Below, piece after piece: positions 1 through 64,000 of a DNA stretch of 64,000 bases. The stretch's first letter is position 1. Every line of letters begins with the position of its first letter. The DNA is from Rhizobium tumorigenes (GTDB taxonomy: Bacteria; Pseudomonadota; Alphaproteobacteria; Rhizobiales; Rhizobiaceae), in contig NZ_CP117256.1 in NCBI RefSeq assembly GCF_003240565.2, forward strand, positions 682,001-746,000. Direction: 5' to 3'. Both the position numbers and the translations under genes were made by a program. The notes below the pieces were generated by a model. It saw only the letters and a list, made by a program, of their open reading frames with translations, made no database searches and was not told the DNA's origin.

Positions 1-129
1 CGACGGACAAACAGCGTGAGCCCCACATGTCACAAAGTGTGACTCATCGTACTCTCCATCTTCTCGCGCCGGTGGGTGATGCGGAACTGAACGATTTCCG
101 AGCGCTTCAACGTTGGCCCAACAGCATGT

Positions 130-1569
130 TCATGCGTGGTCAACAATTTCGAACCTGCCGCGGCCGACGGAAATTCTCATCCCCAATGTCAGAAGGGAAA
201 GCGCGTAGGTGACTGCTCCCGCGCCAGACACAAACACCAATTCAACGGCATGGTTCAATGGATACCCGACCAGTTGGTGACGCAATGCTAGAACGATAAC
301 CGCCATGCAGCCGGTGGCTACCCCCACCTTCCAGAGATTCTTTAATTGAGCACCTATGTCGAGCGCCAGCAATCGGCGGGTCTCCGCAACGTAGAAACCG
401 AACATGATGACAGACAGGAGCACCCTGGCAATGCTCGCGCCAATGTAGGAATAGAGGAAGATTCCAGTCGAAATTAGAATAACCCGCAATATCAGGTCTA
501 TCGCGTTAAGCTTGAAGAGAATATGGGGGCGGTTCAGCGCCAACTCCACCGAATAAAGGGTTTGGAAATACGGCATTGTGATCACTGACAGGGCGAGGAT
601 GCTTAGTGCTGGGCCAGCAGCTTCCCATTTTGCACCAAGCAGTAAATTCGTCAGCAAATCTGCCGTTAGGGAAATGCCCACGCAGATCGGCAACGATATC
701 AACATCGCAAAACGGGCAGCTTTTAGAAATGCAAGCTTGAGGCGCTCCCCATCGCCAGAAATACGCGAAAATGCTGACATAACGGACTGCATGGCAGGCC
801 CAATCACACTCTGTGATGGCAACCCAGCCAAGTCGCTTGCGACAGCGTATCGGCCAAGTGTTGCATTATCTGTGGCCGCTCCGATGAAAACGCGATCGAA
901 TTGCCAATTCAATGCGGAGACAAGCTGAGAGCCACTGAACCAACCTATAAAACTGGAAAAGTCTGAGAAACGTGCCAGTGAGAGAGCCGGCCTGTAGGGT
1001 GCAAGCACATAGGATACGATCGCAGCAATGATGCAGTTTGACACAAAATTCGCTGCGATCGCCCAATATCCACCGCCCAATAGAACAATAGAAATCGTCA
1101 AAAAGAACGAAAAAAATTTGCCGCTGAACTCCATCAGGAAGGTCCGTCTAAAGTCCAAATCACGCGCAAAATGAACCATCGCGGGGCTGTTGAAACCCTT
1201 GGCGAAGGGACCAACAGTCAAGACTGCGACAAGGGGTACAAGCGCGCTGTTATCATTGAAGAATGAAAATGGCCATGCAGCGCAAAAGACGATGATCGCA
1301 ATCAGTACGCTTCTGAGGATGCTCAATGTAAAGCCAGTATCGAGATGCGTTTTGTCGATTGTTTCTAAGCGCAGGAGCGCTTGGGTCACGGGCATCTCGA
1401 GCACAGTGTCGACCACTGCAACGAGAGACATACCTAAGGCGGCAAGCCCGAAGTCCGACGGTGTTAAAATCCGTGCCAAAACCAGCAATGTGAAGAAATC
1501 GACTATTTTCCCTGCAAACCGCGAGACGATCAGCCAGCTGGCACCCTGAACCGCTTTAAAGGCAAGCAT
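130..1569 (-). CDS. Wzx/ExoT-like polysaccharide flippase
   Basis: Integral inner-membrane protein of about 480 residues with repeated hydrophobic segments over its whole length and the N-terminal pattern (short amphipathic stretch, then ARILTPSDFGLAALG) typical of the polysaccharide_synt/MVF family. Members flip lipid-linked oligosaccharide repeat units across the inner membrane. The reading frame extends to a GTG at 1608, but no ribosome site precedes it; the ATG at 1569, followed at once by the amphipathic segment, is the better start. It diverges from the flavoprotein and glycosyltransferase genes at 2.0 kb, so it probably serves the same exopolysaccharide. The family is clear; the substrate is not readable from sequence. 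Confidence 0.85.
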   Translation of the reverse strand: MLAFKAVQGASWLIVSRFAGKIVDFFTLLVLARILTPSDFGLAALGMSLVAVVDTVLEMPVTQALLRLETIDKTHLDTGFTLSILRSVLIAIIVFCAAWPFSFFNDNSALVPLVAVLTVGPFAKGFNSPAMVHFARDLDFRRTFLMEFSGKFFSFFLTISIVLLGGGYWAIAANFVSNCIIAAIVSYVLAPYRPALSLARFSDFSSFIGWFSGSQLVSALNWQFDRVFIGAATDNATLGRYAVASDLAGLPSQSVIGPAMQSVMSAFSRISGDGERLKLAFLKAARFAMLISLPICVGISLTADLLTNLLLGAKWEAAGPALSILALSVITMPYFQTLYSVELALNRPHILFKLNAIDLILRVILISTGIFLYSYIGASIARVLLSVIMFGFYVAETRRLLALDIGAQLKNLWKVGVATGCMAVIVLALRHQLVGYPLNHAVELVFVSGAGAVTYALSLLTLGMRISVGRGRFEIVDHA

Positions 1570-2063
1570 TATGGCTCGCTCGGCTGTTACGTGACGAAAT
1601 TCGGCCACCCAACGTTACTTTCAGAAGATAGTGGCGGACAACTCTCGGCAAAAAACAGAAATCAGAACAAATCTTCGAATGCGACCTCTGTAAGGAGGAT
1701 CCCACGGACAGAAAGACCGGTGTCGCCCGAAGTCGAGCTTTGGAACTGGGGGCATCAAGGCGTTGGCGCTGCACTTATCCATCCTTTAATCGCGAAAAGA
1801 TCAGTCAAGTACGAACAGAGACGTCGAAGAGCGCTGGAAATGTATCGCCGAGACGTATCACATATGTCAACATATAGGCCAGCGGATATCAATCCGTCTA
1901 CTCGGCATAGTCACAAAGAATTTCGAATATTACGACAAAGTTCGTTGCTGCGCACGACAATAAATTAAATAGCAGGAAAGATATATGTCTTGTTGCGGCA
2001 ATTCGACTTTAAATAATTTTTTTTTGAGATATTATGGATATAGCGGTGATGTGGGGACGTTTT
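1570..2063. other. intergenic region between divergent genes
   Basis: About 490 bases between the flippase and the flavoprotein gene. Open frames here have no recognisable product and no convincing ribosome site. The part next to the flavoprotein gene, about 1960-2035, is AT-rich with a run of T residues, as expected of a promoter region. No specific promoter or operator could be assigned. Confidence 0.5.
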
Positions 2064-3401
2064 ATGACTGACAACGTTATTCATCCGGACCGCGACTCTT
2101 ATTTGCTCACCGAGGAATTCGACGCCGTTGTACTTGGCGCTGGAATTTCGGGACTTGTGTCGGCAGCGATTTTATCGCGTCAAGGATATCGTAATGTTCT
2201 CATTATTGACGACTATAAACACGTGGGTGGAAATCACTTAGACTGGTCTTCAAACGGTTATACTTTTGATATCGGCAGCTTAATTTTTCAGGACGATTCA
2301 CCACTCTTGTCCTATTTCCCAGAATTGCTGCCGCTGTATCTGCCGATAGAACCAGAGTGGGCGCGATTGAACCCGCAGGGACGGGTGACAAGCTACCCAA
2401 TCTCGATACGGGATGACATCTTCGCTAGTGGCCCCGTGGGCACCGTCAGGATATTCGCATCGGTGATCTTTTCTCGTCTGTTCAGGCGCCGAATGGAAAA
2501 TGCGCACGACTTTGCACGCTTCTGGATAGGCGATTACCTCCTGAGTCGTTCTGGCCTGGATTCGTATATGCAGCGTTTTTACGGCGTCTCGACCACAGAG
2601 ATCGATATCGATTTGGCCAAAAAGCGCATGATGTGGATCAGCGAGCACGCGTCTTTGAGAACTCTTTTATCGCGTTTACTCCCGCGACCACTTCCGGGCA
2701 AGCCCAATCGGCAGTTAGCCAGGCCTAAAGCCGGCTTCAGCGCTTTGTACAAAGTGGCTGTTGACAAGCTTGAGACCGAGGGGGTCGCCGTCAGTTTGTC
2801 GGCGCAGATGAGAAGCATTGAGAAAGTTGGCAGTCAGTTTCGGTTGCGCACGAAGGATCGCATCGTCGTCACCCAACGACTCATATCAACCATTCCGATC
2901 GAACAGACGGTCGCTCTATGCGGCTTGGACCCCGGCCCTGCCCTCGAAACAATCACGCTGATCGGACTGTTTTTCAGCTTCAAAGGCGACCGCGGCTTCC
3001 GCCAGCCTATTATCTACAATTTCTCATACAAAGGCGCTTGGAAGCGGTTGACCATGTACTCGGATTTTTACGGTCTGGTCGACGCTCGAGAGTATTTTGG
3101 TGCCGAGGTCATCGCCCATCATGCAGGCGGTTCGATTGAGAGCGCTGAAGCAGATTTTCGTGAACATGTCTCTGAAAACGGCCTGTTCAAGGGAGAGCTT
3201 AGGTTGGAGGGCGCCCAAGTGCTTGACCAAGCCTATCCTATCTATCGACGGGGAGCCGCTCAACACGCAGCAGACGCAATAGAAAAACTACGCGCATTCG
3301 GTATTGAGTCTTTCGGTCGACAAGGCGGCTTCAATTATCAACCCACTTCACGCTCTTCAACTGTGGAAGCGGAAGAAGCGCTCCGTCCATCAGCGGCTTA
3401 A
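2064..3401 (+). CDS. FAD-dependent oxidoreductase, UDP-galactopyranose mutase/protoporphyrinogen oxidase-like
   Basis: About 445 residues with an N-terminal dinucleotide-binding motif (VVLGAGISGLVSA), the following acidic strand end (LIIDD) and the GGN pattern found in UDP-galactopyranose mutase and amine-oxidase-type flavoproteins. These proteins use bound FAD to act on a nucleotide sugar or lipid-linked sugar. The frame opens at an ATG at 2034, but the ATG at 2064 has a GGGGA ribosome site seven bases upstream and is preferred. The next gene, a GT4 glycosyltransferase, starts about 100 bases downstream on the same strand, so this is probably a sugar-modifying step in exopolysaccharide synthesis. 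The exact reaction is unknown. Confidence 0.7.
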   Translation: MTDNVIHPDRDSYLLTEEFDAVVLGAGISGLVSAAILSRQGYRNVLIIDDYKHVGGNHLDWSSNGYTFDIGSLIFQDDSPLLSYFPELLPLYLPIEPEWARLNPQGRVTSYPISIRDDIFASGPVGTVRIFASVIFSRLFRRRMENAHDFARFWIGDYLLSRSGLDSYMQRFYGVSTTEIDIDLAKKRMMWISEHASLRTLLSRLLPRPLPGKPNRQLARPKAGFSALYKVAVDKLETEGVAVSLSAQMRSIEKVGSQFRLRTKDRIVVTQRLISTIPIEQTVALCGLDPGPALETITLIGLFFSFKGDRGFRQPIIYNFSYKGAWKRLTMYSDFYGLVDAREYFGAEVIAHHAGGSIESAEADFREHVSENGLFKGELRLEGAQVLDQAYPIYRRGAAQHAADAIEKLRAFGIESFGRQGGFNYQPTSRSSTVEAEEALRPSAA

Positions 3402-3502
3402 CTGTTTGCTACAATGCCCGCATCGTTGCCTGGCCTAACATGGCGATAATCAGACCATGTCTTGAAGGTCTTGCAATCACCACAAAACACCCGGAGGCGT
3501 AT

Positions 3503-4576
3503 TTGCGCATATTGCATATTCTCAATCACACAAATCGCTCCAATGGGCATGTCCATGCAGCAGTGGATCTTGCTTGCGCTCAGGCGAAGGCAGGACACAG
3601 CGTCTGTCTGGCCAGCGGGGGTGGAGATTTCGATCAGTTGCTGTCCGAAAACTCGGTATCGCAGACCACTCTTTCCCATCAGCGCTCGCCCTTATCCGTA
3701 CTCAAGTCAATTGCCACCTTGCACGCTTTTGTCCGAAACTGGCGGCCAGATATCGTTCACGCCCATATGATGACGAGCGCGGTGCTCGCATGGCCGGTGT
3801 GCAAGATCGCGGGCGTTCCTCTCATCACAACCGTCCACAACGAGTTTGAGAAAAGTGCCATCTTGATGGGGTTGGGTTCACGTGTCATAGCGGTGAGCGA
3901 CGCAGTCGGCGCTTCGATGATTAAGCGGGGCATTAACGCTCGACGCTTGCGTGTGGTGTTGAACGGAACAATCGGTTCTGCCCGTTCCGGCAACCGAACC
4001 CGTGTTGAATTGGCCTTGCAATCTCCCAGCGTGCTTTTTGTCGGCGGCCTGCACCCCAGGAAGGGGCTTCCAGATCTGCTTGAGGCATTCGGTATAGCAC
4101 ACCGGGATGTCCCAAAGTCGAGGTTGTATGTGATTGGCGGCGGGCCGTTCGAGCAAGAATACCGCGACATGGCTTCAAGGATGGAGTGTGCCGGCGCCAT
4201 TCTTTTTATGGGGCCCCAAGATGATCCCTTCAGTTGGATGGCAAGTGCGGATATTTTTGCACTGCCATCGCATGCCGACCCCGCTCCGCTTGTGCTTTCG
4301 GAAGCGCGTGAGGCCGGCTGTGCAATCATTGGTGCGAACGTCGATGGCATACCGCAGTTGCTTGAATTTGGTGCTGCAGGATTGCTAGTCGAACCGGGAG
4401 ACGTCGTAGGCTGGGCAAGAGTACTTCGAAATTTGTTTGAAAGTCCGTCTCTGGTTGAGGAATGGCAACGTAAGAGCCAGTTTAACATCGAACGGATGAC
4501 TATTGAGCGCGTCGCTGCCGAAACGCTCGATGTTTACACCGGTGCCCAGCGTGACAAGCAAACTCGCCGATCGTAA
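3503..4576 (+). CDS. GT4-family glycosyltransferase
   Basis: GT-B fold glycosyltransferase of about 357 residues. The N-terminal half has the glycine-rich acceptor region and the DIVHAHM motif; the C-terminal half has the donor-site signature FVGGLHPRKGLPDLLEAF and the E-x7-E region around PLVLSEAREAG. It should transfer a sugar from a nucleotide donor to a lipid-linked glycan on the cytoplasmic face. The frame is open from an ATG at 3440, but that has no ribosome site. A TTG at 3503 has GGAGG five bases upstream and begins exactly where the family fold begins (RILHILNHT), so TTG is taken as the start. The GH16 gene follows within 60 bases. Confidence 0.85.
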   Translation: MRILHILNHTNRSNGHVHAAVDLACAQAKAGHSVCLASGGGDFDQLLSENSVSQTTLSHQRSPLSVLKSIATLHAFVRNWRPDIVHAHMMTSAVLAWPVCKIAGVPLITTVHNEFEKSAILMGLGSRVIAVSDAVGASMIKRGINARRLRVVLNGTIGSARSGNRTRVELALQSPSVLFVGGLHPRKGLPDLLEAFGIAHRDVPKSRLYVIGGGPFEQEYRDMASRMECAGAILFMGPQDDPFSWMASADIFALPSHADPAPLVLSEAREAGCAIIGANVDGIPQLLEFGAAGLLVEPGDVVGWARVLRNLFESPSLVEEWQRKSQFNIERMTIERVAAETLDVYTGAQRDKQTRRS

Positions 4577-4628
4577 GCGGCCCCACTTACCTGACAACAA
4601 AATGATAGTGATAGACCTGGAGGTTGCA

Positions 4629-5561
4629 ATGGCAGTTCTGAAATCACGGCGCGACTTGTTGATTGGATCGGCAGTGCTTGCCGCGGCAAGCAGCTTGATC
4701 ATGATAGGCGCAGATGTCCAAGCTGATGAAACCGAAGACCCGACCAGGGACATGTCGCTGGCATTTGACGAAAACTTTGCCATGTTGGATCCCGCCATAT
4801 GGTACGCCGGCGCAAAACCAAGCACATCCGATACAGGTTTTTACGGACGATCCGCGTTCAGTCGGATCAACGGCGAAGATGGCTACAATCCCTATGCGAT
4901 CATTGATGACCCTTCGACAGAGAATGGCAAGGCACTGCAAATGTCCGTCCGCCATCTCGGTCGCCAAATGAACGTGCCAAATTATTACGGTAACAACAAT
5001 CCAGAATATCAGTGGGTATCTGGCAATATCCAAACAGCCAAGCCCGATGGCACAATCCTGCAGGGCTGGCGAGAGGGATATTTCGAAGCAAGAATTTGGT
5101 TTCCGGCCCATTTCCTGACCTTCCCCGCGTTCTGGCTGATGAACGGCAGAAGCATTCTTAACCCAAAGACCAGCGTCGAGCTCGACATCGTTGAGCAAAA
5201 GGGAACGGAAACTGATCTGTATGGGGCTTACCTGCACGAGTGGGGACAACCGAACGAGCATCACCAAGGCGTTGGTGTTCCGACCGGCGTCGATATCACC
5301 AAGGGATATTTCCGCTACGGACTTCTTGTGAAAGACTCAAAGTTCAGGCTTTATTTTGAGCGCAAGCCGGTTATCGATCCCGAAACCCTGGAGCCGGTAA
5401 ACTGGACGATCGGCAGAGCAGCTGAAATGCAGTCGTATAACGATGTATATTGGCCGATACTAACATTGGCGCTGCGGACCGACGTTCCCTATCCCAGTCA
5501 GTTGGATCCACACGATTATGAGGCCCATATGCGCGTTGACTATGTCAGGGTCTACACTTGA
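4629..5561 (+). CDS. Tat-exported GH16 family glycoside hydrolase
   Basis: 310-residue secreted endo-glycanase of family 16 (laminarinase, ExoK and carrageenase clan). The N terminus carries a twin-arginine signal (SRRDLL at residues 6-11), a hydrophobic stretch and a VQA cleavage site near residue 32. The catalytic ExDxxE motif is present as ELDIVE, with E184 and E189 as nucleophile and acid/base and D186 between them. The frame is open from 4503, inside the upstream gene, but the ATG at 4629 has GGAGG at 4619-4623, five bases away, and is followed directly by the Tat signal. In rhizobia such enzymes trim exopolysaccharide to low molecular weight; that role is inferred from the neighbouring glycosyltransferases. 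Confidence 0.9.
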   Translation: MAVLKSRRDLLIGSAVLAAASSLIMIGADVQADETEDPTRDMSLAFDENFAMLDPAIWYAGAKPSTSDTGFYGRSAFSRINGEDGYNPYAIIDDPSTENGKALQMSVRHLGRQMNVPNYYGNNNPEYQWVSGNIQTAKPDGTILQGWREGYFEARIWFPAHFLTFPAFWLMNGRSILNPKTSVELDIVEQKGTETDLYGAYLHEWGQPNEHHQGVGVPTGVDITKGYFRYGLLVKDSKFRLYFERKPVIDPETLEPVNWTIGRAAEMQSYNDVYWPILTLALRTDVPYPSQLDPHDYEAHMRVDYVRVYT

Positions 5562-5591
5562 ACTGACACCGTTATTTATGTCGTGCCACAC

Positions 5592-6395
5592 TTACTGATT
5601 TGGATTAGGACCGGGGTAGAGCGAAGAGGTTCGACCACTCAGATAATAGCCAACCATGCCTATCCATTCTTTCGCAGCCACGCCAAAAAGTGATGCGTTT
5701 GCTTCCGGCTGAGATATGTCAAACCTCAGGCTCTCCGTTCCTATTGTGCGATAATCAGTCACCCATGGTGTGACTTCGATACCGAGGTTACGGAATATTC
5801 CAATTGACCGCGGCATATGGAAGCCGGAGGTAATGAGAAGGCAGTGAGACAAGCGGTTGGCCTCAAGCAGTTTCTTAGTATTGATGGCGTTCTCAAAAGT
5901 CGTGCGGGAGGTGCTGTCTTGCAGCAGCCTGTCATGCTTGATTCCAAAAACAGTGAACATCCTCTCGGCGATGATTCCATCTCCCAGGTAGCCGCCGGTA
6001 ATAAAACCGTCCCCTCCTGATACGATAAGGCGCATAGCAGAAAACTTGTTGGCCAGTCGCAGTGCTTCCACAAACCGGTCCCCCGCATCCGTCATTTCGT
6101 ATCGCCCTCGGACGGTATCGACGTCGTTGGTAAAACCACCCCCCAATATGATGGCGCACTGGACATCGAGTGGATCAGCAGCCGGGCGCGGAAAGCGATC
6201 CTCCAAAGCTTGAATCAGGACAACCCCGGTTGTTGTGAACAATGCGACAAGCAGAATGGAAATCGGCACCAAGACAAGCAACAAGCTGAGCCGTCGTCTG
6301 CGCAGCCAAATGGCGACGAGTGCAAAGACGCAAAATATCAGAGAAAGAGAAAAAGGTTGCAGTAATATCCAAATGACCTTTGAAATAATAAACAT
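5592..6395 (-). CDS. YdcF/ElyC/SanA-family (DUF218) membrane protein
   Basis: 267 residues with two N-terminal hydrophobic segments (about 1-30 and 38-60) followed by a DUF218 domain: the AIILGGG strand near residue 84, the SGGDG loop, the conserved region around RLLQDSTSRTTFENA, and LITSGFHM. ElyC and SanA in Escherichia coli affect envelope integrity and lipid-carrier use; the biochemical activity of the family is not settled. The ATG at 6395 is preceded by a good GAGGGAAG ribosome site. It converges with the GH16 gene, leaving about 30 bases. A role in polymer assembly fits the location but is inference. Confidence 0.85.
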   Translation of the reverse strand: MFIISKVIWILLQPFSLSLIFCVFALVAIWLRRRRLSLLLVLVPISILLVALFTTTGVVLIQALEDRFPRPAADPLDVQCAIILGGGFTNDVDTVRGRYEMTDAGDRFVEALRLANKFSAMRLIVSGGDGFITGGYLGDGIIAERMFTVFGIKHDRLLQDSTSRTTFENAINTKKLLEANRLSHCLLITSGFHMPRSIGIFRNLGIEVTPWVTDYRTIGTESLRFDISQPEANASLFGVAAKEWIGMVGYYLSGRTSSLYPGPNPNQ

Positions 6396-6648
6396 CTTCC
6401 CTCACCGAAAATCATTAATATTATAGGGAGTCCGACCCGTTCAAACGACGTCTCTATCGAGATTCCCTCGCCGATGCCAATGTCCCAACAGGGGTCCGCG
6501 ATCAGCCAACCACCTCGGCAGCCTCATGTATGGTTCGCACCGGTCTCATGTGACGGTTGACAGAAGAGCTCAGAAGCCTCCCCTTCAGTGCGAAGCGCAG
6601 ACAACCTTGCGCTACTGGCTCGCCACACTTTCTAACCGAGTGGGGAAC

Positions 6649-7788
6649 CTAAAACGCCAGGATATCACCTATTCCCACTGGCGCCCTGCCTGCAGCGGTC
6701 AGTATCGCCGCTGCATGGACATCAACGACCTGATCGACGTCAAAGCGAGCAACATAGGCTTTCCGATAGTCTGAATGCGTTTTCTCATAGCGCAGATTAT
6801 CGACATAATACGCCATAGCGTCCACCAGTTGATCAATCTTATCTGGCTGCACCAAGCGTCCCAGCTTTTCGTCAGTTAGGATGTCGCTGGGACCGAACTG
6901 GCAATCAATAGAAACCACTGGCAGGCCAAATCGCAGAGCTTCGCAAATGGCCAGCGACCACCCTTCCCAACGCGATGTTGAAACAAAAACGTCGCTCGCT
7001 GACAATGCGGGAGCTGGATTGCCCGGAAAATTGTCAAACGTAACGACGGATTGCAAGTTGAGCTGCAAAACTTGTTGCCGCAACGCTGCCTCGTCTTCCC
7101 CATATCCCACGACTCTCAGCCTCACATTCTTGCGTGTTCTTACCAATTCCGAGAATGCAGATATGAGAATATCCTGCCCCTTCTGATGCGTGAAGCGACC
7201 GACATTAACGAAGGTCACGAAGTCCTGATCGATGGCGCAATTCGATTGATCGTCGAAACGCCTGACGGGATTTGGCAGCCAGGTCTGCCGAACCTCACTG
7301 CCAAACATCTTTCTAAAGCTTTCCAGCTGCCGCGGCGACGTCCCAAAGACGTCGGACACACGCCGCAAAAAATAGAACTTCATGAGGAAGAACAACACTT
7401 TCGCCTTCCAGTGACTCCGTTCCCTATGCGGATTTCCGTGCAAATAGACGGCGATACGTCGAGAGATACCAAGACACGCGATCATCACGAGCACTGTAGG
7501 TTCTATCTGAGGCACCACGACGAGCTGGTAGTCCTTGCTTGCCACGGTGCGCCGGCAAATCTGCATCATATGAAGAGTATTTCGGCTGATGCGGGTTATT
7601 TCGTTATAAGCCGGGCGCGTTTTGGGCCGGTTCTCGTGCTCCGATGTGTAGAGGACATCTAGTTCGATTGAGGTACCGAACTTGCGACTAATTTCAGAGC
7701 AAATTGTGTGTAAGACATGTTCTACGCCCGCAAAGGACTTTGTATTTTGCTGTATATATAAGACTTTTATTCTACTATTTGCGGCCAT
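6649..7788 (-). CDS. GT4-family glycosyltransferase
   Basis: 379-residue GT-B glycosyltransferase. The donor-domain opening is VNVGRFTHQKGQDILISAF at about residues 190-210, and the conserved glutamate region appears as WEGWSLAICEALRFGLPVV. A preceding arginine-rich segment may dock it to the membrane. It should act on the cytoplasmic face of the inner membrane in exopolysaccharide assembly. An AAGGA sequence lies upstream of the ATG. Upstream of it is a long AT-rich gap, so it is probably transcribed on its own. Donor and linkage cannot be read from the sequence. Confidence 0.85.
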   Translation of the reverse strand: MAANSRIKVLYIQQNTKSFAGVEHVLHTICSEISRKFGTSIELDVLYTSEHENRPKTRPAYNEITRISRNTLHMMQICRRTVASKDYQLVVVPQIEPTVLVMIACLGISRRIAVYLHGNPHRERSHWKAKVLFFLMKFYFLRRVSDVFGTSPRQLESFRKMFGSEVRQTWLPNPVRRFDDQSNCAIDQDFVTFVNVGRFTHQKGQDILISAFSELVRTRKNVRLRVVGYGEDEAALRQQVLQLNLQSVVTFDNFPGNPAPALSASDVFVSTSRWEGWSLAICEALRFGLPVVSIDCQFGPSDILTDEKLGRLVQPDKIDQLVDAMAYYVDNLRYEKTHSDYRKAYVARFDVDQVVDVHAAAILTAAGRAPVGIGDILAF

Positions 7789-8426
7789 TAACGATATAAA
7801 TCCTTCTAACGAGTCAAAACCCTATTAGACTTTTTTTACCCGTTCCTTAGACAATACGACTGCCTATCAACACTCGCAGGCTGAGTATCTGCGCACGATC
7901 TCGAGCAATTGTCTTTTCTACCTTTAGTGCAGATCAACGTGCAATTGAATTGTTATTTTCCTGGAAAAAGAATGACGTCGTGCATGGGTGCCCCAATATC
8001 CAGAGACGCAGCGCGAGCGGATACTGTACCGTAACTTGCTCACGAGGGGCCGAGCGCCCTCTTAAGGCGACACAACGCTATATTCGGATCAATTGGAAAT
8101 GCGGTCGAATTTGCGCACGCCATTTTAAAACGCCTTAGCCTTCAAAATATCTTCTATTGTGTAGTCGCAAAATATAATATTAGTCTATACTTACTAAGTG
8201 CATTATACATCGGTGCCTATCTAATTATTGTAAGAATTTTGTGGAATGACAATCTTGAATGTTCGCTTTCATACTTGAATGATACAATATATTAACCCAT
8301 TAATGGCTTCATCGACGCTGCGAATGGCCTTTTGAATTTTGATTCGGGGCGAAGCAATACGAAGCCGGTGATCATAGCCAGAACGGTGCGATCTCCTCGC
8401 TAAAACAAGCTTCTGGGGGATCTGGC
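7789..8426. other. AT-rich intergenic region between divergent genes
   Basis: About 640 bases with no supported gene. The first half has mixed composition and only a 62-codon frame without a ribosome site. From about 8150 to 8340 it is strongly AT-rich and includes a 10-base palindrome, CCATTAATGG, at 8297-8306. This resembles promoter DNA of rhizobial polysaccharide genes, but no specific box could be identified. Confidence 0.5.
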
Positions 8427-9881
8427 GTGGTTTCTATTTCAAGGTGCGCTCCTGCCATCCTTCTCGTTCTTTCGGGCTGCGTCAGTGGCCCTGATTACAA
8501 ACCGCCAGTCATGGCATTGCCGGCCACATTTTTAGAGTCGAGCGCCGGGTTTTCTCCTGGTACCGTCTCCCAAACGTGGTGGCTCGCTTATAGCGACAAA
8601 ACACTAGAGGCGTTTGTAGCCAGGGGACTTTCTCAGAATATTTCCATTCTATCCGCAATTGAGGCAATCAACGCAGCGCAAAGCGATGTTGTCGTTGCTG
8701 GATCTGGTGGATTACCGAACCTTGCACTTGGCGTAGACCAAACCGTACACGGTGAAAGCGGAGGCCTCCGCACCACAGCAAGCACAATCAGCACAACTCG
8801 GGGTGCCGCAACGTCTTCATGGCTACTCGATTTCTTTGGGCAGTATCGTCGCGCCCGTGAGGGCGCGTTGGACACACTCGATGCTGCCTTTGCGACTGTC
8901 GATGTCAGGCGACTGGCTTACGTGCAGGACCTGGTTACCGGATACGTGAATGCGCGCTACTACCAGGTTCGTATTTCGATCGCCCGGGAAAACCTAAAAT
9001 CTCGACGGGAGACGCTCGATCTCACAAAGTTCCAGCTTAGTGCCGGCGCGGCTTCGCGGTTGGACGTTGTTCAGGCGGAAGGATTGGTCAACTCGACGCT
9101 TTCCGAAGTTCCCGGTTTGGAAGTAAGCTATCGTCGCGAGGTTCACCACATAGCGACCTTGCTGGACACGCCGGCAGCCGAAATTCTAGAGTTGATGAAA
9201 GGCGGCGCAAAGCAGCCAGCATACCGAGGTGTCGTCTCTGCGGGTGTACCAGCGGATCTGATCCGTAATCGTCCGGATGTGCGGCGTGATGAAAGACAAC
9301 TCGCCGCCGCCGTCGCACAGATAGGAATCGCTCAAGCCCAGCTGTTGCCCAGTATCACGCTCAGTGGCAGTATCTCCCCATCTTATATCCATACGGCCGG
9401 ACGCGGCGGAGGCTTGACCACCTGGTCTTTCGGCCCGGCGCTAAATCTGCCAATTCTCGATGGTGGTCTGCTGCAGGCAAACGTAAAAATTGCCCAATCT
9501 AATGCCAAGGCCGCCTATCTTGCATGGAAAGCGACTGTGCTTACCGCTGTCGAGGAAGTCGAAAACGGCTTGGTGGCAGTCAACCGCGACCCACAAACAA
9601 TAGCAGCGCTGCGGGCTCAGGTTAAGTCCTATAGCGAAGCTGTGTCTCTTTCGACGTCAAGCTATAAGGACGGCGCGTCCTCGTTACTGGATGTCCTTGA
9701 CGCACAACGCTCCGTTACCAATGCCCAGCAAAATCTAGCTGCCGCAGTCCAGCAACTTGCAATCGACTACGCAGCTTTAAATGTTGCCATCGGTGCCGGG
9801 CTTAGCTTACCCGCTGCTAGTAAGGACCAGTCTGGTCCCGCTTCCGAAAACCACCTTGCAAAACTTGGTCCTGCCGAATAG
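8427..9881 (+). CDS. NodT/OprM-family outer-membrane efflux lipoprotein
   Basis: 484-residue outer-membrane factor of the TolC superfamily. It begins with a lipoprotein signal whose lipobox is LSGC, followed by GPDYKPP, the usual mature N terminus of NodT/OprM proteins. Two OEP repeats follow, with the helical segments ARENLKSRRETLDLTKFQ and the IRNRPDVRRDERQLAAA region marking the boundary between the halves. The start is GTG at 8427 with a GGGGGA site. These proteins form the outer-membrane duct for RND or ABC pumps. No inner-membrane pump or periplasmic adaptor gene lies next to it, so it either works with a remote pump or exports products of this cluster. Confidence 0.92.
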   Translation: MVSISRCAPAILLVLSGCVSGPDYKPPVMALPATFLESSAGFSPGTVSQTWWLAYSDKTLEAFVARGLSQNISILSAIEAINAAQSDVVVAGSGGLPNLALGVDQTVHGESGGLRTTASTISTTRGAATSSWLLDFFGQYRRAREGALDTLDAAFATVDVRRLAYVQDLVTGYVNARYYQVRISIARENLKSRRETLDLTKFQLSAGAASRLDVVQAEGLVNSTLSEVPGLEVSYRREVHHIATLLDTPAAEILELMKGGAKQPAYRGVVSAGVPADLIRNRPDVRRDERQLAAAVAQIGIAQAQLLPSITLSGSISPSYIHTAGRGGGLTTWSFGPALNLPILDGGLLQANVKIAQSNAKAAYLAWKATVLTAVEEVENGLVAVNRDPQTIAALRAQVKSYSEAVSLSTSSYKDGASSLLDVLDAQRSVTNAQQNLAAAVQQLAIDYAALNVAIGAGLSLPAASKDQSGPASENHLAKLGPAE

Positions 9882-9906
9882 GCAAAATTGCCGATAAAGA
9901 TCCGGT

Positions 9907-10935
9907 TCATCCTCGAACCAACCGCTTGATCATCGTGCGTACCGTGGAATTTTTTTTAGGATTTATGCTGAACTCAACGACGGCCCGCGCCGCGCCGTTG
10001 GGCAGCAGAAATAACGTCCCGGCGAGCAGAAACCGAGACAGGAGGTCGACGCTCGACGTTGATTGCACGATCTGCTTACAATACCGGCGAAGAAGGGAAA
10101 AATTCATGCGTTCTCGGCTGAGGATTTTAGCAAAAACCTCTCGCTCCACCAGATAGAGATAATCTAGCTTCATCTTAAACACCACGCCGTCTAGAAACGC
10201 TCCATCCCGGCTCAATCTTTCCAAATGGGCAAGTCGCAATCGAAATACGCGAATCTCTTTCTCCATCCCGAGGTGAGAACTTGAACCAAACCCAGACATA
10301 TTGTTATTGTGTATCCTGTATTTTCCCAAGGCCCGATCGATGTGCACCACCCGGCCCTTGAAAGGGGCGGCTAGGTAGGCAATGCCATCAATTCCGAAGT
10401 CGTAGTCGATGGCGCCAATCGTGAAATACACATCGCGACGGTAAATATTGCCCGAAGTTGGCGGCGTTGGATAGTATCCGTGACGATTGATACTCGCGAT
10501 CATCTCTCGATTGTCGTAACCAGGTCTCAAACGCGGAAAGGCATCCCCTATCTCATGGCCCTGTGCATCTATGGGCTGCAGCATATACTGAATTTTTGCA
10601 ACATCGGGCCCGAGATAGCGGGACACAGTGAGAAGAGCGTCTTTGTCCAAGACATCGTCGGCATCGAGAAACAGGACGTATTGACCGCGGGACGCCGAGA
10701 GACCGGTCAGGCATGCAGCAATAAAGCCGCGGTTTTCGGTATTGATTCCTATTAATCTGTCTGAATATCGGCTGATGACACTCCACGACGTGTCAGTCGA
10801 TCCGTCATTGACCACAATAAGCTCAAAATCAGCAATCGGCTGATTGAGGACACTCTCGATAGCAATCGCGACATAGTCCTTGTAGTTGTAGCAGGTAATA
10901 ATAACGCTAAAAAGCGGCTTTCCGTCGGCGATCAT
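9907..10935 (-). CDS. GT2-family glycosyltransferase
   Basis: GT-A fold glycosyltransferase of about 342 residues. The nucleotide-binding start (FSVIITCYNY), the VVNDGSTD segment and the metal-binding LDADD motif are in the right order. A long basic C-terminal part follows. The frame reaches a GTG at 10956, but the ATG at 10935 has a GGAG ribosome site nine bases away and is preferred. It converges on the efflux lipoprotein gene, leaving about 25 bases. It probably adds one sugar to the same exopolysaccharide unit; donor unknown. Confidence 0.85.
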   Translation of the reverse strand: MIADGKPLFSVIITCYNYKDYVAIAIESVLNQPIADFELIVVNDGSTDTSWSVISRYSDRLIGINTENRGFIAACLTGLSASRGQYVLFLDADDVLDKDALLTVSRYLGPDVAKIQYMLQPIDAQGHEIGDAFPRLRPGYDNREMIASINRHGYYPTPPTSGNIYRRDVYFTIGAIDYDFGIDGIAYLAAPFKGRVVHIDRALGKYRIHNNNMSGFGSSSHLGMEKEIRVFRLRLAHLERLSRDGAFLDGVVFKMKLDYLYLVEREVFAKILSRERMNFSLLRRYCKQIVQSTSSVDLLSRFLLAGTLFLLPNGAARAVVEFSINPKKNSTVRTMIKRLVRG

Positions 10936-11087
10936 TGATCTCACTCCAAGCCCCACAGATCAACCACGATGCCCACGCTGTCGCGGAGGACCCACGCCCT
11001 GCTCGAGAAGTCCACCCACCAACAATGTGAGCACAAGCGATCGGCACCTTGAACGACGTTGAACACGTGGCTTACTCCGGAAGAGAT

Positions 11088-11759
11088 TCAGTAGGCGTTC
11101 CTCGATCGAAACGCGGAAAGCGATACGACATTGGTGGCGCCGACGTTAGGATGTGAATGCTGACAGTAAGCCCGAAGCAACACGGTTTTCAGATCCGTGG
11201 AAGGCAGACCAGTTATCGGCTGGTTGGGAATACTTATGTTCGGCTTTCCCGGCACGTGTGACAACAATGCGCTTTTCACAGTCGCTCTTCGCACAAGGAT
11301 CGGGTCAGCCTCATCTTTGATGAGGATGTCGATCATGGTGGTCTGCGAGCCGACGCCCGCTGCGCGTAGCGTGATCTGCTTGATTGACGACCAATGAACA
11401 ATCTGACGCGAGAAACGGTGGTAGACGATCCCATCGGTCTTCACGGTGAACAATCGCTTCCACGGATTTCGTTTGCGCATAGACCATCCCAGAATGCTGA
11501 GATACACACAAAACAGACCTGTGACCCAATGGTTTAACATATCGCTCTGACGAAACAAATCGTACCGCTGGGCCGAAATATTGGCTGTATAGCAGGCGAC
11601 CAGCACCGCACACACAATCAGACATCGCCATAGTTCTGTATAGGAACCGCAATAAATGACGATCTCATTGGGGTGCGCGGCCCCTACCACGGCTGGATGA
11701 TTTTCTTCAAAGACGGCAATGGTCAGTGTTTTCGATCTGCTAGCACGAATTATGGCCAT
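11088..11759 (-). CDS. hypothetical protein with two membrane segments
   Basis: 223 residues, not recognised. Two hydrophobic segments (about 44-62 and 78-95) are separated by a short polar loop and followed by a positive patch (MRKRNPWKR) and a soluble beta-rich domain of about 120 residues. The arrangement recalls bacterial PH-domain proteins (two helices, then a strand-rich domain), but no diagnostic motif is present. The ATG has an AAGGGACAG ribosome site. It lies between a GT2 gene and a DUF707 gene on the same strand, so it may belong to the polysaccharide group. Confidence 0.6.
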   Translation of the reverse strand: MAIIRASRSKTLTIAVFEENHPAVVGAAHPNEIVIYCGSYTELWRCLIVCAVLVACYTANISAQRYDLFRQSDMLNHWVTGLFCVYLSILGWSMRKRNPWKRLFTVKTDGIVYHRFSRQIVHWSSIKQITLRAAGVGSQTTMIDILIKDEADPILVRRATVKSALLSHVPGKPNISIPNQPITGLPSTDLKTVLLRAYCQHSHPNVGATNVVSLSAFRSRNAY

Positions 11760-11840
11760 TGCCTGTCCCTTTCAGTGAAACGACTCCACGGCTACCGCCG
11801 AAGGTGTCAGGGCGTTGGTCTTTCCTTGACCATCTGTGGA

Positions 11841-12761
11841 TCATGAGGACTCAGATGCCACCGGCTGACCTGCCGCGGCGATCGGCAAAATAAGCGACTT
11901 CAACGCGTGCCTCATGACTGCCGGAAGATGGACCGGTTGGACCGCGTTGCGGTACCGTCCGATGAAATCGCGCCCAATTCGCATCGAAAGTCGCGGCCCA
12001 GACAGATGAACTCCGTTGATATCCACACCAGATAGGACACGTATGCGAGGCACGGCGACGCCATTGATCGACGAGTCGCGTGTCATGTGTGTGCGCCCTA
12101 GGATGGAAACCAGATCATCGTTTGCGGTGTTGCCCCCAACCTTTTTGATAAGCTGGTGCAACTTTCCGCCAACAGGCCGTGTATGGCAGACGGTCACACT
12201 GTCAAGGATAGCAACGGATTCGAGGTTTCCGCTGAGTTCAACCGCTAGTTTTGGCCAAACGAAATCCATTCCGAAACCGCTCTTGGAATCTTTTAGACTT
12301 TCCAGGGTCTTTGCCAATATCGCTCGGCTGAGCACCGGCACCATAATCTCAACGAAGTTGCTATACCGCAGGTCAAAGCTCGGGTGCTGGAGCGTGATCA
12401 GATGAGAATAATAGGAATCGCGATCTAATGACGGCTGATACACCAAGAGGCCATGACCCCGTCCCGCAGCGAACAGTCGATTTATATCACTGGTCGTGGC
12501 CCTGATATCGTCGTCAGGAAACCAGAAATAGTCATAGTTCTCCAGCGCTTCAGGGTGCTCTTTAAAAAAGCCATAGATTCCGTCCCACTTCCCGCCCTTG
12601 CCGCGATGCACATAATTGGCCTCTGGAAATCGCTTTATTTCGTCCGATCCGAAGTAACTTACCGCCACATCGAATTGCCGCCCTTCTCCGCACCAACTGT
12701 GATGAAGACTTTGATCTCCGCAGCGCACCACGGCCAGTGTAGGTGCCAATACAGGAGCCAT
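11841..12761 (-). CDS. DUF707-family protein, probable glycosyltransferase-like
   Basis: 306 residues. The stretch FDVAVSYFGSDE, the acidic FPDDDIRAT motif and the GFGMDFVWP region are hallmarks of the DUF707 family, found in plants and in bacterial polysaccharide clusters. The DDD motif is placed like the metal-binding DxD of GT-A enzymes, so a glycosyltransferase role is plausible but not proven. A GGAGG ribosome site precedes the ATG. The upstream side is AT-rich. The last 40 residues are poorly conserved in type and may be a tail. Confidence 0.75.
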   Translation of the reverse strand: MAPVLAPTLAVVRCGDQSLHHSWCGEGRQFDVAVSYFGSDEIKRFPEANYVHRGKGGKWDGIYGFFKEHPEALENYDYFWFPDDDIRATTSDINRLFAAGRGHGLLVYQPSLDRDSYYSHLITLQHPSFDLRYSNFVEIMVPVLSRAILAKTLESLKDSKSGFGMDFVWPKLAVELSGNLESVAILDSVTVCHTRPVGGKLHQLIKKVGGNTANDDLVSILGRTHMTRDSSINGVAVPRIRVLSGVDINGVHLSGPRLSMRIGRDFIGRYRNAVQPVHLPAVMRHALKSLILPIAAAGQPVASESS

Positions 12762-12958
12762 ACAAACCTCCGACCAAATAATAATGGCACAACATTGGAG
12801 ATCATACTATCGCACGGCCTCAATATTTCAAGCTTAATTTCTTATTAAAAAATGGGGTAATACATTCTTCCGACATATAGAAGTATTTACAAGGCAATAG
12901 ACAAATGCGAAAGTCGACATATGAAATTTTTGTTTCTTAGACAGAGCAGAGAGCGCTG

Positions 12959-13093
12959 ATGCCTATTGACTATAGAAGCTCGGCCGATCAATTTGCTGAA
13001 GTGGCAACGTCCATCAAATCACGCGAAAAGTGTATACCTTTACTTCGGGACCGCATGTTTGAACCTGTAACTTCGAAACTCTGGAATAGATAG
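12959..13093 (+). CDS. possible small ORF, 44 residues
   Basis: A 44-codon frame starting ATG at 12959 with a weak GAGAG upstream and ending TAG at 13093. The peptide is soluble, of mixed charge, and begins MPIDYRSSADQF. It lies four bases before the next small frame, a spacing typical of coupled genes. No family was recognised. It is offered only because of that spacing; it could be chance. Confidence 0.3.
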   Translation: MPIDYRSSADQFAEVATSIKSREKCIPLLRDRMFEPVTSKLWNR

Positions 13094-13097
13094 TTTT

Positions 13098-13337
13098 ATG
13101 AACAGGCATAATCTCTCAACATTGGAGGTTGACGACCTCATTAGCCTGTGTGGTGGAGACCCTGGCGCGATCATCATGCGAACGTCTATTGCGTCTGCTA
13201 CCTTCTTTTTTCTTTATTTCAGTTTGTATGCTTATGGCTTAGGTGGAAGCTTGCTTTTTTGGGGACCCTGCACCGCTGGGGCACTTACTTGCTTTATTCC
13301 ATTGGCAAAAATGCAACGTCGGTTTGAATCTCTCTAA
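13098..13337 (+). CDS. hypothetical small membrane protein
   Basis: 79 residues: a soluble start (LSTLEVDDLISLCGGDPGAI), then one long or two short hydrophobic segments from about residue 30 to 68, then a basic end. GGAATAG lies upstream of the ATG. No family was recognised. It follows the 44-codon frame after four bases. Its TAA stop codon is also the three-base target duplicated by the IS5-family element that begins at the next base, so the insertion left the coding sequence whole. Confidence 0.45.
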   Translation: MNRHNLSTLEVDDLISLCGGDPGAIIMRTSIASATFFFLYFSLYAYGLGGSLLFWGPCTAGALTCFIPLAKMQRRFESL

Positions 13338-14270
13338 TTGGCTGCCTCAAAAAGAGGTGGGTGATTTCAACAGGTTATGATTCCTTCGGATTTGCAAAGA
13401 TTCGATGGAGTTCACGATGGCCTGGACTGAAATCACCCGTCGGCAATATGCCCGGCGAACGGCTCGCTATGCAAGTGACATGACGGATCGGGAATGGGAA
13501 CTGGTTGCGCCTTTTTTGCCGATGCCCCGCCGCTTGGGTCGACCTCGCACCACTGATTTGCGCGAGGTCGTAAATGCTCTGCTTTACATCGCCACCACCG
13601 GTTGCCAGTGGCGGATGCTGCCGAAGGATTTTCCGCCCTGTTCAACGGTCCAGCGCTATTTTTATGAATGGCGGGCACTGGGACTTTGGACACGCATCAA
13701 CCATCATCTCGTGATGGAGGCACGCGAGTTGGAGGGCAGAGAGGCAAGTCCGACGGCTGGTGTGATCGATAGTCAGAGCGTGAAAACTACGGAAAGCGGT
13801 GGCATACGAGGCTATGATGCAGGTAAGAAGACGAAAGGGAGAAAGCGCCATATCATCGTCGATACGCTTGGCCTGATGGTCGGTCTCATGGTGCACAGCG
13901 CCGACATCCAGGATCGCGATGGTGCTCCTGATCTTCTGAAATCCATCCGCCACAGGTGGCCATGGTTGCTGCATGTCTTCGCTGATGGCGGCTATGCAGG
14001 CGATAAGTTGAAGCGGCGATTGAAGAAGATCGGACGCTGGACGGTCGAGATCATCAAGCGCTCGGACAAAGCGAAAGGCTTTGAAGTTCTGCCACGACGC
14101 TGGGTCGTCGAGCGGACCTTCGCGTGGCTTGGCAGATGCCGCAGGCTAGCAAAGGACGTCGAAAAATCCATCGCCTCCTCAGAGGCATGGATTATGATCG
14201 CCCACATTCGCCTGATAACCCGGCGGCTCGCAAGGTATCGATATCATTGAAGCCTTTTCGAGTCCGACTC
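13338..14270 (+). mobile_element. IS5-family insertion sequence, IS1031-like
   Basis: A 933-base element with one transposase gene. The outer 17 bases at 13338-13354 and, inverted, at 14254-14270 match at 11 of 17 positions without gaps (shared core CTC-AAAAG). TAA flanks both sides (13335-13337 and 14271-14273), as expected of the three-base TNA duplication of the IS1031 group. Length and duplication fit that group, and the transposase is uninterrupted, so the insertion may be recent. The exact ends are my reading and could shift by a base or two. Confidence 0.8.
13405..14250 (+). CDS. IS5-family transposase
   Basis: 281-residue DDE transposase. The N-terminal DUF4096-type region (MTDREWELVAPFLP) is followed by the three catalytic acids in context: D in GVIDSQSVKT, D in HVFADGGYAG, and E in VERTFAWLGRCRR. 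No stop or frameshift is visible. It cuts and joins element ends during transposition. An in-frame ATG at 13417 is an equally possible start. It occupies nearly all of the element. Confidence 0.95.
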   Translation: MEFTMAWTEITRRQYARRTARYASDMTDREWELVAPFLPMPRRLGRPRTTDLREVVNALLYIATTGCQWRMLPKDFPPCSTVQRYFYEWRALGLWTRINHHLVMEARELEGREASPTAGVIDSQSVKTTESGGIRGYDAGKKTKGRKRHIIVDTLGLMVGLMVHSADIQDRDGAPDLLKSIRHRWPWLLHVFADGGYAGDKLKRRLKKIGRWTVEIIKRSDKAKGFEVLPRRWVVERTFAWLGRCRRLAKDVEKSIASSEAWIMIAHIRLITRRLARYRYH

Positions 14271-14418
14271 TAAAGAACAGTTGGTATTGCACTTTGGGGC
14301 ATTTTAATTGCGTTGCCGGGTGCAGTTAAGCAGCAAGACTATTCACAATGCTCGGCAGATCGACGGTTGCTGACGCACTCCATTATCAGGCGAGTTTTGT
14401 CGACATGGGGCCATTTTC

Positions 14419-15510
14419 CTAGGCTTGGCTTTCTACCGAGAACTGAATGACCGAGATCGGATACGACTTGGCTTGCCATTGCAGCCTCGAACGCGCAAGT
14501 CCTTGCCACACGGGGTCGGCATCGTTTTCGTGATTGTCCGGTCCAAACACGAACATGCCGCGACCAGTCGTCTGCATGTAAGCTGTTTCTATCATACACT
14601 TCAGAAGGTGCGACGCTGCACCAGTGACCACATCCTCTGCCGCTGCTGCCTCCATGAAGAACATGATCCGTCCAAACGTGATTCCCATAAAGCGAGCCAA
14701 CGCCCTGTCACCACTAACGTTTCGAGCCGTGAAGCTAAACCTGAAGGTTGCAAGGACCCGGCTCAACGACCGAATGATCAGGCCTGGCCGTGACGTCAAA
14801 ATGCGTTTCTTTTTAAAAAGGCGAAGTCTAGAGAGCTCCAGTGGAACGATGTCCCAGAAAATCGGCCATTTACGACGGATTACAAAATCAAGACCTGGAT
14901 AGGACCGTTCGGCTTTCTGGACATTTCGTCGGGCATTTTTGCTGACCCCTTTGTAAAAAGCCTCAAAACTCTCCCACTGCTTGAAATCAATCGCAATCAT
15001 ATCGACGGCCGCTGTCGATATGACAGACACTCCGGCGAGCGCGTGGAGCTCCGCAGATCGGCATCTATCCAGGCACCAGTCAGATCCATAGCGATAGTAT
15101 CCCTCTCCCAGATGGCTAAGCACCGCCCGCATCGACAACGACCAAAGATGCCGATAGTCCGGGAGCACTTGAATGGCGTCGCAGAACACATGGTCGCTCT
15201 TACGAATTCCGATCGCACATTGACCAATTTTCACCTGCTCATTGCCGGTACACAATACAATCTCGAGCCGCACCAGCCTCATCAACGGGTTGTAGTCGAT
15301 CTGCCACATCCGGGATGCATGATAAGCGCAACGGAAAGACGCTTCGCATCTTTGAGCGAAAGCGTCCCAACTGGCAGCTCCCTGGGTGAACGCAAAAACA
15401 CGGACAGCCACTTGGCTTTGCCGCGAGTTGCGGGACGCTACGTACAACCCTTGCGCCAGTTCATCCAAAACACATTCCTGCATACAACAGATGGGTAGCT
15501 TTTCCGACAT
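14419..15510 (-). CDS. GNAT/FemAB-like acyltransferase, CelD/BcsL type
   Basis: 363 residues. The central part, FEAFYKGVSKNARRNVQKAE, is the signature found in CelD/BcsL-like GNAT proteins (Acetyltransf_6). These are encoded in many rhizobial polysaccharide clusters and are thought to acylate the glycan or a precursor. The C-terminal half holds a second GNAT-like region with the F-M-G-I-T-F strand. No membrane segment is seen, so it should act in the cytoplasm. It stands alone on the minus strand after the IS element. The substrate is unknown. Confidence 0.65.
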   Translation of the reverse strand: MSEKLPICCMQECVLDELAQGLYVASRNSRQSQVAVRVFAFTQGAASWDAFAQRCEASFRCAYHASRMWQIDYNPLMRLVRLEIVLCTGNEQVKIGQCAIGIRKSDHVFCDAIQVLPDYRHLWSLSMRAVLSHLGEGYYRYGSDWCLDRCRSAELHALAGVSVISTAAVDMIAIDFKQWESFEAFYKGVSKNARRNVQKAERSYPGLDFVIRRKWPIFWDIVPLELSRLRLFKKKRILTSRPGLIIRSLSRVLATFRFSFTARNVSGDRALARFMGITFGRIMFFMEAAAAEDVVTGAASHLLKCMIETAYMQTTGRGMFVFGPDNHENDADPVWQGLARSRLQWQAKSYPISVIQFSVESQA

Positions 15511-16398
15511 TTTCTGCCACGTGCACTAAGGACTATTTTGCCGATGCACAAGCATATCAGTTGAATTAGTGTAAGCGGGTAAGGTTAATTAATCAATACG
15601 CGGACCTCGCGGCAACAACGCTTACTTCAGATATGTTGCAAAATGATAGGCAACGCCTTTTTCCCGACATCGATGCCTTGCCTCTGACCTCAATAGAGGA
15701 CCAATACTTCAGTCGATAATATATTTTTTTGATTTTCAGATGGTGCGAGCAGCGGAGTTTCGGCCAGCTTCTGGCAGGGACGGTGGCCGCGCGCCGCGCA
15801 AAACGACGCGACCTGTGGGCGGCAACGAGTGCTGGCTTTGGCACCTCTTGGAGTGCGTAGCGAGGAGGAGGCTCGTTCGTCTGGAGAGGCCTGCTCGATC
15901 TCATACTGTCTTGGCATTTTCGATGCACTCGCCCTTTCACGGGACGTCGATTGAGCGACATCGGGCCAGATGTCTTTCTGTGCGGCTTGGCGCAAGTTTC
16001 AAGACCTATCGCTTGCCTAGCCGTTTTGTAGAACATCTTTAGGGTTAGCGATGATCGCACTACTTTGTATTCCCGCCGCAGCTTCATCGATGTTTGTTCT
16101 GCTGGCGGTTTTCGCGCCGAGACTGGTACCATTGGTCGACGACTTCGAGGAGAGCAATATTCTGCCCTTCAAGAAGCCACATAGAAGCAGCCATCTATCA
16201 GTCTGACAGGTGTCAACCACAAGCTTCGCTGTTTTGCTTGCGGGAAAGAAGATTGCGCGGTGAGAGGCTTCTGAGCGCTCACGTCGTATTCGCCTTTGCG
16301 TTATTTCCGGTAAGCGTGGACTATGACGGGGAGCTAAGGTCTGGGTTCCAACCGCAGACCCATCGTCGAAAAGCGGCCCAAGGGTCGGGGAGCTTCGC
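15511..16398. other. long region with no recognisable gene
   Basis: About 890 bases. Several overlapping frames of 75-180 codons exist on both strands, but none has a domain-like composition or a good ribosome site. The frames are rich in R, S and P, as in random translations of GC-rich DNA. The only start with a fair ribosome site belongs to the 51-codon frame at 16051. The rest may be worn-out coding sequence. Confidence 0.4.
16051..16206 (+). CDS. possible single-span small membrane peptide
   Basis: 51 codons from ATG at 16051, with AGGG seven bases upstream. The first 25 residues form one strongly hydrophobic segment, followed by an acidic and then a basic tail. It lies before the lytic transglycosylase on the same strand. 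No family was recognised, and it may be chance. Confidence 0.2.
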   Translation: MIALLCIPAAASSMFVLLAVFAPRLVPLVDDFEESNILPFKKPHRSSHLSV

Positions 16399-17322
16399 TT
16401 GATAAGGTGCATCGCCCCAACCGCTCTTATATCCCTGACGATCTTCCTTTTGATTCCGATGTCCACAGTCGGTGCGCGTGGAGGCAGAGCGAGCCCGGCT
16501 TGTCTCTATTCGATGACTGACGCCCCAGGTCGGGCACTTTGCATTCATGCCGGGAGCTTGAACCGCGACATTTGCAGCGCGTTGGAAAAGTTTGCGACGA
16601 GAAGCCAGCTACCCCCTGACTTCTTTGCACGTCTGATATGGCGTGAAAGCCGTTTTAGGGCGGAAGCAATCAGCCCAAAGGGTGCTCAGGGCATAGCGCA
16701 GTTCATGCCAGCCACCGCAGCGCTTCGTGGCCTCAAAGACAGCTTTGATCTCTTGGAAGCCCTCCGGGCATCATCGCAATATCTGATGAAGCTCCGGACC
16801 CGCTTCGGCAATCTTGGGCTCGCAGCTGCAGCCTACAATGCTGGCGAGCAGCGCGTTTCGACATTCATGCTTGTTGGAGACTTACCGTCGGAGTCCAGGA
16901 ACTATGTTTTCGGGATCACGGGGCACACCGTCGACGAGTGGAGGCGCTCACCGAGCGACCTCGCCCTTCCGCCACTTGACGAACACAGGGCGTTCATGGA
17001 TGCCTGCGTCGCCCTTGCTGCCACACGACGGCTCGTGGAGCCGGCAGAGCAGTCTGAAGGTGTTTGGACGCCATGGGGAGCACAATTGGCAGCAGCAGCA
17101 AGCAGTGTGACTGCACGGACGCTGTTTGCACGTGTATCTGCCAGGTTGCCGGCCCCTTTAAACACGGAGGCACCCATAATTCTGCGCAAGATTGATCGGG
17201 ATTTTGGATATAGACCCCGTTATTCTGCTCGAATAGGAAGGACACAGCGTAGAGATGCGGAAGACACCTGCAAAATTGTCGAGCGCGCCGGTTTTCCATG
17301 TTTGGTGTTCAAAAACTTTTAA
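16399..17322 (+). CDS. periplasmic lytic transglycosylase (SLT domain)
   Basis: 307 residues. After a signal peptide (hydrophobic to about residue 22) comes an SLT domain at about 60-170. The catalytic glutamate is in LIWRESRFR, followed by GAQGIAQFMPATA and the AAAYNAGEQRV motif. The enzyme cleaves peptidoglycan glycan strands with formation of anhydro ends. The C terminus (CKIVERAGFPCLVF) looks like the end of a SPOR-type repeat. The start is TTG at 16399 with GGGGAG six bases upstream; the next ATG, at 16459, would cut off the signal peptide. No secretion-system genes are nearby. Confidence 0.88.
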   Translation: MIRCIAPTALISLTIFLLIPMSTVGARGGRASPACLYSMTDAPGRALCIHAGSLNRDICSALEKFATRSQLPPDFFARLIWRESRFRAEAISPKGAQGIAQFMPATAALRGLKDSFDLLEALRASSQYLMKLRTRFGNLGLAAAAYNAGEQRVSTFMLVGDLPSESRNYVFGITGHTVDEWRRSPSDLALPPLDEHRAFMDACVALAATRRLVEPAEQSEGVWTPWGAQLAAAASSVTARTLFARVSARLPAPLNTEAPIILRKIDRDFGYRPRYSARIGRTQRRDAEDTCKIVERAGFPCLVFKNF

Positions 17323-17369
17323 CGCGTGCACGCGCTGACTTACCGCCGACGAACTATTCAATTCACTTG

Positions 17370-17583
17370 AGGGCCGTAAGGTTGCCAAGTAATGACAGAC
17401 GGTCGACGTCGAGTTCGTGACGGTCTCCGTTTACAGTCAGCGAGACCTTAGATGTGAAGGTCGCTTCGCTCCCCGCCATTCAGTTGCCATTGCCTTGCCC
17501 GCTATCCCGGACCCCACCACGGTCGCGGTAGACGAAATGAGGAGGTCGCGGCGGGACTGTTCCAGATCGATGGGGCTTGGCAT
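17370..17583 (-). pseudogene. remnant of Tat-exported 2Fe-2S subunit, PaoA/YagT-like
   Basis: From ATG at 17583 (GGAG upstream) the minus strand reads a twin-arginine signal (QSRRDLLIS, then a small hydrophobic region). After a frameshift near 17455 it continues with KVSLTVNGDRHELDVD, the start of the ferredoxin-like domain of xanthine-dehydrogenase-family iron-sulfur subunits. The cluster-binding cysteines that should follow are absent, so only the first 70 or so codons remain. It was too short and broken to appear as one open frame. The match rests on motif recognition alone. Confidence 0.5.
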
Positions 17584-17822
17584 GGTCGGCTCCGCTTCGT
17601 TGGCAAAGATCTGGGCGCAAAAGTGCTCACACGGCGCCCGTGCCTTTTAAGCTTGCGCTGTGGGCGGCGACAAATAGGGGCGTCGTCGCATGCCTTCATC
17701 GTCCACCATCATATATCTGTGATGGTGCGCCGCGTCATATCGACCGATCAGGTCGACCGTTCCTGTATGGCGGACATAGTCGCACGCCAACACTTCACCT
17801 CATAGGATCGATCCGAGACGGG

Positions 17823-20800
17823 TCATTTGCCTTCCGCACGGACTTTTGGGAGTGGGCTCCGCTGAGGATCGGGCTCGGCATGGAACTCGTCATGCCGAAC
17901 TCGGAAGGAGCGCACAAAAATGTCCCGCGGTCTGGGCGACGGTGCCCGATCTCTTGCGTCTCCACCTCCGGCAGAGCCATGGGCAAACTCGTCTCCCCGG
18001 CCCGCCGGCAAATTGAACGCGATCTCCCGGTCTGCAAGGCCGGACAGATCGCCTGACAGGTCGAACAGCTGCTGGGCGACGAGATGGACGACATCGCCTT
18101 CCCGCTGGATTTTGCCGTTGATCGCCATCATCGAGGCTCCCAGCACAACCCGACGCCGCCTTTCAAACAGCTTTGGCCAGACCACGATGTTCGCAGGTCC
18201 GGTTTCATCCTCGATCGTGATGAACATCACACCTTTCGCGGAGCCCGGCTTCTGCCGCACAAGAACCAGGCCTGCCGTCAGGACCCATCGACCATCCCGT
18301 GCCGTCATGGCCTCCTCGCAGGTCACGATGCTGCGCTTTGCCAGATCGGTTCGCAGGAAGGCGATCGGGTGGTCGCGAAGCGTGAGCCCGGTATGGCCAT
18401 AGTCCTCCACCACATTATGGCCTTCGGTCATCTGCCTGAGCGCGACCTCGGGCTCCCGCTGCTCGGCGATCGTTTGCATCTCGCGATCGGCAGCAGCGGC
18501 AAACAAAGGCAGCGGCTCGTCGCGCAGCGCCTTGATCGCCCAAAGGGCGTCGCGTCTCTCGAGCTTCAGGGCCGGCCGAAACGCATCTGCCTCCGCAAGT
18601 TCGACCAGCGAGGCAGCCGGAACACCCGACCGGCGCCACATGTCATCGACGGAAGCAAATTCACTGTTCATTCGCGCGGCGACAATCCGGGCGGCGTCCG
18701 AGACGGCGAGACCTCTCACCATCCGCATGCCCAGCCGGACAGCATGGCGCTCGGTACTGCCGATCCGCTCCAGCGTGCAATCCCAACGGGATTGGTTGAT
18801 ACAGACGGGGCGGATCTCGACGCCATGGGCGCGGGCACAGCCGACGATCTGGGCGGGCGCATAAAAGCCCATGGGCTGACTGTTCAACAGGGCCGCGCAA
18901 AAGACGTCCGGGAAGTGGCACTTCACAAAATTGGACGCATAGGCGATCAGCGCGAAGGAAGCCGCGTGGGATTCCGGAAAGCCATAGGAGCCGAACCCCT
19001 CGAGCTGACTGAAGGTCTTTTCGGCGAACGCGGCGGTATAGCCGTTTCGCACCATACCCGAGACCAGTTTATCCTTGAACCGCGACACGCCCCCGCTGAA
19101 CTTGAAGGTCGCCATGCTCTTGCGCAATTGGTCGGCCTCTCCGCCGGTAAAACCGGCACAGACCATCGCGACCCGCATCGCCGATTCCTGAAAAAGCGGC
19201 ACGCCCAGCGTCTTCCCAAGCACGGCTTCCAGTTCCGGGGTGGGATACTCGACCTTCTCCTTGCCCTCACGCCGGCGCAGGTACGGATGCACCATGTCGC
19301 CCTGGATTGGTCCCGGGCGGACGATCGCAACCTGGACAACCAAATCGTAAAATGTCCTGGGCTTCAGACGCGGCAGCATCGCCATTTGCGCCCGGCTCTC
19401 GATCTGGAACGTCCCCAGCGTGTCGGTCTTGCGGATCATCGCATAGGTCGCCTGATCCTCCTGAGGAATTTTGGACAAATCCAGGTCTTCGTCCTTGTGC
19501 TCGCGGATCAGGTCGAACGCCTTGGACATGCAGGTCAGCATGCCCAGCGCCAGAACGTCCACCTTCATCATTTTCAGGGCTTCGACATCGTCCTTGTCCC
19601 ACTCGATGATCTGCCTGTCTTTCATGCTGGCCGGCTCGATGGGAACGAGATCATCGAGACGGTCCCGCGTTAGAACAAAGCCGCCGGGATGCTGCCCGAG
19701 ATGACGGGGTGCGCCCATCAGTTGCTGGGCCAGCTGCAGCGTCAGGACCAGCCGACGATCGTCGGGATTGAGATTGAGCTCTTTCACGTTACGGGAGCTC
19801 ACCTCTTCCGACCACGACCACATGCCCGACGACAACGCCTTGATCAAATCTTCCGGCAGGCCCAGCGCCTTGCCGACGTCACGGATGGCGCCCTTGGCGC
19901 GATAGCGCGTCACGGTCGCGCAAAGGGCAGCCTTTTCCCGGCCGTAGGTCCTGTAGATCCACTGGATGACTTCCTCGCGCCGCTGGTGCTCGAAATCGAC
20001 ATCGATGTCCGGCGGCTCGTCCCGCTCCTGGCTGACGAAGCGCTCGAACAGGAGATCGTTCGTTTCTGGATCGATCGAGGTGACGCCAAGAATGTAGCAG
20101 ACGGCCGAGTTCGCAGCCGAGCCGCGTCCCTGGCAGAGGATGCCTTGGCCCCGTGCAAACCGCACGATCGAAAACACGGTGAGAAAGTAAGGCGCGTATT
20201 TCATCTTCTGGATCAGGTCGAGCTCATGCCGGACGATCTGCAGCGTTTTTGGCGGCAGGCCTTCCGGATAGCGATCCGGCACACATTGCCAGACATAGTG
20301 TTCGAGGGACTCCTGGGCCGATTTTCCAGGAACGATGGCTTCTTCCGGATACTGGTAGGTCAATTCCTCGAGCGAGAATTTGCAGCGATCGACGATCTCC
20401 ATGGTTCGCCGTAGCGCTTCTGGATAGCGAGGAAACAGACGCTCCATTTCCTCGGGCGGCTTGAGATACCTGTCGGCGTGACGCTCGCGTTCGAAACCGA
20501 CCTCGTCGATCGTCGTATTGTTGCGAATGCAGGTGACAATGTCCTGCAACTGACGCCTCTCTGGCTCGTGAAACAGCACGTCATTGGTGACGACGGTCTT
20601 GACCTTGAGCCGCGCGGCCATATTCGACAGATCATGAAGCCGCAGCTGGTCGTTGGGGCGGCGTCTCAGCGACAGTGACAGATAGGAACGATCTCCAAAG
20701 ACCTCGGTCAACCTGCGGAGTTGGACCGCGCAGATATCGTCGGTGATGTCCGGGATCAGGACACCGAGCAGGCCATCCGCATAGATCGCGACGTCGTCCA

Positions 20801-21122
20801 GATGCAGAATGCAGTTGTTCTTCCCGCCCCTTGCCTTCCCCAGCGTGATCAGCCGGGTTAGCCGGGAATAGGCAGCGCGGTCGGTCGGATAAACCAGGAT
20901 CGACATGCCGTCCGCCAGATCGAGGCGACATCCGACCACCAGGCGCACGCCTGTTTCGCGCGAGGCCTCGAGAGCCCGGACGATCCCGGCAAGCGAGTTG
21001 CGATCGACGACCCCGATCGCATCGATACCCAGCGCCTTCGCGGTTGCAAACAGCTCCTGGGCCGAACTTGCGCCCCTTAAAAAACTGAACTGTGTGGTGA
21101 CCTGAAGCTCGGCATATCTCAT
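17823..21122 (-). CDS. dnaE2: error-prone DNA polymerase DnaE2 (ImuC)
   Basis: 1099-residue C-family polymerase. The N-terminal PHP domain starts with [11 protein letters not shown]; the palm has [13 protein letters not shown] with the catalytic aspartates; [20 protein letters not shown] and [16 protein letters not shown] are hallmarks of DnaE2 rather than DnaE1. A tandem HhH region and a C-terminal OB fold (about 950-1050) follow. With ImuA and ImuB it forms the mutasome that copies past DNA lesions and raises mutation during the SOS response. The ATG overlaps the imuB stop by four bases, so the two are translationally coupled. The whole gene is intact. Confidence 0.97.
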
Positions 21123-22633
21123 GCAAAAATTCCGTGGACAAACCAGGTGTGGGATCCGGTCCCGCCATCGACACCATCGCCGGAGCGGAAAATCCAGAGG
21201 CGCTCGCCTGCGTCGTCCTCAACGATGAAGTAGTCGCGAACCGCCGCCCATTCGGACGTGCGCTGCCACCATTCGCCGAAGATGCGCTCGGGCCCATCGG
21301 CGCGTCTGACCCGCCGGCGCTTGCCCCGCCACGTGACCGACACCGGCGGATGGTCGGGAAGCAGCGCGATCACCTCGACCTCCTCCGGATGGGCAAGCAG
21401 ACGGACCGGACGCGGCCAATGATGCGACCAGAAGACGTCGATATCGTCAGCGGTGGCAGCAATTCGCCGGACGCTGCGCTCCGGGACATCGGAGGCCACC
21501 GGTGCCAGGCGGTAAACCCGCTGGCCGCGGTTGCCGAAGATGTCCACAAGCGGCGTGATATCCTGGACACCATCCTCGATGAACCACGATGTCGTCTGGG
21601 TCTCGCCGAGCGGCTGCGACAGGACGGCGACCAGGGTCAGCCTCTCGATGCCGAAACCTGGATCGATCCTTTCGGTGCGGTCCTTGAACAGCTTGGTGAG
21701 CCAGGCCACGTCCCTTGCAGGCTTTGCCGTTCCGGCACGAATGGCCTGGCGGGTATTGTCGACCGTGTCGATGATCAGGTCGGCACGCCGGACCCCCAGC
21801 CCTTGTCTTTGGAGTTCGGCGCAGAGCTCGACGACCAGGCGCCCGACATATTTATCGATCGTCTCGGCCGCACCGATCGGGTCCTGGAAAGAGCGAGCGA
21901 CCGCAATCTGCCCAGGGCTTCTTATGGGCTCGATCGGCTCGCGGGCACGACCGACCATCTGGTCGAGCCGTCGCCCGATCTCGGGTCCGAAGCGAAGCGT
22001 CAGCGGCGCGCGCGGCGTCGCTGAGAGCTCCCCGATCGTGCGAAAGCCAAGGGTCCTGAGATCGCTGACGGTCTTGTCAGGCAGTCGCAGCAGCGCTATG
22101 GGCAAGCGCTCGACGGCGCGCACGGTCTCGCCTCTGGGTATGATGACCGTCTCTCTTTTGATCGCCCGTGCGCAGGCGTGCGCAGCGCCCCATGTGTCGG
22201 CAATGGCGACACGCGTTGTCAGACCCTTGGCGGCGAACCGATTGGCGATGCCCGTCAGCATGGCGCGCTCCCCACCCTTGAGATGGTCGGCGCCCTCCGT
22301 GTCCATGACGATGCCGTTGGGAGCGTCGACGGCAACGATAGGCGAATACTGGGTCAAAGCCCACAACGCGATCCGCTCAAGAGCCGCAGCATCGGCCTGC
22401 AGGTCCGCGTCGATCATCAGCAGTCCCTGGAACAGGGCCTGGGCTTTTGCAGCCGCCATGCCGATGCGCACACCTGCTTTTCTGGCGGGATCGTCGGCCG
22501 CCGACACCCAGCGTTTCGATCCGCTTTTTGCAATCACGGCAATGGCCTGGTCAACCGGAATGGCCGGATCGGCGGCGCGACGAATGCGATCCGTCGACAG
22601 ATCCGGAAGGTAGATCGATACGACCCTGGTCAT
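21119..22633 (-). CDS. imuB: ImuB, Y-family polymerase-like mutasome protein
   Basis: About 504 residues. It follows the Y-family fold ([12 protein letters not shown] at the start, [11 protein letters not shown] where the second catalytic site would be) but lacks the acidic residues that bind metal in active polymerases, as is normal for ImuB. It links DnaE2 to the beta clamp. The frame is open from 22660, but the ATG at 22633 has GGAGCG upstream and matches the family N terminus. It overlaps the end of imuA by about 80 bases and the start of dnaE2 by four, giving a tight three-gene unit. Confidence 0.95.
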
Positions 22634-23306
22634 CACACGCTCCAACGATAAACTCGGCACAGGCGCCGGCCCGCGATCTCATCAGCTCCAGCAACCAGGT
22701 TGCCCGCCCGACGCCGGGCACGGGCAAGGCCACCGACGGCAGCACGCTCACGCGCCACCGCGTGACCGAAGCGGTCGGTTGACCGAAGTCGTTGGCTTCC
22801 GTCTGGCGGCGCCATCTGCGAACGACGAGGGCCAAGGTCCCCTTTTGTTCGGCGGCAAGCTGCAGGCGCCGGCTTTCCAGCATCGGCAGTCGCACGAGCT
22901 CGCCCACGACCGCGCCGAGGCCGCCATAGGACAAGGCCTCCTCCATGGAGGCAAGCACGTCCTCCTGCCGATCGCCCTCGACGAAGATGACGCGGTTCGC
23001 ATCGAGGCCCGCTTGGGCCAGCGCCGGGAAAAACAGGTCTGGACGCGTCAGACACCAGACGATCTTGCCTTTGGTGCGGGCCGCAATCCCGGCAACGAAC
23101 AGGGCGGCGGCGGCTCCATCGACGGCACCGACGCCACCGCCTGCGAACTCATGAAGAGCGCCGCGCGCAAGACCGCCTCCTGGCAGCACGGCATCGATCT
23201 CGGCGACACCGAAGGGCAGGCTTTCCAATGGCATCGCCGGGCCACGCCCAAGGGAGGCGATACGGCTGCGCAGATCGGCTATGACGTGCGCGCGTGCAGC
23301 CGTCAT
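22551..23306 (-). CDS. imuA: ImuA, RecA-like mutasome accessory protein
   Basis: 251 residues with a degenerate RecA/SulA-type core: PFGVAEIDAVLPGGGLARGALHEF takes the Walker A place without the usual GKT, then a Walker-B-like strand (IVWCLTRPDLF) and a C-terminal region rich in arginine. ImuA is needed for damage-induced mutagenesis by ImuB and DnaE2 in Caulobacter and other bacteria. It is the first gene of imuA-imuB-dnaE2 and lies 67 bases after a LexA-type box. The long overlap with imuB suggests coupled translation. Confidence 0.93.
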   Translation of the reverse strand: MTAARAHVIADLRSRIASLGRGPAMPLESLPFGVAEIDAVLPGGGLARGALHEFAGGGVGAVDGAAAALFVAGIAARTKGKIVWCLTRPDLFFPALAQAGLDANRVIFVEGDRQEDVLASMEEALSYGGLGAVVGELVRLPMLESRRLQLAAEQKGTLALVVRRWRRQTEANDFGQPTASVTRWRVSVLPSVALPVPGVGRATWLLELMRSRAGACAEFIVGACDDQGRIDLPSGSVDGSHSSRRRSGHSG

Positions 23307-23372
23307 CGTTCACGCAATCCTCTCGGTTCGTGGGGCTCATCAGAACGACGTCATGCCGTTTTATCGATTGAA

Positions 23373-23387
23373 GTTCACGTTCTGTTC
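23373..23387 (-). promoter_or_regulatory. LexA/SOS box upstream of imuA
   Basis: GTTC at 23373-23376 and GTTC at 23384-23387 with exactly seven bases between, the direct-repeat LexA site of alphaproteobacteria. On the imuA strand it reads GAAC-N7-GAAC. It lies 67 bases before the imuA start. LexA should repress the cassette until DNA damage. Confidence 0.85.
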
Positions 23388-23667
23388 TGTCGCGCAACGA
23401 GAGTCAAGCCAGTATAAAATAGGAATATCCTCCTCCAATTTTAGCAAGGACGAAGATTCTTGAGCCGAATCAGCGCCGTATCCCCGTTTGCGCCGTGTCT
23501 GGCCTCACAAAAAAAATCGCTGGGCGCGTAGCTGGACGAGGCACCGGTTGCCTCCGGTCGCGGAATGGATGCGACCGGGGACACGGTTTACCTTTCGGGG
23601 GAAGGTTCGATGTGGCTCCCCGGTGGGGAGACCCCTTCGCCACTGTCGTGCAAAGGCTTGGCGGTGC

Positions 23668-23976
23668 CTATCGGCCGGAGACGCGGATCGCACCCGCCTC
23701 CCCCAGACTGCGTTGGACAGCGCCAACTTGGCTGGCGGCAATATCGGCGGACACCTCGATCTCGCCGCCAAGCGGCGCGTCATCGCGCGCACCCTCATTG
23801 TGGGACACGTCTCCGCCCGATGGCGAGGTGCCGACGGTGTTGTCAGCGGTGGTGGATTGGACGAAGATGTCCGGCCTTGCGATGCCGTGCTGCTGAACCA
23901 GATGCTCGACCGCCAGATCGGCTGCCGCGCGGGTCGCGAAGGTGGCTCGGATCGTCAGGGTGCTGTCGTCTGCCAT
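23668..23976 (-). CDS. conserved-looking small protein divergent from dinB
   Basis: 102 residues. The start (STLTIRATFATRAAADLAVEHL) looks like an alpha/beta ferredoxin-like fold of the kind in which two short repeats flank a low-complexity acidic loop (about residues 40-70). The second half has GGEIEVSADIAASQVGAV. The ATG has AGAGGAGA upstream. It is divergent from dinB across 146 bases that contain an SOS-like box, so it may be damage-induced. No function is known to me. The organised composition and good ribosome site support a real gene. Confidence 0.7.
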   Translation of the reverse strand: MADDSTLTIRATFATRAAADLAVEHLVQQHGIARPDIFVQSTTADNTVGTSPSGGDVSHNEGARDDAPLGGEIEVSADIAASQVGAVQRSLGEAGAIRVSGR

Positions 23977-24092
23977 GCGGCTATCTCCTCTTGCTGATGT
24001 CGCCGTTCACAACGTCTCTCGGCCCCACTGGTTTCCTCGTTTCCCGGCAGGTGAGCATCAGGCGTCTTGGCTATCGTTCCAGACGCTGGTAT

Positions 24093-24107
24093 GTTCTCTT
24101 TTTGTTT
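24093..24107 (+). promoter_or_regulatory. probable LexA/SOS box upstream of dinB
   Basis: GTTC at 24093-24096, a seven-base T-rich spacer, then GTTT at 24104-24107: one mismatch from GTTC-N7-GTTC. It ends 15 bases before the dinB start, overlapping where the promoter should be, and also lies in the shared upstream region of the divergent 102-residue gene. Confidence 0.65.
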
Positions 24108-24122
24108 CGCTGACATGCCCAG

Positions 24123-25220
24123 ATGGCCGCCATGAACGACGTGACGCTACCGCCAACCCGCAAAATCATTCATGTCGACATGGATGCCTTCTATGCCTCG
24201 GTCGAGCAGCGCGACAATCCCGACCTGCGCGGACGGCCGCTGGCCGTTGGCGGATCGGCGGCCCGGGGCGTCGTGGCGGCGGCCAGTTACGAAGCGCGAA
24301 CCTTCGGTGTCCACTCGGCCATGCCGTCCGTCACCGCCAGGCGGAAATGTCCGGAGCTGATCTTCGTGCCGCCACGCTTCGAGGTCTATCGGCAGGTGTC
24401 GCAGCAGATCCGGGACATCTTTGCTGAGTACACATCCCTTATCGAGCCCCTGTCGCTCGACGAGGCCTATCTCGACGTGACCGAAAACTTGATGGGCATG
24501 GAGATCGCCACGCACATTGCGCTGGAGATCCGCGCAAAGATCAAGGCTGTCACCGGACTCAATGCATCCGCTGGCATCTCCTACAACAAGTTTCTGGCCA
24601 AGATGGCAAGCGACCTGAACAAGCCGAATGGCCAGGCGGTGATCACGCCGAAGAATGGCCCGGGCTTCGTCGAAACCCTCCCCGTCAAGAAATTCCATGG
24701 CGTCGGGCCGGCGACGGCCGAGCGCATGAAACGGCACGGCATCGAGACCGGCCTTGACCTCAAATCGAAGTCTCTTGCCTTCCTCCAGCAGACGTTCGGC
24801 AAGTCCGGGCCCTATTTCTTCGGGATCGCCCGTGGCATCGACGAACGCCGGGTCAGGCCCGACCGGATCCGGAAATCCGTTGGCGCCGAGGATACCTTCG
24901 TCGAGGACATCGACGATCTCGATCTGGCCAAGGCCGAGCTGAGGCCGTTGGCCGAAAAGGTCTGGCGTTCTTGCGAGGCCAACGACATCAGGGGAAAGAC
25001 GGTGACCGTCAAAATCAAATATTCGGATTTCAGCCAGGCGACCCGCAGCAAAACCCTGTCCGGACCCGTCTCGGATATCGACATGGTGCTGGAGGCCGCA
25101 GAGATCCTGCTTGCCTCGGTGTTCCCGTTCAAACGTCCTGTGCGACTGCTGGGCGTGACCCTGTCATCGCTGAACACGAGCGACCACGAGGCAGAACCGC
25201 AACTCGCCCTCGGCCTTTGA
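24123..25220 (+). CDS. dinB: DNA polymerase IV (DinB)
   Basis: 365-residue Y-family polymerase. Both catalytic motifs are intact: HVDMDAFYASVEQ near residue 18 and LSLDEAYLDVT near residue 115. The HhH region (KKFHGVGPATAERM) and the little-finger domain are present. DinB copies past N2-guanine adducts and extends mismatched ends. A LexA-like box precedes it. ATGs at 24123 and 24132 are both possible starts. It sits beside the imuA-imuB-dnaE2 unit, so this stretch is a compact SOS mutagenesis island. The C terminus may lack a clear beta-clamp motif; only QLALGL is visible. Confidence 0.96.
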   Translation: MAAMNDVTLPPTRKIIHVDMDAFYASVEQRDNPDLRGRPLAVGGSAARGVVAAASYEARTFGVHSAMPSVTARRKCPELIFVPPRFEVYRQVSQQIRDIFAEYTSLIEPLSLDEAYLDVTENLMGMEIATHIALEIRAKIKAVTGLNASAGISYNKFLAKMASDLNKPNGQAVITPKNGPGFVETLPVKKFHGVGPATAERMKRHGIETGLDLKSKSLAFLQQTFGKSGPYFFGIARGIDERRVRPDRIRKSVGAEDTFVEDIDDLDLAKAELRPLAEKVWRSCEANDIRGKTVTVKIKYSDFSQATRSKTLSGPVSDIDMVLEAAEILLASVFPFKRPVRLLGVTLSSLNTSDHEAEPQLALGL

Positions 25221-25229
25221 CGCGATGGT

Positions 25230-25276
25230 CCCCAAACGAAAAGCCTGCCGCGGGAGGAGGAGGTGCGGCAGGCTTT
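25230..25276 (-). terminator. Rho-independent terminator of the small RNA
   Basis: Perfect 12-base-pair stem (25240-25251 with 25265-25276), 13-base pyrimidine loop on the minus strand, then TTTTCGTTT. It may also slow transcripts leaving dinB on the plus strand, but no T-run follows in that direction. Confidence 0.75.
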
Positions 25277-25400
25277 CGAAAAGAACCGAACAGACAGCTT
25301 ACGAGGAGGAAAGCCGCTGTTCCGACAGACGTCCCTGCGGGGGAGGAGTGGACGTCTGAATTCGAAGCGATGCGGGAGGAGATGCATTGCTTCGACGGCT
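25232..25400 (-). ncRNA. alpha-r14/NfeR1-like small RNA with four anti-SD loops
   Basis: Four stem-loops lie in tandem. Stems (plus coordinates): 25363-25373/25384-25394; 25326-25334/25350-25358; 25288-25293/25317-25322 with inner 25297-25300/25311-25314; 25240-25251/25265-25276. On the minus strand every loop shows a UCCUCC core, the anti-Shine-Dalgarno motif exposed by rhizobial alpha-r14 (NfeR1) RNAs, which pair with ribosome sites of many mRNAs. The last hairpin is a 12-base-pair GC stem followed by TTTTCGTTT, a Rho-independent terminator, which fixes the strand. The first stem has one A-C mismatch on this strand. The 5' end and promoter are not resolved. Confidence 0.75.
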
Positions 25401-25547
25401 AGAAGATATCCGATGTTTCAGCACATTAAATAGACTTTGTTGCAGCGCAGCCATGCGAAAAGCGACGAACTGGTTTGCGGAGGAAAAGTTGTCCCGTTTC
25501 CCTGATCGAAGGCGATCGGATATTCGTTTTAAGCGGGAAGGCAAGAC

Positions 25548-26269
25548 TTGGCGAGGCATAGCGAGGTTCTTGGTTCCAAGCGCCCAGGGGACCTTTCGTC
25601 AATCTTGGCGCGTTTCACGATCAACGGAATTCGAAACATCGAGCGCGATACTGACTTCGACAACGAGAGTTATCGCAGCGGTGGCATCCGCCTCTATTAT
25701 CCCGGGATGACAGGCGTGAAGTCTGAGCTAAAGGATGGCGTACTGCTCGAAGCCGGCTTCGATACAGTTACCCCCAATATCGAAAGGGATATTAGCTCCT
25801 GGGCATACGACTATGCGTCATTGCTGGTGGAACTGATCGACAATCGCGCGCTGTCCGTGCCCTGCTACGAACCCGGCTACACTCTGGTGGAAAAGCTTCA
25901 GACCATCTCCACAAAGTATCGACGGCAGCAGGAAACCGGACAATTGCCCGTCAATTTCCTTCGACATTATTATGACGTCTACTGCCTGCTGAACCAAGCC
26001 CACGTGCAAGCTTTCATCGGTACGGGCACGTATCGAGCCCACGTGCAAGCTTTCATCGGTACGGGCACGTATCGCGCCCACAAGAACCGGCGCTTCCCGA
26101 AACTCGACAATCCGGATATCAGCAGCAACCCGGCGTTCAGTCTTTCCAACCCCCAGATATTCGCACTTTACGAACGCGCGTATGAGCGGACCGCGGCCCC
26201 TATTATCATGGCAGGCCAAGCCTGAAAGAGATCCTCGCGCGCATCGCGTCATACGCGAAGCGTCTCTAG
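25548..26269 (+). pseudogene. truncated AbiEii-type nucleotidyltransferase toxin gene
   Basis: The frame at 25548-26225 matches the C-terminal two thirds of AbiEii/AbiGii toxins: YRSGGIRLYY, LLEAGFDTVTPN, SSWAYDYA, GYTLVEKLQTI, LRHYYDVYCLL and AHKNRRFP are in family order. The N-terminal nucleotidyltransferase motif (GSxxxD type) is missing. Near 26205-26220 one base is out of phase; in the shifted frame the natural end, LKEILARIASYAKRL, runs to a stop at 26267-26269. A 39-base duplication adds 13 residues. No antitoxin gene (AbiEi) is present. The gene should be dead as a phage-abortive or addiction toxin. Confidence 0.85.
25998..26075 (+). repeat. 39-base tandem duplication inside the toxin remnant
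   Basis: Two head-to-tail copies of a 39-base unit (25998-26036 and 26037-26075), identical except the last base. It keeps the reading frame and duplicates 13 residues (AHVQAFIGTGTYR). The near identity suggests a recent event. Confidence 0.95.
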
Positions 26270-26594
26270 AGGTTCTCGTTGATCTAGGCTTGCACCGAGG
26301 GCGCCCAGAAAGTTTTCAACTGCTGTCACCGGCATTCTATCCGCGAAATGTCGGTTCGGACACGGAAACTGCGGTGTTGAAACTTGGCGAATGGAAGGGG
26401 TTCTGTCGAGCCCGCCCGCGAAAACCTTTAACTTTCAGTCATAGCTGGCAATCGCGTATCTCCTCCACCCGGCTCTTTTAAGGGTTGAACGGTCCTTGAG
26501 TCTAAAAAGGATGACCGGAGATTTGTGATTCGATAGAAGTCGCTTGCAAACCGGTCTCGGAAATTACAAAGGATCGAGTGGAACAGATGGGTGT
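26270..26594. other. intergenic region before the rhamnose operon
   Basis: About 325 bases between the toxin remnant and rfbC. No frame here has a recognisable product. It must hold the promoter of the rfbCBDA operon, but no clear -35/-10 pair could be assigned. Confidence 0.5.
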
Positions 26595-27164
26595 ATGATG
26601 AAGATCGACCGATTGCCGCTTGCTGGCCTGACAAAAATTACCCCTAACAGACTTGGTGATCATCGCGGGTACTTTTCCGAGACGTTTAAGGAGGGTTGGT
26701 TCCGCGAGAATGTGGCAGACGTCACATTTGTACAGGAAAACGAGTCTCTCTCGGCTTCTGTCGGAACGGTGCGTGGGTTGCACTTCCAGCTGGAGCCATT
26801 GGCGCAAGGTAAATTGGTGCGGTGTATCGCAGGAAGGATCTTCGATGTCGCCGTCGATATCCGCGTGGGATCGGCGACCTACGGACAATGGTACGGGCTC
26901 GAACTCTCAAAGGAAAACGGCGAGCAGCTCTGGATCCCGGCAGGATTTGCCCACGGCTTTGCGACCCTGGTTCCCGACTGCGTGATCTCATACAAGGTGA
27001 CAGCGCCCTACAGCGCGGAGAACGATCGCGGCCTTCTGTGGAACGATCCAAGCATCGGTATCGCGTGGCCCCTGCCGCTCCAAGACGCCATCCTGTCCAA
27101 CAAGGACAAGGAACAGCCAACTTTGGCGGAGCTTCCCGCATACTTTCAGATGATCAACGAATAA
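26595..27164 (+). CDS. rfbC: dTDP-4-dehydrorhamnose 3,5-epimerase
   Basis: 189 residues from ATG at 26595 (a second ATG follows at 26598). It is a cupin-fold epimerase with the catalytic histidine in VRGLHFQ, the substrate-binding [19 protein letters not shown] strand, IPAGFAHGF, and the tyrosine in YKVTAPYS. It converts dTDP-4-keto-6-deoxyglucose to dTDP-4-keto-L-rhamnose, the third step of dTDP-L-rhamnose synthesis. The frame is open from 26544, but the family start is at 26595. First gene of the rfbC-B-D-A operon, 20 bases before rfbB. Confidence 0.96.
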
Positions 27165-27184
27165 AGCCACGGAGACAGAAGAAC

Positions 27185-28234
27185 ATGCGCATTCTTGTCA
27201 CAGGCGGAGCAGGGTTTATCGGTTCGGCACTCGTCCGTCATCTCGTGAAAGACGTCGGTGCCGAGGTCTTGAACGTCGACAAACTGACCTACGCCGGCAA
27301 TCTTGCATCGCTCAGGGATGTCGATGGCGCCCAGAACTACAGGTTCCTTCGGGCCGATATCTGCGACCTGCAGAAGATGTCGGAGGCCATGGCCTCCTTC
27401 CAGCCAGATCGTATCATGCATCTGGCCGCCGAAAGCCATGTCGATCGTTCGATCAGCGGCGCCGCTGACTTCGTGCAGACCAATGTCATAGGGACCTTCA
27501 GCCTTCTGGAAGCGGCACGGCATTATTGGAACGACCTTCCGGCCGACCGTAAAGCGTCCTTCCGTTTCCTCCATGTTTCGACCGATGAGGTCTACGGCTC
27601 GCTCGGGGAAGAAGGCTTGTTCGAAGAGATCACGCCTTACGATCCATCCTCACCCTATTCCGCTTCGAAGGCAGCAAGCGACCACTTGGCGGTCGCATGG
27701 CACCACACCTATGGCCTGCCCGTTGTGGTGTCAAACTGCTCCAACAATTACGGTCCCTATCACTTTCCGGAAAAGCTGATCCCGCTCATCATCCTCAATG
27801 CCATGGATGGCAAGCCGCTCCCGGTCTATGGAAAGGGCGTCAATATTCGCGACTGGCTTTATGTCGAGGACCACGCGCGCGCCCTCGATTTGATCGCAGG
27901 GCGTGGCCGGTTGGGCGAGAAGTATAACGTCGGCGGTCGCAACGAGCGCCGCAACATCGACGTCGTCACCCGCGTCTGCGAACTGATGGACCAGCTGCGT
28001 CCCAAGGCAAGGCCTCATGCCGAGCTGATCACGTATGTTACCGACCGCCCCGGCCATGACGCGCGCTACGCCATCGACGCCACCAAGCTGGAGAGAGAGT
28101 TGGGTTGGAAAGCGCAAGAGAATTTCGACAGCGGTATTGAGCGCACCGTGCGCTGGTATCTCGACAATGAATGGTGGTGGCAGCCGCTGCGTCAGGGTGT
28201 TTATTCTGGCGAGCGTCTCGGCGTACTGAAATAG
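27185..28234 (+). CDS. rfbB: dTDP-glucose 4,6-dehydratase
   Basis: 349-residue short-chain dehydrogenase-type enzyme. The NAD-binding motif GGAGFIGS is at the N terminus; [18 protein letters not shown] (with the catalytic D-E pair) and YSASKAASD (YxxxK) follow. It makes dTDP-4-keto-6-deoxyglucose. The frame is open from 26822 across rfbC, but the ATG at 27185 with GGAG upstream is the real start. It lies between rfbC and rfbD. Confidence 0.97.
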
Positions 28235-28250
28235 GTTCGGGAACAGTAAC

Positions 28251-29132
28251 ATGCGGATAGCCGTCACAGGAAAACGTGGACAAGTGGTGAGCGCGCTGAT
28301 CGAGCGTGGGCCGTTTGCCGGTGTCGAGATTGTCGCTGTCGGCCGCCCGGAACTGGATTTGGCCGACAAGGAGTCCATCCGAACAGCTCTCGTTGACCTT
28401 AAAGCCGATGCGATCGTTTCGGCCGCCGCCTACACGGCGGTTGACAAGGCCGAGAGCGATGAGGCGGCGGCCTTTGCCATCAATGCTGACGGTCCGGCAG
28501 CGATCGCAACCATCGCCGAGGAACTCGGCATTCCAGTCGTGCACCTGTCGACCGACTACGTGTTTCCCGGCGACAAGAACGGTTTCTATGTCGAGACAGA
28601 CGAGACAGGGCCTACCTCTGTCTACGGCAAATCCAAGCTGGCAGGCGAGCAGGCGATTGCAGCAGCGACCGCAAACCACGCAATCCTTCGAACCGCCTGG
28701 GTTTATTCGCCTTACGGTGCTAATTTCGTCAAGACGATGCTACGGCTGGCTGAAACGCGCGACGCCATAAACGTCGTTGCCGATCAACGGGGTACGCCGA
28801 CCAGCGCTCTCGACATCGCCGATGCGGTGATCGCAATCGCTCAGCGGCTGGTCAAGGATGCCGTTCCGAAGTTGCGCGGTGTGTTCCATCTGACCGGCAG
28901 CGGCGAGGCGACCTGGGCGGAATTCGCCGAAGAGATTTTTGCCAATCTGCATCAGACAACCGGCAAGACGGTAACTGTCGGGCGCATCACCACCGCGGAC
29001 TATCCGACGCCAGCCAGCCGACCGGCCAATTCACGGCTATCGAACGGCAAGCTCCATGATATCTACGCAATCGTGCTTCCGGACTGGCGACAGTCCACGA
29101 GAGTGGTTTGTGAAAGACTTTTAACGACCTAA
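28251..29132 (+). CDS. rfbD: dTDP-4-dehydrorhamnose reductase
   Basis: 293 residues, extended short-chain reductase. The nucleotide-binding loop is TGKRGQV; AAYTAVDKAE, LSTDYVFPG and YGKSKLAGE (YxxxK) are the family marks. It reduces dTDP-4-keto-L-rhamnose to dTDP-L-rhamnose with NAD(P)H. The ATG is 16 bases after rfbB with a GGGAA site. A structured 95-base spacer separates it from rfbA. Confidence 0.97.
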   Translation: MRIAVTGKRGQVVSALIERGPFAGVEIVAVGRPELDLADKESIRTALVDLKADAIVSAAAYTAVDKAESDEAAAFAINADGPAAIATIAEELGIPVVHLSTDYVFPGDKNGFYVETDETGPTSVYGKSKLAGEQAIAAATANHAILRTAWVYSPYGANFVKTMLRLAETRDAINVVADQRGTPTSALDIADAVIAIAQRLVKDAVPKLRGVFHLTGSGEATWAEFAEEIFANLHQTTGKTVTVGRITTADYPTPASRPANSRLSNGKLHDIYAIVLPDWRQSTRVVCERLLTT

Positions 29133-29138
29133 GACATA

Positions 29139-29199
29139 GGGAGCGTTCCGGCTGCTGCCAAGCGGCTGGATGGGAGGACGCTTCTACAAAGACGCTCCC
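29139..29199 (+). other. branched RNA structure between rfbD and rfbA
   Basis: An 8-base outer stem (29139-29146 with 29192-29199) encloses an 8-base inner hairpin (29148-29155 with 29162-29169, loop TGCCAA). Two inner pairs are G-U wobbles on the plus strand and would be mismatches on the minus strand, so the structure belongs to the operon mRNA. It ends 27 bases before the rfbA start. It could set the relative amounts of the two cistrons or be a processing site. Confidence 0.5.
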
Positions 29200-29226
29200 A
29201 TCGTCTCATGACACAAGGAAAGAAGC

Positions 29227-30111
29227 ATGAAGGGCATCATTCTTGCGGGCGGCTCCGGCTCTCGCCTTTATCCGATCACCATGGCCGTGTCCAAGCAGCT
29301 GATGCCGGTCTACGATAAGCCTATGATCTATTACCCGCTGACAACGCTGATGCTTGCCGGTATCAGGGAAATTTTGATCATCACAACGCCCCATGACAAC
29401 GAGGCGTTCAAGCGCCTGCTGGGCGATGGCAGCAACTGGGGCATCTCCATCGATTACGCCGTGCAGCCTAGCCCGGATGGTCTCGCCCAGGCTTTCGTGA
29501 TCGGTGCGGACTTTGTCGGCAGCAATCCCTCGGCGCTGATTCTCGGCGACAATATCTATTACGGCCACGGCCTGCCACAACTGTTAAAGTCGGGCGCAGA
29601 CACTACCCGCGGCGCTCGCGTCTTTGCCTATCATGTCACAGATCCTGAACGATACGGCGTGGTCGAGTTTGACCACTCCATGAAGGCTCTTTCAATCGAA
29701 GAAAAGCCTGAGAAGCCGAAAAGCAACTGGGCGGTGACAGGTCTCTATTTTTACGACGAGCAGGTGGTCGACATTGCCGCTAACCTGAAGCCGTCCGCGC
29801 GCGGAGAGTTGGAGATAACGGACGTCAATCGCATCTATTTGGAACGCGGTCAGCTTTCGGTGGAACTGATGGGTCGCGGTTACGCATGGCTCGACACCGG
29901 TACGCCCGACAGTCTGCTCGAAGCCGCAGAGTTCGTCAGTACATTGGAAAAGCGCCAGGGCTTCAAAGTCGCCTGCCCGGAGGAAGTTGCCTACCGTATG
30001 GGTCATATCGACGACGCTCAACTGACAAAGCTCGCAATCGGCCTCGGCAAGAGCAGTTATGGAAAGTATCTGATGAAGCTCGCCGAGGCGCGAGACGACA
30101 GCGCGTTTTGA
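29227..30111 (+). CDS. rfbA: glucose-1-phosphate thymidylyltransferase
   Basis: 294 residues. The N terminus has the nucleotidyltransferase signature [11 protein letters not shown] with [26 protein letters not shown] provides the metal aspartate; [20 protein letters not shown] is the sugar-binding region. It makes dTDP-glucose from glucose-1-phosphate and dTTP, the first step of the rhamnose pathway, and is usually inhibited by dTDP-rhamnose. AAGGAAAG precedes the ATG. Last gene of the operon. Confidence 0.97.
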
Positions 30112-30125
30112 GATACCGTCTGCGG

Positions 30126-30147
30126 ACCGCCGTCCGGTGACGGCGGT
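30126..30147. terminator. hairpin between convergent rfbA and glycosyltransferase
   Basis: A perfect 9-base-pair GC-rich stem (30126-30134 with 30139-30147) with loop CGGT, 15 bases after the rfbA stop. No strong T-run follows on either strand, so it may be a weak bidirectional terminator or an mRNA 3' end stabiliser. Confidence 0.5.
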
Positions 30148-30207
30148 TCAACCGGCAGCGCGTCCCTGGCAGGCTGAGACCGTCCCATGGCATGGGTTCG
30201 TTGTCGT

Positions 30208-31344
30208 TCAGGACGCCAGAAAACGTCGGTAGAGCGCTGACACCTGCCCCTCCACATGCGCTTCCGTGAATCCAGCCACGATCCGCTCGCGGGCATCGAC
30301 ACCGGCCTTCGCCACCAGTGCGGGAGACGATGCCAGGGCACAGATCCGATCCGCGAGTGCCAGGACGTCGTCGGGTGGAACGAGCCAGCCCTCCTGCCCT
30401 TCCCGCACGAAGTCGCGGGTACCTGGAACATTGGTGGTCAGGATGGCCCGGCCGCAGGCGCCTGCTTCCAGGATCGAACGCGGCAGCCCTTCTCCGCCTC
30501 TGGTTGGCAGGCACGCCAAATCATGCGCGGCCCAAACCGACCGCACATCCTGTGTTGCGCCCTGCCATTTTATCCCCGGCCGCATCGACCAGCTGTTCAG
30601 CGTTTCTTCGGAAAGCGATCTCGGGTTGGATGGGTCCGGCGTGCCATACAAGGAAAGGCAGACATCATATCCGCGCGCACGGGCGATCGACACCGCTTCG
30701 ACGGCGAGATCGGCTCCCTTGGACCAGACCATGCGGCTGACCATGGCGATTTTCAGTGCACCGGCCGTGGCCGGCGCGGCAGGCGTGTAGAACTGCGGAT
30801 CGACCCCGGCGCCCGGCACGATGGTGACATTGGAAGCAGTGGGCGCCAGCCCGAAACTTAAGGGATCGGTGACGTTCTCGAAAAGAAACTGGTTTTGGCC
30901 GCGCAAGGCAATCAGCGTGATGGAACTCTTGATAAGACGACGCAAAATTCCAGCGCCTAAGCCCCTATTGGCAGTCAGCAAGCCGCCACCGGTAACCGCC
31001 ATGACGCGGTTTCTAACCCCCGCCAAAGTGGCCGCGAGACCGCCGAGAATAATCGAACGCAACGCGATGCAGTGAACGATATCGACCTTTTCTGCCCGTA
31101 ATATTTTTGCCATGCGCCGAACCGAAGAGGCGACGGCCAACGGTCCGATACTACGCCGTTCGACATTCAGCGGAATCACGCGAGCGCCCAGTCTTTCCAG
31201 GGTCGACCGACAACGGCCAACGCGGGTAATGATGAGCGGATCAAGGCCGGCATCCTGCGCGGCACGCAGCATGGGCAGGAAATGCGACACGAAAAACCAG
31301 TCTTCGGAAATGACGAAGGCGATGCGCGTTTTATTCGTAACCAT
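30208..31344 (-). CDS. GT4-family glycosyltransferase, WbaZ/RfpB type
   Basis: 378-residue GT-B enzyme. The N-terminal acceptor domain contains DIVHCIALR and the glycine run VTGGGLL; the donor domain has IAMVSRMVWSKGADLAVEA and the E-x7-E region LPTRGGEGLPRSILEAGACG. The C terminus is helical. It is the last gene of a minus-strand series of rhamnan-type genes and converges with the dTDP-rhamnose operon, so dTDP-L-rhamnose is the likely donor, by inference. The next upstream gene is about 35 bases away. Confidence 0.85.
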   Translation of the reverse strand: MVTNKTRIAFVISEDWFFVSHFLPMLRAAQDAGLDPLIITRVGRCRSTLERLGARVIPLNVERRSIGPLAVASSVRRMAKILRAEKVDIVHCIALRSIILGGLAATLAGVRNRVMAVTGGGLLTANRGLGAGILRRLIKSSITLIALRGQNQFLFENVTDPLSFGLAPTASNVTIVPGAGVDPQFYTPAAPATAGALKIAMVSRMVWSKGADLAVEAVSIARARGYDVCLSLYGTPDPSNPRSLSEETLNSWSMRPGIKWQGATQDVRSVWAAHDLACLPTRGGEGLPRSILEAGACGRAILTTNVPGTRDFVREGQEGWLVPPDDVLALADRICALASSPALVAKAGVDARERIVAGFTEAHVEGQVSALYRRFLAS

Positions 31345-31380
31345 GACGATGAGCCTAACCCTTCTGGTAGCGGAATGCCG

Positions 31381-32319
31381 TCAGCGCTGAATTGCTGTGC
31401 GAAGGACGCGTATGATACCTTTGGGCAGGCGAGCGTAGACAGCATGCGCCACTCTCAGGAGAAGCGGATTTTTTCGCCAGAAATCCCGGAGAGGGAGCGA
31501 GAACGGGTTTTCGCGGATCAAGGTCCGCTCAATGAGGTCAGCCAACTGCGCGGTCGAGAGCGTCGATGACGGCGCCTCGAGGACGGGCACGGCGTTTTCC
31601 ATGGCGCAGGACAGGAAACCCTGACGCACGACGATGGCGGAAAACAGTCGTTCGAGCGCATGTGCCGCTGTTCCGTCCAACTGTCCATGTTCGGCGGCGA
31701 ACTGAGCTTCGATATCGTCCGTAAGTAGCGGCGTCAGCGGCGAGCGCCGGAACCAAAACATCGATCCGGCAGCGAAACGGGTCGCTGTGACATCGACTGC
31801 CATATCCGGGCCGAAAAGGCCGGCGAGCATGCCCGACATGATGCCGTCGTTGATCGACGTGCGACCATTGAGCGGCATGAGATGCGCCCGCGGAGCAACA
31901 AGAGCGATCCGTTTCTCTTGCGCCAGCAATTTATGGCCAAGAGACGCGTCCTGCCCGTCTGTTTCCAAGAGCGAGCGACACATGAAACGCCGCCAGTCGG
32001 CCCCGTCGGAGCGATGTGGTGAGCGCTTCGTATGCAGTTTCAAGCCGATATCCGTCTGCGGCAGGTCCGGGTGGCGGAGCGCGCGCAGGAAAGGCAGGAT
32101 GTCGCGCCCGCGGTTTTCCAGTTCGATCTGGCATGAGAAGGTGAGAAATGGCGTGTCCGGAATGGCCACCGCGCCTATGCCGGGCGGCCGCGTGACGATG
32201 AGACCAAAAGGCTGCCGGACGACATCGGCGATTTCCAGGCGCATTTCCTCCCAGACTTCGGGATAGAAGACATGCACGAAAATCGTGAATTCGGTTGGCT
32301 TGTCAGTCTGCTGGGTCAA
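31381..32319 (-). CDS. RgpF-family rhamnan synthesis protein
   Basis: 312 residues. ENRGRDILPFL, GLKLHTKRSPH, FAAGSMFWFR and the FxAEHGQLDGTAAHALER region define the rhamnan synthesis F (RgpF) family, found in streptococcal rhamnose polysaccharide and in proteobacterial rhamnan clusters. The start is TTG at 32319 with no ATG close by. RgpF-type proteins act in elongation or side-chain addition of rhamnan. Its neighbours (GT4, rhamnosyltransferase, Wzt/Wzm, and rfbCBDA nearby) support that role. Confidence 0.85.
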   Translation of the reverse strand: MTQQTDKPTEFTIFVHVFYPEVWEEMRLEIADVVRQPFGLIVTRPPGIGAVAIPDTPFLTFSCQIELENRGRDILPFLRALRHPDLPQTDIGLKLHTKRSPHRSDGADWRRFMCRSLLETDGQDASLGHKLLAQEKRIALVAPRAHLMPLNGRTSINDGIMSGMLAGLFGPDMAVDVTATRFAAGSMFWFRRSPLTPLLTDDIEAQFAAEHGQLDGTAAHALERLFSAIVVRQGFLSCAMENAVPVLEAPSSTLSTAQLADLIERTLIRENPFSLPLRDFWRKNPLLLRVAHAVYARLPKGIIRVLRTAIQR

Positions 32320-32346
32320 TGGCGATCGCCCGTAAAGGTGTGTTAT

Positions 32347-33312
32347 TCATAATTTTCCGCTGCGTCCTAGGACCCCGTGTAAGACACCACGTGTCATCAT
32401 CCAAGCATTTTCCAGCCGTTTGCCGGGTACGAAGACGCTGAAAAAGACGAATTGCTTTGCCATGCGCCGAAGGAGGATAAACCGCCAGGGCCAGCCGATC
32501 CAGGGACGGCGAGCAAGCAGAAGTGAGTTGCGTGTATAGTAATAATGCCGGAGCGGGCTATGAACTGGGAACCGCCGCCCTCTGTGGACGATCCAGTCGT
32601 CACCGAGACTATGCTCCATCTGCGCCACCGGTATCCCGTAGCTGGAATATCCCAGATGCTGCGCGCGAAGCCCCCATTCGATATCGACGTAGTCTATGAA
32701 CAAGCTCTCGTCCATGGCGCCGACAGCGCCCAGAACGGCTGTGGGAATAAGGCAACCCGAAGCAATCAGGAAGTCTGCCGACACCGCTGACGATGGCGGG
32801 TCGTGAGGCGAGCGCTCCTTGAGCGCCAACCCTTCCCGGTAGACAAAAGGCGAATGGGCGCCTTGACGAGGATCGCTGTACTGTGGCCCGACCGCCGCAA
32901 CCGCAATCCCCGACTGCTGCAATTGGGTCAGGCCTTCCAGAAGACAGGCCACCATATCGGCCGCCGGCAAGCTGTCCTGATCAAGTAGTAGTATGTGGGT
33001 TGCACCCCGGTCGAATAACCTTTGTATTCCGACGTTTTGAGCCCGAGCAATGCCATCGTTCGCGCCAAGGCAGATCACCTCCAGACCGTACTCTTCCGGA
33101 AACGTCGGTAGCGACAAACCATCGCCGTTGTCGACCAGGACGATGGTACCGACTTGCATGTGAATGGCGGCGACCTGCCTCAACAACGGCTCATGGTGGG
33201 GCCGATAGGTGACGATGACACAGCCTACTCGCTGCCAACCACTGCCCGTTAAGTCGCCTGCGAACAGCTGCCTGTCCTCCGGCTCATGATTGCCATCCAT
33301 CACCGACCGCAT
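32347..33312 (-). CDS. rhamnosyltransferase-like GT2 glycosyltransferase
   Basis: 321 residues. VIVTYRPH starts the GT-A fold, ILVDN-type and LLLDQDSLP give the metal-binding acid pair, and ESLFIDYVDIEWGLRAQHLGY is the signature of the bacterial rhamnosyltransferase family. The hydrophobic C-terminal part probably binds the membrane. It should transfer L-rhamnose from dTDP-L-rhamnose, made by the adjacent operon. The first 25 residues are of low complexity and an internal start (M5) is possible. Confidence 0.88.
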   Translation of the reverse strand: MRSVMDGNHEPEDRQLFAGDLTGSGWQRVGCVIVTYRPHHEPLLRQVAAIHMQVGTIVLVDNGDGLSLPTFPEEYGLEVICLGANDGIARAQNVGIQRLFDRGATHILLLDQDSLPAADMVACLLEGLTQLQQSGIAVAAVGPQYSDPRQGAHSPFVYREGLALKERSPHDPPSSAVSADFLIASGCLIPTAVLGAVGAMDESLFIDYVDIEWGLRAQHLGYSSYGIPVAQMEHSLGDDWIVHRGRRFPVHSPLRHYYYTRNSLLLARRPWIGWPWRFILLRRMAKQFVFFSVFVPGKRLENAWMMTRGVLHGVLGRSGKL

Positions 33313-33361
33313 TTAATTGATCCAAATTCAGTCGCGCAGGCATACCATGAGAGGAGTGTGA

Positions 33362-34117
33362 TCAGTGCCCGACGGATTCCTTGTAAGCGTCTAGCACCTC
33401 CTCGACGGGACCGCGCATCCGCACGCGTCCATGCTCCAGCCACAGACCCTCCGAACACCATTCCCGGATAAGTTCGTTCGAATGGGAGGCGAGGACGAGG
33501 ATGCCAGCTGAACCGATAAAAGTGCGCATGCGTTCCTTGGCCTGCGCCAAAAAGGCCGCGTCACCTGCCCCGATGCCCTCATCGATAAGAAGAATATCCG
33601 GCTGGATAGAGGTGGAAACGGCAAAGGCCAGGCGAGTGGACATCCCGGCGCTGTAGGTCCGCAAAGGCATGTCCAGGAACTCGCCCAAGCCCGTCATCGC
33701 GCCGATTTCCGGCGAGGCGGCAACGATATCCTGTTTGGAGTACCCGAGATACATACCGCGCAGGATGATGTTCTCCCAGCCGGATGCCTCTGGGTCCATA
33801 CCAAAACCGATATCAAACATCGACGCCACGTCACCTTCCACCCGGACACTGCCTGCGGTCGGCTCATAGATGCCGGCCATGACACGTAGAATGGTCGACT
33901 TGCCTGCGCCGTTGTGGCCAATGAGGCCGACACGGGCGCCGTGATCAAGATCGAGGGTCATGTCATCAATTGCCCGGATAACGATGCTGTTGGTGCCCTG
34001 TTTTGGCCTGATCTGGCCACCGGTGACCGAAGCTAGCAGGTTGTTCTTGAGCGAGCGGTTTGCCGGCTGATAGATCGGGATATCGACGACAATGTTGTAC
34101 AGTGAAAGACTAGCCAT
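33362..34117 (-). CDS. wzt: Wzt-type ABC transporter ATPase
   Basis: 251-residue ATPase of a polysaccharide ABC-2 exporter. Walker A is GHNGAGKST, the signature loop YSAGMSTRLAFA and Walker B ILLIDEGIGAGDAAF are intact. The protein ends soon after the nucleotide-binding domain, so it lacks the C-terminal carbohydrate-binding domain that in some Wzt proteins recognises a capped chain end. The frame runs upstream through the wzm gene in another phase, but the ATG at 34117, five bases after the wzm stop, is the start. It powers export of the finished polymer. Confidence 0.95.
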   Translation of the reverse strand: MASLSLYNIVVDIPIYQPANRSLKNNLLASVTGGQIRPKQGTNSIVIRAIDDMTLDLDHGARVGLIGHNGAGKSTILRVMAGIYEPTAGSVRVEGDVASMFDIGFGMDPEASGWENIILRGMYLGYSKQDIVAASPEIGAMTGLGEFLDMPLRTYSAGMSTRLAFAVSTSIQPDILLIDEGIGAGDAAFLAQAKERMRTFIGSAGILVLASHSNELIREWCSEGLWLEHGRVRMRGPVEEVLDAYKESVGH

Positions 34118-34122
34118 GATGC

Positions 34123-34923
34123 TTAGCTCCAATACACGACGCGCGCGCGGTAACGCGCGAAGAAAATGGTCCCAACAATGCCTAGAGCGGTGGTCATGGC
34201 GACGCAGGCAGCCCAGTTGGTGAAGGTGGCGGTACCGCCGAGCAAAGGATCGCGCACGATCTCTATGAAATGGTAAAACGGATTTGCTGCCAGGACCAGC
34301 CCGCGTCCTTCTAGAGCCTGAGCGCTCCAGATAATCGGTGTCAAAAAGAAGGCTAGCTGCATGACGCTGCCGATGATCATCGGGATATCTCTGAAGCGAG
34401 CACAAAGCGGGCCTAGGATCAAAGATATAAAGAAGCCGTTGATGATGATCAAAATCAGTGCCGGGATAAACAACAACGAGGACCAGCCAGGATTTATGCC
34501 AAAGAATGCAATAATTAGGAAATAGATGATGAAGTTGTGCGCGAAGGTAAGAACCTGGCTCCACACGAACTGGTAGACATGGATGCTTAGCGGCATTCGG
34601 ATTTGCCGCAATGACCCGCCGGCAGCGATAAAGATATTGCAGCCGCCTATTATAATGCCGCTGATTAGCCCCCAAGCAATCAATCCGATCGCTAGATTCG
34701 GGAGGTAATGAGCCACATCGACTTTCATGATCTGAGAATAGAGCAGGCCAAGCCCGACTACCATGACGCCCATCGAAAGCGTCAGCCAGAAAGGGCCGAG
34801 CACAGATCGATTGTAAAGGCGCTTTACGTCTCTCCAGCCCAGGTAGATCCAGAGTTCGCGCCGCCTCATCCCCTGACACAGATCGGCCAGCGCCAGCTTC
34901 ATGTAGTTTCTTTTATGGGACAT
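34123..34923 (-). CDS. wzm: Wzm-type ABC-2 polysaccharide permease
   Basis: 266 residues with about six membrane segments. The N-terminal amphipathic portion, LWIYLGWRDVKRLYNRSVLGPFW, is the gate-helix region typical of Wzm/KpsM. It forms the inner-membrane channel for export of an undecaprenyl-linked O-antigen or capsule. AAGAGA precedes the ATG. It is followed five bases on by wzt. Together they mark this group as an ABC-transporter-dependent pathway, unlike the flippase at the start of the window. Confidence 0.95.
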   Translation of the reverse strand: MSHKRNYMKLALADLCQGMRRRELWIYLGWRDVKRLYNRSVLGPFWLTLSMGVMVVGLGLLYSQIMKVDVAHYLPNLAIGLIAWGLISGIIIGGCNIFIAAGGSLRQIRMPLSIHVYQFVWSQVLTFAHNFIIYFLIIAFFGINPGWSSLLFIPALILIIINGFFISLILGPLCARFRDIPMIIGSVMQLAFFLTPIIWSAQALEGRGLVLAANPFYHFIEIVRDPLLGGTATFTNWAACVAMTTALGIVGTIFFARYRARVVYWS

Positions 34924-35027
34924 GATTCTCTTTTAGGTCGATTCTGATAGACGCGCGATTACTAAATTCGCGACGCGAGCGATACCTTATATCAAAGGTG
35001 CGAAAAAATCCGCGCATGCAGCACACC

Positions 35028-37943
35028 TCACGATGCGAGAGTTGGGTCACCATCATTTCTGGGTGGCCACGCAAGTGAGAAATTGTCGCTATTCAGCGCG
35101 AGATTGGGATTGTATGCAGGATCACATTGCAGGTGGTCTTTCCACTTGTCCATCATGAAAAAAACTTCCGCGCGGAAACGGGCCATCTTCTCAGGCGTAT
35201 CCTCATATCCCCGCGATGCGGACTCATGATGATAGAGCTCTGCATAGGGTGTCCATACGTTACGGAAACCGGCCTCGCGGACTTTTAGACAAAAGTCAAC
35301 GTCATTAAAAGCAATCTTGAGATTGTCCGCGTCCAACCCCCCAACTAATTCAAACGTCGACTTCCGTACGACAACGCAAGCTGCGGTGACGGCACTCATA
35401 GTTTGGATAACTTCGCCGCGGCCAAAATATCCATGCGCGCCTTTAGACATCATTTTGTGGGCATGGCCGGCTACACCATGTATGCCAAGAATAACGCCGC
35501 CATGTTGCAGGGTGTCATTGGGATACCAGAGCCGCGCCCCAACTACACCGACTTCCCGCTGGATGGCAATCCCCATCATTTCGTCAAGCCAAGTGGGTGA
35601 TATCACCTCAATATCGTTGTTGATCAACCCTACATATTCGCCGTCTGCCAATTCGACAGCACGGTTGTTAATGGAAGAATAATTAAAGGGCTGGTTGTCG
35701 TGAATAACCTTCACGCGATCATTTCCTTGCAATCGCTTGAAATAATCCAGAGTTCGTTGATCGTCAGAATTATTGTCTACGATAAGAATCTCATAATTCG
35801 GATACGTCGTCTTTTTTAAAATTGAATCAACACACTGGCTGATTAATTCAAATCCATTACGAGTAGGTACAATCAAGCTAACCTTCGGGGCAATATCTGG
35901 AATTTTATATGTCACACGATACATACCTGTCGGCAAAACTGTAATGTCGCCAGATAAGCCAATCCGCTCCAAGTGATCTAATAATGCTTTTCGACCGGCC
36001 ATAGATGCATAACTTTTGTTGCCTCCAGACTGGGCGGTGCTCTCGTTATGGCTACGCCAATGATAAAGCACACGCGTGACGTGCCTAATCTGAGAACTCT
36101 TAAGTCCCTCTGTGAAGCGCAAAACAAGGTCGTGGTCTTGCGAGCCTTCGTAGCCTTTCCGGAAGCCGCCTAGAGTGCGGATACGATCCAAGCGATACAC
36201 GGCGAGATGGCTAATCATATTCTGGCTTCGTAGAAGATCGGGATTCCAATCCGGCTTGAAGTATGGATCACGCCGCACGCCGTCCTCTATCTTGTCCTCA
36301 TCGCTGTAAATGAGGACGCAATCAGGGAACCTATTAATTGTTCTGGCGATGTAATATAATGCGTCTTCGCTCAGAAGATCGTCCTGATCTAGGAGAGCCA
36401 TCCACGAGCCGGTGGCAAGCATGATTGCGGAGTTAGACGCTTCAGAAATATGTCCGTTTGTCTCTCGCAGAACGACTTTAATCCTGGGGTCATTTGCAGT
36501 TTGCTGCTCCAGAAACTCTCGCACGCCCTTGTTTGTTGAGCAGTCGTCGGCGATGCACAGTTCCCACTTGGAGTACAACTGGCTAGTTACCGACCTTATA
36601 GCCTCATCAAGCCACCGTAGATCGGGGTTGTAAACGGGCATGACGATTGAAATTAAAGGGCACGCCTGAAACGCATCGATGTCTGACCTGATCTGTCTAC
36701 GATGCTCATCGTTCAACTCAGCGTATGTCCGCAACCAAGACGCGTAGTCTGTGGCGATCGTCAGGTTCTCGCTGTACGCCGTCTGCTCTGAGGGCGGCAT
36801 GTTTGCCAGACGCCACGATGACACAGCGCCGCGCACGCCGCGGCGCGAAACTACTCGCGCGCCGGCAGTTAGAAACTTTAGATATCCACCGCGACTCTTG
36901 GCCAATTTTGGCAGCACCCGTGCAACGTGGCGAGCGCGCAGCGCTTGATGGCCGATCTTGCGATAGGGAGCTGTGAGCCACCAGCTTGTAGAAGTGCGCA
37001 TTGCATTCACCGCTGAGAGAGCGGCCGAAACTCTTTCGTTCAAGTCGACAATGACGGCGTCTTTTTCCGCCTTTTCATTGTCCTTGGTGCTCCTATAACT
37101 CTCGACTTCTGATTCATGCTGCACCTTCATAGTCTCAAGGGCATCCCGATAACTATTGACTTCCGTCTCGTGGCGCAGCTTCATCTCAGCCACGTGTGAA
37201 TTGCACTCATGACGTAAGTCGTTTAGGCGACGTTCGTAATCGGCGTGAACATCGCCTAGATGACTATGCTGCTCCTGCAACTGCTTAAGATGGTCCATAC
37301 GCATTCGGACTATTAAGGCGTAAGCCTCTAGTTCCTCATCTGTCGCCGGAGTGTCCCGGCGTTCAAGCAGCATGGCCCAAGTGCAAAGATAGCTTGGATC
37401 GTGCGCAGCGCGTGGCGCAAAACCGTGTTCTCTGAAAATTCGTAACCAGTAGAGAGGCGGCTGCACGTTTATGTGCGTTGGCTCGTCGAATGCGTCAGGG
37501 CTGGAGGAAAACAAGATCAGCGGTGCTAGCGCGCAGAGGTTGGCGATGGCAAGGCGACCATCCGACTCCGTCATGTGCTCGATCACTTCGATGCAGGTAA
37601 TAAGGTCATAGGCGCCCTCTATTGGGTCAACGATCGAACCGACCTCGCAGAAAGGTTTGAGGGTCTCGGGCACCTTCTCGATTGCATATTCAGAAAAATC
37701 GCGACCAAATGCCTCGATGTGGCGCTTTCGCAGCTCCTCGACAAGAAATCCTATGGCGCATCCTGCGTCAAATACTCGCTTGGGGTTGAAGCTTTTAGAA
37801 AGGTGCTCCGCGACGTTGCCGAAAAATTGGGACCAGTGTGCCTCGGTTCGACTGTATGCGACCCCACAAAAATGTCCTTCATAATAATTTTCGTCGTAGT
37901 CCATCTGCGATATTTCTTTTGTCACGTCTATTTCGTCCTTCAC
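35028..37943 (-). CDS. methyltransferase-GT2-GT2 fusion protein
   Basis: 971 residues in three parts. Residues 1-190: class I SAM methyltransferase (VFDAGCAIGFLVEEL, TCIEVIEHM). Residues 215-310: a charged coiled-coil. Residues 410-660: GT2 domain (PLISIVMPVYNP, ALLDQDDLLSEDALYY). Residues 680-930: a second GT2 domain (VSLIVPTRNG, ILIVDNNSDD, NDIEVISPTW, AFNDVDFCLKVREAGF). Such fusions, like Myxococcus RfbC, occur in O-antigen clusters. It may extend and methyl-cap the rhamnan; this is inferred from position next to wzm. No frameshift is seen. Confidence 0.9.
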   Translation of the reverse strand: MKDEIDVTKEISQMDYDENYYEGHFCGVAYSRTEAHWSQFFGNVAEHLSKSFNPKRVFDAGCAIGFLVEELRKRHIEAFGRDFSEYAIEKVPETLKPFCEVGSIVDPIEGAYDLITCIEVIEHMTESDGRLAIANLCALAPLILFSSSPDAFDEPTHINVQPPLYWLRIFREHGFAPRAAHDPSYLCTWAMLLERRDTPATDEELEAYALIVRMRMDHLKQLQEQHSHLGDVHADYERRLNDLRHECNSHVAEMKLRHETEVNSYRDALETMKVQHESEVESYRSTKDNEKAEKDAVIVDLNERVSAALSAVNAMRTSTSWWLTAPYRKIGHQALRARHVARVLPKLAKSRGGYLKFLTAGARVVSRRGVRGAVSSWRLANMPPSEQTAYSENLTIATDYASWLRTYAELNDEHRRQIRSDIDAFQACPLISIVMPVYNPDLRWLDEAIRSVTSQLYSKWELCIADDCSTNKGVREFLEQQTANDPRIKVVLRETNGHISEASNSAIMLATGSWMALLDQDDLLSEDALYYIARTINRFPDCVLIYSDEDKIEDGVRRDPYFKPDWNPDLLRSQNMISHLAVYRLDRIRTLGGFRKGYEGSQDHDLVLRFTEGLKSSQIRHVTRVLYHWRSHNESTAQSGGNKSYASMAGRKALLDHLERIGLSGDITVLPTGMYRVTYKIPDIAPKVSLIVPTRNGFELISQCVDSILKKTTYPNYEILIVDNNSDDQRTLDYFKRLQGNDRVKVIHDNQPFNYSSINNRAVELADGEYVGLINNDIEVISPTWLDEMMGIAIQREVGVVGARLWYPNDTLQHGGVILGIHGVAGHAHKMMSKGAHGYFGRGEVIQTMSAVTAACVVVRKSTFELVGGLDADNLKIAFNDVDFCLKVREAGFRNVWTPYAELYHHESASRGYEDTPEKMARFRAEVFFMMDKWKDHLQCDPAYNPNLALNSDNFSLAWPPRNDGDPTLAS

Positions 37944-38447
37944 CGGCGGCCTGCTCGTAGCGACTCTAGATCGTCAACATATCGCTCAACGCCGCTCCCC
38001 TGCACCCATCCGCGCTTACTATAGGTTCAATATTTAACCACCAAAACCAGATTCCATATGTCCAAAAAAACATTTTTTTGCGGCACATTTTTATTACGAG
38101 CAACCACAATTTAATGCGTATAATATTTTGGCAGCAATTTCCACCCGCTTCCACCTCCTGTCATAGTCGAATCTGGAAAGCATGACTCGGGCTTCCTGCC
38201 TGAGAAATTCTGACGTATCCCTGCAAATATCGTTTGATACGCCGATCTTCGAGCCAAATAAAATCCTGAATAGGAATATTATGAAAAGGTCAGTTCTGTT
38301 TTTATTTAATAAATACTGTCTATATGATCAAAAACAGTCGATATAAGCAAATTATACAATATTATTACCAATAAAATTCCTTTAAAATGCGGTGCGATTT
38401 ACCTAAATAGTGGGAGCGTGGTGTCCGGTAGCACGCTTATACCCCAA
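37944..38447. other. AT-rich intergenic region
   Basis: About 500 bases with no supported gene. It contains an A7/T7 inverted repeat (38063-38070 with 38073-38080, two-base centre) and is strongly AT-rich from about 38230 to 38400. It should hold the promoter for the fusion gene and the end of the next gene's transcript. Confidence 0.5.
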
Positions 38448-40169
38448 TCACTTTGGATATTCCGGGAAATCCGTTTCCTGTTCGTACCAAGTCATATTTC
38501 GTTCTGCCATCATTGTGTAATGAGACCGTTCCTGGCAGGCTTCTATCTCCTGCATGACGAATTCAAGCGGCCCGACCTGGAAATGCTCGGCATCTAGTGC
38601 CGTATAGTCGACAACGGGAAAGTCCCTGACGATCAAAGCGGGAATGCCGCGGCCCATCCCTTCGAGCAGCGCTGTCGTTCCCAGCGAAACGGAAACGAAT
38701 ATCATGTTTGACAAATTTAGTTCAGCGGTCGCCTGATCGCTGAACTTGAACCGGTGCCCCAATGGGAAAAATCTTTCGAGCCAGTCCGCCGGCTCCCAAT
38801 ACGCCTTAGGCTTTACCACGACTTGGAAGCGCCACGGCAGCGCATTTAGCGCGTTAAAGAATCGGTGCAGCGCCTTTTCATGTCGTTTGTAGTCAAGGAT
38901 AGGCATTCTGTTCAGTTGGTGCGCACCAGCGAAGACAACAACATGAATAGGAGCCTCGGCGGAATAAGGGCGTGGAGTCTGACCCTTGGACAGCATCAAA
39001 CTTGAATCGACAGAAATCTTGTCCGAATCAACGACAGTCGCCCATAAGCGTTGAGAGCTGCGTGTCATTGCGATGACGACGGCTATGTCGTTATGCTTAT
39101 GAAAGGGCACATGTACCGCATTGGAGGAGTGGGGCCACAGATGCACCTCACCTCCTGCTGCTCCCACCGCATGTCCGATCAGCGCGGACTCGAAAAACAA
39201 ATGGTCGGATATGTGCGCCTCGCGAGCCCCGGTTGCAGCGACGGCCTTGTGTGCGGTCGCCAATGCGGCTTTCGAAACGCTGCCGATCAAACGAAAGAAG
39301 CCAGTGGCGAGATCCGGAATTTCGTGGGATGGGGAAAATATTATGAAGTCTCTGGAATTTTCTGCCACTTTGAAGTTCACACTGATTCGCTCACCGTTGT
39401 CCTGTTGGCCCCATAGCAAAATATCCGCTGTGGCATGAGGATCCCTGGCGTTGCCGACCTCTGCCGCCGCGCCTATCGACGCCCTTGCAAAGCTAGGATT
39501 TCGCATTCCGCCGCTGCTAAAAATCCGCTCCCTTCTATCAGAAGGGACCTTGGCGGCGCCCTCAGACCGCCACCAGGCCGGATCCGCGATAAAATCGAGA
39601 TCCGATTTTCCGGTCAGGAATTGGACTCTTAGTTCCTCGGAATCGGCGAGCAAAAACACTTTAGTTCCGCGTCGCCGGAGTTCTCCTGCCAAAATTACCG
39701 GCTCAAGCTGACTAGGGGCCCAATGACTGAGACAAGATATTGCGCTACTTCGAATTGGAATGAGGATAACCTTGTTGCCGAGTCGGGAAGAGATGTGCCG
39801 TGCAAGATGGCGAATTGGGTAAATTACACAAATTTCCGACCAGACGGAAAAGAACCATGCCGCAGAAAACGCCTCCGCATCGGTTGACTTGTGCGGCGAG
39901 AATATCCGCGCCAGACGCCGGCACATGCGAGCCGCCAGCGCTGAGCCAATCCGGCTTCCGGCCGAGGGATCATGTCCGCCGAGCGGGTAGTTTGCTTCCT
40001 TTTGCATTCTTTCCAGGAGGTGGGCGTCGATGACGGTAAATTTATCACTGAAATACGCTTGTGTGTCAGGGTTCTTTGCAACGAGAATGTCTAGCTGCGA
40101 ATGGTTCCGGAGAAACACGCTGCAGAGTAACTGCCTTAGTAAAGCACGAATGCTCTTCGTTCCTATCAT
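38448..40169 (-). CDS. unknown protein, possible GT-B-like glycosyltransferase
   Basis: 573 residues, family not recognised. The last 200 residues show a strand-helix order (VVVFAGAHQLNRMPI, FQVVVKPKAYWEP, NMIFVSVSLGTTALLEGMGRGIPALIV) like the donor half of GT-B enzymes used in capsule synthesis, where the S-L-G-T/E-x-M-G-x-G-I-P loop lies at the sugar-nucleotide site. The middle has LWPHSSNAVHV, which resembles the H-rich turn of capsule-type proteins. No membrane segment or signal is clear. It is a candidate for the missing pseudaminic acid or rhamnan-capping transferase, purely by location. Confidence 0.6.
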   Translation of the reverse strand: MIGTKSIRALLRQLLCSVFLRNHSQLDILVAKNPDTQAYFSDKFTVIDAHLLERMQKEANYPLGGHDPSAGSRIGSALAARMCRRLARIFSPHKSTDAEAFSAAWFFSVWSEICVIYPIRHLARHISSRLGNKVILIPIRSSAISCLSHWAPSQLEPVILAGELRRRGTKVFLLADSEELRVQFLTGKSDLDFIADPAWWRSEGAAKVPSDRRERIFSSGGMRNPSFARASIGAAAEVGNARDPHATADILLWGQQDNGERISVNFKVAENSRDFIIFSPSHEIPDLATGFFRLIGSVSKAALATAHKAVAATGAREAHISDHLFFESALIGHAVGAAGGEVHLWPHSSNAVHVPFHKHNDIAVVIAMTRSSQRLWATVVDSDKISVDSSLMLSKGQTPRPYSAEAPIHVVVFAGAHQLNRMPILDYKRHEKALHRFFNALNALPWRFQVVVKPKAYWEPADWLERFFPLGHRFKFSDQATAELNLSNMIFVSVSLGTTALLEGMGRGIPALIVRDFPVVDYTALDAEHFQVGPLEFVMQEIEACQERSHYTMMAERNMTWYEQETDFPEYPK

Positions 40170-40230
40170 TTAAACTCCAAGTTTCAATTTCAAAAACGTG
40201 CTCGAAAACGTCGCAGATTGCGGACAACAA

Positions 40231-40491
40231 TCAAGCAGTTATTTTAGATTCATAGTCGGTCAGCGAGGCGGTTTTCACGTGACGGGTTTCGAGTAAAACA
40301 ACATCAAAGCCATCCATAGTCAGGCTTTCATACAGCCATTTAGACAATGGGCATGCTTCCAGACCGATCCACTGCAACTCAAGCTCCAGCGAAACAGAGT
40401 ATTCGATAAACACATCTGGATCGAACGCCACCTTCGTCTCGCGGATGATCTTGCCTGCAGAATCCACTGACCACACACCACCTACTTCCAA
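40231..40491 (-). pseudogene. IS110-family transposase N-terminal fragment
   Basis: 86 codons matching the start of IS110-family (DEDD) transposases: VDSAGKIIRETKVAFDP, WIGLEACPLSKWLYESL and VVLLETRHVKTASLTDYESK. The first DEDD aspartate (before VDSAG) and everything after the RHVK region are missing. It is a dead remnant. Confidence 0.8.
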
Positions 40492-40639
40492 AGAATTTCA
40501 ATTTCAGCATGACAGCCCAGGGCTGTTCCTCGCCTGATATTTAGGGCCGACCCGTTTTGACCGCGTTTTAAAATCGTGATTCTGAGGGGCAACCCACCGA
40601 TCTGGCTACAATCTTGAAGCGCCGGCACCGACCGGAGGT

Positions 40640-40890
40640 ATGAGACAGACGCCATCAGTAACTTCGCCAAGACCGCAATCCTGGGCAAACATTCCAACGA
40701 AGAGCGACCGCAAGCAGACCTTCAGCTTCAGCCGTAGGCCCTACCGCCAGCGCAACCTCGTCGAGCGGTTCTTTAATCGCATCAGAAAGATGCGGGTATT
40801 GGCAACCCGATATGATGTACGCGCAAATAAATACCTCGCCGCAGTCAAACTGGTCGCGGATCGCCTTAGATTACGAGTCCGCTACCTAGT
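40640..40890 (+). pseudogene. IS5-family transposase C-terminal fragment
   Basis: The frame reads WANIPTKSDRKQTFSFSR, YRQRNLVERFFNRIRKMR (containing the last catalytic glutamate) and ATRYDVRANKYLAAVKL, the C-terminal end of IS427-type IS5 transposases. Upstream parts are absent or out of frame. It overlaps the end of the methyltransferase gene on the other strand by a few bases. Different from the intact IS5-type element at 13.3 kb. Confidence 0.8.
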
Positions 40891-41779
40891 TCTGGGCTAT
40901 AGCCCAAAGATTTACAGACCACGCTTGTCCATCGGTGTTCGCGTTATGAAGTTGCCCGATCTCTATGTGCGAGAAATGGCGAGAGAGTGCCCTCCTAAGA
41001 CTTTTTGGAGTAAAGAAATTGAAGTGTGTCGCCTCTAGCAAATGCCAAGGAACCACACCCGCACCCGCAAGCCGCGGGATTCCAGTGGCGTCTGGCACTG
41101 TCATAATTAACCCGCCGCTAACACGAGCAATATCTGCAAAGGCTGCATCGTAATTGTCAATGTGCTCAACTACTTCGATCGCTGTTACCCAATCGAAGGA
41201 TCCATCTTTGAAAGGTAACCTATCACCCTGGTAAAAACGTACGTGGGGCCTCGAAACATCGATGACATCGCGACGGATCTTAGGAGTATCGAGATCCACA
41301 CCCTCTGCGTTATGTCCGGACGATCGCAGATAGCCGACCAGAGCTCCACTCCCACATCCGAAATCCAATATACGCCCACTGGCCGACGTTATAAGTTCGG
41401 CAACTTGGGAGTCAACAAAGGTCACTGAGGGGCCGGTCCCATATATTTGATCTCTTTTATAGACTTGATCGCCTGTGAGAAGGCCAGCGTAGGGAGGCAA
41501 AGGTGCAAAAGGAAAAACTACGACAAATGATGCGATTGAAAGGCGCGCTTCACCAACTACCAAATAGTCATGAAATACTCCGGCATTGGACCTTTCGCTT
41601 ATGTCGTCTCTGTGGTAGCGCAGGCTCCATAGATGCTGGGCATTTTCAATCTCAGGGGGGCTAGTCTCAGCAGATCGTGACCAGCCGGATAGCCGTAAAA
41701 CACCTCCGTGGTTAAGAAAAGCATGATCCACGTATCCGTCATCATAAGGCTGCCCAATATAAAAGGTTGTCACATTCAC
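40886..41779 (-). CDS. class I SAM-dependent methyltransferase
   Basis: 297 residues. An N-terminal region of about 110 residues is followed by a methyltransferase domain: ILDFGCGSGALVGYL (motif I), GVDLDTPKIRR, FDWVTAIEVVEHI (motif II) and ISGGLIMTVPD-type strand. It should transfer methyl from S-adenosylmethionine to a sugar or lipid-linked glycan. The start is GTG at 41779 (GGGGGTGAATG context). It is flanked on both sides by transposase remnants, so it may have arrived separately. Confidence 0.85.
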   Translation of the reverse strand: MNVTTFYIGQPYDDGYVDHAFLNHGGVLRLSGWSRSAETSPPEIENAQHLWSLRYHRDDISERSNAGVFHDYLVVGEARLSIASFVVVFPFAPLPPYAGLLTGDQVYKRDQIYGTGPSVTFVDSQVAELITSASGRILDFGCGSGALVGYLRSSGHNAEGVDLDTPKIRRDVIDVSRPHVRFYQGDRLPFKDGSFDWVTAIEVVEHIDNYDAAFADIARVSGGLIMTVPDATGIPRLAGAGVVPWHLLEATHFNFFTPKSLRRALSRHFSHIEIGQLHNANTDGQAWSVNLWAIAQN

Positions 41780-41929
41780 CCCCGCAAAATACCGTTAGTT
41801 GCGTACTATTATATTAAGTTGCAGGAAAGTCACTCTTTTGATCGCCTCTCTCAGCTTGATCACCAATATCCCCTTTCGACCGTCGGAAAGAGTATTGACG
41901 ATGACGCGGCGCTGGGGAAGATTCAAACG

Positions 41930-42613
41930 GCACTATTGGGGAGTATTGCTCCGGTGCTGACAGGCGCGGCGCAGGGCTCCTTCGGCGTGCCCGACACCAT
42001 GCACTGCATCTGCAGCCACCCACGAAAACGGCACATTGGCGACGAGCTCACGCCCTATTATATCGACGGCAAGCGGTGGCTTGGTGGCGAACGTTACGGC
42101 TTCAGGAACATGAGTGGCAGCAAGCCTCGCTGGTTCTCTGGTCCAACTCTTGGGCAAGTAGAGGGCTCGATCAATAAAGGCATGCCCGCGAGCTGACACA
42201 TAGGCGGCGAACACGCCAGTTTGGCAGTTCGTTATCTTGCCCACTGAGCCGGTGTATTGACGCGAAACTCCACAGCATGCCTTACCCTGCTTGAGAACCC
42301 GGTCTCATCAATGACAAGGACCGCATCATCAGTGGCAAGATGCTCGATGACATACGCTCGCACAATGTCGCGGATTTCGTCGGCCTCCCACCGTCCGCGA
42401 CCAAAAATAGTTTTTGGTTCCAAGGACCTGAATCACGAGCCGCATTAGCCCGCATCCAGCCCGGCTTACGACGCCCGACACCCAGTAAGCCATCTAGGAA
42501 AACGTTTGCCGGAGCCGCAACACGCTCCTGCGTAAACAGTCCTCGATACCAGCCTTCACGTCACGCAGCGACGATGCCGACAGTTCCAACGTTGTCTCGA
42601 TTGATGTACCCAT
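41930..42613 (-). pseudogene. IS701-family transposase remnant
   Basis: From ATG at 42613 the minus strand carries pieces of an IS701-type (DDE_5) transposase in several frames: GLFTQERVAAPANVF, FGRGRWEADEIRDIV, DDAVLVIDETGF, then GKITNCQTGVFAAYVS, HAFIDRALYLPKSWT and PFSWVAADAVHGVG. At least two frameshifts separate them. The C-terminal third is missing. Dead element. Confidence 0.85.
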
Positions 42614-42853
42614 CGCCCAGGACCTCCGGATCATGGAGGCCTATCAGTCCATAGCTTGCGGGAAAATAGCAACTGTAATGCTAACAGCAGCGAGATCTCC
42701 GAATATACATGTTTTGCCAGCCTAATCATTTCATCACGCGGAAAAATCCGGTAAGGAACCATCTAGGTATGTTCAATCCACCGTTACGTGCCCGCGACCT
42801 GGAATTGCGTGAGAGCCCGCACGAGTGACTGGCATGAAAGATAATGTGAGACA

Positions 42854-43852
42854 ATGTTAACAGGTCAATCAATTCTCATCACTGGCGGCACCGGATCATT
42901 CGGCCATACATTCCTTCCCATGACGCTGGACCGTTATAATCCTCGTCGCATTATCGTATATTCTCGCGACGAGATGAAGCAGTGGGAAATGGCCAAGAAA
43001 TTCGAGGGTGACAAGCGCGTCCGTTTTTTTATTGGCGACGTCCGAGATCGTGAACGGCTCTACAGAGCTCTGGACGGGGTCGATTTTGTCGTCCACGCGG
43101 CAGCGACAAAGATCGTTCCAACGGCGGAATACAACCCTTTTGAATGCATAAAGACAAATATTAACGGTGCTATGAATCTCATCGATGCCTGCATCGACCG
43201 CGGCATTAAGCGGGTCGTAGCCTTGTCGACCGATAAGGCAAGCAGTCCGATTAATCTTTACGGCGCGACCAAGCTTGCCGCCGACAAGCTTTTTGTCGCC
43301 GGCAACTCTTATGCGGGCGGAAATTGCACCCGTTTTGGCGTAGTTCGATACGGAAACGTCATGGGCTCGCGGGGCTCAGTCATTCCTTTTTTTCTTTCGG
43401 TCCGGGACAAGGGCGTTCTTCCCATCACCGACGAGCGGATGACTCGGTTCATGATAACGCTCGAACAGGGCGTGGAACTAGTGTGGCATGCCTTCGACGA
43501 CATGGAGGGCGGAGAAATTTACGTTAAGAAAATCCCCTCCATGAAAATTGTCGAACTCGCCCGCGCGGTGGCGCCAGAGGCTCAGATCGAATTTGTCGGC
43601 ATTCGGCCTGGTGAAAAGCTCCATGAGCAGATGATCGGCGAAGAAGATTCATTTTTTACGTATGAGTATCACGACCACTTCAAGATATTGCCTGCGATCA
43701 ACAATTGGGGAACTAGCGCTGAGCGCATCAAAGACGGCGTAAAGGTCCCGGAGGGCTTCAGCTACACGAGCAATAACAACAAGGAATGGATGAGTACCGG
43801 CACCCTGCAAAACTGGATTGACCAAAACCGCGGCAAGATCGGAATGATATGA
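42854..43852 (+). CDS. pseB: UDP-GlcNAc 4,6-dehydratase (inverting), PseB
   Basis: 332 residues, extended short-chain dehydrogenase. TGGTGSFGHTF binds NADP; HAAATKIVPTAEYNP, STDKASSPINLYGATK (YxxxK) and VVRYGNVMGSRGSVIPFF are the PseB/FlaA1 marks. It dehydrates UDP-GlcNAc and inverts C5, the first step to pseudaminic acid. Its stop overlaps the pseC start by four bases (ATGA). The upstream 240 bases after the IS701 remnant hold the likely promoter. Confidence 0.96.
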   Translation: MLTGQSILITGGTGSFGHTFLPMTLDRYNPRRIIVYSRDEMKQWEMAKKFEGDKRVRFFIGDVRDRERLYRALDGVDFVVHAAATKIVPTAEYNPFECIKTNINGAMNLIDACIDRGIKRVVALSTDKASSPINLYGATKLAADKLFVAGNSYAGGNCTRFGVVRYGNVMGSRGSVIPFFLSVRDKGVLPITDERMTRFMITLEQGVELVWHAFDDMEGGEIYVKKIPSMKIVELARAVAPEAQIEFVGIRPGEKLHEQMIGEEDSFFTYEYHDHFKILPAINNWGTSAERIKDGVKVPEGFSYTSNNNKEWMSTGTLQNWIDQNRGKIGMI

Positions 43853-45018
43853 GTTCTTCTATTCCCTATGGCAGACAGGATATCAGGGATTCTGATGTCG
43901 ATGCAGTCGTTGCTGTTCTGAAATCCGATTTTCTGACACAGGGCCCTGTCGTGCCTCGCTTCGAAAAAGCCGTCGCATCTTATTGTGGGGTGGGCCATGC
44001 TGTTGCCGTCAACAGCGCAACATCCGCCTTGCACATTGCCTGCCTTGCTCTGGGGCTTGGTACAGGCGATTTGCTTTGGACCAGCCCGATCACCTTCGTC
44101 GCATCGGCAAACTGCGCACTTTACTGCGGAGCAGATGTGGATTTCGTTGATATTGACAAGGACAGCTACAATATCTCGCCGGTAGCACTCGAGAAAAAGC
44201 TAGAAGAAGCGGAGCGCGCGGGCCGTCTCCCGAAGGTCGTAGTTGCTGTCCACTTGACAGGGCAGCCATGCGATCTTGCCGCTATTCATATACTTGCGCT
44301 TCGCTATGGGTTTTCGATTATCGAGGATGCTTCCCACGCGATCGGCGGAAGGTATCTCGACGAACCCATAGGCAACTGCCGTTATAGCCAAATCACGGTG
44401 TTTAGCTTCCATCCGGTGAAGATAGTCACGTCGGCGGAAGGCGGCATGGCGGTTACAAATGATAAGGAACTAGCCCGCAAAATGGCCCTCTTTCGGAGTC
44501 ACGGGATCACACGTGACGCCGACACGATGACGCATGAGGCCGATGGCCCTTGGTATTATCAGCAGATAGAACTTGGCTATAATTACCGAATGACGGAGTT
44601 GCAGGGTGCGCTTGGATTAAATCAGATGAGCCGTCTTGACGAATACGTCTCCAAGCGCCACCAATTGGCAAGTCGATATACGGAAGCTCTTGGGAACCTC
44701 CCGGTTACTACGCCTTGGCAGAATCCGGACGGTTATTCCGGGCTCCATCTTTATGTCATCCGTCTCAGGCTAGACAATCTCACGAAGTCGCACCGAGTTG
44801 TTTATGAGACAATGCAGAAACAGGGTATCGGCGTAAATCTGCATTATATTCCGGTCCACCTGCAGCCCTATTATCAACGTATGGGCTTTCGATTTGGAAG
44901 CTTTCCGCAGGCCGAAGCGTACTATGCAGAAGCCATCACGCTCCCGATGTTCCCAACCATAACTGATGTACAGCAGGAAGAGGTAATAACTGCATTGCGG
45001 AGGGCGGTCGCGCCATGA
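43849..45018 (+). CDS. pseC: UDP-4-amino-4,6-dideoxy-altrosamine transaminase, PseC
   Basis: 389-residue DegT/DnrJ/EryC1 aminotransferase. The PLP-binding lysine is in FSFHPVKIVTSAEGG; IPYGRQDI at the start and YNYRMTELQGALGLNQM are PseC hallmarks. It aminates the 4-keto sugar made by PseB using glutamate. It overlaps both neighbours by four bases, so pseB-pseC-pseF are translated as one unit. Confidence 0.95.
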   Translation: MSSSIPYGRQDIRDSDVDAVVAVLKSDFLTQGPVVPRFEKAVASYCGVGHAVAVNSATSALHIACLALGLGTGDLLWTSPITFVASANCALYCGADVDFVDIDKDSYNISPVALEKKLEEAERAGRLPKVVVAVHLTGQPCDLAAIHILALRYGFSIIEDASHAIGGRYLDEPIGNCRYSQITVFSFHPVKIVTSAEGGMAVTNDKELARKMALFRSHGITRDADTMTHEADGPWYYQQIELGYNYRMTELQGALGLNQMSRLDEYVSKRHQLASRYTEALGNLPVTTPWQNPDGYSGLHLYVIRLRLDNLTKSHRVVYETMQKQGIGVNLHYIPVHLQPYYQRMGFRFGSFPQAEAYYAEAITLPMFPTITDVQQEEVITALRRAVAP

Positions 45019-45737
45019 ACTTGGCCGTCATACCGGCCAGGGGAGGCAGCAAGCGCATACCGCGCAAGAATATTCTGCCTTTCTACGGGCACCCCATGAT
45101 TGCCTGGTCGATAAGCGCCGCACTAGACTCGAATTGCTTCGATCGTGTTATCGTTTCTACCGATGATGTCGAAATCGCCGCCGTTGCCCGCTCATACGGT
45201 GCGGAGGCGCCCTTCTTGCGGCCTGCTATATTGTCAGATGACCATGTAGGCACGAACGCAGTTATGGCCCATGCCGTCGACTGGTGCGACGATGACGGGC
45301 TCCAACCGTCCGCTGTCTGCTGTATTTACGCCACCGCACCGTTCATTCAGCCGGAAACAATTCAGGCCGGGCTTCGTCTTCTTGAAAGCCAGGACTGTAG
45401 CTACGTCTTTTCGGCGACGAGTTTTGCCTTTCCCATCGCGCGGGCTTTTCGGATCACCGCGGAAGGGCGGGCGGAAATGTTTTCTCCCAACCATTTCCAC
45501 ACCAGATCGCAGGATCTCGAAGAAGCCTATCACGACGCCGGGCAGTTTTATTGGGCAAGAGCGGAGGCTTGGACACAGCAAAAACCGATCTTTTCTCCCG
45601 ACTCCGTCCCCTTCCTTTTGCCGCGGTATCGCGTGCAAGACATAGATACCTACGAAGACTGGAGACGCGCCGAGATCATGTTTGCGGCGCTAGACGACGG
45701 CCGGCGACCGGAATTCGCGCACGTTACCGCTCCATAG
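45015..45737 (+). CDS. pseF: pseudaminic acid cytidylyltransferase, PseF
   Basis: 240 residues of the CMP-sialic acid synthetase family. IPARGGSKRIPRKNILPF binds CTP; VSTDDVEIAAVARSYGAE and YDAGQFYWA-like HDAGQFYWARAEAW are typical of PseF. It activates pseudaminic acid as CMP-Pse, the donor for glycosylation. It ends 15 bases before the convergent pseI gene. Confidence 0.95.
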   Translation: MNLAVIPARGGSKRIPRKNILPFYGHPMIAWSISAALDSNCFDRVIVSTDDVEIAAVARSYGAEAPFLRPAILSDDHVGTNAVMAHAVDWCDDDGLQPSAVCCIYATAPFIQPETIQAGLRLLESQDCSYVFSATSFAFPIARAFRITAEGRAEMFSPNHFHTRSQDLEEAYHDAGQFYWARAEAWTQQKPIFSPDSVPFLLPRYRVQDIDTYEDWRRAEIMFAALDDGRRPEFAHVTAP

Positions 45738-45752
45738 GATGGCTCAGACAAA

Positions 45753-46808
45753 TCACTCGATTAGGCTCCAGTTCGTTGCCGTCGCCCTGCGGACATCTGA
45801 CTTGAGCTTCCTACCGATCAGAGCTTCAAGATGCTTGGGTGCAAGGCCATAACCGGGGCGAACACTACGGAGACTGTCCGGCGTGATGATATCGCCCGCC
45901 TTCATATCCGTGATGAAATAAAGCGAACGACGAAATTTAACATTCCCCATTTCACTTGATTTCCGCCCATAATCAACATGGCCAAGGGCACGCCAGGCCG
46001 TTTTCACTCCGCTGCAAAGAGCCGTCATCTCCGCTGGCTCCAGCGAGAAGCTGTCGTCCGGGCCGCCACCGGCGCGGTCGAGGGTAAAATGCTTTTCTAT
46101 TATAGCGGCACCAAGTGCAACGCTAGCAATCGCTGTCGTGTTATCCATTGTGTGATCGGAGAGACCGGTCACCAGACCGAAGCGCTCGATCATGTCGGGA
46201 ATCGTAAGCAGATTATAGTCTTCGGAGGGGGCTGGGTAACCGGAAACACAATGGAGGATTGCCAAATCGCGGCATCCACCGGCACGCGCGGCATCGATGG
46301 CCTCCTGGATTTCCGCATCGTCGGCCATACCGGTCGAAATGATCAGTGGCTTTCCGGTGGAAGCCGCATATTTAATCAGAGCGTGATCGACCGCTTCGAA
46401 CGAGGCAATCTTGTATGCTGGCGCATTAAGTTCCTCCAAAAGATCGATCGCCGTCGTATCAAACGGGGAGGAAAAGATCGTTATGTCGAGCTCTGCAGCA
46501 CGCTCGAACAAGGTCTTATGCCATTCCCAAGGCATATGGGCCTCGGCGTAGAGCTCGAACAAGCTGCGTCCGTCCCAGAGTCCTCCACGAATCTGAAAAC
46601 TCTCATCGTCGCTATCAAGTGTGATAGTATCAGGTCTGTAAGTCTGTAGCTTGACTGCGTCGGCCCCGGCCCGTTTGGCCTCTTCTACAATCCGCAGCGC
46701 CGTCTCAATGCTTCCGTTGTGATTGGCAGAAAGCTCGGCGATAACATACGGGCTTGCCTGCGGACCAATCAGACGTCCGGCAATCTCTATTGCTTTGTTG
46801 CGATCCAT
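45753..46808 (-). CDS. pseI: pseudaminic acid synthase, PseI
   Basis: 351 residues. The NeuB-type barrel has IAELSANHNGSIETALRIV and AGADAVKLQTYRPDTITL; the C terminus is an antifreeze-like SAF domain (LRSVRPGYGLAPKHLEALIG). It condenses phosphoenolpyruvate with the diacetamido-trideoxy-altrose from PseG to give pseudaminic acid. The start lies one base after the pseG/H stop, so the two are coupled. Confidence 0.96.
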   Translation of the reverse strand: MDRNKAIEIAGRLIGPQASPYVIAELSANHNGSIETALRIVEEAKRAGADAVKLQTYRPDTITLDSDDESFQIRGGLWDGRSLFELYAEAHMPWEWHKTLFERAAELDITIFSSPFDTTAIDLLEELNAPAYKIASFEAVDHALIKYAASTGKPLIISTGMADDAEIQEAIDAARAGGCRDLAILHCVSGYPAPSEDYNLLTIPDMIERFGLVTGLSDHTMDNTTAIASVALGAAIIEKHFTLDRAGGGPDDSFSLEPAEMTALCSGVKTAWRALGHVDYGRKSSEMGNVKFRRSLYFITDMKAGDIITPDSLRSVRPGYGLAPKHLEALIGRKLKSDVRRATATNWSLIE

Positions 46809-46809
46809 C

Positions 46810-48435
46810 TCAGCAATCCCTCGTTGTGGTCAGCCAATCGGTCTTCGAAAGTGTGAAGCAGACGACGTTCACATACGAACCATTAATCTCATAGGCGTCA
46901 AGTTTAAGAGCTCCCTGCCTAAAACCAAGTGCTTTATGCAGACGAGCCGAGACATGATTTCCTTCCAGCACTTCCGCCGATATGGTTTGCAATCCGAGTT
47001 GTTCGAAGCCATGGGCCAACGCTGCCCGTCCCATCAAATACCCTGTTCCCTTCGCCATTTCAGGGCCCTTGTAAAAACCCCAGCTCGCCCCGACGCCGGT
47101 TGCATCGATTTTGAAATTAACAAAGCCTCGCGGCTGGGCTGCAGTCTCGAAGATCAGAAGTCGCTTCAACGGATCATTTTTGACCCGTTCATACCAACTC
47201 ACATGGTCGTGAAGCGAGATGATTTCTTGGGAAAACATATACTTTCGAACGCGTGTATCATTCCGCCAGGTAAGAATGACTGGCAGATCCGCTTCCTCAA
47301 TCAAACGTAGACGAGGCGCGTCTCCGGGAGACCGCGCATTTTCAAATTGAAGGGCAACCTGCTCTGTACCAGAACCTTCGATATTTAGAGCGTCTAGGTT
47401 TTCTATCATGGACGCGAGGCCCTCCTCAACTAATCTCGACAACGTTGTTGGCAAGCTTTCGTCTAGCGCTTCCCGCCCAGTTGGATTCAGCACGACGGCC
47501 GCCTTCGATAACGAAAGCGCCAGCGCGCCTTGTCTCTGATTATCCGCAATAATGACAATCAAGCTGGGCAATGCGAGGCAACAACGTTCCCACGCCGTAC
47601 CTCCTGCGGCTCCAATGGCCAAGTCACTCTCCGCCATTAAGCGCGCCATATCGGGCACATTGATGTGCACACTCGTCAGCCAAGGCATTGTTCGCGCCAA
47701 ACAACCTACATCGGAAAACCATCGCGATTGCGACCCCATGACGACTGTAATTCGACAATCCAGTGGTAATGGCGATTTTTTTAACGCATTAAGAATGTCT
47801 GAAGTCACATTGTTATTATCCGCACCGCCCATCGTTATCAGCAAGCTGTTCAATTGTGGTTTTTTCCTGCGGGCAAGGCTATATTGCCGCATTTGAGCAA
47901 ATTCTGGTCGTAGTAACGCAAACCGCGGTCCAAGTAGTAACCTGCAGCTGGCAGGAACCTTGCCATCATACTTCCGTAAATCGCTCCCCAGATTTTGATC
48001 CAGAAGCAAGTCGCAATCATGCCTGCGGTCGCCCAAATCGTCGATTACCATCAAACAATCACAAATCGGACGAACCCGTTCCTCCCAACGAACGTCGAGT
48101 GCGTAGTGGTCGACGACAATCCAGTCCCACCGTAGAGTACCACTCAGGCGAATGCATTGATCGGCATCGGCTCGTTGGTCGGAGCCCAGCCAATCGGCGT
48201 GATCCAGGACCGGCGGCTCATGGGTGATATACGTGTAGCCGCAGTCAAGTCGTTCCAACTTATGACCCGCGGCGGCAACTAGCTTCTCAAGACCTTCCGG
48301 CATGAACCGAGCGGCAAATACACACTCATACCCGTACAACTTCAGGACGTTGGCCAATGAAAGGCACCTCATAACGTGTCCCGACCCGATGCTGCTTGAC
48401 GCGTCGACGCGAAATAGAATACTACTCCGATTCAT
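46810..48435 (-). CDS. pseG: PseG hydrolase fused to PseH N-acetyltransferase
   Basis: 541 residues. N-terminal part (1-340): PseG, a GT-B-like UDP-sugar hydrolase (FRVDASSSIGSGHVMRCL, VIDDLGDRRHDCDLLLDQN, LITMGGADNNN, AIGAAGGTAWERCCLALPS). C-terminal part (about 370-530): PseH, a GNAT acetyltransferase (PRLRLIEEADLPVILTWRND, GFYKGPEMAKGTGYLMGRAA). The fusion joins acetylation of the 4-amino group with removal of UDP, two consecutive steps. The frame is open from 48489, but the ATG at 48435 with GGGGG upstream is the family start. Confidence 0.93.
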   Translation of the reverse strand: MNRSSILFRVDASSSIGSGHVMRCLSLANVLKLYGYECVFAARFMPEGLEKLVAAAGHKLERLDCGYTYITHEPPVLDHADWLGSDQRADADQCIRLSGTLRWDWIVVDHYALDVRWEERVRPICDCLMVIDDLGDRRHDCDLLLDQNLGSDLRKYDGKVPASCRLLLGPRFALLRPEFAQMRQYSLARRKKPQLNSLLITMGGADNNNVTSDILNALKKSPLPLDCRITVVMGSQSRWFSDVGCLARTMPWLTSVHINVPDMARLMAESDLAIGAAGGTAWERCCLALPSLIVIIADNQRQGALALSLSKAAVVLNPTGREALDESLPTTLSRLVEEGLASMIENLDALNIEGSGTEQVALQFENARSPGDAPRLRLIEEADLPVILTWRNDTRVRKYMFSQEIISLHDHVSWYERVKNDPLKRLLIFETAAQPRGFVNFKIDATGVGASWGFYKGPEMAKGTGYLMGRAALAHGFEQLGLQTISAEVLEGNHVSARLHKALGFRQGALKLDAYEINGSYVNVVCFTLSKTDWLTTTRDC

Positions 48436-48588
48436 CCCCCGAAAACTCCGTTTCTGAACACCCCGCCTTCTCTCACATGGCGGACGCATTCAGCATGCAA
48501 TCGAATACATATTGCGCCAATCACTCTACGCATTGAACGCAGAGGTCCTCTCAAACCGGTATTAAATCTGCTCTCTCAGTCAGCGGCT

Positions 48589-50934
48589 TTACTTACCTTC
48601 TTCAACCACGGCGCTGCTCCAATAACTCCAATCCCACGCGCAATTTTTTCCACACTCTGTCCTTAGTTCGATTTCTTTGACGTCTGGAGGGATCAGAATT
48701 ACGCTTGTCTGCTGCTCACGGTCCGCTGCCTTCTTTACAGGATCCAGGCACTGTCGCATGAGAACCGAGCTCTCGGCCGCAGCAACAAAGCATACCCCGT
48801 CCGTTTCCCCGCCGTCTTGCCACGTGCCTTTACGCATGCCGAACGCCAAATCCAGTTTGGAACCGGAGACGACAGGTATTTTCAGAGTCATCGGCGCATG
48901 CGCAAGCAGCCCTTCGGGTACCGCGGCCAAGGTCACACCGTTCAGAGGATTGTTAGCAACAAGAAGCTTCAAGTTTTCAATGGCTTTCAATTTTCTCGAG
49001 ACGATCGGCCCAGGATCGGCCTGCTTCAAAGCGTCGTTGTTCAAGGGGGCGAATCCGACCTCAATCTTCTGATGATAGCCGAGCCAGAGGGGAGAGTTAA
49101 CGTTGACGCGAATGGATTTTGCATATCGGAGCCCGGCCTCACGGGAAAAACCGGTGGATGCCATCGCATAGTCCGAAGTCGTGCTGATGAGCGGGGAAAC
49201 AATGAAGCCTTCGGTAGCCATCGCCGGAATCAGCCGGTATCTGCTTTCCTTTCCGTCCACATAGGTGACTAGCAGTTCCGTCAGCGGAGGACGATATATA
49301 ATGTCGAGGAGGCGTCCAAAGATCGTCGGATGCATACGAACGGATAGCATGATCGGTCCATCATGATCGGGGACGGGTATCTGCTCCCCAATATTTGCAT
49401 CGACTTCATTCCACACAGTTAAGAGATTTTGAAGCGGCGAGGCGCGCTTCTTGAGAACAAGATTGCGGCCAAGGTCCATCTCCGTAGCATAGGATGCGAA
49501 AAACAATGGCCACAAAGCACCTTCCGCCGACGCCGGATGCCGGCCATCAATGGAGCCAGGCGCCATAATTAGGTATCCTGGAGCGCGGCTACCCTCGAAA
49601 AATGCGCGGTTGCGATTGATAAGTTTCGGGGAATACGTGGTGTATTCTTGGATCGTGGGCCGCGGCGTGTATTGCAAGCTGTTTGCAAGGAGGTCGGATT
49701 GCTCCGATTGGATGATATCGACCGTCCCGTTCAGCGCTGGCAGGGACAGCTTTGTTTGGATTTCTGCAAGGGAGGCTCTGTTGCGTTCCTCGAGTTTGGC
49801 TTGCCATTCGGCAGGATGAGCAATCAGACTGACGGAATTGCCAATCTCACGCATTATTATCCGTGTTGTCTCAAGCCCGGTGACGAACGGCAGACGCCCC
49901 GTAGTATGGTAAAGAAGTTGATAAGATGGAATGATGCTGATGATCGCCAACGCGAGCGCGCACCACCAAGACGCGCTGAAACAGTTCGCGCCAGCGATGC
50001 CTGTGAAGATTATTGCCATCGAAAGGCTGCCCCAGGCGATCAAAGAATGAAGATCGTGCCGCACAAAGCCAGCTTTCCAGGCAATGAACAGAAATGCCAA
50101 GATAATGAAGATTTTAGCGATGCCGGTCGTAAATTCTTTCGAACGCCTGCCCACATATAACTGCCAAACAAGAAAAATGATGAAAAGTGCCGCCAGCACA
50201 AGCCATGCCGTCACTTCCATTACATGTGCGGGAAGGCTCATCGCGGCGGAATAACCACTGGAGACATCAAAACTGGAAAGGAGAAACGCCGGAAGTTCGC
50301 TAATAGACTGACCACTCGCAATCAAGCCGATCCAAATGCCGACAGCAAGCGCCAGCGTCTGAACGGGAATGGCCCTACGGCGAACTGTCAACACGTCCAG
50401 CACAAGAACGGTCACTACAGACAGAGGGAAGATTGAGAACTTAGCTAGAACAAGGATGCCGCAGATGAAAGAGCCGACGGTGGCGTGGGCGGTTACCGAT
50501 TTGCCCTGATTCTCCAAAAATGCGATTGCCGTTAGCATAGGCACGATTAGGAGGAGTGTATCGGGGTAAGTGTAACAGACATAAATCAGGGTGATACTAG
50601 AAAGAGCCGCGAAGACACTCCCACTCAAAGATAGAATTCTTGCTGTCGAGGCCGCCAGATATAGGGCAATCAGGATCGAAAAAAGGGCAACAGGATAGGT
50701 ATATCCGCCAACATACTGCCGCGTGTAAATAGATGAAAGCGGCCCCCCGGTGAATACGACATCGGTTCCGAACCGCCGCCCATTTTCCAGTGAAAACGCT
50801 AGGCTTGCCTGCCAAGAAGGATCTAGCCCGGCATTGGTCGGATGAAAACTCAAGGGCTGGAATTTGGCATAAAACAGGAGAAGGGACAGGATAAGAATAG
50901 AGCAATATGCTGCTGTGTTAAGATTTTTATGCAT
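48589..50934 (-). CDS. large polytopic membrane protein with C-terminal soluble domain
   Basis: About 781 residues from ATG at 50934; the frame is open to 51036, but the added segment is polar and lacks a ribosome site. About ten to twelve hydrophobic segments in the first 400 residues are followed by a soluble, probably periplasmic, beta-rich region. The first loop after helix 1 (NAGLDPSWQASLAFSLENGRRFGTDVVFTGGPLSS) carries acidic residues and is conserved in type with GT-C-like membrane proteins. I do not recognise the family. It could transfer a polyprenyl-linked sugar on the periplasmic side. It lies after the pseudaminic acid genes on the same strand, about 150 bases away. Confidence 0.65.
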   Translation of the reverse strand: MHKNLNTAAYCSILILSLLLFYAKFQPLSFHPTNAGLDPSWQASLAFSLENGRRFGTDVVFTGGPLSSIYTRQYVGGYTYPVALFSILIALYLAASTARILSLSGSVFAALSSITLIYVCYTYPDTLLLIVPMLTAIAFLENQGKSVTAHATVGSFICGILVLAKFSIFPLSVVTVLVLDVLTVRRRAIPVQTLALAVGIWIGLIASGQSISELPAFLLSSFDVSSGYSAAMSLPAHVMEVTAWLVLAALFIIFLVWQLYVGRRSKEFTTGIAKIFIILAFLFIAWKAGFVRHDLHSLIAWGSLSMAIIFTGIAGANCFSASWWCALALAIISIIPSYQLLYHTTGRLPFVTGLETTRIIMREIGNSVSLIAHPAEWQAKLEERNRASLAEIQTKLSLPALNGTVDIIQSEQSDLLANSLQYTPRPTIQEYTTYSPKLINRNRAFFEGSRAPGYLIMAPGSIDGRHPASAEGALWPLFFASYATEMDLGRNLVLKKRASPLQNLLTVWNEVDANIGEQIPVPDHDGPIMLSVRMHPTIFGRLLDIIYRPPLTELLVTYVDGKESRYRLIPAMATEGFIVSPLISTTSDYAMASTGFSREAGLRYAKSIRVNVNSPLWLGYHQKIEVGFAPLNNDALKQADPGPIVSRKLKAIENLKLLVANNPLNGVTLAAVPEGLLAHAPMTLKIPVVSGSKLDLAFGMRKGTWQDGGETDGVCFVAAAESSVLMRQCLDPVKKAADREQQTSVILIPPDVKEIELRTECGKNCAWDWSYWSSAVVEEGK

Positions 50935-51235
50935 CGCATGTCCAGTTTCGAAAACGTAATATTTTGCCGTCAGAAAAAAGCTATTTTCCCGGGTGTCTTC
51001 ACGCTTTATTTCAGTTTTCTGCTGGCTGATCAACAACCGAAAAGCGCGTTTGAAAATGCATTAAAGAACTAATGCGCATATTTGAATATCTTCGCAAGCG
51101 AGCGTTCCATCTCGTTAGAGACATAGCAACCCTCGGCAGAGCGTAAATCCACCTGTATGTGAAACTCTGCACTAAAGCTGGAAAAAAATGACCAAGTAAG
51201 ATTGCGTGTTTTGCCCTGCGTTTGCTATCAAAGTC
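50935..51235. other. intergenic region
   Basis: About 300 bases between the large membrane protein gene and a decayed gene upstream of it. I see no gene, repeat or clear hairpin here; it should contain the promoter of the large membrane protein gene. Confidence 0.5.
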
Positions 51236-52575
51236 TCAGAATGTATTTAGTTGTTTGAGGTCGGTACAAGGACCGCTGGGACCGTTATCACCCCAAGCAC
51301 CCCATTCTGAGTCGTTATCAACAAGCTTGACGAACCTGCGCCCGCCAGATGCATCATGGATGTTCAGCCACCTCCACTGGTGTGGACTGACAGAGCCGAG
51401 CGTTACAGTTTCCGTCGATCCCCCTTCCTCCCCGGTCCTGACCGTGACTCCCTTACTTGTAGGCCCACGCATTACTCTGACGTAGCCTCCGAGCATGTGC
51501 CGCCCGTATTGGGCAAGATGAAGGTAATGCTACCAGTGGCAGCGTCATCCCTCTGCCAGTTTGATTTTATCGCCGCAAAAACCTTACGATCGGTCCATCA
51601 ATTGATGGAGGGTAGCAGGCCGAAATAGTAGTTCACAGGCCATTATCAGGCCAGCAAAACCAAAAGCGGCGAAAGTGCGCATACTGCAACCGACGGTACT
51701 GTAGCGAACCATAAAGGAACGGCACATGGCTGCAAGCAGAGAGCAATATAGAAGAATGCTAGGTGTGCCGTACCTCGAAGCGAGCGCCGCGCCTACGCCC
51801 AGAGGAATACGCCCGACTGTGACAGCGGCCGCGCTTCCCATTGTGAACATCGCTACGGCAAGAAAAACGATCGTCGGACTGTCGATGACTTTTCCATGAA
51901 GTCGTGCAATCAGGCCTGTGATAGCAAAAACTCCAACGAAAGACGCCAGCATCAAGATACCGATGAAAGTGGCTGTGCCGAAATCGCGAGTAACTGTACC
52001 GCCCAGGTCGGCCATGAAAAAACGGACCAGGCTGACCAGGCCGCTGAGGTCGACATGTGTGGATGCGGCTGTGCCAGCGGGCTCCATGACAAAGATTGCG
52101 AGGCAAAATCAAGACACAAAGAACATAGCCAAGACATTCGCCAAACGGGAAAACGAACCAGAACTATGACTGCCGCGAAAGAAGCTGCAAGGGCAACTCC
52201 GTTGCCCATCGAAAATACCGTGAAAACTGTGAACATCGTCAACGCGGCAAAGTTTATCTTGGTGCTTCCCATGCCGGTCACAAATCTGGCGGCAAATACA
52301 CATGACAGCACGGCAGACAAGCTAGTCAGTCCGAATTGCGTCTGGAAACCGATCGTCAGGTTTTCCCACTGGGTAAGAGACAGCATCATCGCGCCGAAGA
52401 TGCAGAATCAGAGAAATTTTTCCAGGTCCCCTCCCGCGTGCGACCAGAATTGATGCAACGCATAGGCGATCGACAGATGGACGATCACGATTGCCGCCAC
52501 TAGCGATCTATTAGCATAATAAAACAGCCACAAGTCCGCATAGAACAGCAACTTGCTGGGCGATGATATGCTCAT
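51236..52575 (-). pseudogene. broken membrane glycosyltransferase-like gene
   Basis: From ATG at 52575 the minus strand reads a membrane protein start (FYYANRSLVAAIVIVHLSI, HQFWSHAGGDLEKFL) that stops at TGA 52408-52410. The same frame reopens with TQWENLTIGFQTQFGL and more membrane helices. Near 52090-52130 a frameshift moves it to the frame ending at 51584 (further helices). A third piece, in yet another frame at 51236-51496, looks like an extracytoplasmic end (GRRFVKLVDNDSEWGAWGD). The ATG overlaps the stop of the gene before it, so it was the last gene of the operon. Function unknown; a GT-C-type transferase is a guess from topology. The 51236-51583 part is the least certain. Confidence 0.65.
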
Positions 52576-52946
52576 TGTGCGGCGGCCTTAAAGGATAAGC
52601 GAGGGAAAGATGCCCCCTTGTGGAACATATTTCGCCATCTCCCACTGATGCCAGTTGGAACGGGTGTTAATAGTGACGCGATGATGAAATTGCTTCCGGC
52701 AATCAATGCCGCACCCAGAACGGCGATTAGGCTCACAAAAAGACGCATTGTTTTTCTTTCTGGCGCGATTTTGTCAACATCGGCGATCTTTTCTGCACTG
52801 TGGTCGCCATGTTTCCTGAAACAGGCGTTCTCAGCTAAGGCTCCGACAACCCAGGCGATCAGGCGCGAGCCCATTTCAGGTGGACATTTGGTCATTTTCT
52901 GTCGGAAAGCAGTAAGCAAAGCCAGCCAAAGAAATATCCTATTCAC
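52572..52946 (-). CDS. small membrane-anchored protein of unknown function
   Basis: 124 residues, or 58 if translation begins at the internal ATG at 52748. One clear hydrophobic segment (RLFVSLIAVLGAALIAGSN) is followed by a short periplasmic tail with GISGRWRNMF. The first 60 residues are polar and less convincing. It starts seven bases after the GtrA gene and its stop overlaps the next ATG by four bases, so it belongs to the operon. Since the following gene is broken, this one may be partly decayed as well. Confidence 0.5.
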   Translation of the reverse strand: MNRIFLWLALLTAFRQKMTKCPPEMGSRLIAWVVGALAENACFRKHGDHSAEKIADVDKIAPERKTMRLFVSLIAVLGAALIAGSNFIIASLLTPVPTGISGRWRNMFHKGASFPRLSFKAAAQ

Positions 52947-52953
52947 TTTTTCT

Positions 52954-53379
52954 TCATCCGCGGCGGGCGCCCCGAAAAGTAAAATACTTGTGCAGGAAGT
53001 AGCTCGTCGCGATCGGGCTCAAGACCCCTACGACATGGCCGATCGTTTCTGCATGCGCTCCGAAGCCTGCCGCTGGTAGGAAATAACGGGCAAGTCCCAT
53101 ACTGACCAACCAGACCTGCGCAAAGGCAACCGCGTTTACGAGAGCAAAGCGGATATATTCCTGATAAACACGCTGTCCTGACTTCTCAAACACCATGAGC
53201 TTCATGAAAACATAGGCCGTCGTCATGCCGAAAAGGTAGGCGATCGTCACGGCGACTTGATAGGATACAATTTGCGAAAGGGCGATTCGCGACAAGATAT
53301 TGATACCCGCTGCCAAACCTCCGGAGATGGCAAACCGTACGAATGGCAGAGACAGTACAGCGGTCACGGACGCTTTCAT
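52954..53379 (-). CDS. GtrA-family membrane protein
   Basis: 141 residues with four membrane segments. FVRFAISGGLAAGINILSRI at the start and YFLHKYFTFR at the end are GtrA-family marks. GtrA-type proteins are thought to flip polyprenyl-phosphate sugars to the periplasmic side; in mycobacteria a GtrA homologue is linked to decaprenyl-phosphoryl-arabinose. Its ATG overlaps the stop of the flavoprotein gene by four bases. This fits a route in which a lipid-linked pentose made by the upstream genes is moved outward. Confidence 0.9.
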   Translation of the reverse strand: MKASVTAVLSLPFVRFAISGGLAAGINILSRIALSQIVSYQVAVTIAYLFGMTTAYVFMKLMVFEKSGQRVYQEYIRFALVNAVAFAQVWLVSMGLARYFLPAAGFGAHAETIGHVVGVLSPIATSYFLHKYFTFRGARRG

Positions 53380-54662
53380 CTGACGACGGCTTCCGCCATG
53401 TCCCGCCCGTATCTAACGCTTTCCGAAATTCCTCTGTCCTCTGGATAGTAATAGCAGGTATCCGCGATCTGCAGGCCGGCGATCGGGGTCTGGATGGGGG
53501 GCAGCTTATCAAGGAAATTGGGCTCGCAGACCGGCTGGGCATATTTCAGACGTCCGACCTTGGCGTCGATAAAGTCCTCCACTGCTATCGCAGGGTTGAC
53601 CTTGCGAATGTAACCGAACGCCTCTTCGACGAACTTCTCGTCGCTCCATTGCCATTTGGGCTGGGTCGTGGGCATATAATAGGGCACGTAGACGACGGTG
53701 TCGTCGACCGGGCGCAGGTTCGAAAACTCGATGACACCGGGGATCTCGATGCTATCGTCGACGATATTGATCCAGAAGTGCTTGCTGATCGACTTCTTCA
53801 GGCGGAAGATCAGGCAGACGACGCCGATATTGCGGACTGCGTCATATTGCGTTTTCAACGTCTCCGGCAAATCGGGAACAAGGGTTGAGATCAGCGGGGT
53901 TGGGACGGTGGAAATGACCGCATCAGCTGGATAGAACTTATCGCCGGCCCGCACGCCTTTCACCTTGCCGGCCTCCGTCTCGACCTTCTCTACCGAGGTT
54001 GCCAGATGTAAGCGGCCGCCCTTAGAGGTGTACGCCGACACGAGCGCATCGACCAGCGTCTGGCTGCCGCCCTCGATGTATCCAAGTTCTTCCTGAAACA
54101 GCGAACGTCGTGAACTTCCAATACGGCGTACGCGGGTGGCGATCCACGAGGCGGAAATATCGTCAGCAAGCTCGTAGAATTTTAGTTCTATCAACCGCTT
54201 CCATAGCGTGTTGTAGACTTCCCTTCCCGATCCACCTTCGAGCCACTCGCGGGCAGTCTTGTCCTCGATCGATTTGAAGCTCTTGGATTTGGTGGTTATG
54301 AACATTTGCAGGCCAGTGCGGATTTTGGCCATTAGGCTGAGGTGCGGGAACCGTAACAGGGAAATCGGATCCCCCCAGGGATAGATTTTTCCCTTGATGA
54401 AATAACCCATCGAAGTAGCGCGCCAATGCATCTTGTCGCCAATCCCGAGCTCGCGCATCAAAGCAAAGGTCGGCTCATCCGTCTTGCACACGAAATGGTA
54501 AAAACGCTCGATCGACAGCGGACCGAAATCGAAATGCGCGGCCATGCCACCTGGGACGCTGTCGATTTCGATCAGGTCGACCTCATGCCCTAGCTGCACC
54601 GCACGATGTGCAGCCGCCAACCCCATGGCGCCAGCGCCGATGACCACAACTCGGCTCATCAT
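53376..54662 (-). CDS. FAD-dependent amine-oxidase-type oxidoreductase
   Basis: 428 residues. VVVIGAGAMGLAAAHRAVQLGH binds FAD, followed by DLIEIDSVPGGMAAHF and, at the C terminus, GLQIADTCYYYPEDRGISESVRYGRDMA, the second FAD contact. It resembles protoporphyrinogen oxidase and UDP-galactopyranose mutase relatives seen in glycan clusters. Substrate unknown; a lipid-linked or nucleotide sugar is likely given the DprE-like neighbours. Six bases separate it from the epimerase gene and it overlaps gtrA. Confidence 0.8.
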   Translation of the reverse strand: MMSRVVVIGAGAMGLAAAHRAVQLGHEVDLIEIDSVPGGMAAHFDFGPLSIERFYHFVCKTDEPTFALMRELGIGDKMHWRATSMGYFIKGKIYPWGDPISLLRFPHLSLMAKIRTGLQMFITTKSKSFKSIEDKTAREWLEGGSGREVYNTLWKRLIELKFYELADDISASWIATRVRRIGSSRRSLFQEELGYIEGGSQTLVDALVSAYTSKGGRLHLATSVEKVETEAGKVKGVRAGDKFYPADAVISTVPTPLISTLVPDLPETLKTQYDAVRNIGVVCLIFRLKKSISKHFWINIVDDSIEIPGVIEFSNLRPVDDTVVYVPYYMPTTQPKWQWSDEKFVEEAFGYIRKVNPAIAVEDFIDAKVGRLKYAQPVCEPNFLDKLPPIQTPIAGLQIADTCYYYPEDRGISESVRYGRDMAEAVVR

Positions 54663-54668
54663 TTTCTC

Positions 54669-55601
54669 CTAGAAGTCCAGTATAATCTTGCTGTAACGCG
54701 GGTCCAGATAACTCTCACTGATGGCGTCCTTAAGCGGCGTCGCCTGCACGTTGAAAATATTCGGCCAGTCGATCACAGGGAAAGTCTCGGGGATCACAAG
54801 AGCTTCCAGCTGGCTAGTTGTGAACGGCGGCTTCTTGGAAACCTTGCCATAGATGAAAAGCAGCCACCAGAACAGCTGGTAGGGAATATGCACGATGCGC
54901 GCCTTAGGGTTAACGGTGTCATGAATAAGCTGAATGACATCACCATAATATGTTTGTTGAAGCCCGGATATGTCGTAGGTGCCAACCTGCTTGCTTTGGA
55001 GGGACGAGATGATAATGCTAGCGAAATCCCCGACATAAAGCGGCTGGCGGATGAATTTCCCATCACCTGGGATCGGGAAAACCGGTACGCGATCCATGAA
55101 GCGGCGCAACCAGCCCAAATGTTTACGATCGAACCAGCCGAACATCAGCGTTGGGCGTAACACTACATGTGGGATGTCGGCGACAGTATCTATGAAGCGC
55201 TCCTGAGTGGTCTTGGAGCGCGTGTAGAAATCGTCCGCCTTTGAGTTGACCACCGATGAGGAGATATGAACGAAATAGGGCGTGCCGTGACGGCGCATCG
55301 CCTCGACGATTTGCTTCGTGGCAGTCACGTTATTATCGGTGAACTCCTGCTCGATCAGTCCGCCGATCTGGGCCTGGTTCAACAGCACCGAGCCGGCGCC
55401 GGCAAAGGCATCCATCCAAGGGCCCTCAACCGCCAGATCCGCCTCGATCACTTCGATTTCCGGGTGCAGGCTCCGCAGCAGCGTCGTGTTGCTTGGATGC
55501 TTATCGATACCGACGATTTTCAGCCCAGGTGTACCCTTCAGGCGAGCGATCACATTTTGCCCGACCAGTCCGGCGGCTCCGGTTATGACGATTTTTTCCA
55601 C
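54669..55601 (-). CDS. NAD-dependent epimerase/dehydratase
   Basis: 310-residue extended short-chain dehydrogenase. ITGAAGLVGQNVIARLKG binds NAD; FVHISSSVVNSKADDFYTRSK carries the serine and YxxxK pair; RPTLMFGWFDRKHLG follows. It likely epimerises or reduces a sugar. The start is GTG at 55601, sharing one base with the stop of the DprE2-like gene (TAGTG), so the genes are coupled. The exact substrate is not readable. Confidence 0.85.
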   Translation of the reverse strand: MEKIVITGAAGLVGQNVIARLKGTPGLKIVGIDKHPSNTTLLRSLHPEIEVIEADLAVEGPWMDAFAGAGSVLLNQAQIGGLIEQEFTDNNVTATKQIVEAMRRHGTPYFVHISSSVVNSKADDFYTRSKTTQERFIDTVADIPHVVLRPTLMFGWFDRKHLGWLRRFMDRVPVFPIPGDGKFIRQPLYVGDFASIIISSLQSKQVGTYDISGLQQTYYGDVIQLIHDTVNPKARIVHIPYQLFWWLLFIYGKVSKKPPFTTSQLEALVIPETFPVIDWPNIFNVQATPLKDAISESYLDPRYSKIILDF

Positions 55602-56338
55602 TAGAGTTCCATCCGGTTGAATATCGCCGCAGGTAGGTTGCGAATGATCAGCATAATGTAGCGCCAGAACCCGGGCGCATAGGCGATCGGCCCGCCACGG
55701 TGGGCGCGGGCGTGGGTGATGGCGGCGATTTGCTCAGGTTTTGCCCAGAGAGCGCCTTTACGATTCATTCCTTCGGTCATTGGCGTGACTGTTGGGCCGG
55801 GCTTGATCAGAACGACGCGTGGCCCTTTGTTGGCGAAGCGATGGGATATTCCTTGAACCAGGGTTTCCAATCCAGCCTTGGCTGCACCATAGATAAAATT
55901 GGCGCGCCGCCCGCGGTCACCGGCGACTGATCCTATGACAACAAGACTACCGCGTCCCTGGATTTCGAGCGTATTGGCCGCGGTCAGGCACCAAGCCGCA
56001 GCGGAATTAAAGTTGACGCGCAAAATTTCCTCGGCTGCTACCAAGTCGCGCTCGGCGGCACCTTGATCACCGAGGATGCCGTATGCGATAAGGACATGAT
56101 CGACGCCACCTATTTGCTGCACGAAACCAGAAAACTGCTCAGCAGCGTCAGTTGCGGCTCCGAGATCGCTTAGTGCGACCTCCGCCCTCTCTGCTCCACG
56201 CACCGTGAGATCCACAGCGAGTTGCGACAGCCGGCTGCTGTCACGGCCCACCAGAAGAATCGAGGCCCCCTCCTTAGCGTAAAGTCGGGCCGTGTATGCA
56301 GCGATCGACGAAGTCGCCCCCAAAATGATGACGCGCAA
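55601..56338 (-). CDS. DprE2-like short-chain dehydrogenase
   Basis: About 245 residues. RVIILGATSSIAAYTARLYA is the NAD-binding start, IGSVAGDRGRRANFIYGAAKAG carries the catalytic S and YxxxK, and the C terminus has the APGFWRYIMLIIRNLP membrane-associating segment seen in mycobacterial DprE2. It reduces the 2-keto intermediate made by DprE1 to give polyprenyl-phosphoryl-arabinose. An ATG at 56374 is in frame, but the TTG at 56338 has AAGGAAAG just upstream and matches the family start. The DprE1-like gene ends 11 bases before it. Confidence 0.85.
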   Translation of the reverse strand: MRVIILGATSSIAAYTARLYAKEGASILLVGRDSSRLSQLAVDLTVRGAERAEVALSDLGAATDAAEQFSGFVQQIGGVDHVLIAYGILGDQGAAERDLVAAEEILRVNFNSAAAWCLTAANTLEIQGRGSLVVIGSVAGDRGRRANFIYGAAKAGLETLVQGISHRFANKGPRVVLIKPGPTVTPMTEGMNRKGALWAKPEQIAAITHARAHRGGPIAYAPGFWRYIMLIIRNLPAAIFNRMEL

Positions 56339-56349
56339 TTTTCTTTCCT

Positions 56350-57687
56350 TTATACTTGCGAAACACGCTGCCAAAAGTGCGAGCCGAACCCGGTATCTAC
56401 GTGTTTAGCGAATTCCCGCCAATTGAGATAACCCTGCTGAAACATCTGCGCTGACATCCTGCCGTCCTTAGCGGGATAAAGCCGGCCATTGGCCTCCAAC
56501 ACGATCGCGTCGAGGCGCTCCATCAACTTAAGCGTGCTGCCGCCATGATTCGGGAAGTCCAATGCTAGCGTTGTACCCTCTCTAGGAAACGACAGCAAAC
56601 CTGGTGATTTTGCCGCGCCAAAGGTCTTTAGAACTGCGAGGAAAGATCCCTGCCCGCTTGCCGATATGGCCTTCAACATGTCTCTGGTCGCATCCTCTTG
56701 GACTGCGGCGGGAACAACCGACTGATACTGGTACATGCCAGCGCGGCCGTATAGTCTGTTCCAGCGACCGATCGAATCCAGCGGGTAAAAGAAGGGATGT
56801 AGGCCAATACGAGCCCCTCCACTTTTGCGCCTGCCGTTCCAATAATAAAGCGCATTGAAAGCGCTTATCGAATATCTGTTCATCGCCAATTTGGGCAGAT
56901 TCGTAGGCATCGTGAACATCGTGTTGCCCGGATCAGGCAGCATGGAGCCGGTCCTGGCATGATTGCCGCACGAAAACAAACCGCGACCGAGAGACGAGCC
57001 TTTTGCGAGGCAGTCGATCCAGGAGACCGTATAATCAAAGTTCTGTTCGCTCTCCCTCGTCAAGGAGAAAAAGTCATGCAAATTCCCAAAAGGGATATTT
57101 TCGGCATCGATCATCGCACTTTCAACGGCGATCAGCTCAAGTTCGACCCAAGTGATTAAACCTGTGAGACCTAGGCCGCCTATCGTCGCGGCAAACAATT
57201 CGGAGTTTTGCGTCGGCGACAACTCAAGTTCTTCGCCATCTGAACGCAAAAGGCCCAAACTTCGCACCCAGCGTCCGATCGAACCGCTCTTATGGTGGTT
57301 CTTGCCGTGCACGTCATTGGACACGGCGCCGCCAAGGGTCACGTATCGCGTCCCAGGGGTCACGGGCAGGAAAAAACCTTGGCGGACGATTATCTGCAGC
57401 ACCGTGTCGAAGGATATACCGGATTCTGCTCGCAAGATACGCGTGGCGGGATCGAAACGGATAAATTTATCAAGCCCGGTCATGTCTATCACGCCACCGC
57501 CAGGATTAAGGCCGGAGTCGCCGTAGGAGCGCCGAAGGCCAGCGCCAAGCAGGTTCAGCCCCTGTTGCCGGCCGTTCAACACAGTTCTTGCGAGTTGATC
57601 GCGCCAAGCGGGTTTAGCAACATTATGCTCCAATTTCAGCACATTGCCCCAAGACCGAAAATTGTCTTGATGAGTGAAATCTGTCAT
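56350..57687 (-). CDS. DprE1-like FAD-dependent oxidase
   Basis: 445 residues, FAD_binding_4 fold. The flavin-binding GAGLRRSYGDSGLN and TLGGAVSNDVHGKNHH (H132) regions match decaprenylphosphoryl-ribose 2'-oxidase, as does the C-terminal LYPAKDGR with the catalytic lysine K407 (K418 in Mycobacterium tuberculosis). It oxidises the 2'-hydroxyl of a polyprenyl-phosphoryl pentose. Where the mycobacterial enzyme has the cysteine (C387) attacked by benzothiazinones, this one has alanine (A375, in GTTLALDFP). Its ATG overlaps the upstream prenyltransferase stop by four bases. Confidence 0.92.
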   Translation of the reverse strand: MTDFTHQDNFRSWGNVLKLEHNVAKPAWRDQLARTVLNGRQQGLNLLGAGLRRSYGDSGLNPGGGVIDMTGLDKFIRFDPATRILRAESGISFDTVLQIIVRQGFFLPVTPGTRYVTLGGAVSNDVHGKNHHKSGSIGRWVRSLGLLRSDGEELELSPTQNSELFAATIGGLGLTGLITWVELELIAVESAMIDAENIPFGNLHDFFSLTRESEQNFDYTVSWIDCLAKGSSLGRGLFSCGNHARTGSMLPDPGNTMFTMPTNLPKLAMNRYSISAFNALYYWNGRRKSGGARIGLHPFFYPLDSIGRWNRLYGRAGMYQYQSVVPAAVQEDATRDMLKAISASGQGSFLAVLKTFGAAKSPGLLSFPREGTTLALDFPNHGGSTLKLMERLDAIVLEANGRLYPAKDGRMSAQMFQQGYLNWREFAKHVDTGFGSHFWQRVSQV

Positions 57688-59210
57688 AGCGCAACCAAAA
57701 AAAATAATGCCACGGCAATACCCAGGCCGACACTGGTACGATCGCGAATGGCAAAGCTGACGGGATCGTCGTTCATCTGGCCTCGGTGCGACAGGAGCCA
57801 GATACGGCCAAGCCAGATCGATAGCATTACTGGGATGCCGTTCAGGAACTCTGGGTGACTATAGGCAAGACCCGGCGTTAATTCCTGGAGAACAAATATC
57901 ACAAACACGACCAACGATGCCATGGCCGAACCGACACCGAGAGCCAGCGTCAACGCAGCATCCTCAAGTTCGTACCCGCGACTTTTAAGACTGGCACCTC
58001 CACTGGAGGCGGACCGAACGATTTCGGTATGTCGCTTTGCGGTTGCCAGCGAGAAGAAGAAGAACACAGCGAAGGTAAGAAGCCAAGCCGGGCGCGAGTT
58101 ATCAAGAAGTGAAGCGCCCATCACGAGTCGGGTCGTAAACAATACGCCAATGATAAGCGTGTCTAACAGCGGTACGCGTTTTAGGCCGAGCGAATAGGAT
58201 CCAGTAATGATTAGATAGGCCAGAAGAATGGCAGCAAAATCTAAAGACAACATACTGGCGGCGAGGAAGCCCCCGATAAGAAGGCAGCCCGCTATAGCAA
58301 AACCTGACTTGATAGATAGTCTGCCGCTAGCTAACGCACGATTTCGCTTCGACCAATGCTGCCGGTCTGCATTTAGATCGGCAATATCGTTCAGTAGATA
58401 AGTGGCAGATGTAATAGCAAGAAGGCAGAAAAAAGCCACTATTGTATGAAGGATCAGGGCTATATTTGTCCACTCGTGAGCCAGAATAATTGGCACGAAA
58501 AGTAGGATATTCTTCGTCCAATGGTGGACGCGTATCGCTTTTAAAAACTCCTTTGGCTTCAGCGAAGTATTATGGAACTCCATTAGGACCGGCTTACCGA
58601 GAGCCCGGGCGCGTCGGCTCACTTCTTTACTTACACCGGCGAGCACGATACCAAACGACGCTTCCCAGACGTAAATATCGGCGAAATGGTCGCCTGCGTA
58701 AATAAAGCCATTGGGGAAACGTTGTGAAAGGTATGAAGCCTTGGCCTTACCTTTTAAATTGGTTGCAGCCGAACCGGTCGCAGAAGAAAAAATCCCGACC
58801 CGCTGCGCAATCTTATCCACGATTGTCTGGTCAGCAGCAGAGCACAGGTGCAGCTCATGGCCATCAGCTGCCCGCTCGCGTAGCCATTTTACAAGATCTT
58901 CGCGCAGCGGAAGGATCTCGTCAGTAACATCCACTTCTCTAGCCAGTGCGGCTTTCAGCATATGGCGACCCTTGCGGAGATCAATCATAGCCCTTGCGAA
59001 CCCGAGAGGATTGCGGAAAAGCGCCATAGCCGCGGTTTCGTGGAGCGTGTCGGAAAGAACCAGCGTACCATCGAGATCAACTACGATGGGAAGCTTTCCC
59101 CCAGATGCGGACGGGGCACTTTCGTGCGAAACAAATAATTGCATAGTCCGTGATACTCTAGTGTGCTCAAGAGCGGTTGCTATAGGGGAAATAAGATTGA
59201 AAGGCCACAC
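57684..59210 (-). CDS. HAD phosphatase-UbiA prenyltransferase fusion, DPPR synthase-like
   Basis: 508 residues. N-terminal HAD domain (40-215): VVDLDGTLVLSD with D45 and D47, then GDHFADIYV. C-terminal UbiA domain (220-508): about eight membrane helices with the polyprenyl-binding NDIADLNADRQH (N274, D275, D278, D282). UbiA in mycobacteria joins phosphoribosyl-pyrophosphate to decaprenyl phosphate, and a phosphatase then removes the 5-phosphate; here both activities would be in one chain. Azorhizobium NoeC, used in Nod factor arabinosylation, is related. A GTG at 59210 with AGAGGT upstream starts it; ATG at 59144 is an alternative. First gene of the operon. Confidence 0.9.
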   Translation of the reverse strand: MWPFNLISPIATALEHTRVSRTMQLFVSHESAPSASGGKLPIVVDLDGTLVLSDTLHETAAMALFRNPLGFARAMIDLRKGRHMLKAALAREVDVTDEILPLREDLVKWLRERAADGHELHLCSAADQTIVDKIAQRVGIFSSATGSAATNLKGKAKASYLSQRFPNGFIYAGDHFADIYVWEASFGIVLAGVSKEVSRRARALGKPVLMEFHNTSLKPKEFLKAIRVHHWTKNILLFVPIILAHEWTNIALILHTIVAFFCLLAITSATYLLNDIADLNADRQHWSKRNRALASGRLSIKSGFAIAGCLLIGGFLAASMLSLDFAAILLAYLIITGSYSLGLKRVPLLDTLIIGVLFTTRLVMGASLLDNSRPAWLLTFAVFFFFSLATAKRHTEIVRSASSGGASLKSRGYELEDAALTLALGVGSAMASLVVFVIFVLQELTPGLAYSHPEFLNGIPVMLSIWLGRIWLLSHRGQMNDDPVSFAIRDRTSVGLGIAVALFFLVAL

Positions 59211-59335
59211 AGTTACCTCTATATGTGCAATATCCTTCCAACTACTGCTTCAAGTCGGCAAAAAGGTCCTCTTTGGAGCAACCGGTCTTGCGCCGCGACA
59301 TGCGCGCGCCCCTGCAGCTTGCCACAGGCCTATCT

Positions 59336-59373
59336 GCGGTAGACGGCGTGGCCCCTCCCACGCCGTCTACCGC
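59336..59373. repeat. perfect 16-base inverted repeat
   Basis: Arms 59336-59351 and 59358-59373 are exact reverse complements with a six-base loop. No T-run follows on either side, which makes a simple terminator unlikely. It lies about 130 bases upstream of the prenyltransferase operon start on the minus strand and may be an operator, an attenuator hairpin or a leftover element end. Confidence 0.8.
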
Positions 59374-59386
59374 GCTTTACATTCAA

Positions 59387-59419
59387 CGCACAAGCCAAGA
59401 CATTTACCGCACAAGCCAA
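59387..59419. repeat. 12-base direct repeat phased by 21 bases
   Basis: CGCACAAGCCAA occurs at 59387-59398 and again at 59408-59419. The 21-base period is two turns of B-form DNA, so two protein molecules could bind side by side on one face. It lies 14 bases after the inverted repeat. Possible operator. Confidence 0.7.
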
Positions 59420-59728
59420 ATGCGCCGATATCGAGGGGCGGTGCGTTGATGAATATTCCACCGACAAATCGCTGTGGGCGGGCTATTACCGTTAACGCAA
59501 AGTCCAGCAGTTGTCATTGTGTGGACCAGGCGCTTAGTGCGAAAGGCGATGCCGGCCAGGTCAAAGGACTGAAACTACTAATAGGTGTAGAATTGGAATT
59601 CGGGACCGAAACGAACTTTGCTTAGAGCCGCCCCAAGCTAGTCAAAGATTTATTAATCTCGTGGGTTGTTAAAATGGACCATTGCACGTAAAAAAATAAT
59701 GCGTCCTTGTTAACAGTGAGCCGTTAAA

Positions 59729-60676
59729 ATGGATACGATCCCCGATGACGATTTTGATGCGGCTTTGACATTGACTGATACGCTCGACCATTTGCCTTCC
59801 AACAAAAGACGTGAACTGGCGCGCGTCCTCGAAATCCTATTCGACGAGGTGCAGGCCTTCCAGGCGCACAAGCTGTCAGAGCGCAAGACAAGCGGGAAGG
59901 TTTTGAAGGTCATTCTTTATGGCTCTTATGCCCGTGGGGATTGGGTCGAAGATCGCGCTAGTGGATATCGCTCTGACTATGACCTTCTGATCGTCGTCAA
60001 TAGCGAACGCTTTGCCGCGGAAGACGCTCTCTGGTTGGCGCTCGACGAGCGGCTAACGCAGGCGCAGGTCGCCCACCATATTAAAACGCCTGTCGTGCCG
60101 ATTGTTCACAGTCTTGCAGATATCAACGATCAAATGGCGCGCGGCCGGCCGTTCTTCATCGACGCCATTCGTGACGGCAAGCTCCTCTACGGGACACCGG
60201 GGTATCCGTTTACCTTGCCCAGAGCGTTGACGCCCGAGGACGCATCGGAAGAGGCGAAGCGAAATTTCGATCAGTGGTTCATCTCATCCATAGAGGCAAT
60301 GAAATTTGCAGTCTTCGGAATCTCCGAGGGTAGTTTCCGTGATAGTGCATTTATGCTCCATCAGGCTACCGAGCGTACTTACCATTGTTTACTCCTCACG
60401 CTGACGCTTTACAGCCCAAAGTCTCATCGCCTCAAAATCCTTCGATCAAAGGCGGAAGATGTCGATAGTCGGCTGATCGACGCCTGGCCACGGGATTCTC
60501 GTGTGGGACGCCGGCGTTTCGAGCTCCTATCTCGCGCCTATGTCGAGGCACGCTACTCCTCCGAGTACAAGATTACAGTCGAGGAACTGGAATGGCTCAG
60601 AGAACGGGTCAGGATACTTCAGCAGATCGTGTGGCAGATTTGCCGGGAGCGCTTGGATGACCACGAAGATAAATAG
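59729..60676 (+). CDS. MNT nucleotidyltransferase-HEPN domain protein
   Basis: 315 residues. N-terminal polymerase-beta-type nucleotidyltransferase: LYGSYARGDW (G65, S66) and RSDYDLLIVV (D83, D85). C-terminal HEPN domain: FMLHQATERTYHCLLLTLTLYSP, SHRLKILRSKAEDVD and a helical end. In two-gene MNT/HEPN toxin-antitoxin systems the HEPN protein is an RNase neutralised by AMPylation by MNT; here both are one chain. I see no clear R-x4-6-H RNase motif in the HEPN part, so it may not be a toxin. An 11-base direct repeat covers its start codon. No partner gene is adjacent. Confidence 0.85.
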   Translation: MDTIPDDDFDAALTLTDTLDHLPSNKRRELARVLEILFDEVQAFQAHKLSERKTSGKVLKVILYGSYARGDWVEDRASGYRSDYDLLIVVNSERFAAEDALWLALDERLTQAQVAHHIKTPVVPIVHSLADINDQMARGRPFFIDAIRDGKLLYGTPGYPFTLPRALTPEDASEEAKRNFDQWFISSIEAMKFAVFGISEGSFRDSAFMLHQATERTYHCLLLTLTLYSPKSHRLKILRSKAEDVDSRLIDAWPRDSRVGRRRFELLSRAYVEARYSSEYKITVEELEWLRERVRILQQIVWQICRERLDDHEDK

Positions 60677-60799
60677 CTGCCAGACTTTCGACTTTTTGAA
60701 AGGCGCTGCGAGAAACATCGTGGATAGGATTAACCCCAAGCGCACCTAGTGTTTGCGCGCTAGGAGTGGGCACAGAGGTACTATACGAGCGAACCAGCC

Positions 60800-61345
60800 A
60801 CCTAAAGGTGGACAGACCAGAGCGCTGGGCGATTGATGTGCAACGTATCCGCCTCGCCGCAAATAATTCCGGCACTCCTTTGCTGTGAATAGGTCGCTTT
60901 CGACGGCTTTCCAGATTGGCGACGCTCGCGCCGAATATATGATTCCCGCAGCACGTCGGTGGGTTCGCGTTTCAATGCCAGCAATGTTTTTTAACGGGCA
61001 CCTGCCCCGCAAAGCAGTTTTGACAGGATCGATGGATCAGCCTTCGCAACATGGTAGTTTTCAGCCACGGCGCCAAGTCGTGCTTGGCTAAATCTTGTTA
61101 CGCCTCCACCTTGGCGACAATGGCATTCTGATAGGGCCCAATTTGCCGCTACCGCTCAGATGTCCCTGCCGGGACGAGTCGACCGAGCCCGCTCGATCCG
61201 TGCGCCGCTTAAGCCGAACAGCCGTGGCGAGTGAAACTTTGAAAGCAGCCGCTGCTGCCCTGCCCGTTTCGCACTGCGTTATCGCATCAACAACCCGCTG
61301 GCGAAGGTTCGACAGATAGGTGCGAGCTCTGGCGAGTGCTGCCAT
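60800..61345 (-). pseudogene. IS630-family transposase remnant
   Basis: The minus strand from 61345 reads the IS630 N terminus (LSNLRQRVVDAITQ, RAAAAAFKVSLATAVRLKRR, AGSVDSS). Between about 60930 and 60820 it reads the IS630 C terminus (IWKAVESDLFTAKECRNYLRRGGY). The catalytic middle is lost and the frames differ. Internally deleted dead element. Confidence 0.7.
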
Positions 61346-61938
61346 GTTAAGTCACGAAATTGAGGCGGATGGAAATGACGCCCGACGCTCTAACCTTTGT
61401 CGCTGAATACGTTTTACAATTCTTATCATTCAAGTACGTGTCCATACTCTTCAGGATACGCAACGCACCCCGCCGATCAACCCACAAGATGAGAGGTGGC
61501 TTGGGTTTGACCCACAGGGCGGCTGCTCGATAAACCCTGCGGTGTTCAGCATTGCGGTATTTCGAGTTTCTCGCATCTATCTTGGGCGACGTCGCCGGAT
61601 CATACTTTCTACCAGGCATCAATCCATATCAAAAGATAGGAAAAAAATGCCTAGATACATTGCGATTATTACAAATTGTATATTATACTAATACCTGGTT
61701 TCTATAAATAAATCTATTATTTTGTTAATATCATACATTCGCGAAATTAACGGCGCAGGACCACTTTTGTTTGTTTAAATATACGTGCACAAGTCTCCGC
61801 ACGACTGAGACTTTTCATCACTCAGCAAGAATAGAGATAAAGTGAGAGATCTATAAAAATATAAGACAATTTCTTGGAAGGAACGTGCCTCAGCCGATAC
61901 CTATCATGATGCTACCGCTGCTGACGATATTGGATTAA
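61346..61938. other. region with no supported gene
   Basis: About 590 bases. A 91-codon minus frame (61347-61622; includes PPLILWVDRRGALRIL) has no clear ribosome site or known family and may be chance. From about 61620 onward the DNA is strongly AT-rich with no frames, quite unlike the GC-rich neighbours. Confidence 0.5.
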
Positions 61939-61939
61939 G

Positions 61940-63866
61940 ATTGTACGTCTCGATATTTATATAAAGTATTTCTAGGAATTTGCTTAAACACCAAAGAAAT
62001 ACTCGAGGTGGGTTGCGGAGGTGGACTCATGGCTATAGCCTTACATGATCTCGGCTATCGTGTGACTGGTTGCGATTCTACTGGATTGCTTGAGACAAAG
62101 GAGTCCCGGTTCGGATTCCAATTTTTGCGCGAATATGCAACGCATGTTGAATGCGCACAGGTATCACATTTGAGGTTTCCGCTGCCGACCGGGTTCGGTT
62201 GAAGGCGATCGTTTCGGCAGGCAGCTCGCCACAAAAGCACGTGTGGCGGGCGAAGATCATCTTGATGAGCGACGAGGGTCTGGGATCAGTCGCCATCATG
62301 AACGCCACGGCTAAGTCGAAGACCTGCGTGTGGCGTTGGCAGGAGCGTTTCATGACGGAGGGCATCGACGGCCTTTTGCGCGACAAGAGCCGGCCGCCCG
62401 GCACTGCACCGCTTGCCGGTGATCTTGTTGAACGGGTTGTCGCCTTGACCCATCAGCCTCCCAAGCAGGAAGCCGCCCACTGGACGGTTCGTGCAATGGC
62501 AAAGGCAGTCGGGATTGCCGCATCATCAGTGGTCAAGATCTGGCATGAGCATGGTCTTGCACCCCATCGCTGGCGAAGCTTCAAACTATCGAACGACAAG
62601 GCTTTCGCCGAGAAGCTTCACGATGTGGTCGGCCTCTACGTCTCCCCGCCTGCACATGCGATTGTCCTTTCCGTTGATGAGAAAAGTCAGATCCAGGCGC
62701 TTGATCGAACCCAGCTGGGTCTTCCCATGAAGAAGGGCCGTGCCGGCACGATGACCCATGATTACAAGCGCCACGGCACCACGACACTTTTCGCCGCCCT
62801 GAATGTTCTTGACGGCTCGGTCATCGGCCGCAACATGCAGCGCCACCGGCATCAGGAGTTCATCCGTTTCCTCAACACGATCGAGGCCCAGTTGCCGAAA
62901 GATAAGGCGGTTCACGTCATTCTGGAACTATGCCACACACAAACAGCCTAAGGTCCGGGCTTAGTTAGCAAGGCACCCGCGCTGGACTTTCCAATTCGTT
63001 CCGACGTCATGCTCCTGGCTGAACGCCGTCGAGGGCTTCTTTGCAAAACTCACCCGTCGCCGCTTGAAGAACGGAGTCTTTCATTCCGTCATCGACCTCC
63101 AGGCGGCTATCAACCGCTTTGGCAAAGAACACAACGAAGAGCCTAAACCTTTCATCTGGAAAGCTGATCCTGACGACATCATCGCAGCCGTCAGACGCGG
63201 GCACCAAGTGTTGGAATCAATCCACTAGCGAGGGGATAATTGGGCGTTTCGCAGTGGAAAAAGGCGACCGCGATATCGGTCTTCGTCTCGGAAGTGGATA
63301 TGAGATCCCTGCCGAGGATAAAGAGTTCGATGCAGTCATCTCTCGCATTTTCATACAGCATTTTTCAGATTGGACTGAAATTCTCCGCGAAAAGCGCGTG
63401 TGACGAAAATCGGGGGTATAATTTACTACGATTTCGGAAACTCGGAGCATATTAGGCACGCTCCCAGAATAGAAGATCCAGAGTTGGGTTTTCCTTACGG
63501 CACCGATCCGACGAACCCTCACATTACGCTGTTTGTGACGAAGAAACCATCACACGAGTAGCGGAGATGGATCTCGAGGTGGTTTCGGTTCGTTCATATG
63601 CGCTTTTGGTGGCCAACGCCCAACTATGGCAGGAGATTGGAGCTGTTGAATCTCGCAAGTTTTTGGCCGAAGCGAGTGTGCATTTGAAAAATCCGGCAGT
63701 TGCGGATTTTATGATGTGTCTTGAAGAAAAATTTGTCTCTCGCAGGCCGAAAAGCATTTCCTTTAGAAACATCACAGTCTTGCGAAAGCTCGGTGATCCA
63801 ATCGCGACAACCAAAAGCGGGAAGTTATTGCGAGTATGGGCGAGTATCAACAAAGCCTTGAGCTAA
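61940..63866 (+). pseudogene. SAM methyltransferase gene split by an IS630 element
   Basis: The 5' part (61940 to about 62140) reads KEILEVGCGGGLMAIALHDLGYRVTGCDST, methyltransferase motif I. After the IS630 element the 3' part resumes near 63240: RFAVEKGDRDIGLRLGSGYEIP, then FDAVISRIFIQHFSDW. Two more frameshifts occur, near 63400 and 63535, before DLEVVSVRSYALLVANAQLW and the end at 63866. The domain order fits one class I methyltransferase. With an insertion and two frameshifts it is inactive. Confidence 0.75.
62151..63228 (+). pseudogene. IS630-family transposase, frameshifted
   Basis: Intact to about 62925: FEVSAADRVRLKAIV, SKTCVWRWQERF, GLYVSPPAHAIVLSVDEKSQ (first catalytic D), TTLFAALNVLDGSVIG. 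At HVIL-D-NY a two-base loss removes the second catalytic aspartate and shifts the frame; a W codon is also changed to TAG nearby. The third frame then runs on cleanly (LNAVEGFFAKLTRRRLKNGVF, with the last catalytic E) to TAG at 63226-63228. The element is recent enough to be easily read but can no longer move itself. Terminal repeats could not be fixed. Confidence 0.9.
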
Positions 63867-64000
63867 TCGCACTCAACTTGCTATTGGCCATCTCCAGCCA
63901 CTGCTGGGTCGGCTCTGAATACTCGATTGCCCCGTTTCTTTAGGGGCGACTTTGCGCCGCACATCATTACTGCAAATCCGCAATCCCAAGGAGACCAACG

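Follow-up and report, generated by a model that had tools for sequence, protein, structure and literature searches.

A putative minus-strand RNA with four anti-Shine-Dalgarno hairpins beside dinB in Rhizobium tumorigenes, a probable counterpart of SmelA099

The window considered here, a stretch of 64,000 nucleotides of Rhizobium tumorigenes DNA, contains a translesion synthesis locus (17823-25220) in which the minus strand carries dnaE2-like, imuB-like and imuA-like genes and the plus strand dinB; the names imuA and dnaE2 are taken from the annotation of relatives, the ImuA of the window having no Pfam match. A similar order of translesion genes is found in R. tumorigenes 932, on a Ti plasmid and on a Sinorhizobium plasmid. 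The dinB stop codon (25220) and the 3' end of a putative small RNA are about 13 bp apart, and on the other side of this RNA an AbiEii-type nucleotidyltransferase gene (Pfam PF08843) occupies 25548-26225 on the plus strand. The latter gene contains a 39-bp direct tandem duplication (copies from 25998 and 26037) which adds 13 residues, the corresponding gene of R. tumorigenes 932 having a single, slightly different unit instead. The small RNA and the elements around it are the following:

24123..25220, plus strand: dinB, DNA polymerase IV (Pfam IMS and IMS_C; annotated dinB in R. tumorigenes 932), convergent with the small RNA
25234..25397, minus strand: putative small RNA of about 162 nt with four anti-Shine-Dalgarno hairpins (SmelA099-type, a relative of alpha-r14/'cuckoo'), placed by homology and models
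25362..25395, minus strand: hairpin 1, loop AUCUCCUCCC, outside the Rfam ar14 model
25326..25358, minus strand: hairpin 2, loop CUCCUCCCCC, diverged
25288..25322, minus strand: hairpin 3, loop UCCUCCUCG, diverged
25237..25278, minus strand: hairpin 4, presumed terminator, loop CCUCCUCCUCCC with one extra CCU, followed by UUUUCGUUU
25403..25408, minus strand: -10-like TATCTT, 5 nt before the predicted start, found by eye from the alignment
25441..25456, minus strand: conserved upstream box GCATGGCTGCGCTGCA, fitting the generic LysR-type T-N11-A spacing

Folding of 25220-25410 gave a minimum free energy of -79.6 kcal/mol for the minus strand, against -51.95 (sd 4.01) for shuffled sequences (z -6.9), and none of 200 shuffles was as low. 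From 5' to 3' the loop motifs are UCUCCUCCC, CUCCUCCCCC, UCCUCCUCG and CCUCCUCCUCCC, and the UCCUCC core is kept in all four: the four minus-strand hairpins with UCCUCC-type loops described in an earlier sequence-only reading are therefore confirmed. The same reading had taken the last hairpin for a terminator with a T-run, and hairpin 4 is indeed followed by such a run, but one that is short and interrupted, and its status is that of a presumed terminator. The canonical CCUCCUCCC, which each of the three predicted hairpins of alpha-r14 RNAs is described as carrying (PMC10746234), does not occur in loops 1-3, while loop 4 shows the form given above. The plus strand reaches a slightly lower energy (-81.2), yet with a weaker z of -5.15. 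Three open reading frames overlap the RNA, at 24812-25387 (minus), 24971-25402 (plus) and 25299-25559 (minus); they are presumed to be chance occurrences, and no coding explanation is favoured.

The 5' end of the RNA probably lies near 25397, where homology to SmelA099 places it, and the 3' end near 25235, at hairpin 4. Transcription of the minus strand would start from a promoter within about 25403-25456, in which TATCTT has the position of the TATAGT found 5 nt before the start of SmelA099, and by homology hairpin 4 would end the transcript. The GCAT of the upstream box is present in all 31 aligned loci, and by eye a similar box is found ahead of SmelA099 and of three of the four other copies in this genome (L001, L002 and L003; not L005). 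The published LsrB motif, TGCA-N6-GCAT, was also considered for this box: by eye only the T-N11-A spacing fits, and LsrB is not claimed. A consensus scan of the minus strand returned neither a terminator nor a sigma-70 consensus promoter for the small RNA, the loop limit of 8 nt in the terminator scan being such that the 13-nt loop of hairpin 4 could not be caught.

With respect to family membership, an Rfam cmscan of the whole window gave one match over the cut-off, RF02344 (ar14) at 25236-25364 on the minus strand, scoring 66.7 bits against a gathering score of 58.8 and covering the model completely (1-123), which upholds the kinship with alpha-r14 that had been suggested. It had also been stated that this family has fewer such loops, and this is correct, the Rfam/NfeR1 form having three hairpins. 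In the alignment to the model, ar14 spans hairpins 2-4 only and leaves hairpin 1 outside, so the RNA of the window, with its four hairpins, departs from the three-hairpin form of ar14. Identity with other families was rejected, the scores being 17.9 bits for CcsR1 (RF02791; cut-off 65.3), 29.7 bits for ar7 (cut-off 60) and 19.6 bits for mraW (cut-off 50). The four-hairpin alignment described below was turned into a model, here called R1, which matches 25234-25395 with 151.7 bits, the window sequence being part of its training set.

The closest described RNA is SmelA099 of Sinorhizobium meliloti 1021, a symbiont of alfalfa; it is an RNA of 160 nt located on pSymA (1328175-1328334, minus strand), which has been in print since 2010 and is tabulated under 'Deep sequencing data confirmed previously reported sRNAs' (PMC2873474); in a review it appears as SmelA099/smrA6 (SMa6570), together with the nodule zones ZII/IZ/ZIII (PMC7143759). 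Since the RNA of the window is 75.8% identical to it over 161 nt (E 2e-24) and shares the convergent DinB, it is the syntenic counterpart of this named and sequenced RNA. Moreover, section 2.7 of PMC3927594, from 2011, attributes four anti-Shine-Dalgarno hairpins to RFMSmelA099 and three to RFMSmelA075, and proposes a single family whose members vary in module number and occur in several copies in a genome. The idea of a new, four-loop version thus falls, as RFMSmelA099 was already described with four and SmelA099 is syntenic. Four-hairpin members look new because the Rfam ar14 model holds three hairpins, yet the class is a known and published one and the RNA of the window is an essentially ordinary member of it. 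To that work the present analysis adds the covariation found for hairpins 2 and 3, the evidence on the strand and the spread of four-core copies across genera; the only unusual traits of the window RNA are the drift of its loops and its linkage to dinB.

As regards this spread, the search with R1 found five related copies in the genome of the window at E<=0.001: two with four UCCUCC cores (that of the window and one at C1:3375289, plus strand) and three with three. Four of the five also pass the ar14 cut-off. The remaining one, L005 (G000:C1:1652167-1652281, plus strand), is a diverged relative with three cores and shortened loops, just below that cut-off at 54.2 bits. With the DNA of 25215-25460 as query, matches at E<=0.001 are found in 138 of the 148 genomes of the genus (that of the window among them); there are often several in one genome, and some cover less than the full length. 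The collection of 72,556 plasmid records yields 475 matching ones, and in 85 of these the match spans 80% or more of the query; the genera represented include Rhizobium, Sinorhizobium, Agrobacterium, Ensifer and Shinella. The best match is plasmid pRt932 of R. tumorigenes 932 (98.9%), where the RNA is identical except for one T in the tail. R1 has matches in 99 of 121 sampled genomes of the family, a tally which mixes three- and four-hairpin copies, as the model matches three-hairpin ones end to end. Among 34 family loci that were fetched (two from the own genome), 19 have four cores in a match of at least 155 nt, and in 16 of these 19 the single-sequence fold exposes all four loops; the rest comprise 13 three-core loci, a mixed one (L152, four cores in a match of 123 nt) and an unreadable one (L136). 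Within the sampled family, four-core copies occur in 14 genera besides that of the window.

The conservation of the structure was studied in an alignment of 30 fetched loci, one of them the window itself, plus L002 (31 four-hairpin sequences, 30 distinct rows, 1225 cells; not a random sample). Standard pairs are formed in 98.8% of the cells, and this value drops to 35-48% when the structure is slid along the alignment. Both sides have changed in 12 of the 41 pairs, against a mean of 3.1 after shuffling, and none of 500 shuffles reaches this number. Such changes are concentrated in hairpins 2 (5 of 8 pairs) and 3 (6 of 10), being found in 1 of 9 pairs of hairpin 1 (98.9% of cells paired) and in none of the 14 pairs of hairpin 4 (99.5%), whose sequence is itself conserved. 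Covariation, invoked earlier as a check on all four stems, is therefore clear for the two middle hairpins and thin for the outer ones, which gain little independent support from it because their sequence is conserved. The stems of hairpins 1 (25395-25362) and 4 (25278-25237) are also conserved in sequence with respect to SmelA099, for which protein binding, or gene conversion among the copies, may be responsible. A first module finder, set to a minimum stem length of 7 pairs, recovered all four modules from only 9 of the 31 sequences and gave two or three for each of the others, mostly owing to the internal loop of hairpin 1; beyond those nine the four-hairpin status rests on the alignment, the pair counts and the four UCCUCC cores, which are present in all 31 sequences.

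All in all, the product of the locus is very probably a small RNA that acts in trans by blocking ribosome-binding sites and corresponds, in Rhizobium, to SmelA099. Sequence comparison shows that the minus strand has a conserved structure of four stems with anti-Shine-Dalgarno cores, as well as homology and synteny; promoter, start, termination and repression by the window copy are inferred. As judged from folding and comparison, the four stem-loops would hold the anti-Shine-Dalgarno sequence single-stranded, and each could base-pair with a target mRNA at its ribosome-binding site and so prevent translation, as has been shown for NfeR1, which acts through its anti-Shine-Dalgarno loops, the three of them being redundant in action, and silences ntrB (PMC10746234). 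The loops of the window RNA are probably redundant as well, extra modules raising the valency and adding no new kind of function. The earlier suggestion was that four loops might bind several mRNAs at once or serve as a sponge, which would be conjectural additions to this function. Against this explanation stand the most diverged loops of the 31, the interrupted T-run, the lack of a sigma-70 consensus promoter and the thin covariation of hairpins 1 and 4. Furthermore, the window copy need not be active, since only one of the six NfeR1 copies of S. meliloti is reliably detected by northern blot, according to a review (PMC7143759).

The divergence of the loops deserves separate attention. The loops of the window copy depart from the consensus 17 times, a count inflated by alignment gaps and by the register in loop 2, whereas the next highest value is 5 and the median 2; its stem differences number 4 against a median of 3. 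Its closest relatives among the other copies, L092 and L093 (87% and 86% identity), have 5 loop differences each. The drift is not confined to the lineage of the window: the plasmid copy of Sinorhizobium sp. RAC02 has lost the core of its first loop and keeps three UCCUCC cores only. Such drift could come from relaxed selection or from a change in targets. In the first case the window copy would be a decaying duplicate, still folded and perhaps transcribed, whose seeds have come under relaxed selection while paralogues (the chromosomal four-hairpin copy and the three-loop ones) cover its function, a reading compatible with membership in the same family. The contrast between many loop and few stem differences speaks in its favour, as does the existence in the same genome of a paralogue with four canonical loops; however, UCCUCC survives in every loop, the stems stay paired, the RNA is practically the same in strain 932 and part of the loop count is due to gaps and register, and decay is considered possible but rather doubtful.

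A second trait is the linkage to dinB, which may be mere neighbourhood. Within flanks of about 1.5 kb, a near-full DinB lies beside the RNA in 10 of the 31 aligned loci, a 56-residue fragment in one and none in 20. Conversely, among 80 DinB loci from named genomes, a full-length RNA lies just downstream in six, a 49-nt piece in one and none in 73, two of which have short downstream DNA (105 nt in L023, 212 nt in L044); the six RNA-bearing loci fall among the seven whose DinB identity is at least 79%. Beyond dinB, imuA and imuB matches were found in L011, L013, L014, L122 (a Ti plasmid) and L123 (the RAC02 plasmid), and none in the DNA examined for L012, L020, L045 or pSymA. The main text of PMC3927594 makes no mention of dinB, and a literature search, at the level of titles and beginnings of abstracts, found none among the papers listed that names the combination of the small RNA and dinB. 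That the RNA functions within a translesion locus carried largely on plasmids (dinB, in many cases together with imuA-imuB-dnaE2), where damage-induced read-through from dinB into the shared hairpin would neutralise it and tie ribosome-site repression to the mutagenic response, the drifted loops reflecting changed targets, is regarded as very unlikely. Nevertheless, the recurring place beside dinB, SmelA099 included, is a small lead for plasmid-borne mutagenesis cassettes.

The proximity of dinB also bears on the strand. It had been proposed that the plus strand, with Shine-Dalgarno-like loops, might give an antisense partner; in this form the dinB 3' region would be the functional RNA, acting as partner or sponge of the minus-strand one. 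The plus strand does fold well, and read-through from dinB, which ends so close to the RNA, would be antisense to all of it. However, an A-C cell in the minus-strand sense corresponds to G-U on the opposite strand, and in that sense the alignment holds 77 G-U against 4 A-C cells, with 11 other mismatches (19 against 4 as pair types; 40 against 2 cells without hairpin 4), which argues that selection has kept the minus-strand RNA paired and points to this RNA as the selected one. In addition, dinB-free copies are common, 21 of the 31 loci having no near-full DinB, and the plus-strand proposal is disfavoured to the point of being scarcely credible. Finally, a bidirectional dinB terminator with repeats and no regulatory action would suit the location next to the 3' end of dinB that some of the relatives show, but the other three hairpins and their covariation, the conserved box upstream and the copies without dinB make this the least credible account.

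The trans-acting small RNA thus preferred can be compared with known systems. SmelA099 also folds into four anti-Shine-Dalgarno hairpins, of which the first and the fourth are nearly identical to those of the window; its loops are canonical or nearly so, whereas those of the window RNA have drifted. Both RNAs are convergent with dinB, the DinB match of pSymA (71% over 362 residues) ending 26 bp away from SmelA099, but the approximately 3 kb beyond dinB on pSymA hold no match to imuA, imuB or dnaE2, all three of which are present in the window. With alpha-r14/NfeR1 (RF02344) the RNA shares the tandem hairpins with anti-Shine-Dalgarno loops, three in Rfam and NfeR1 and four here. The same repeated hairpin module has been described in SmelA075 (three hairpins), SmelC201 (two), RS0680a of R. 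sphaeroides (two), CcsR1 and 'cuckoo', the first three differing from the RNA of the window in the number of modules.
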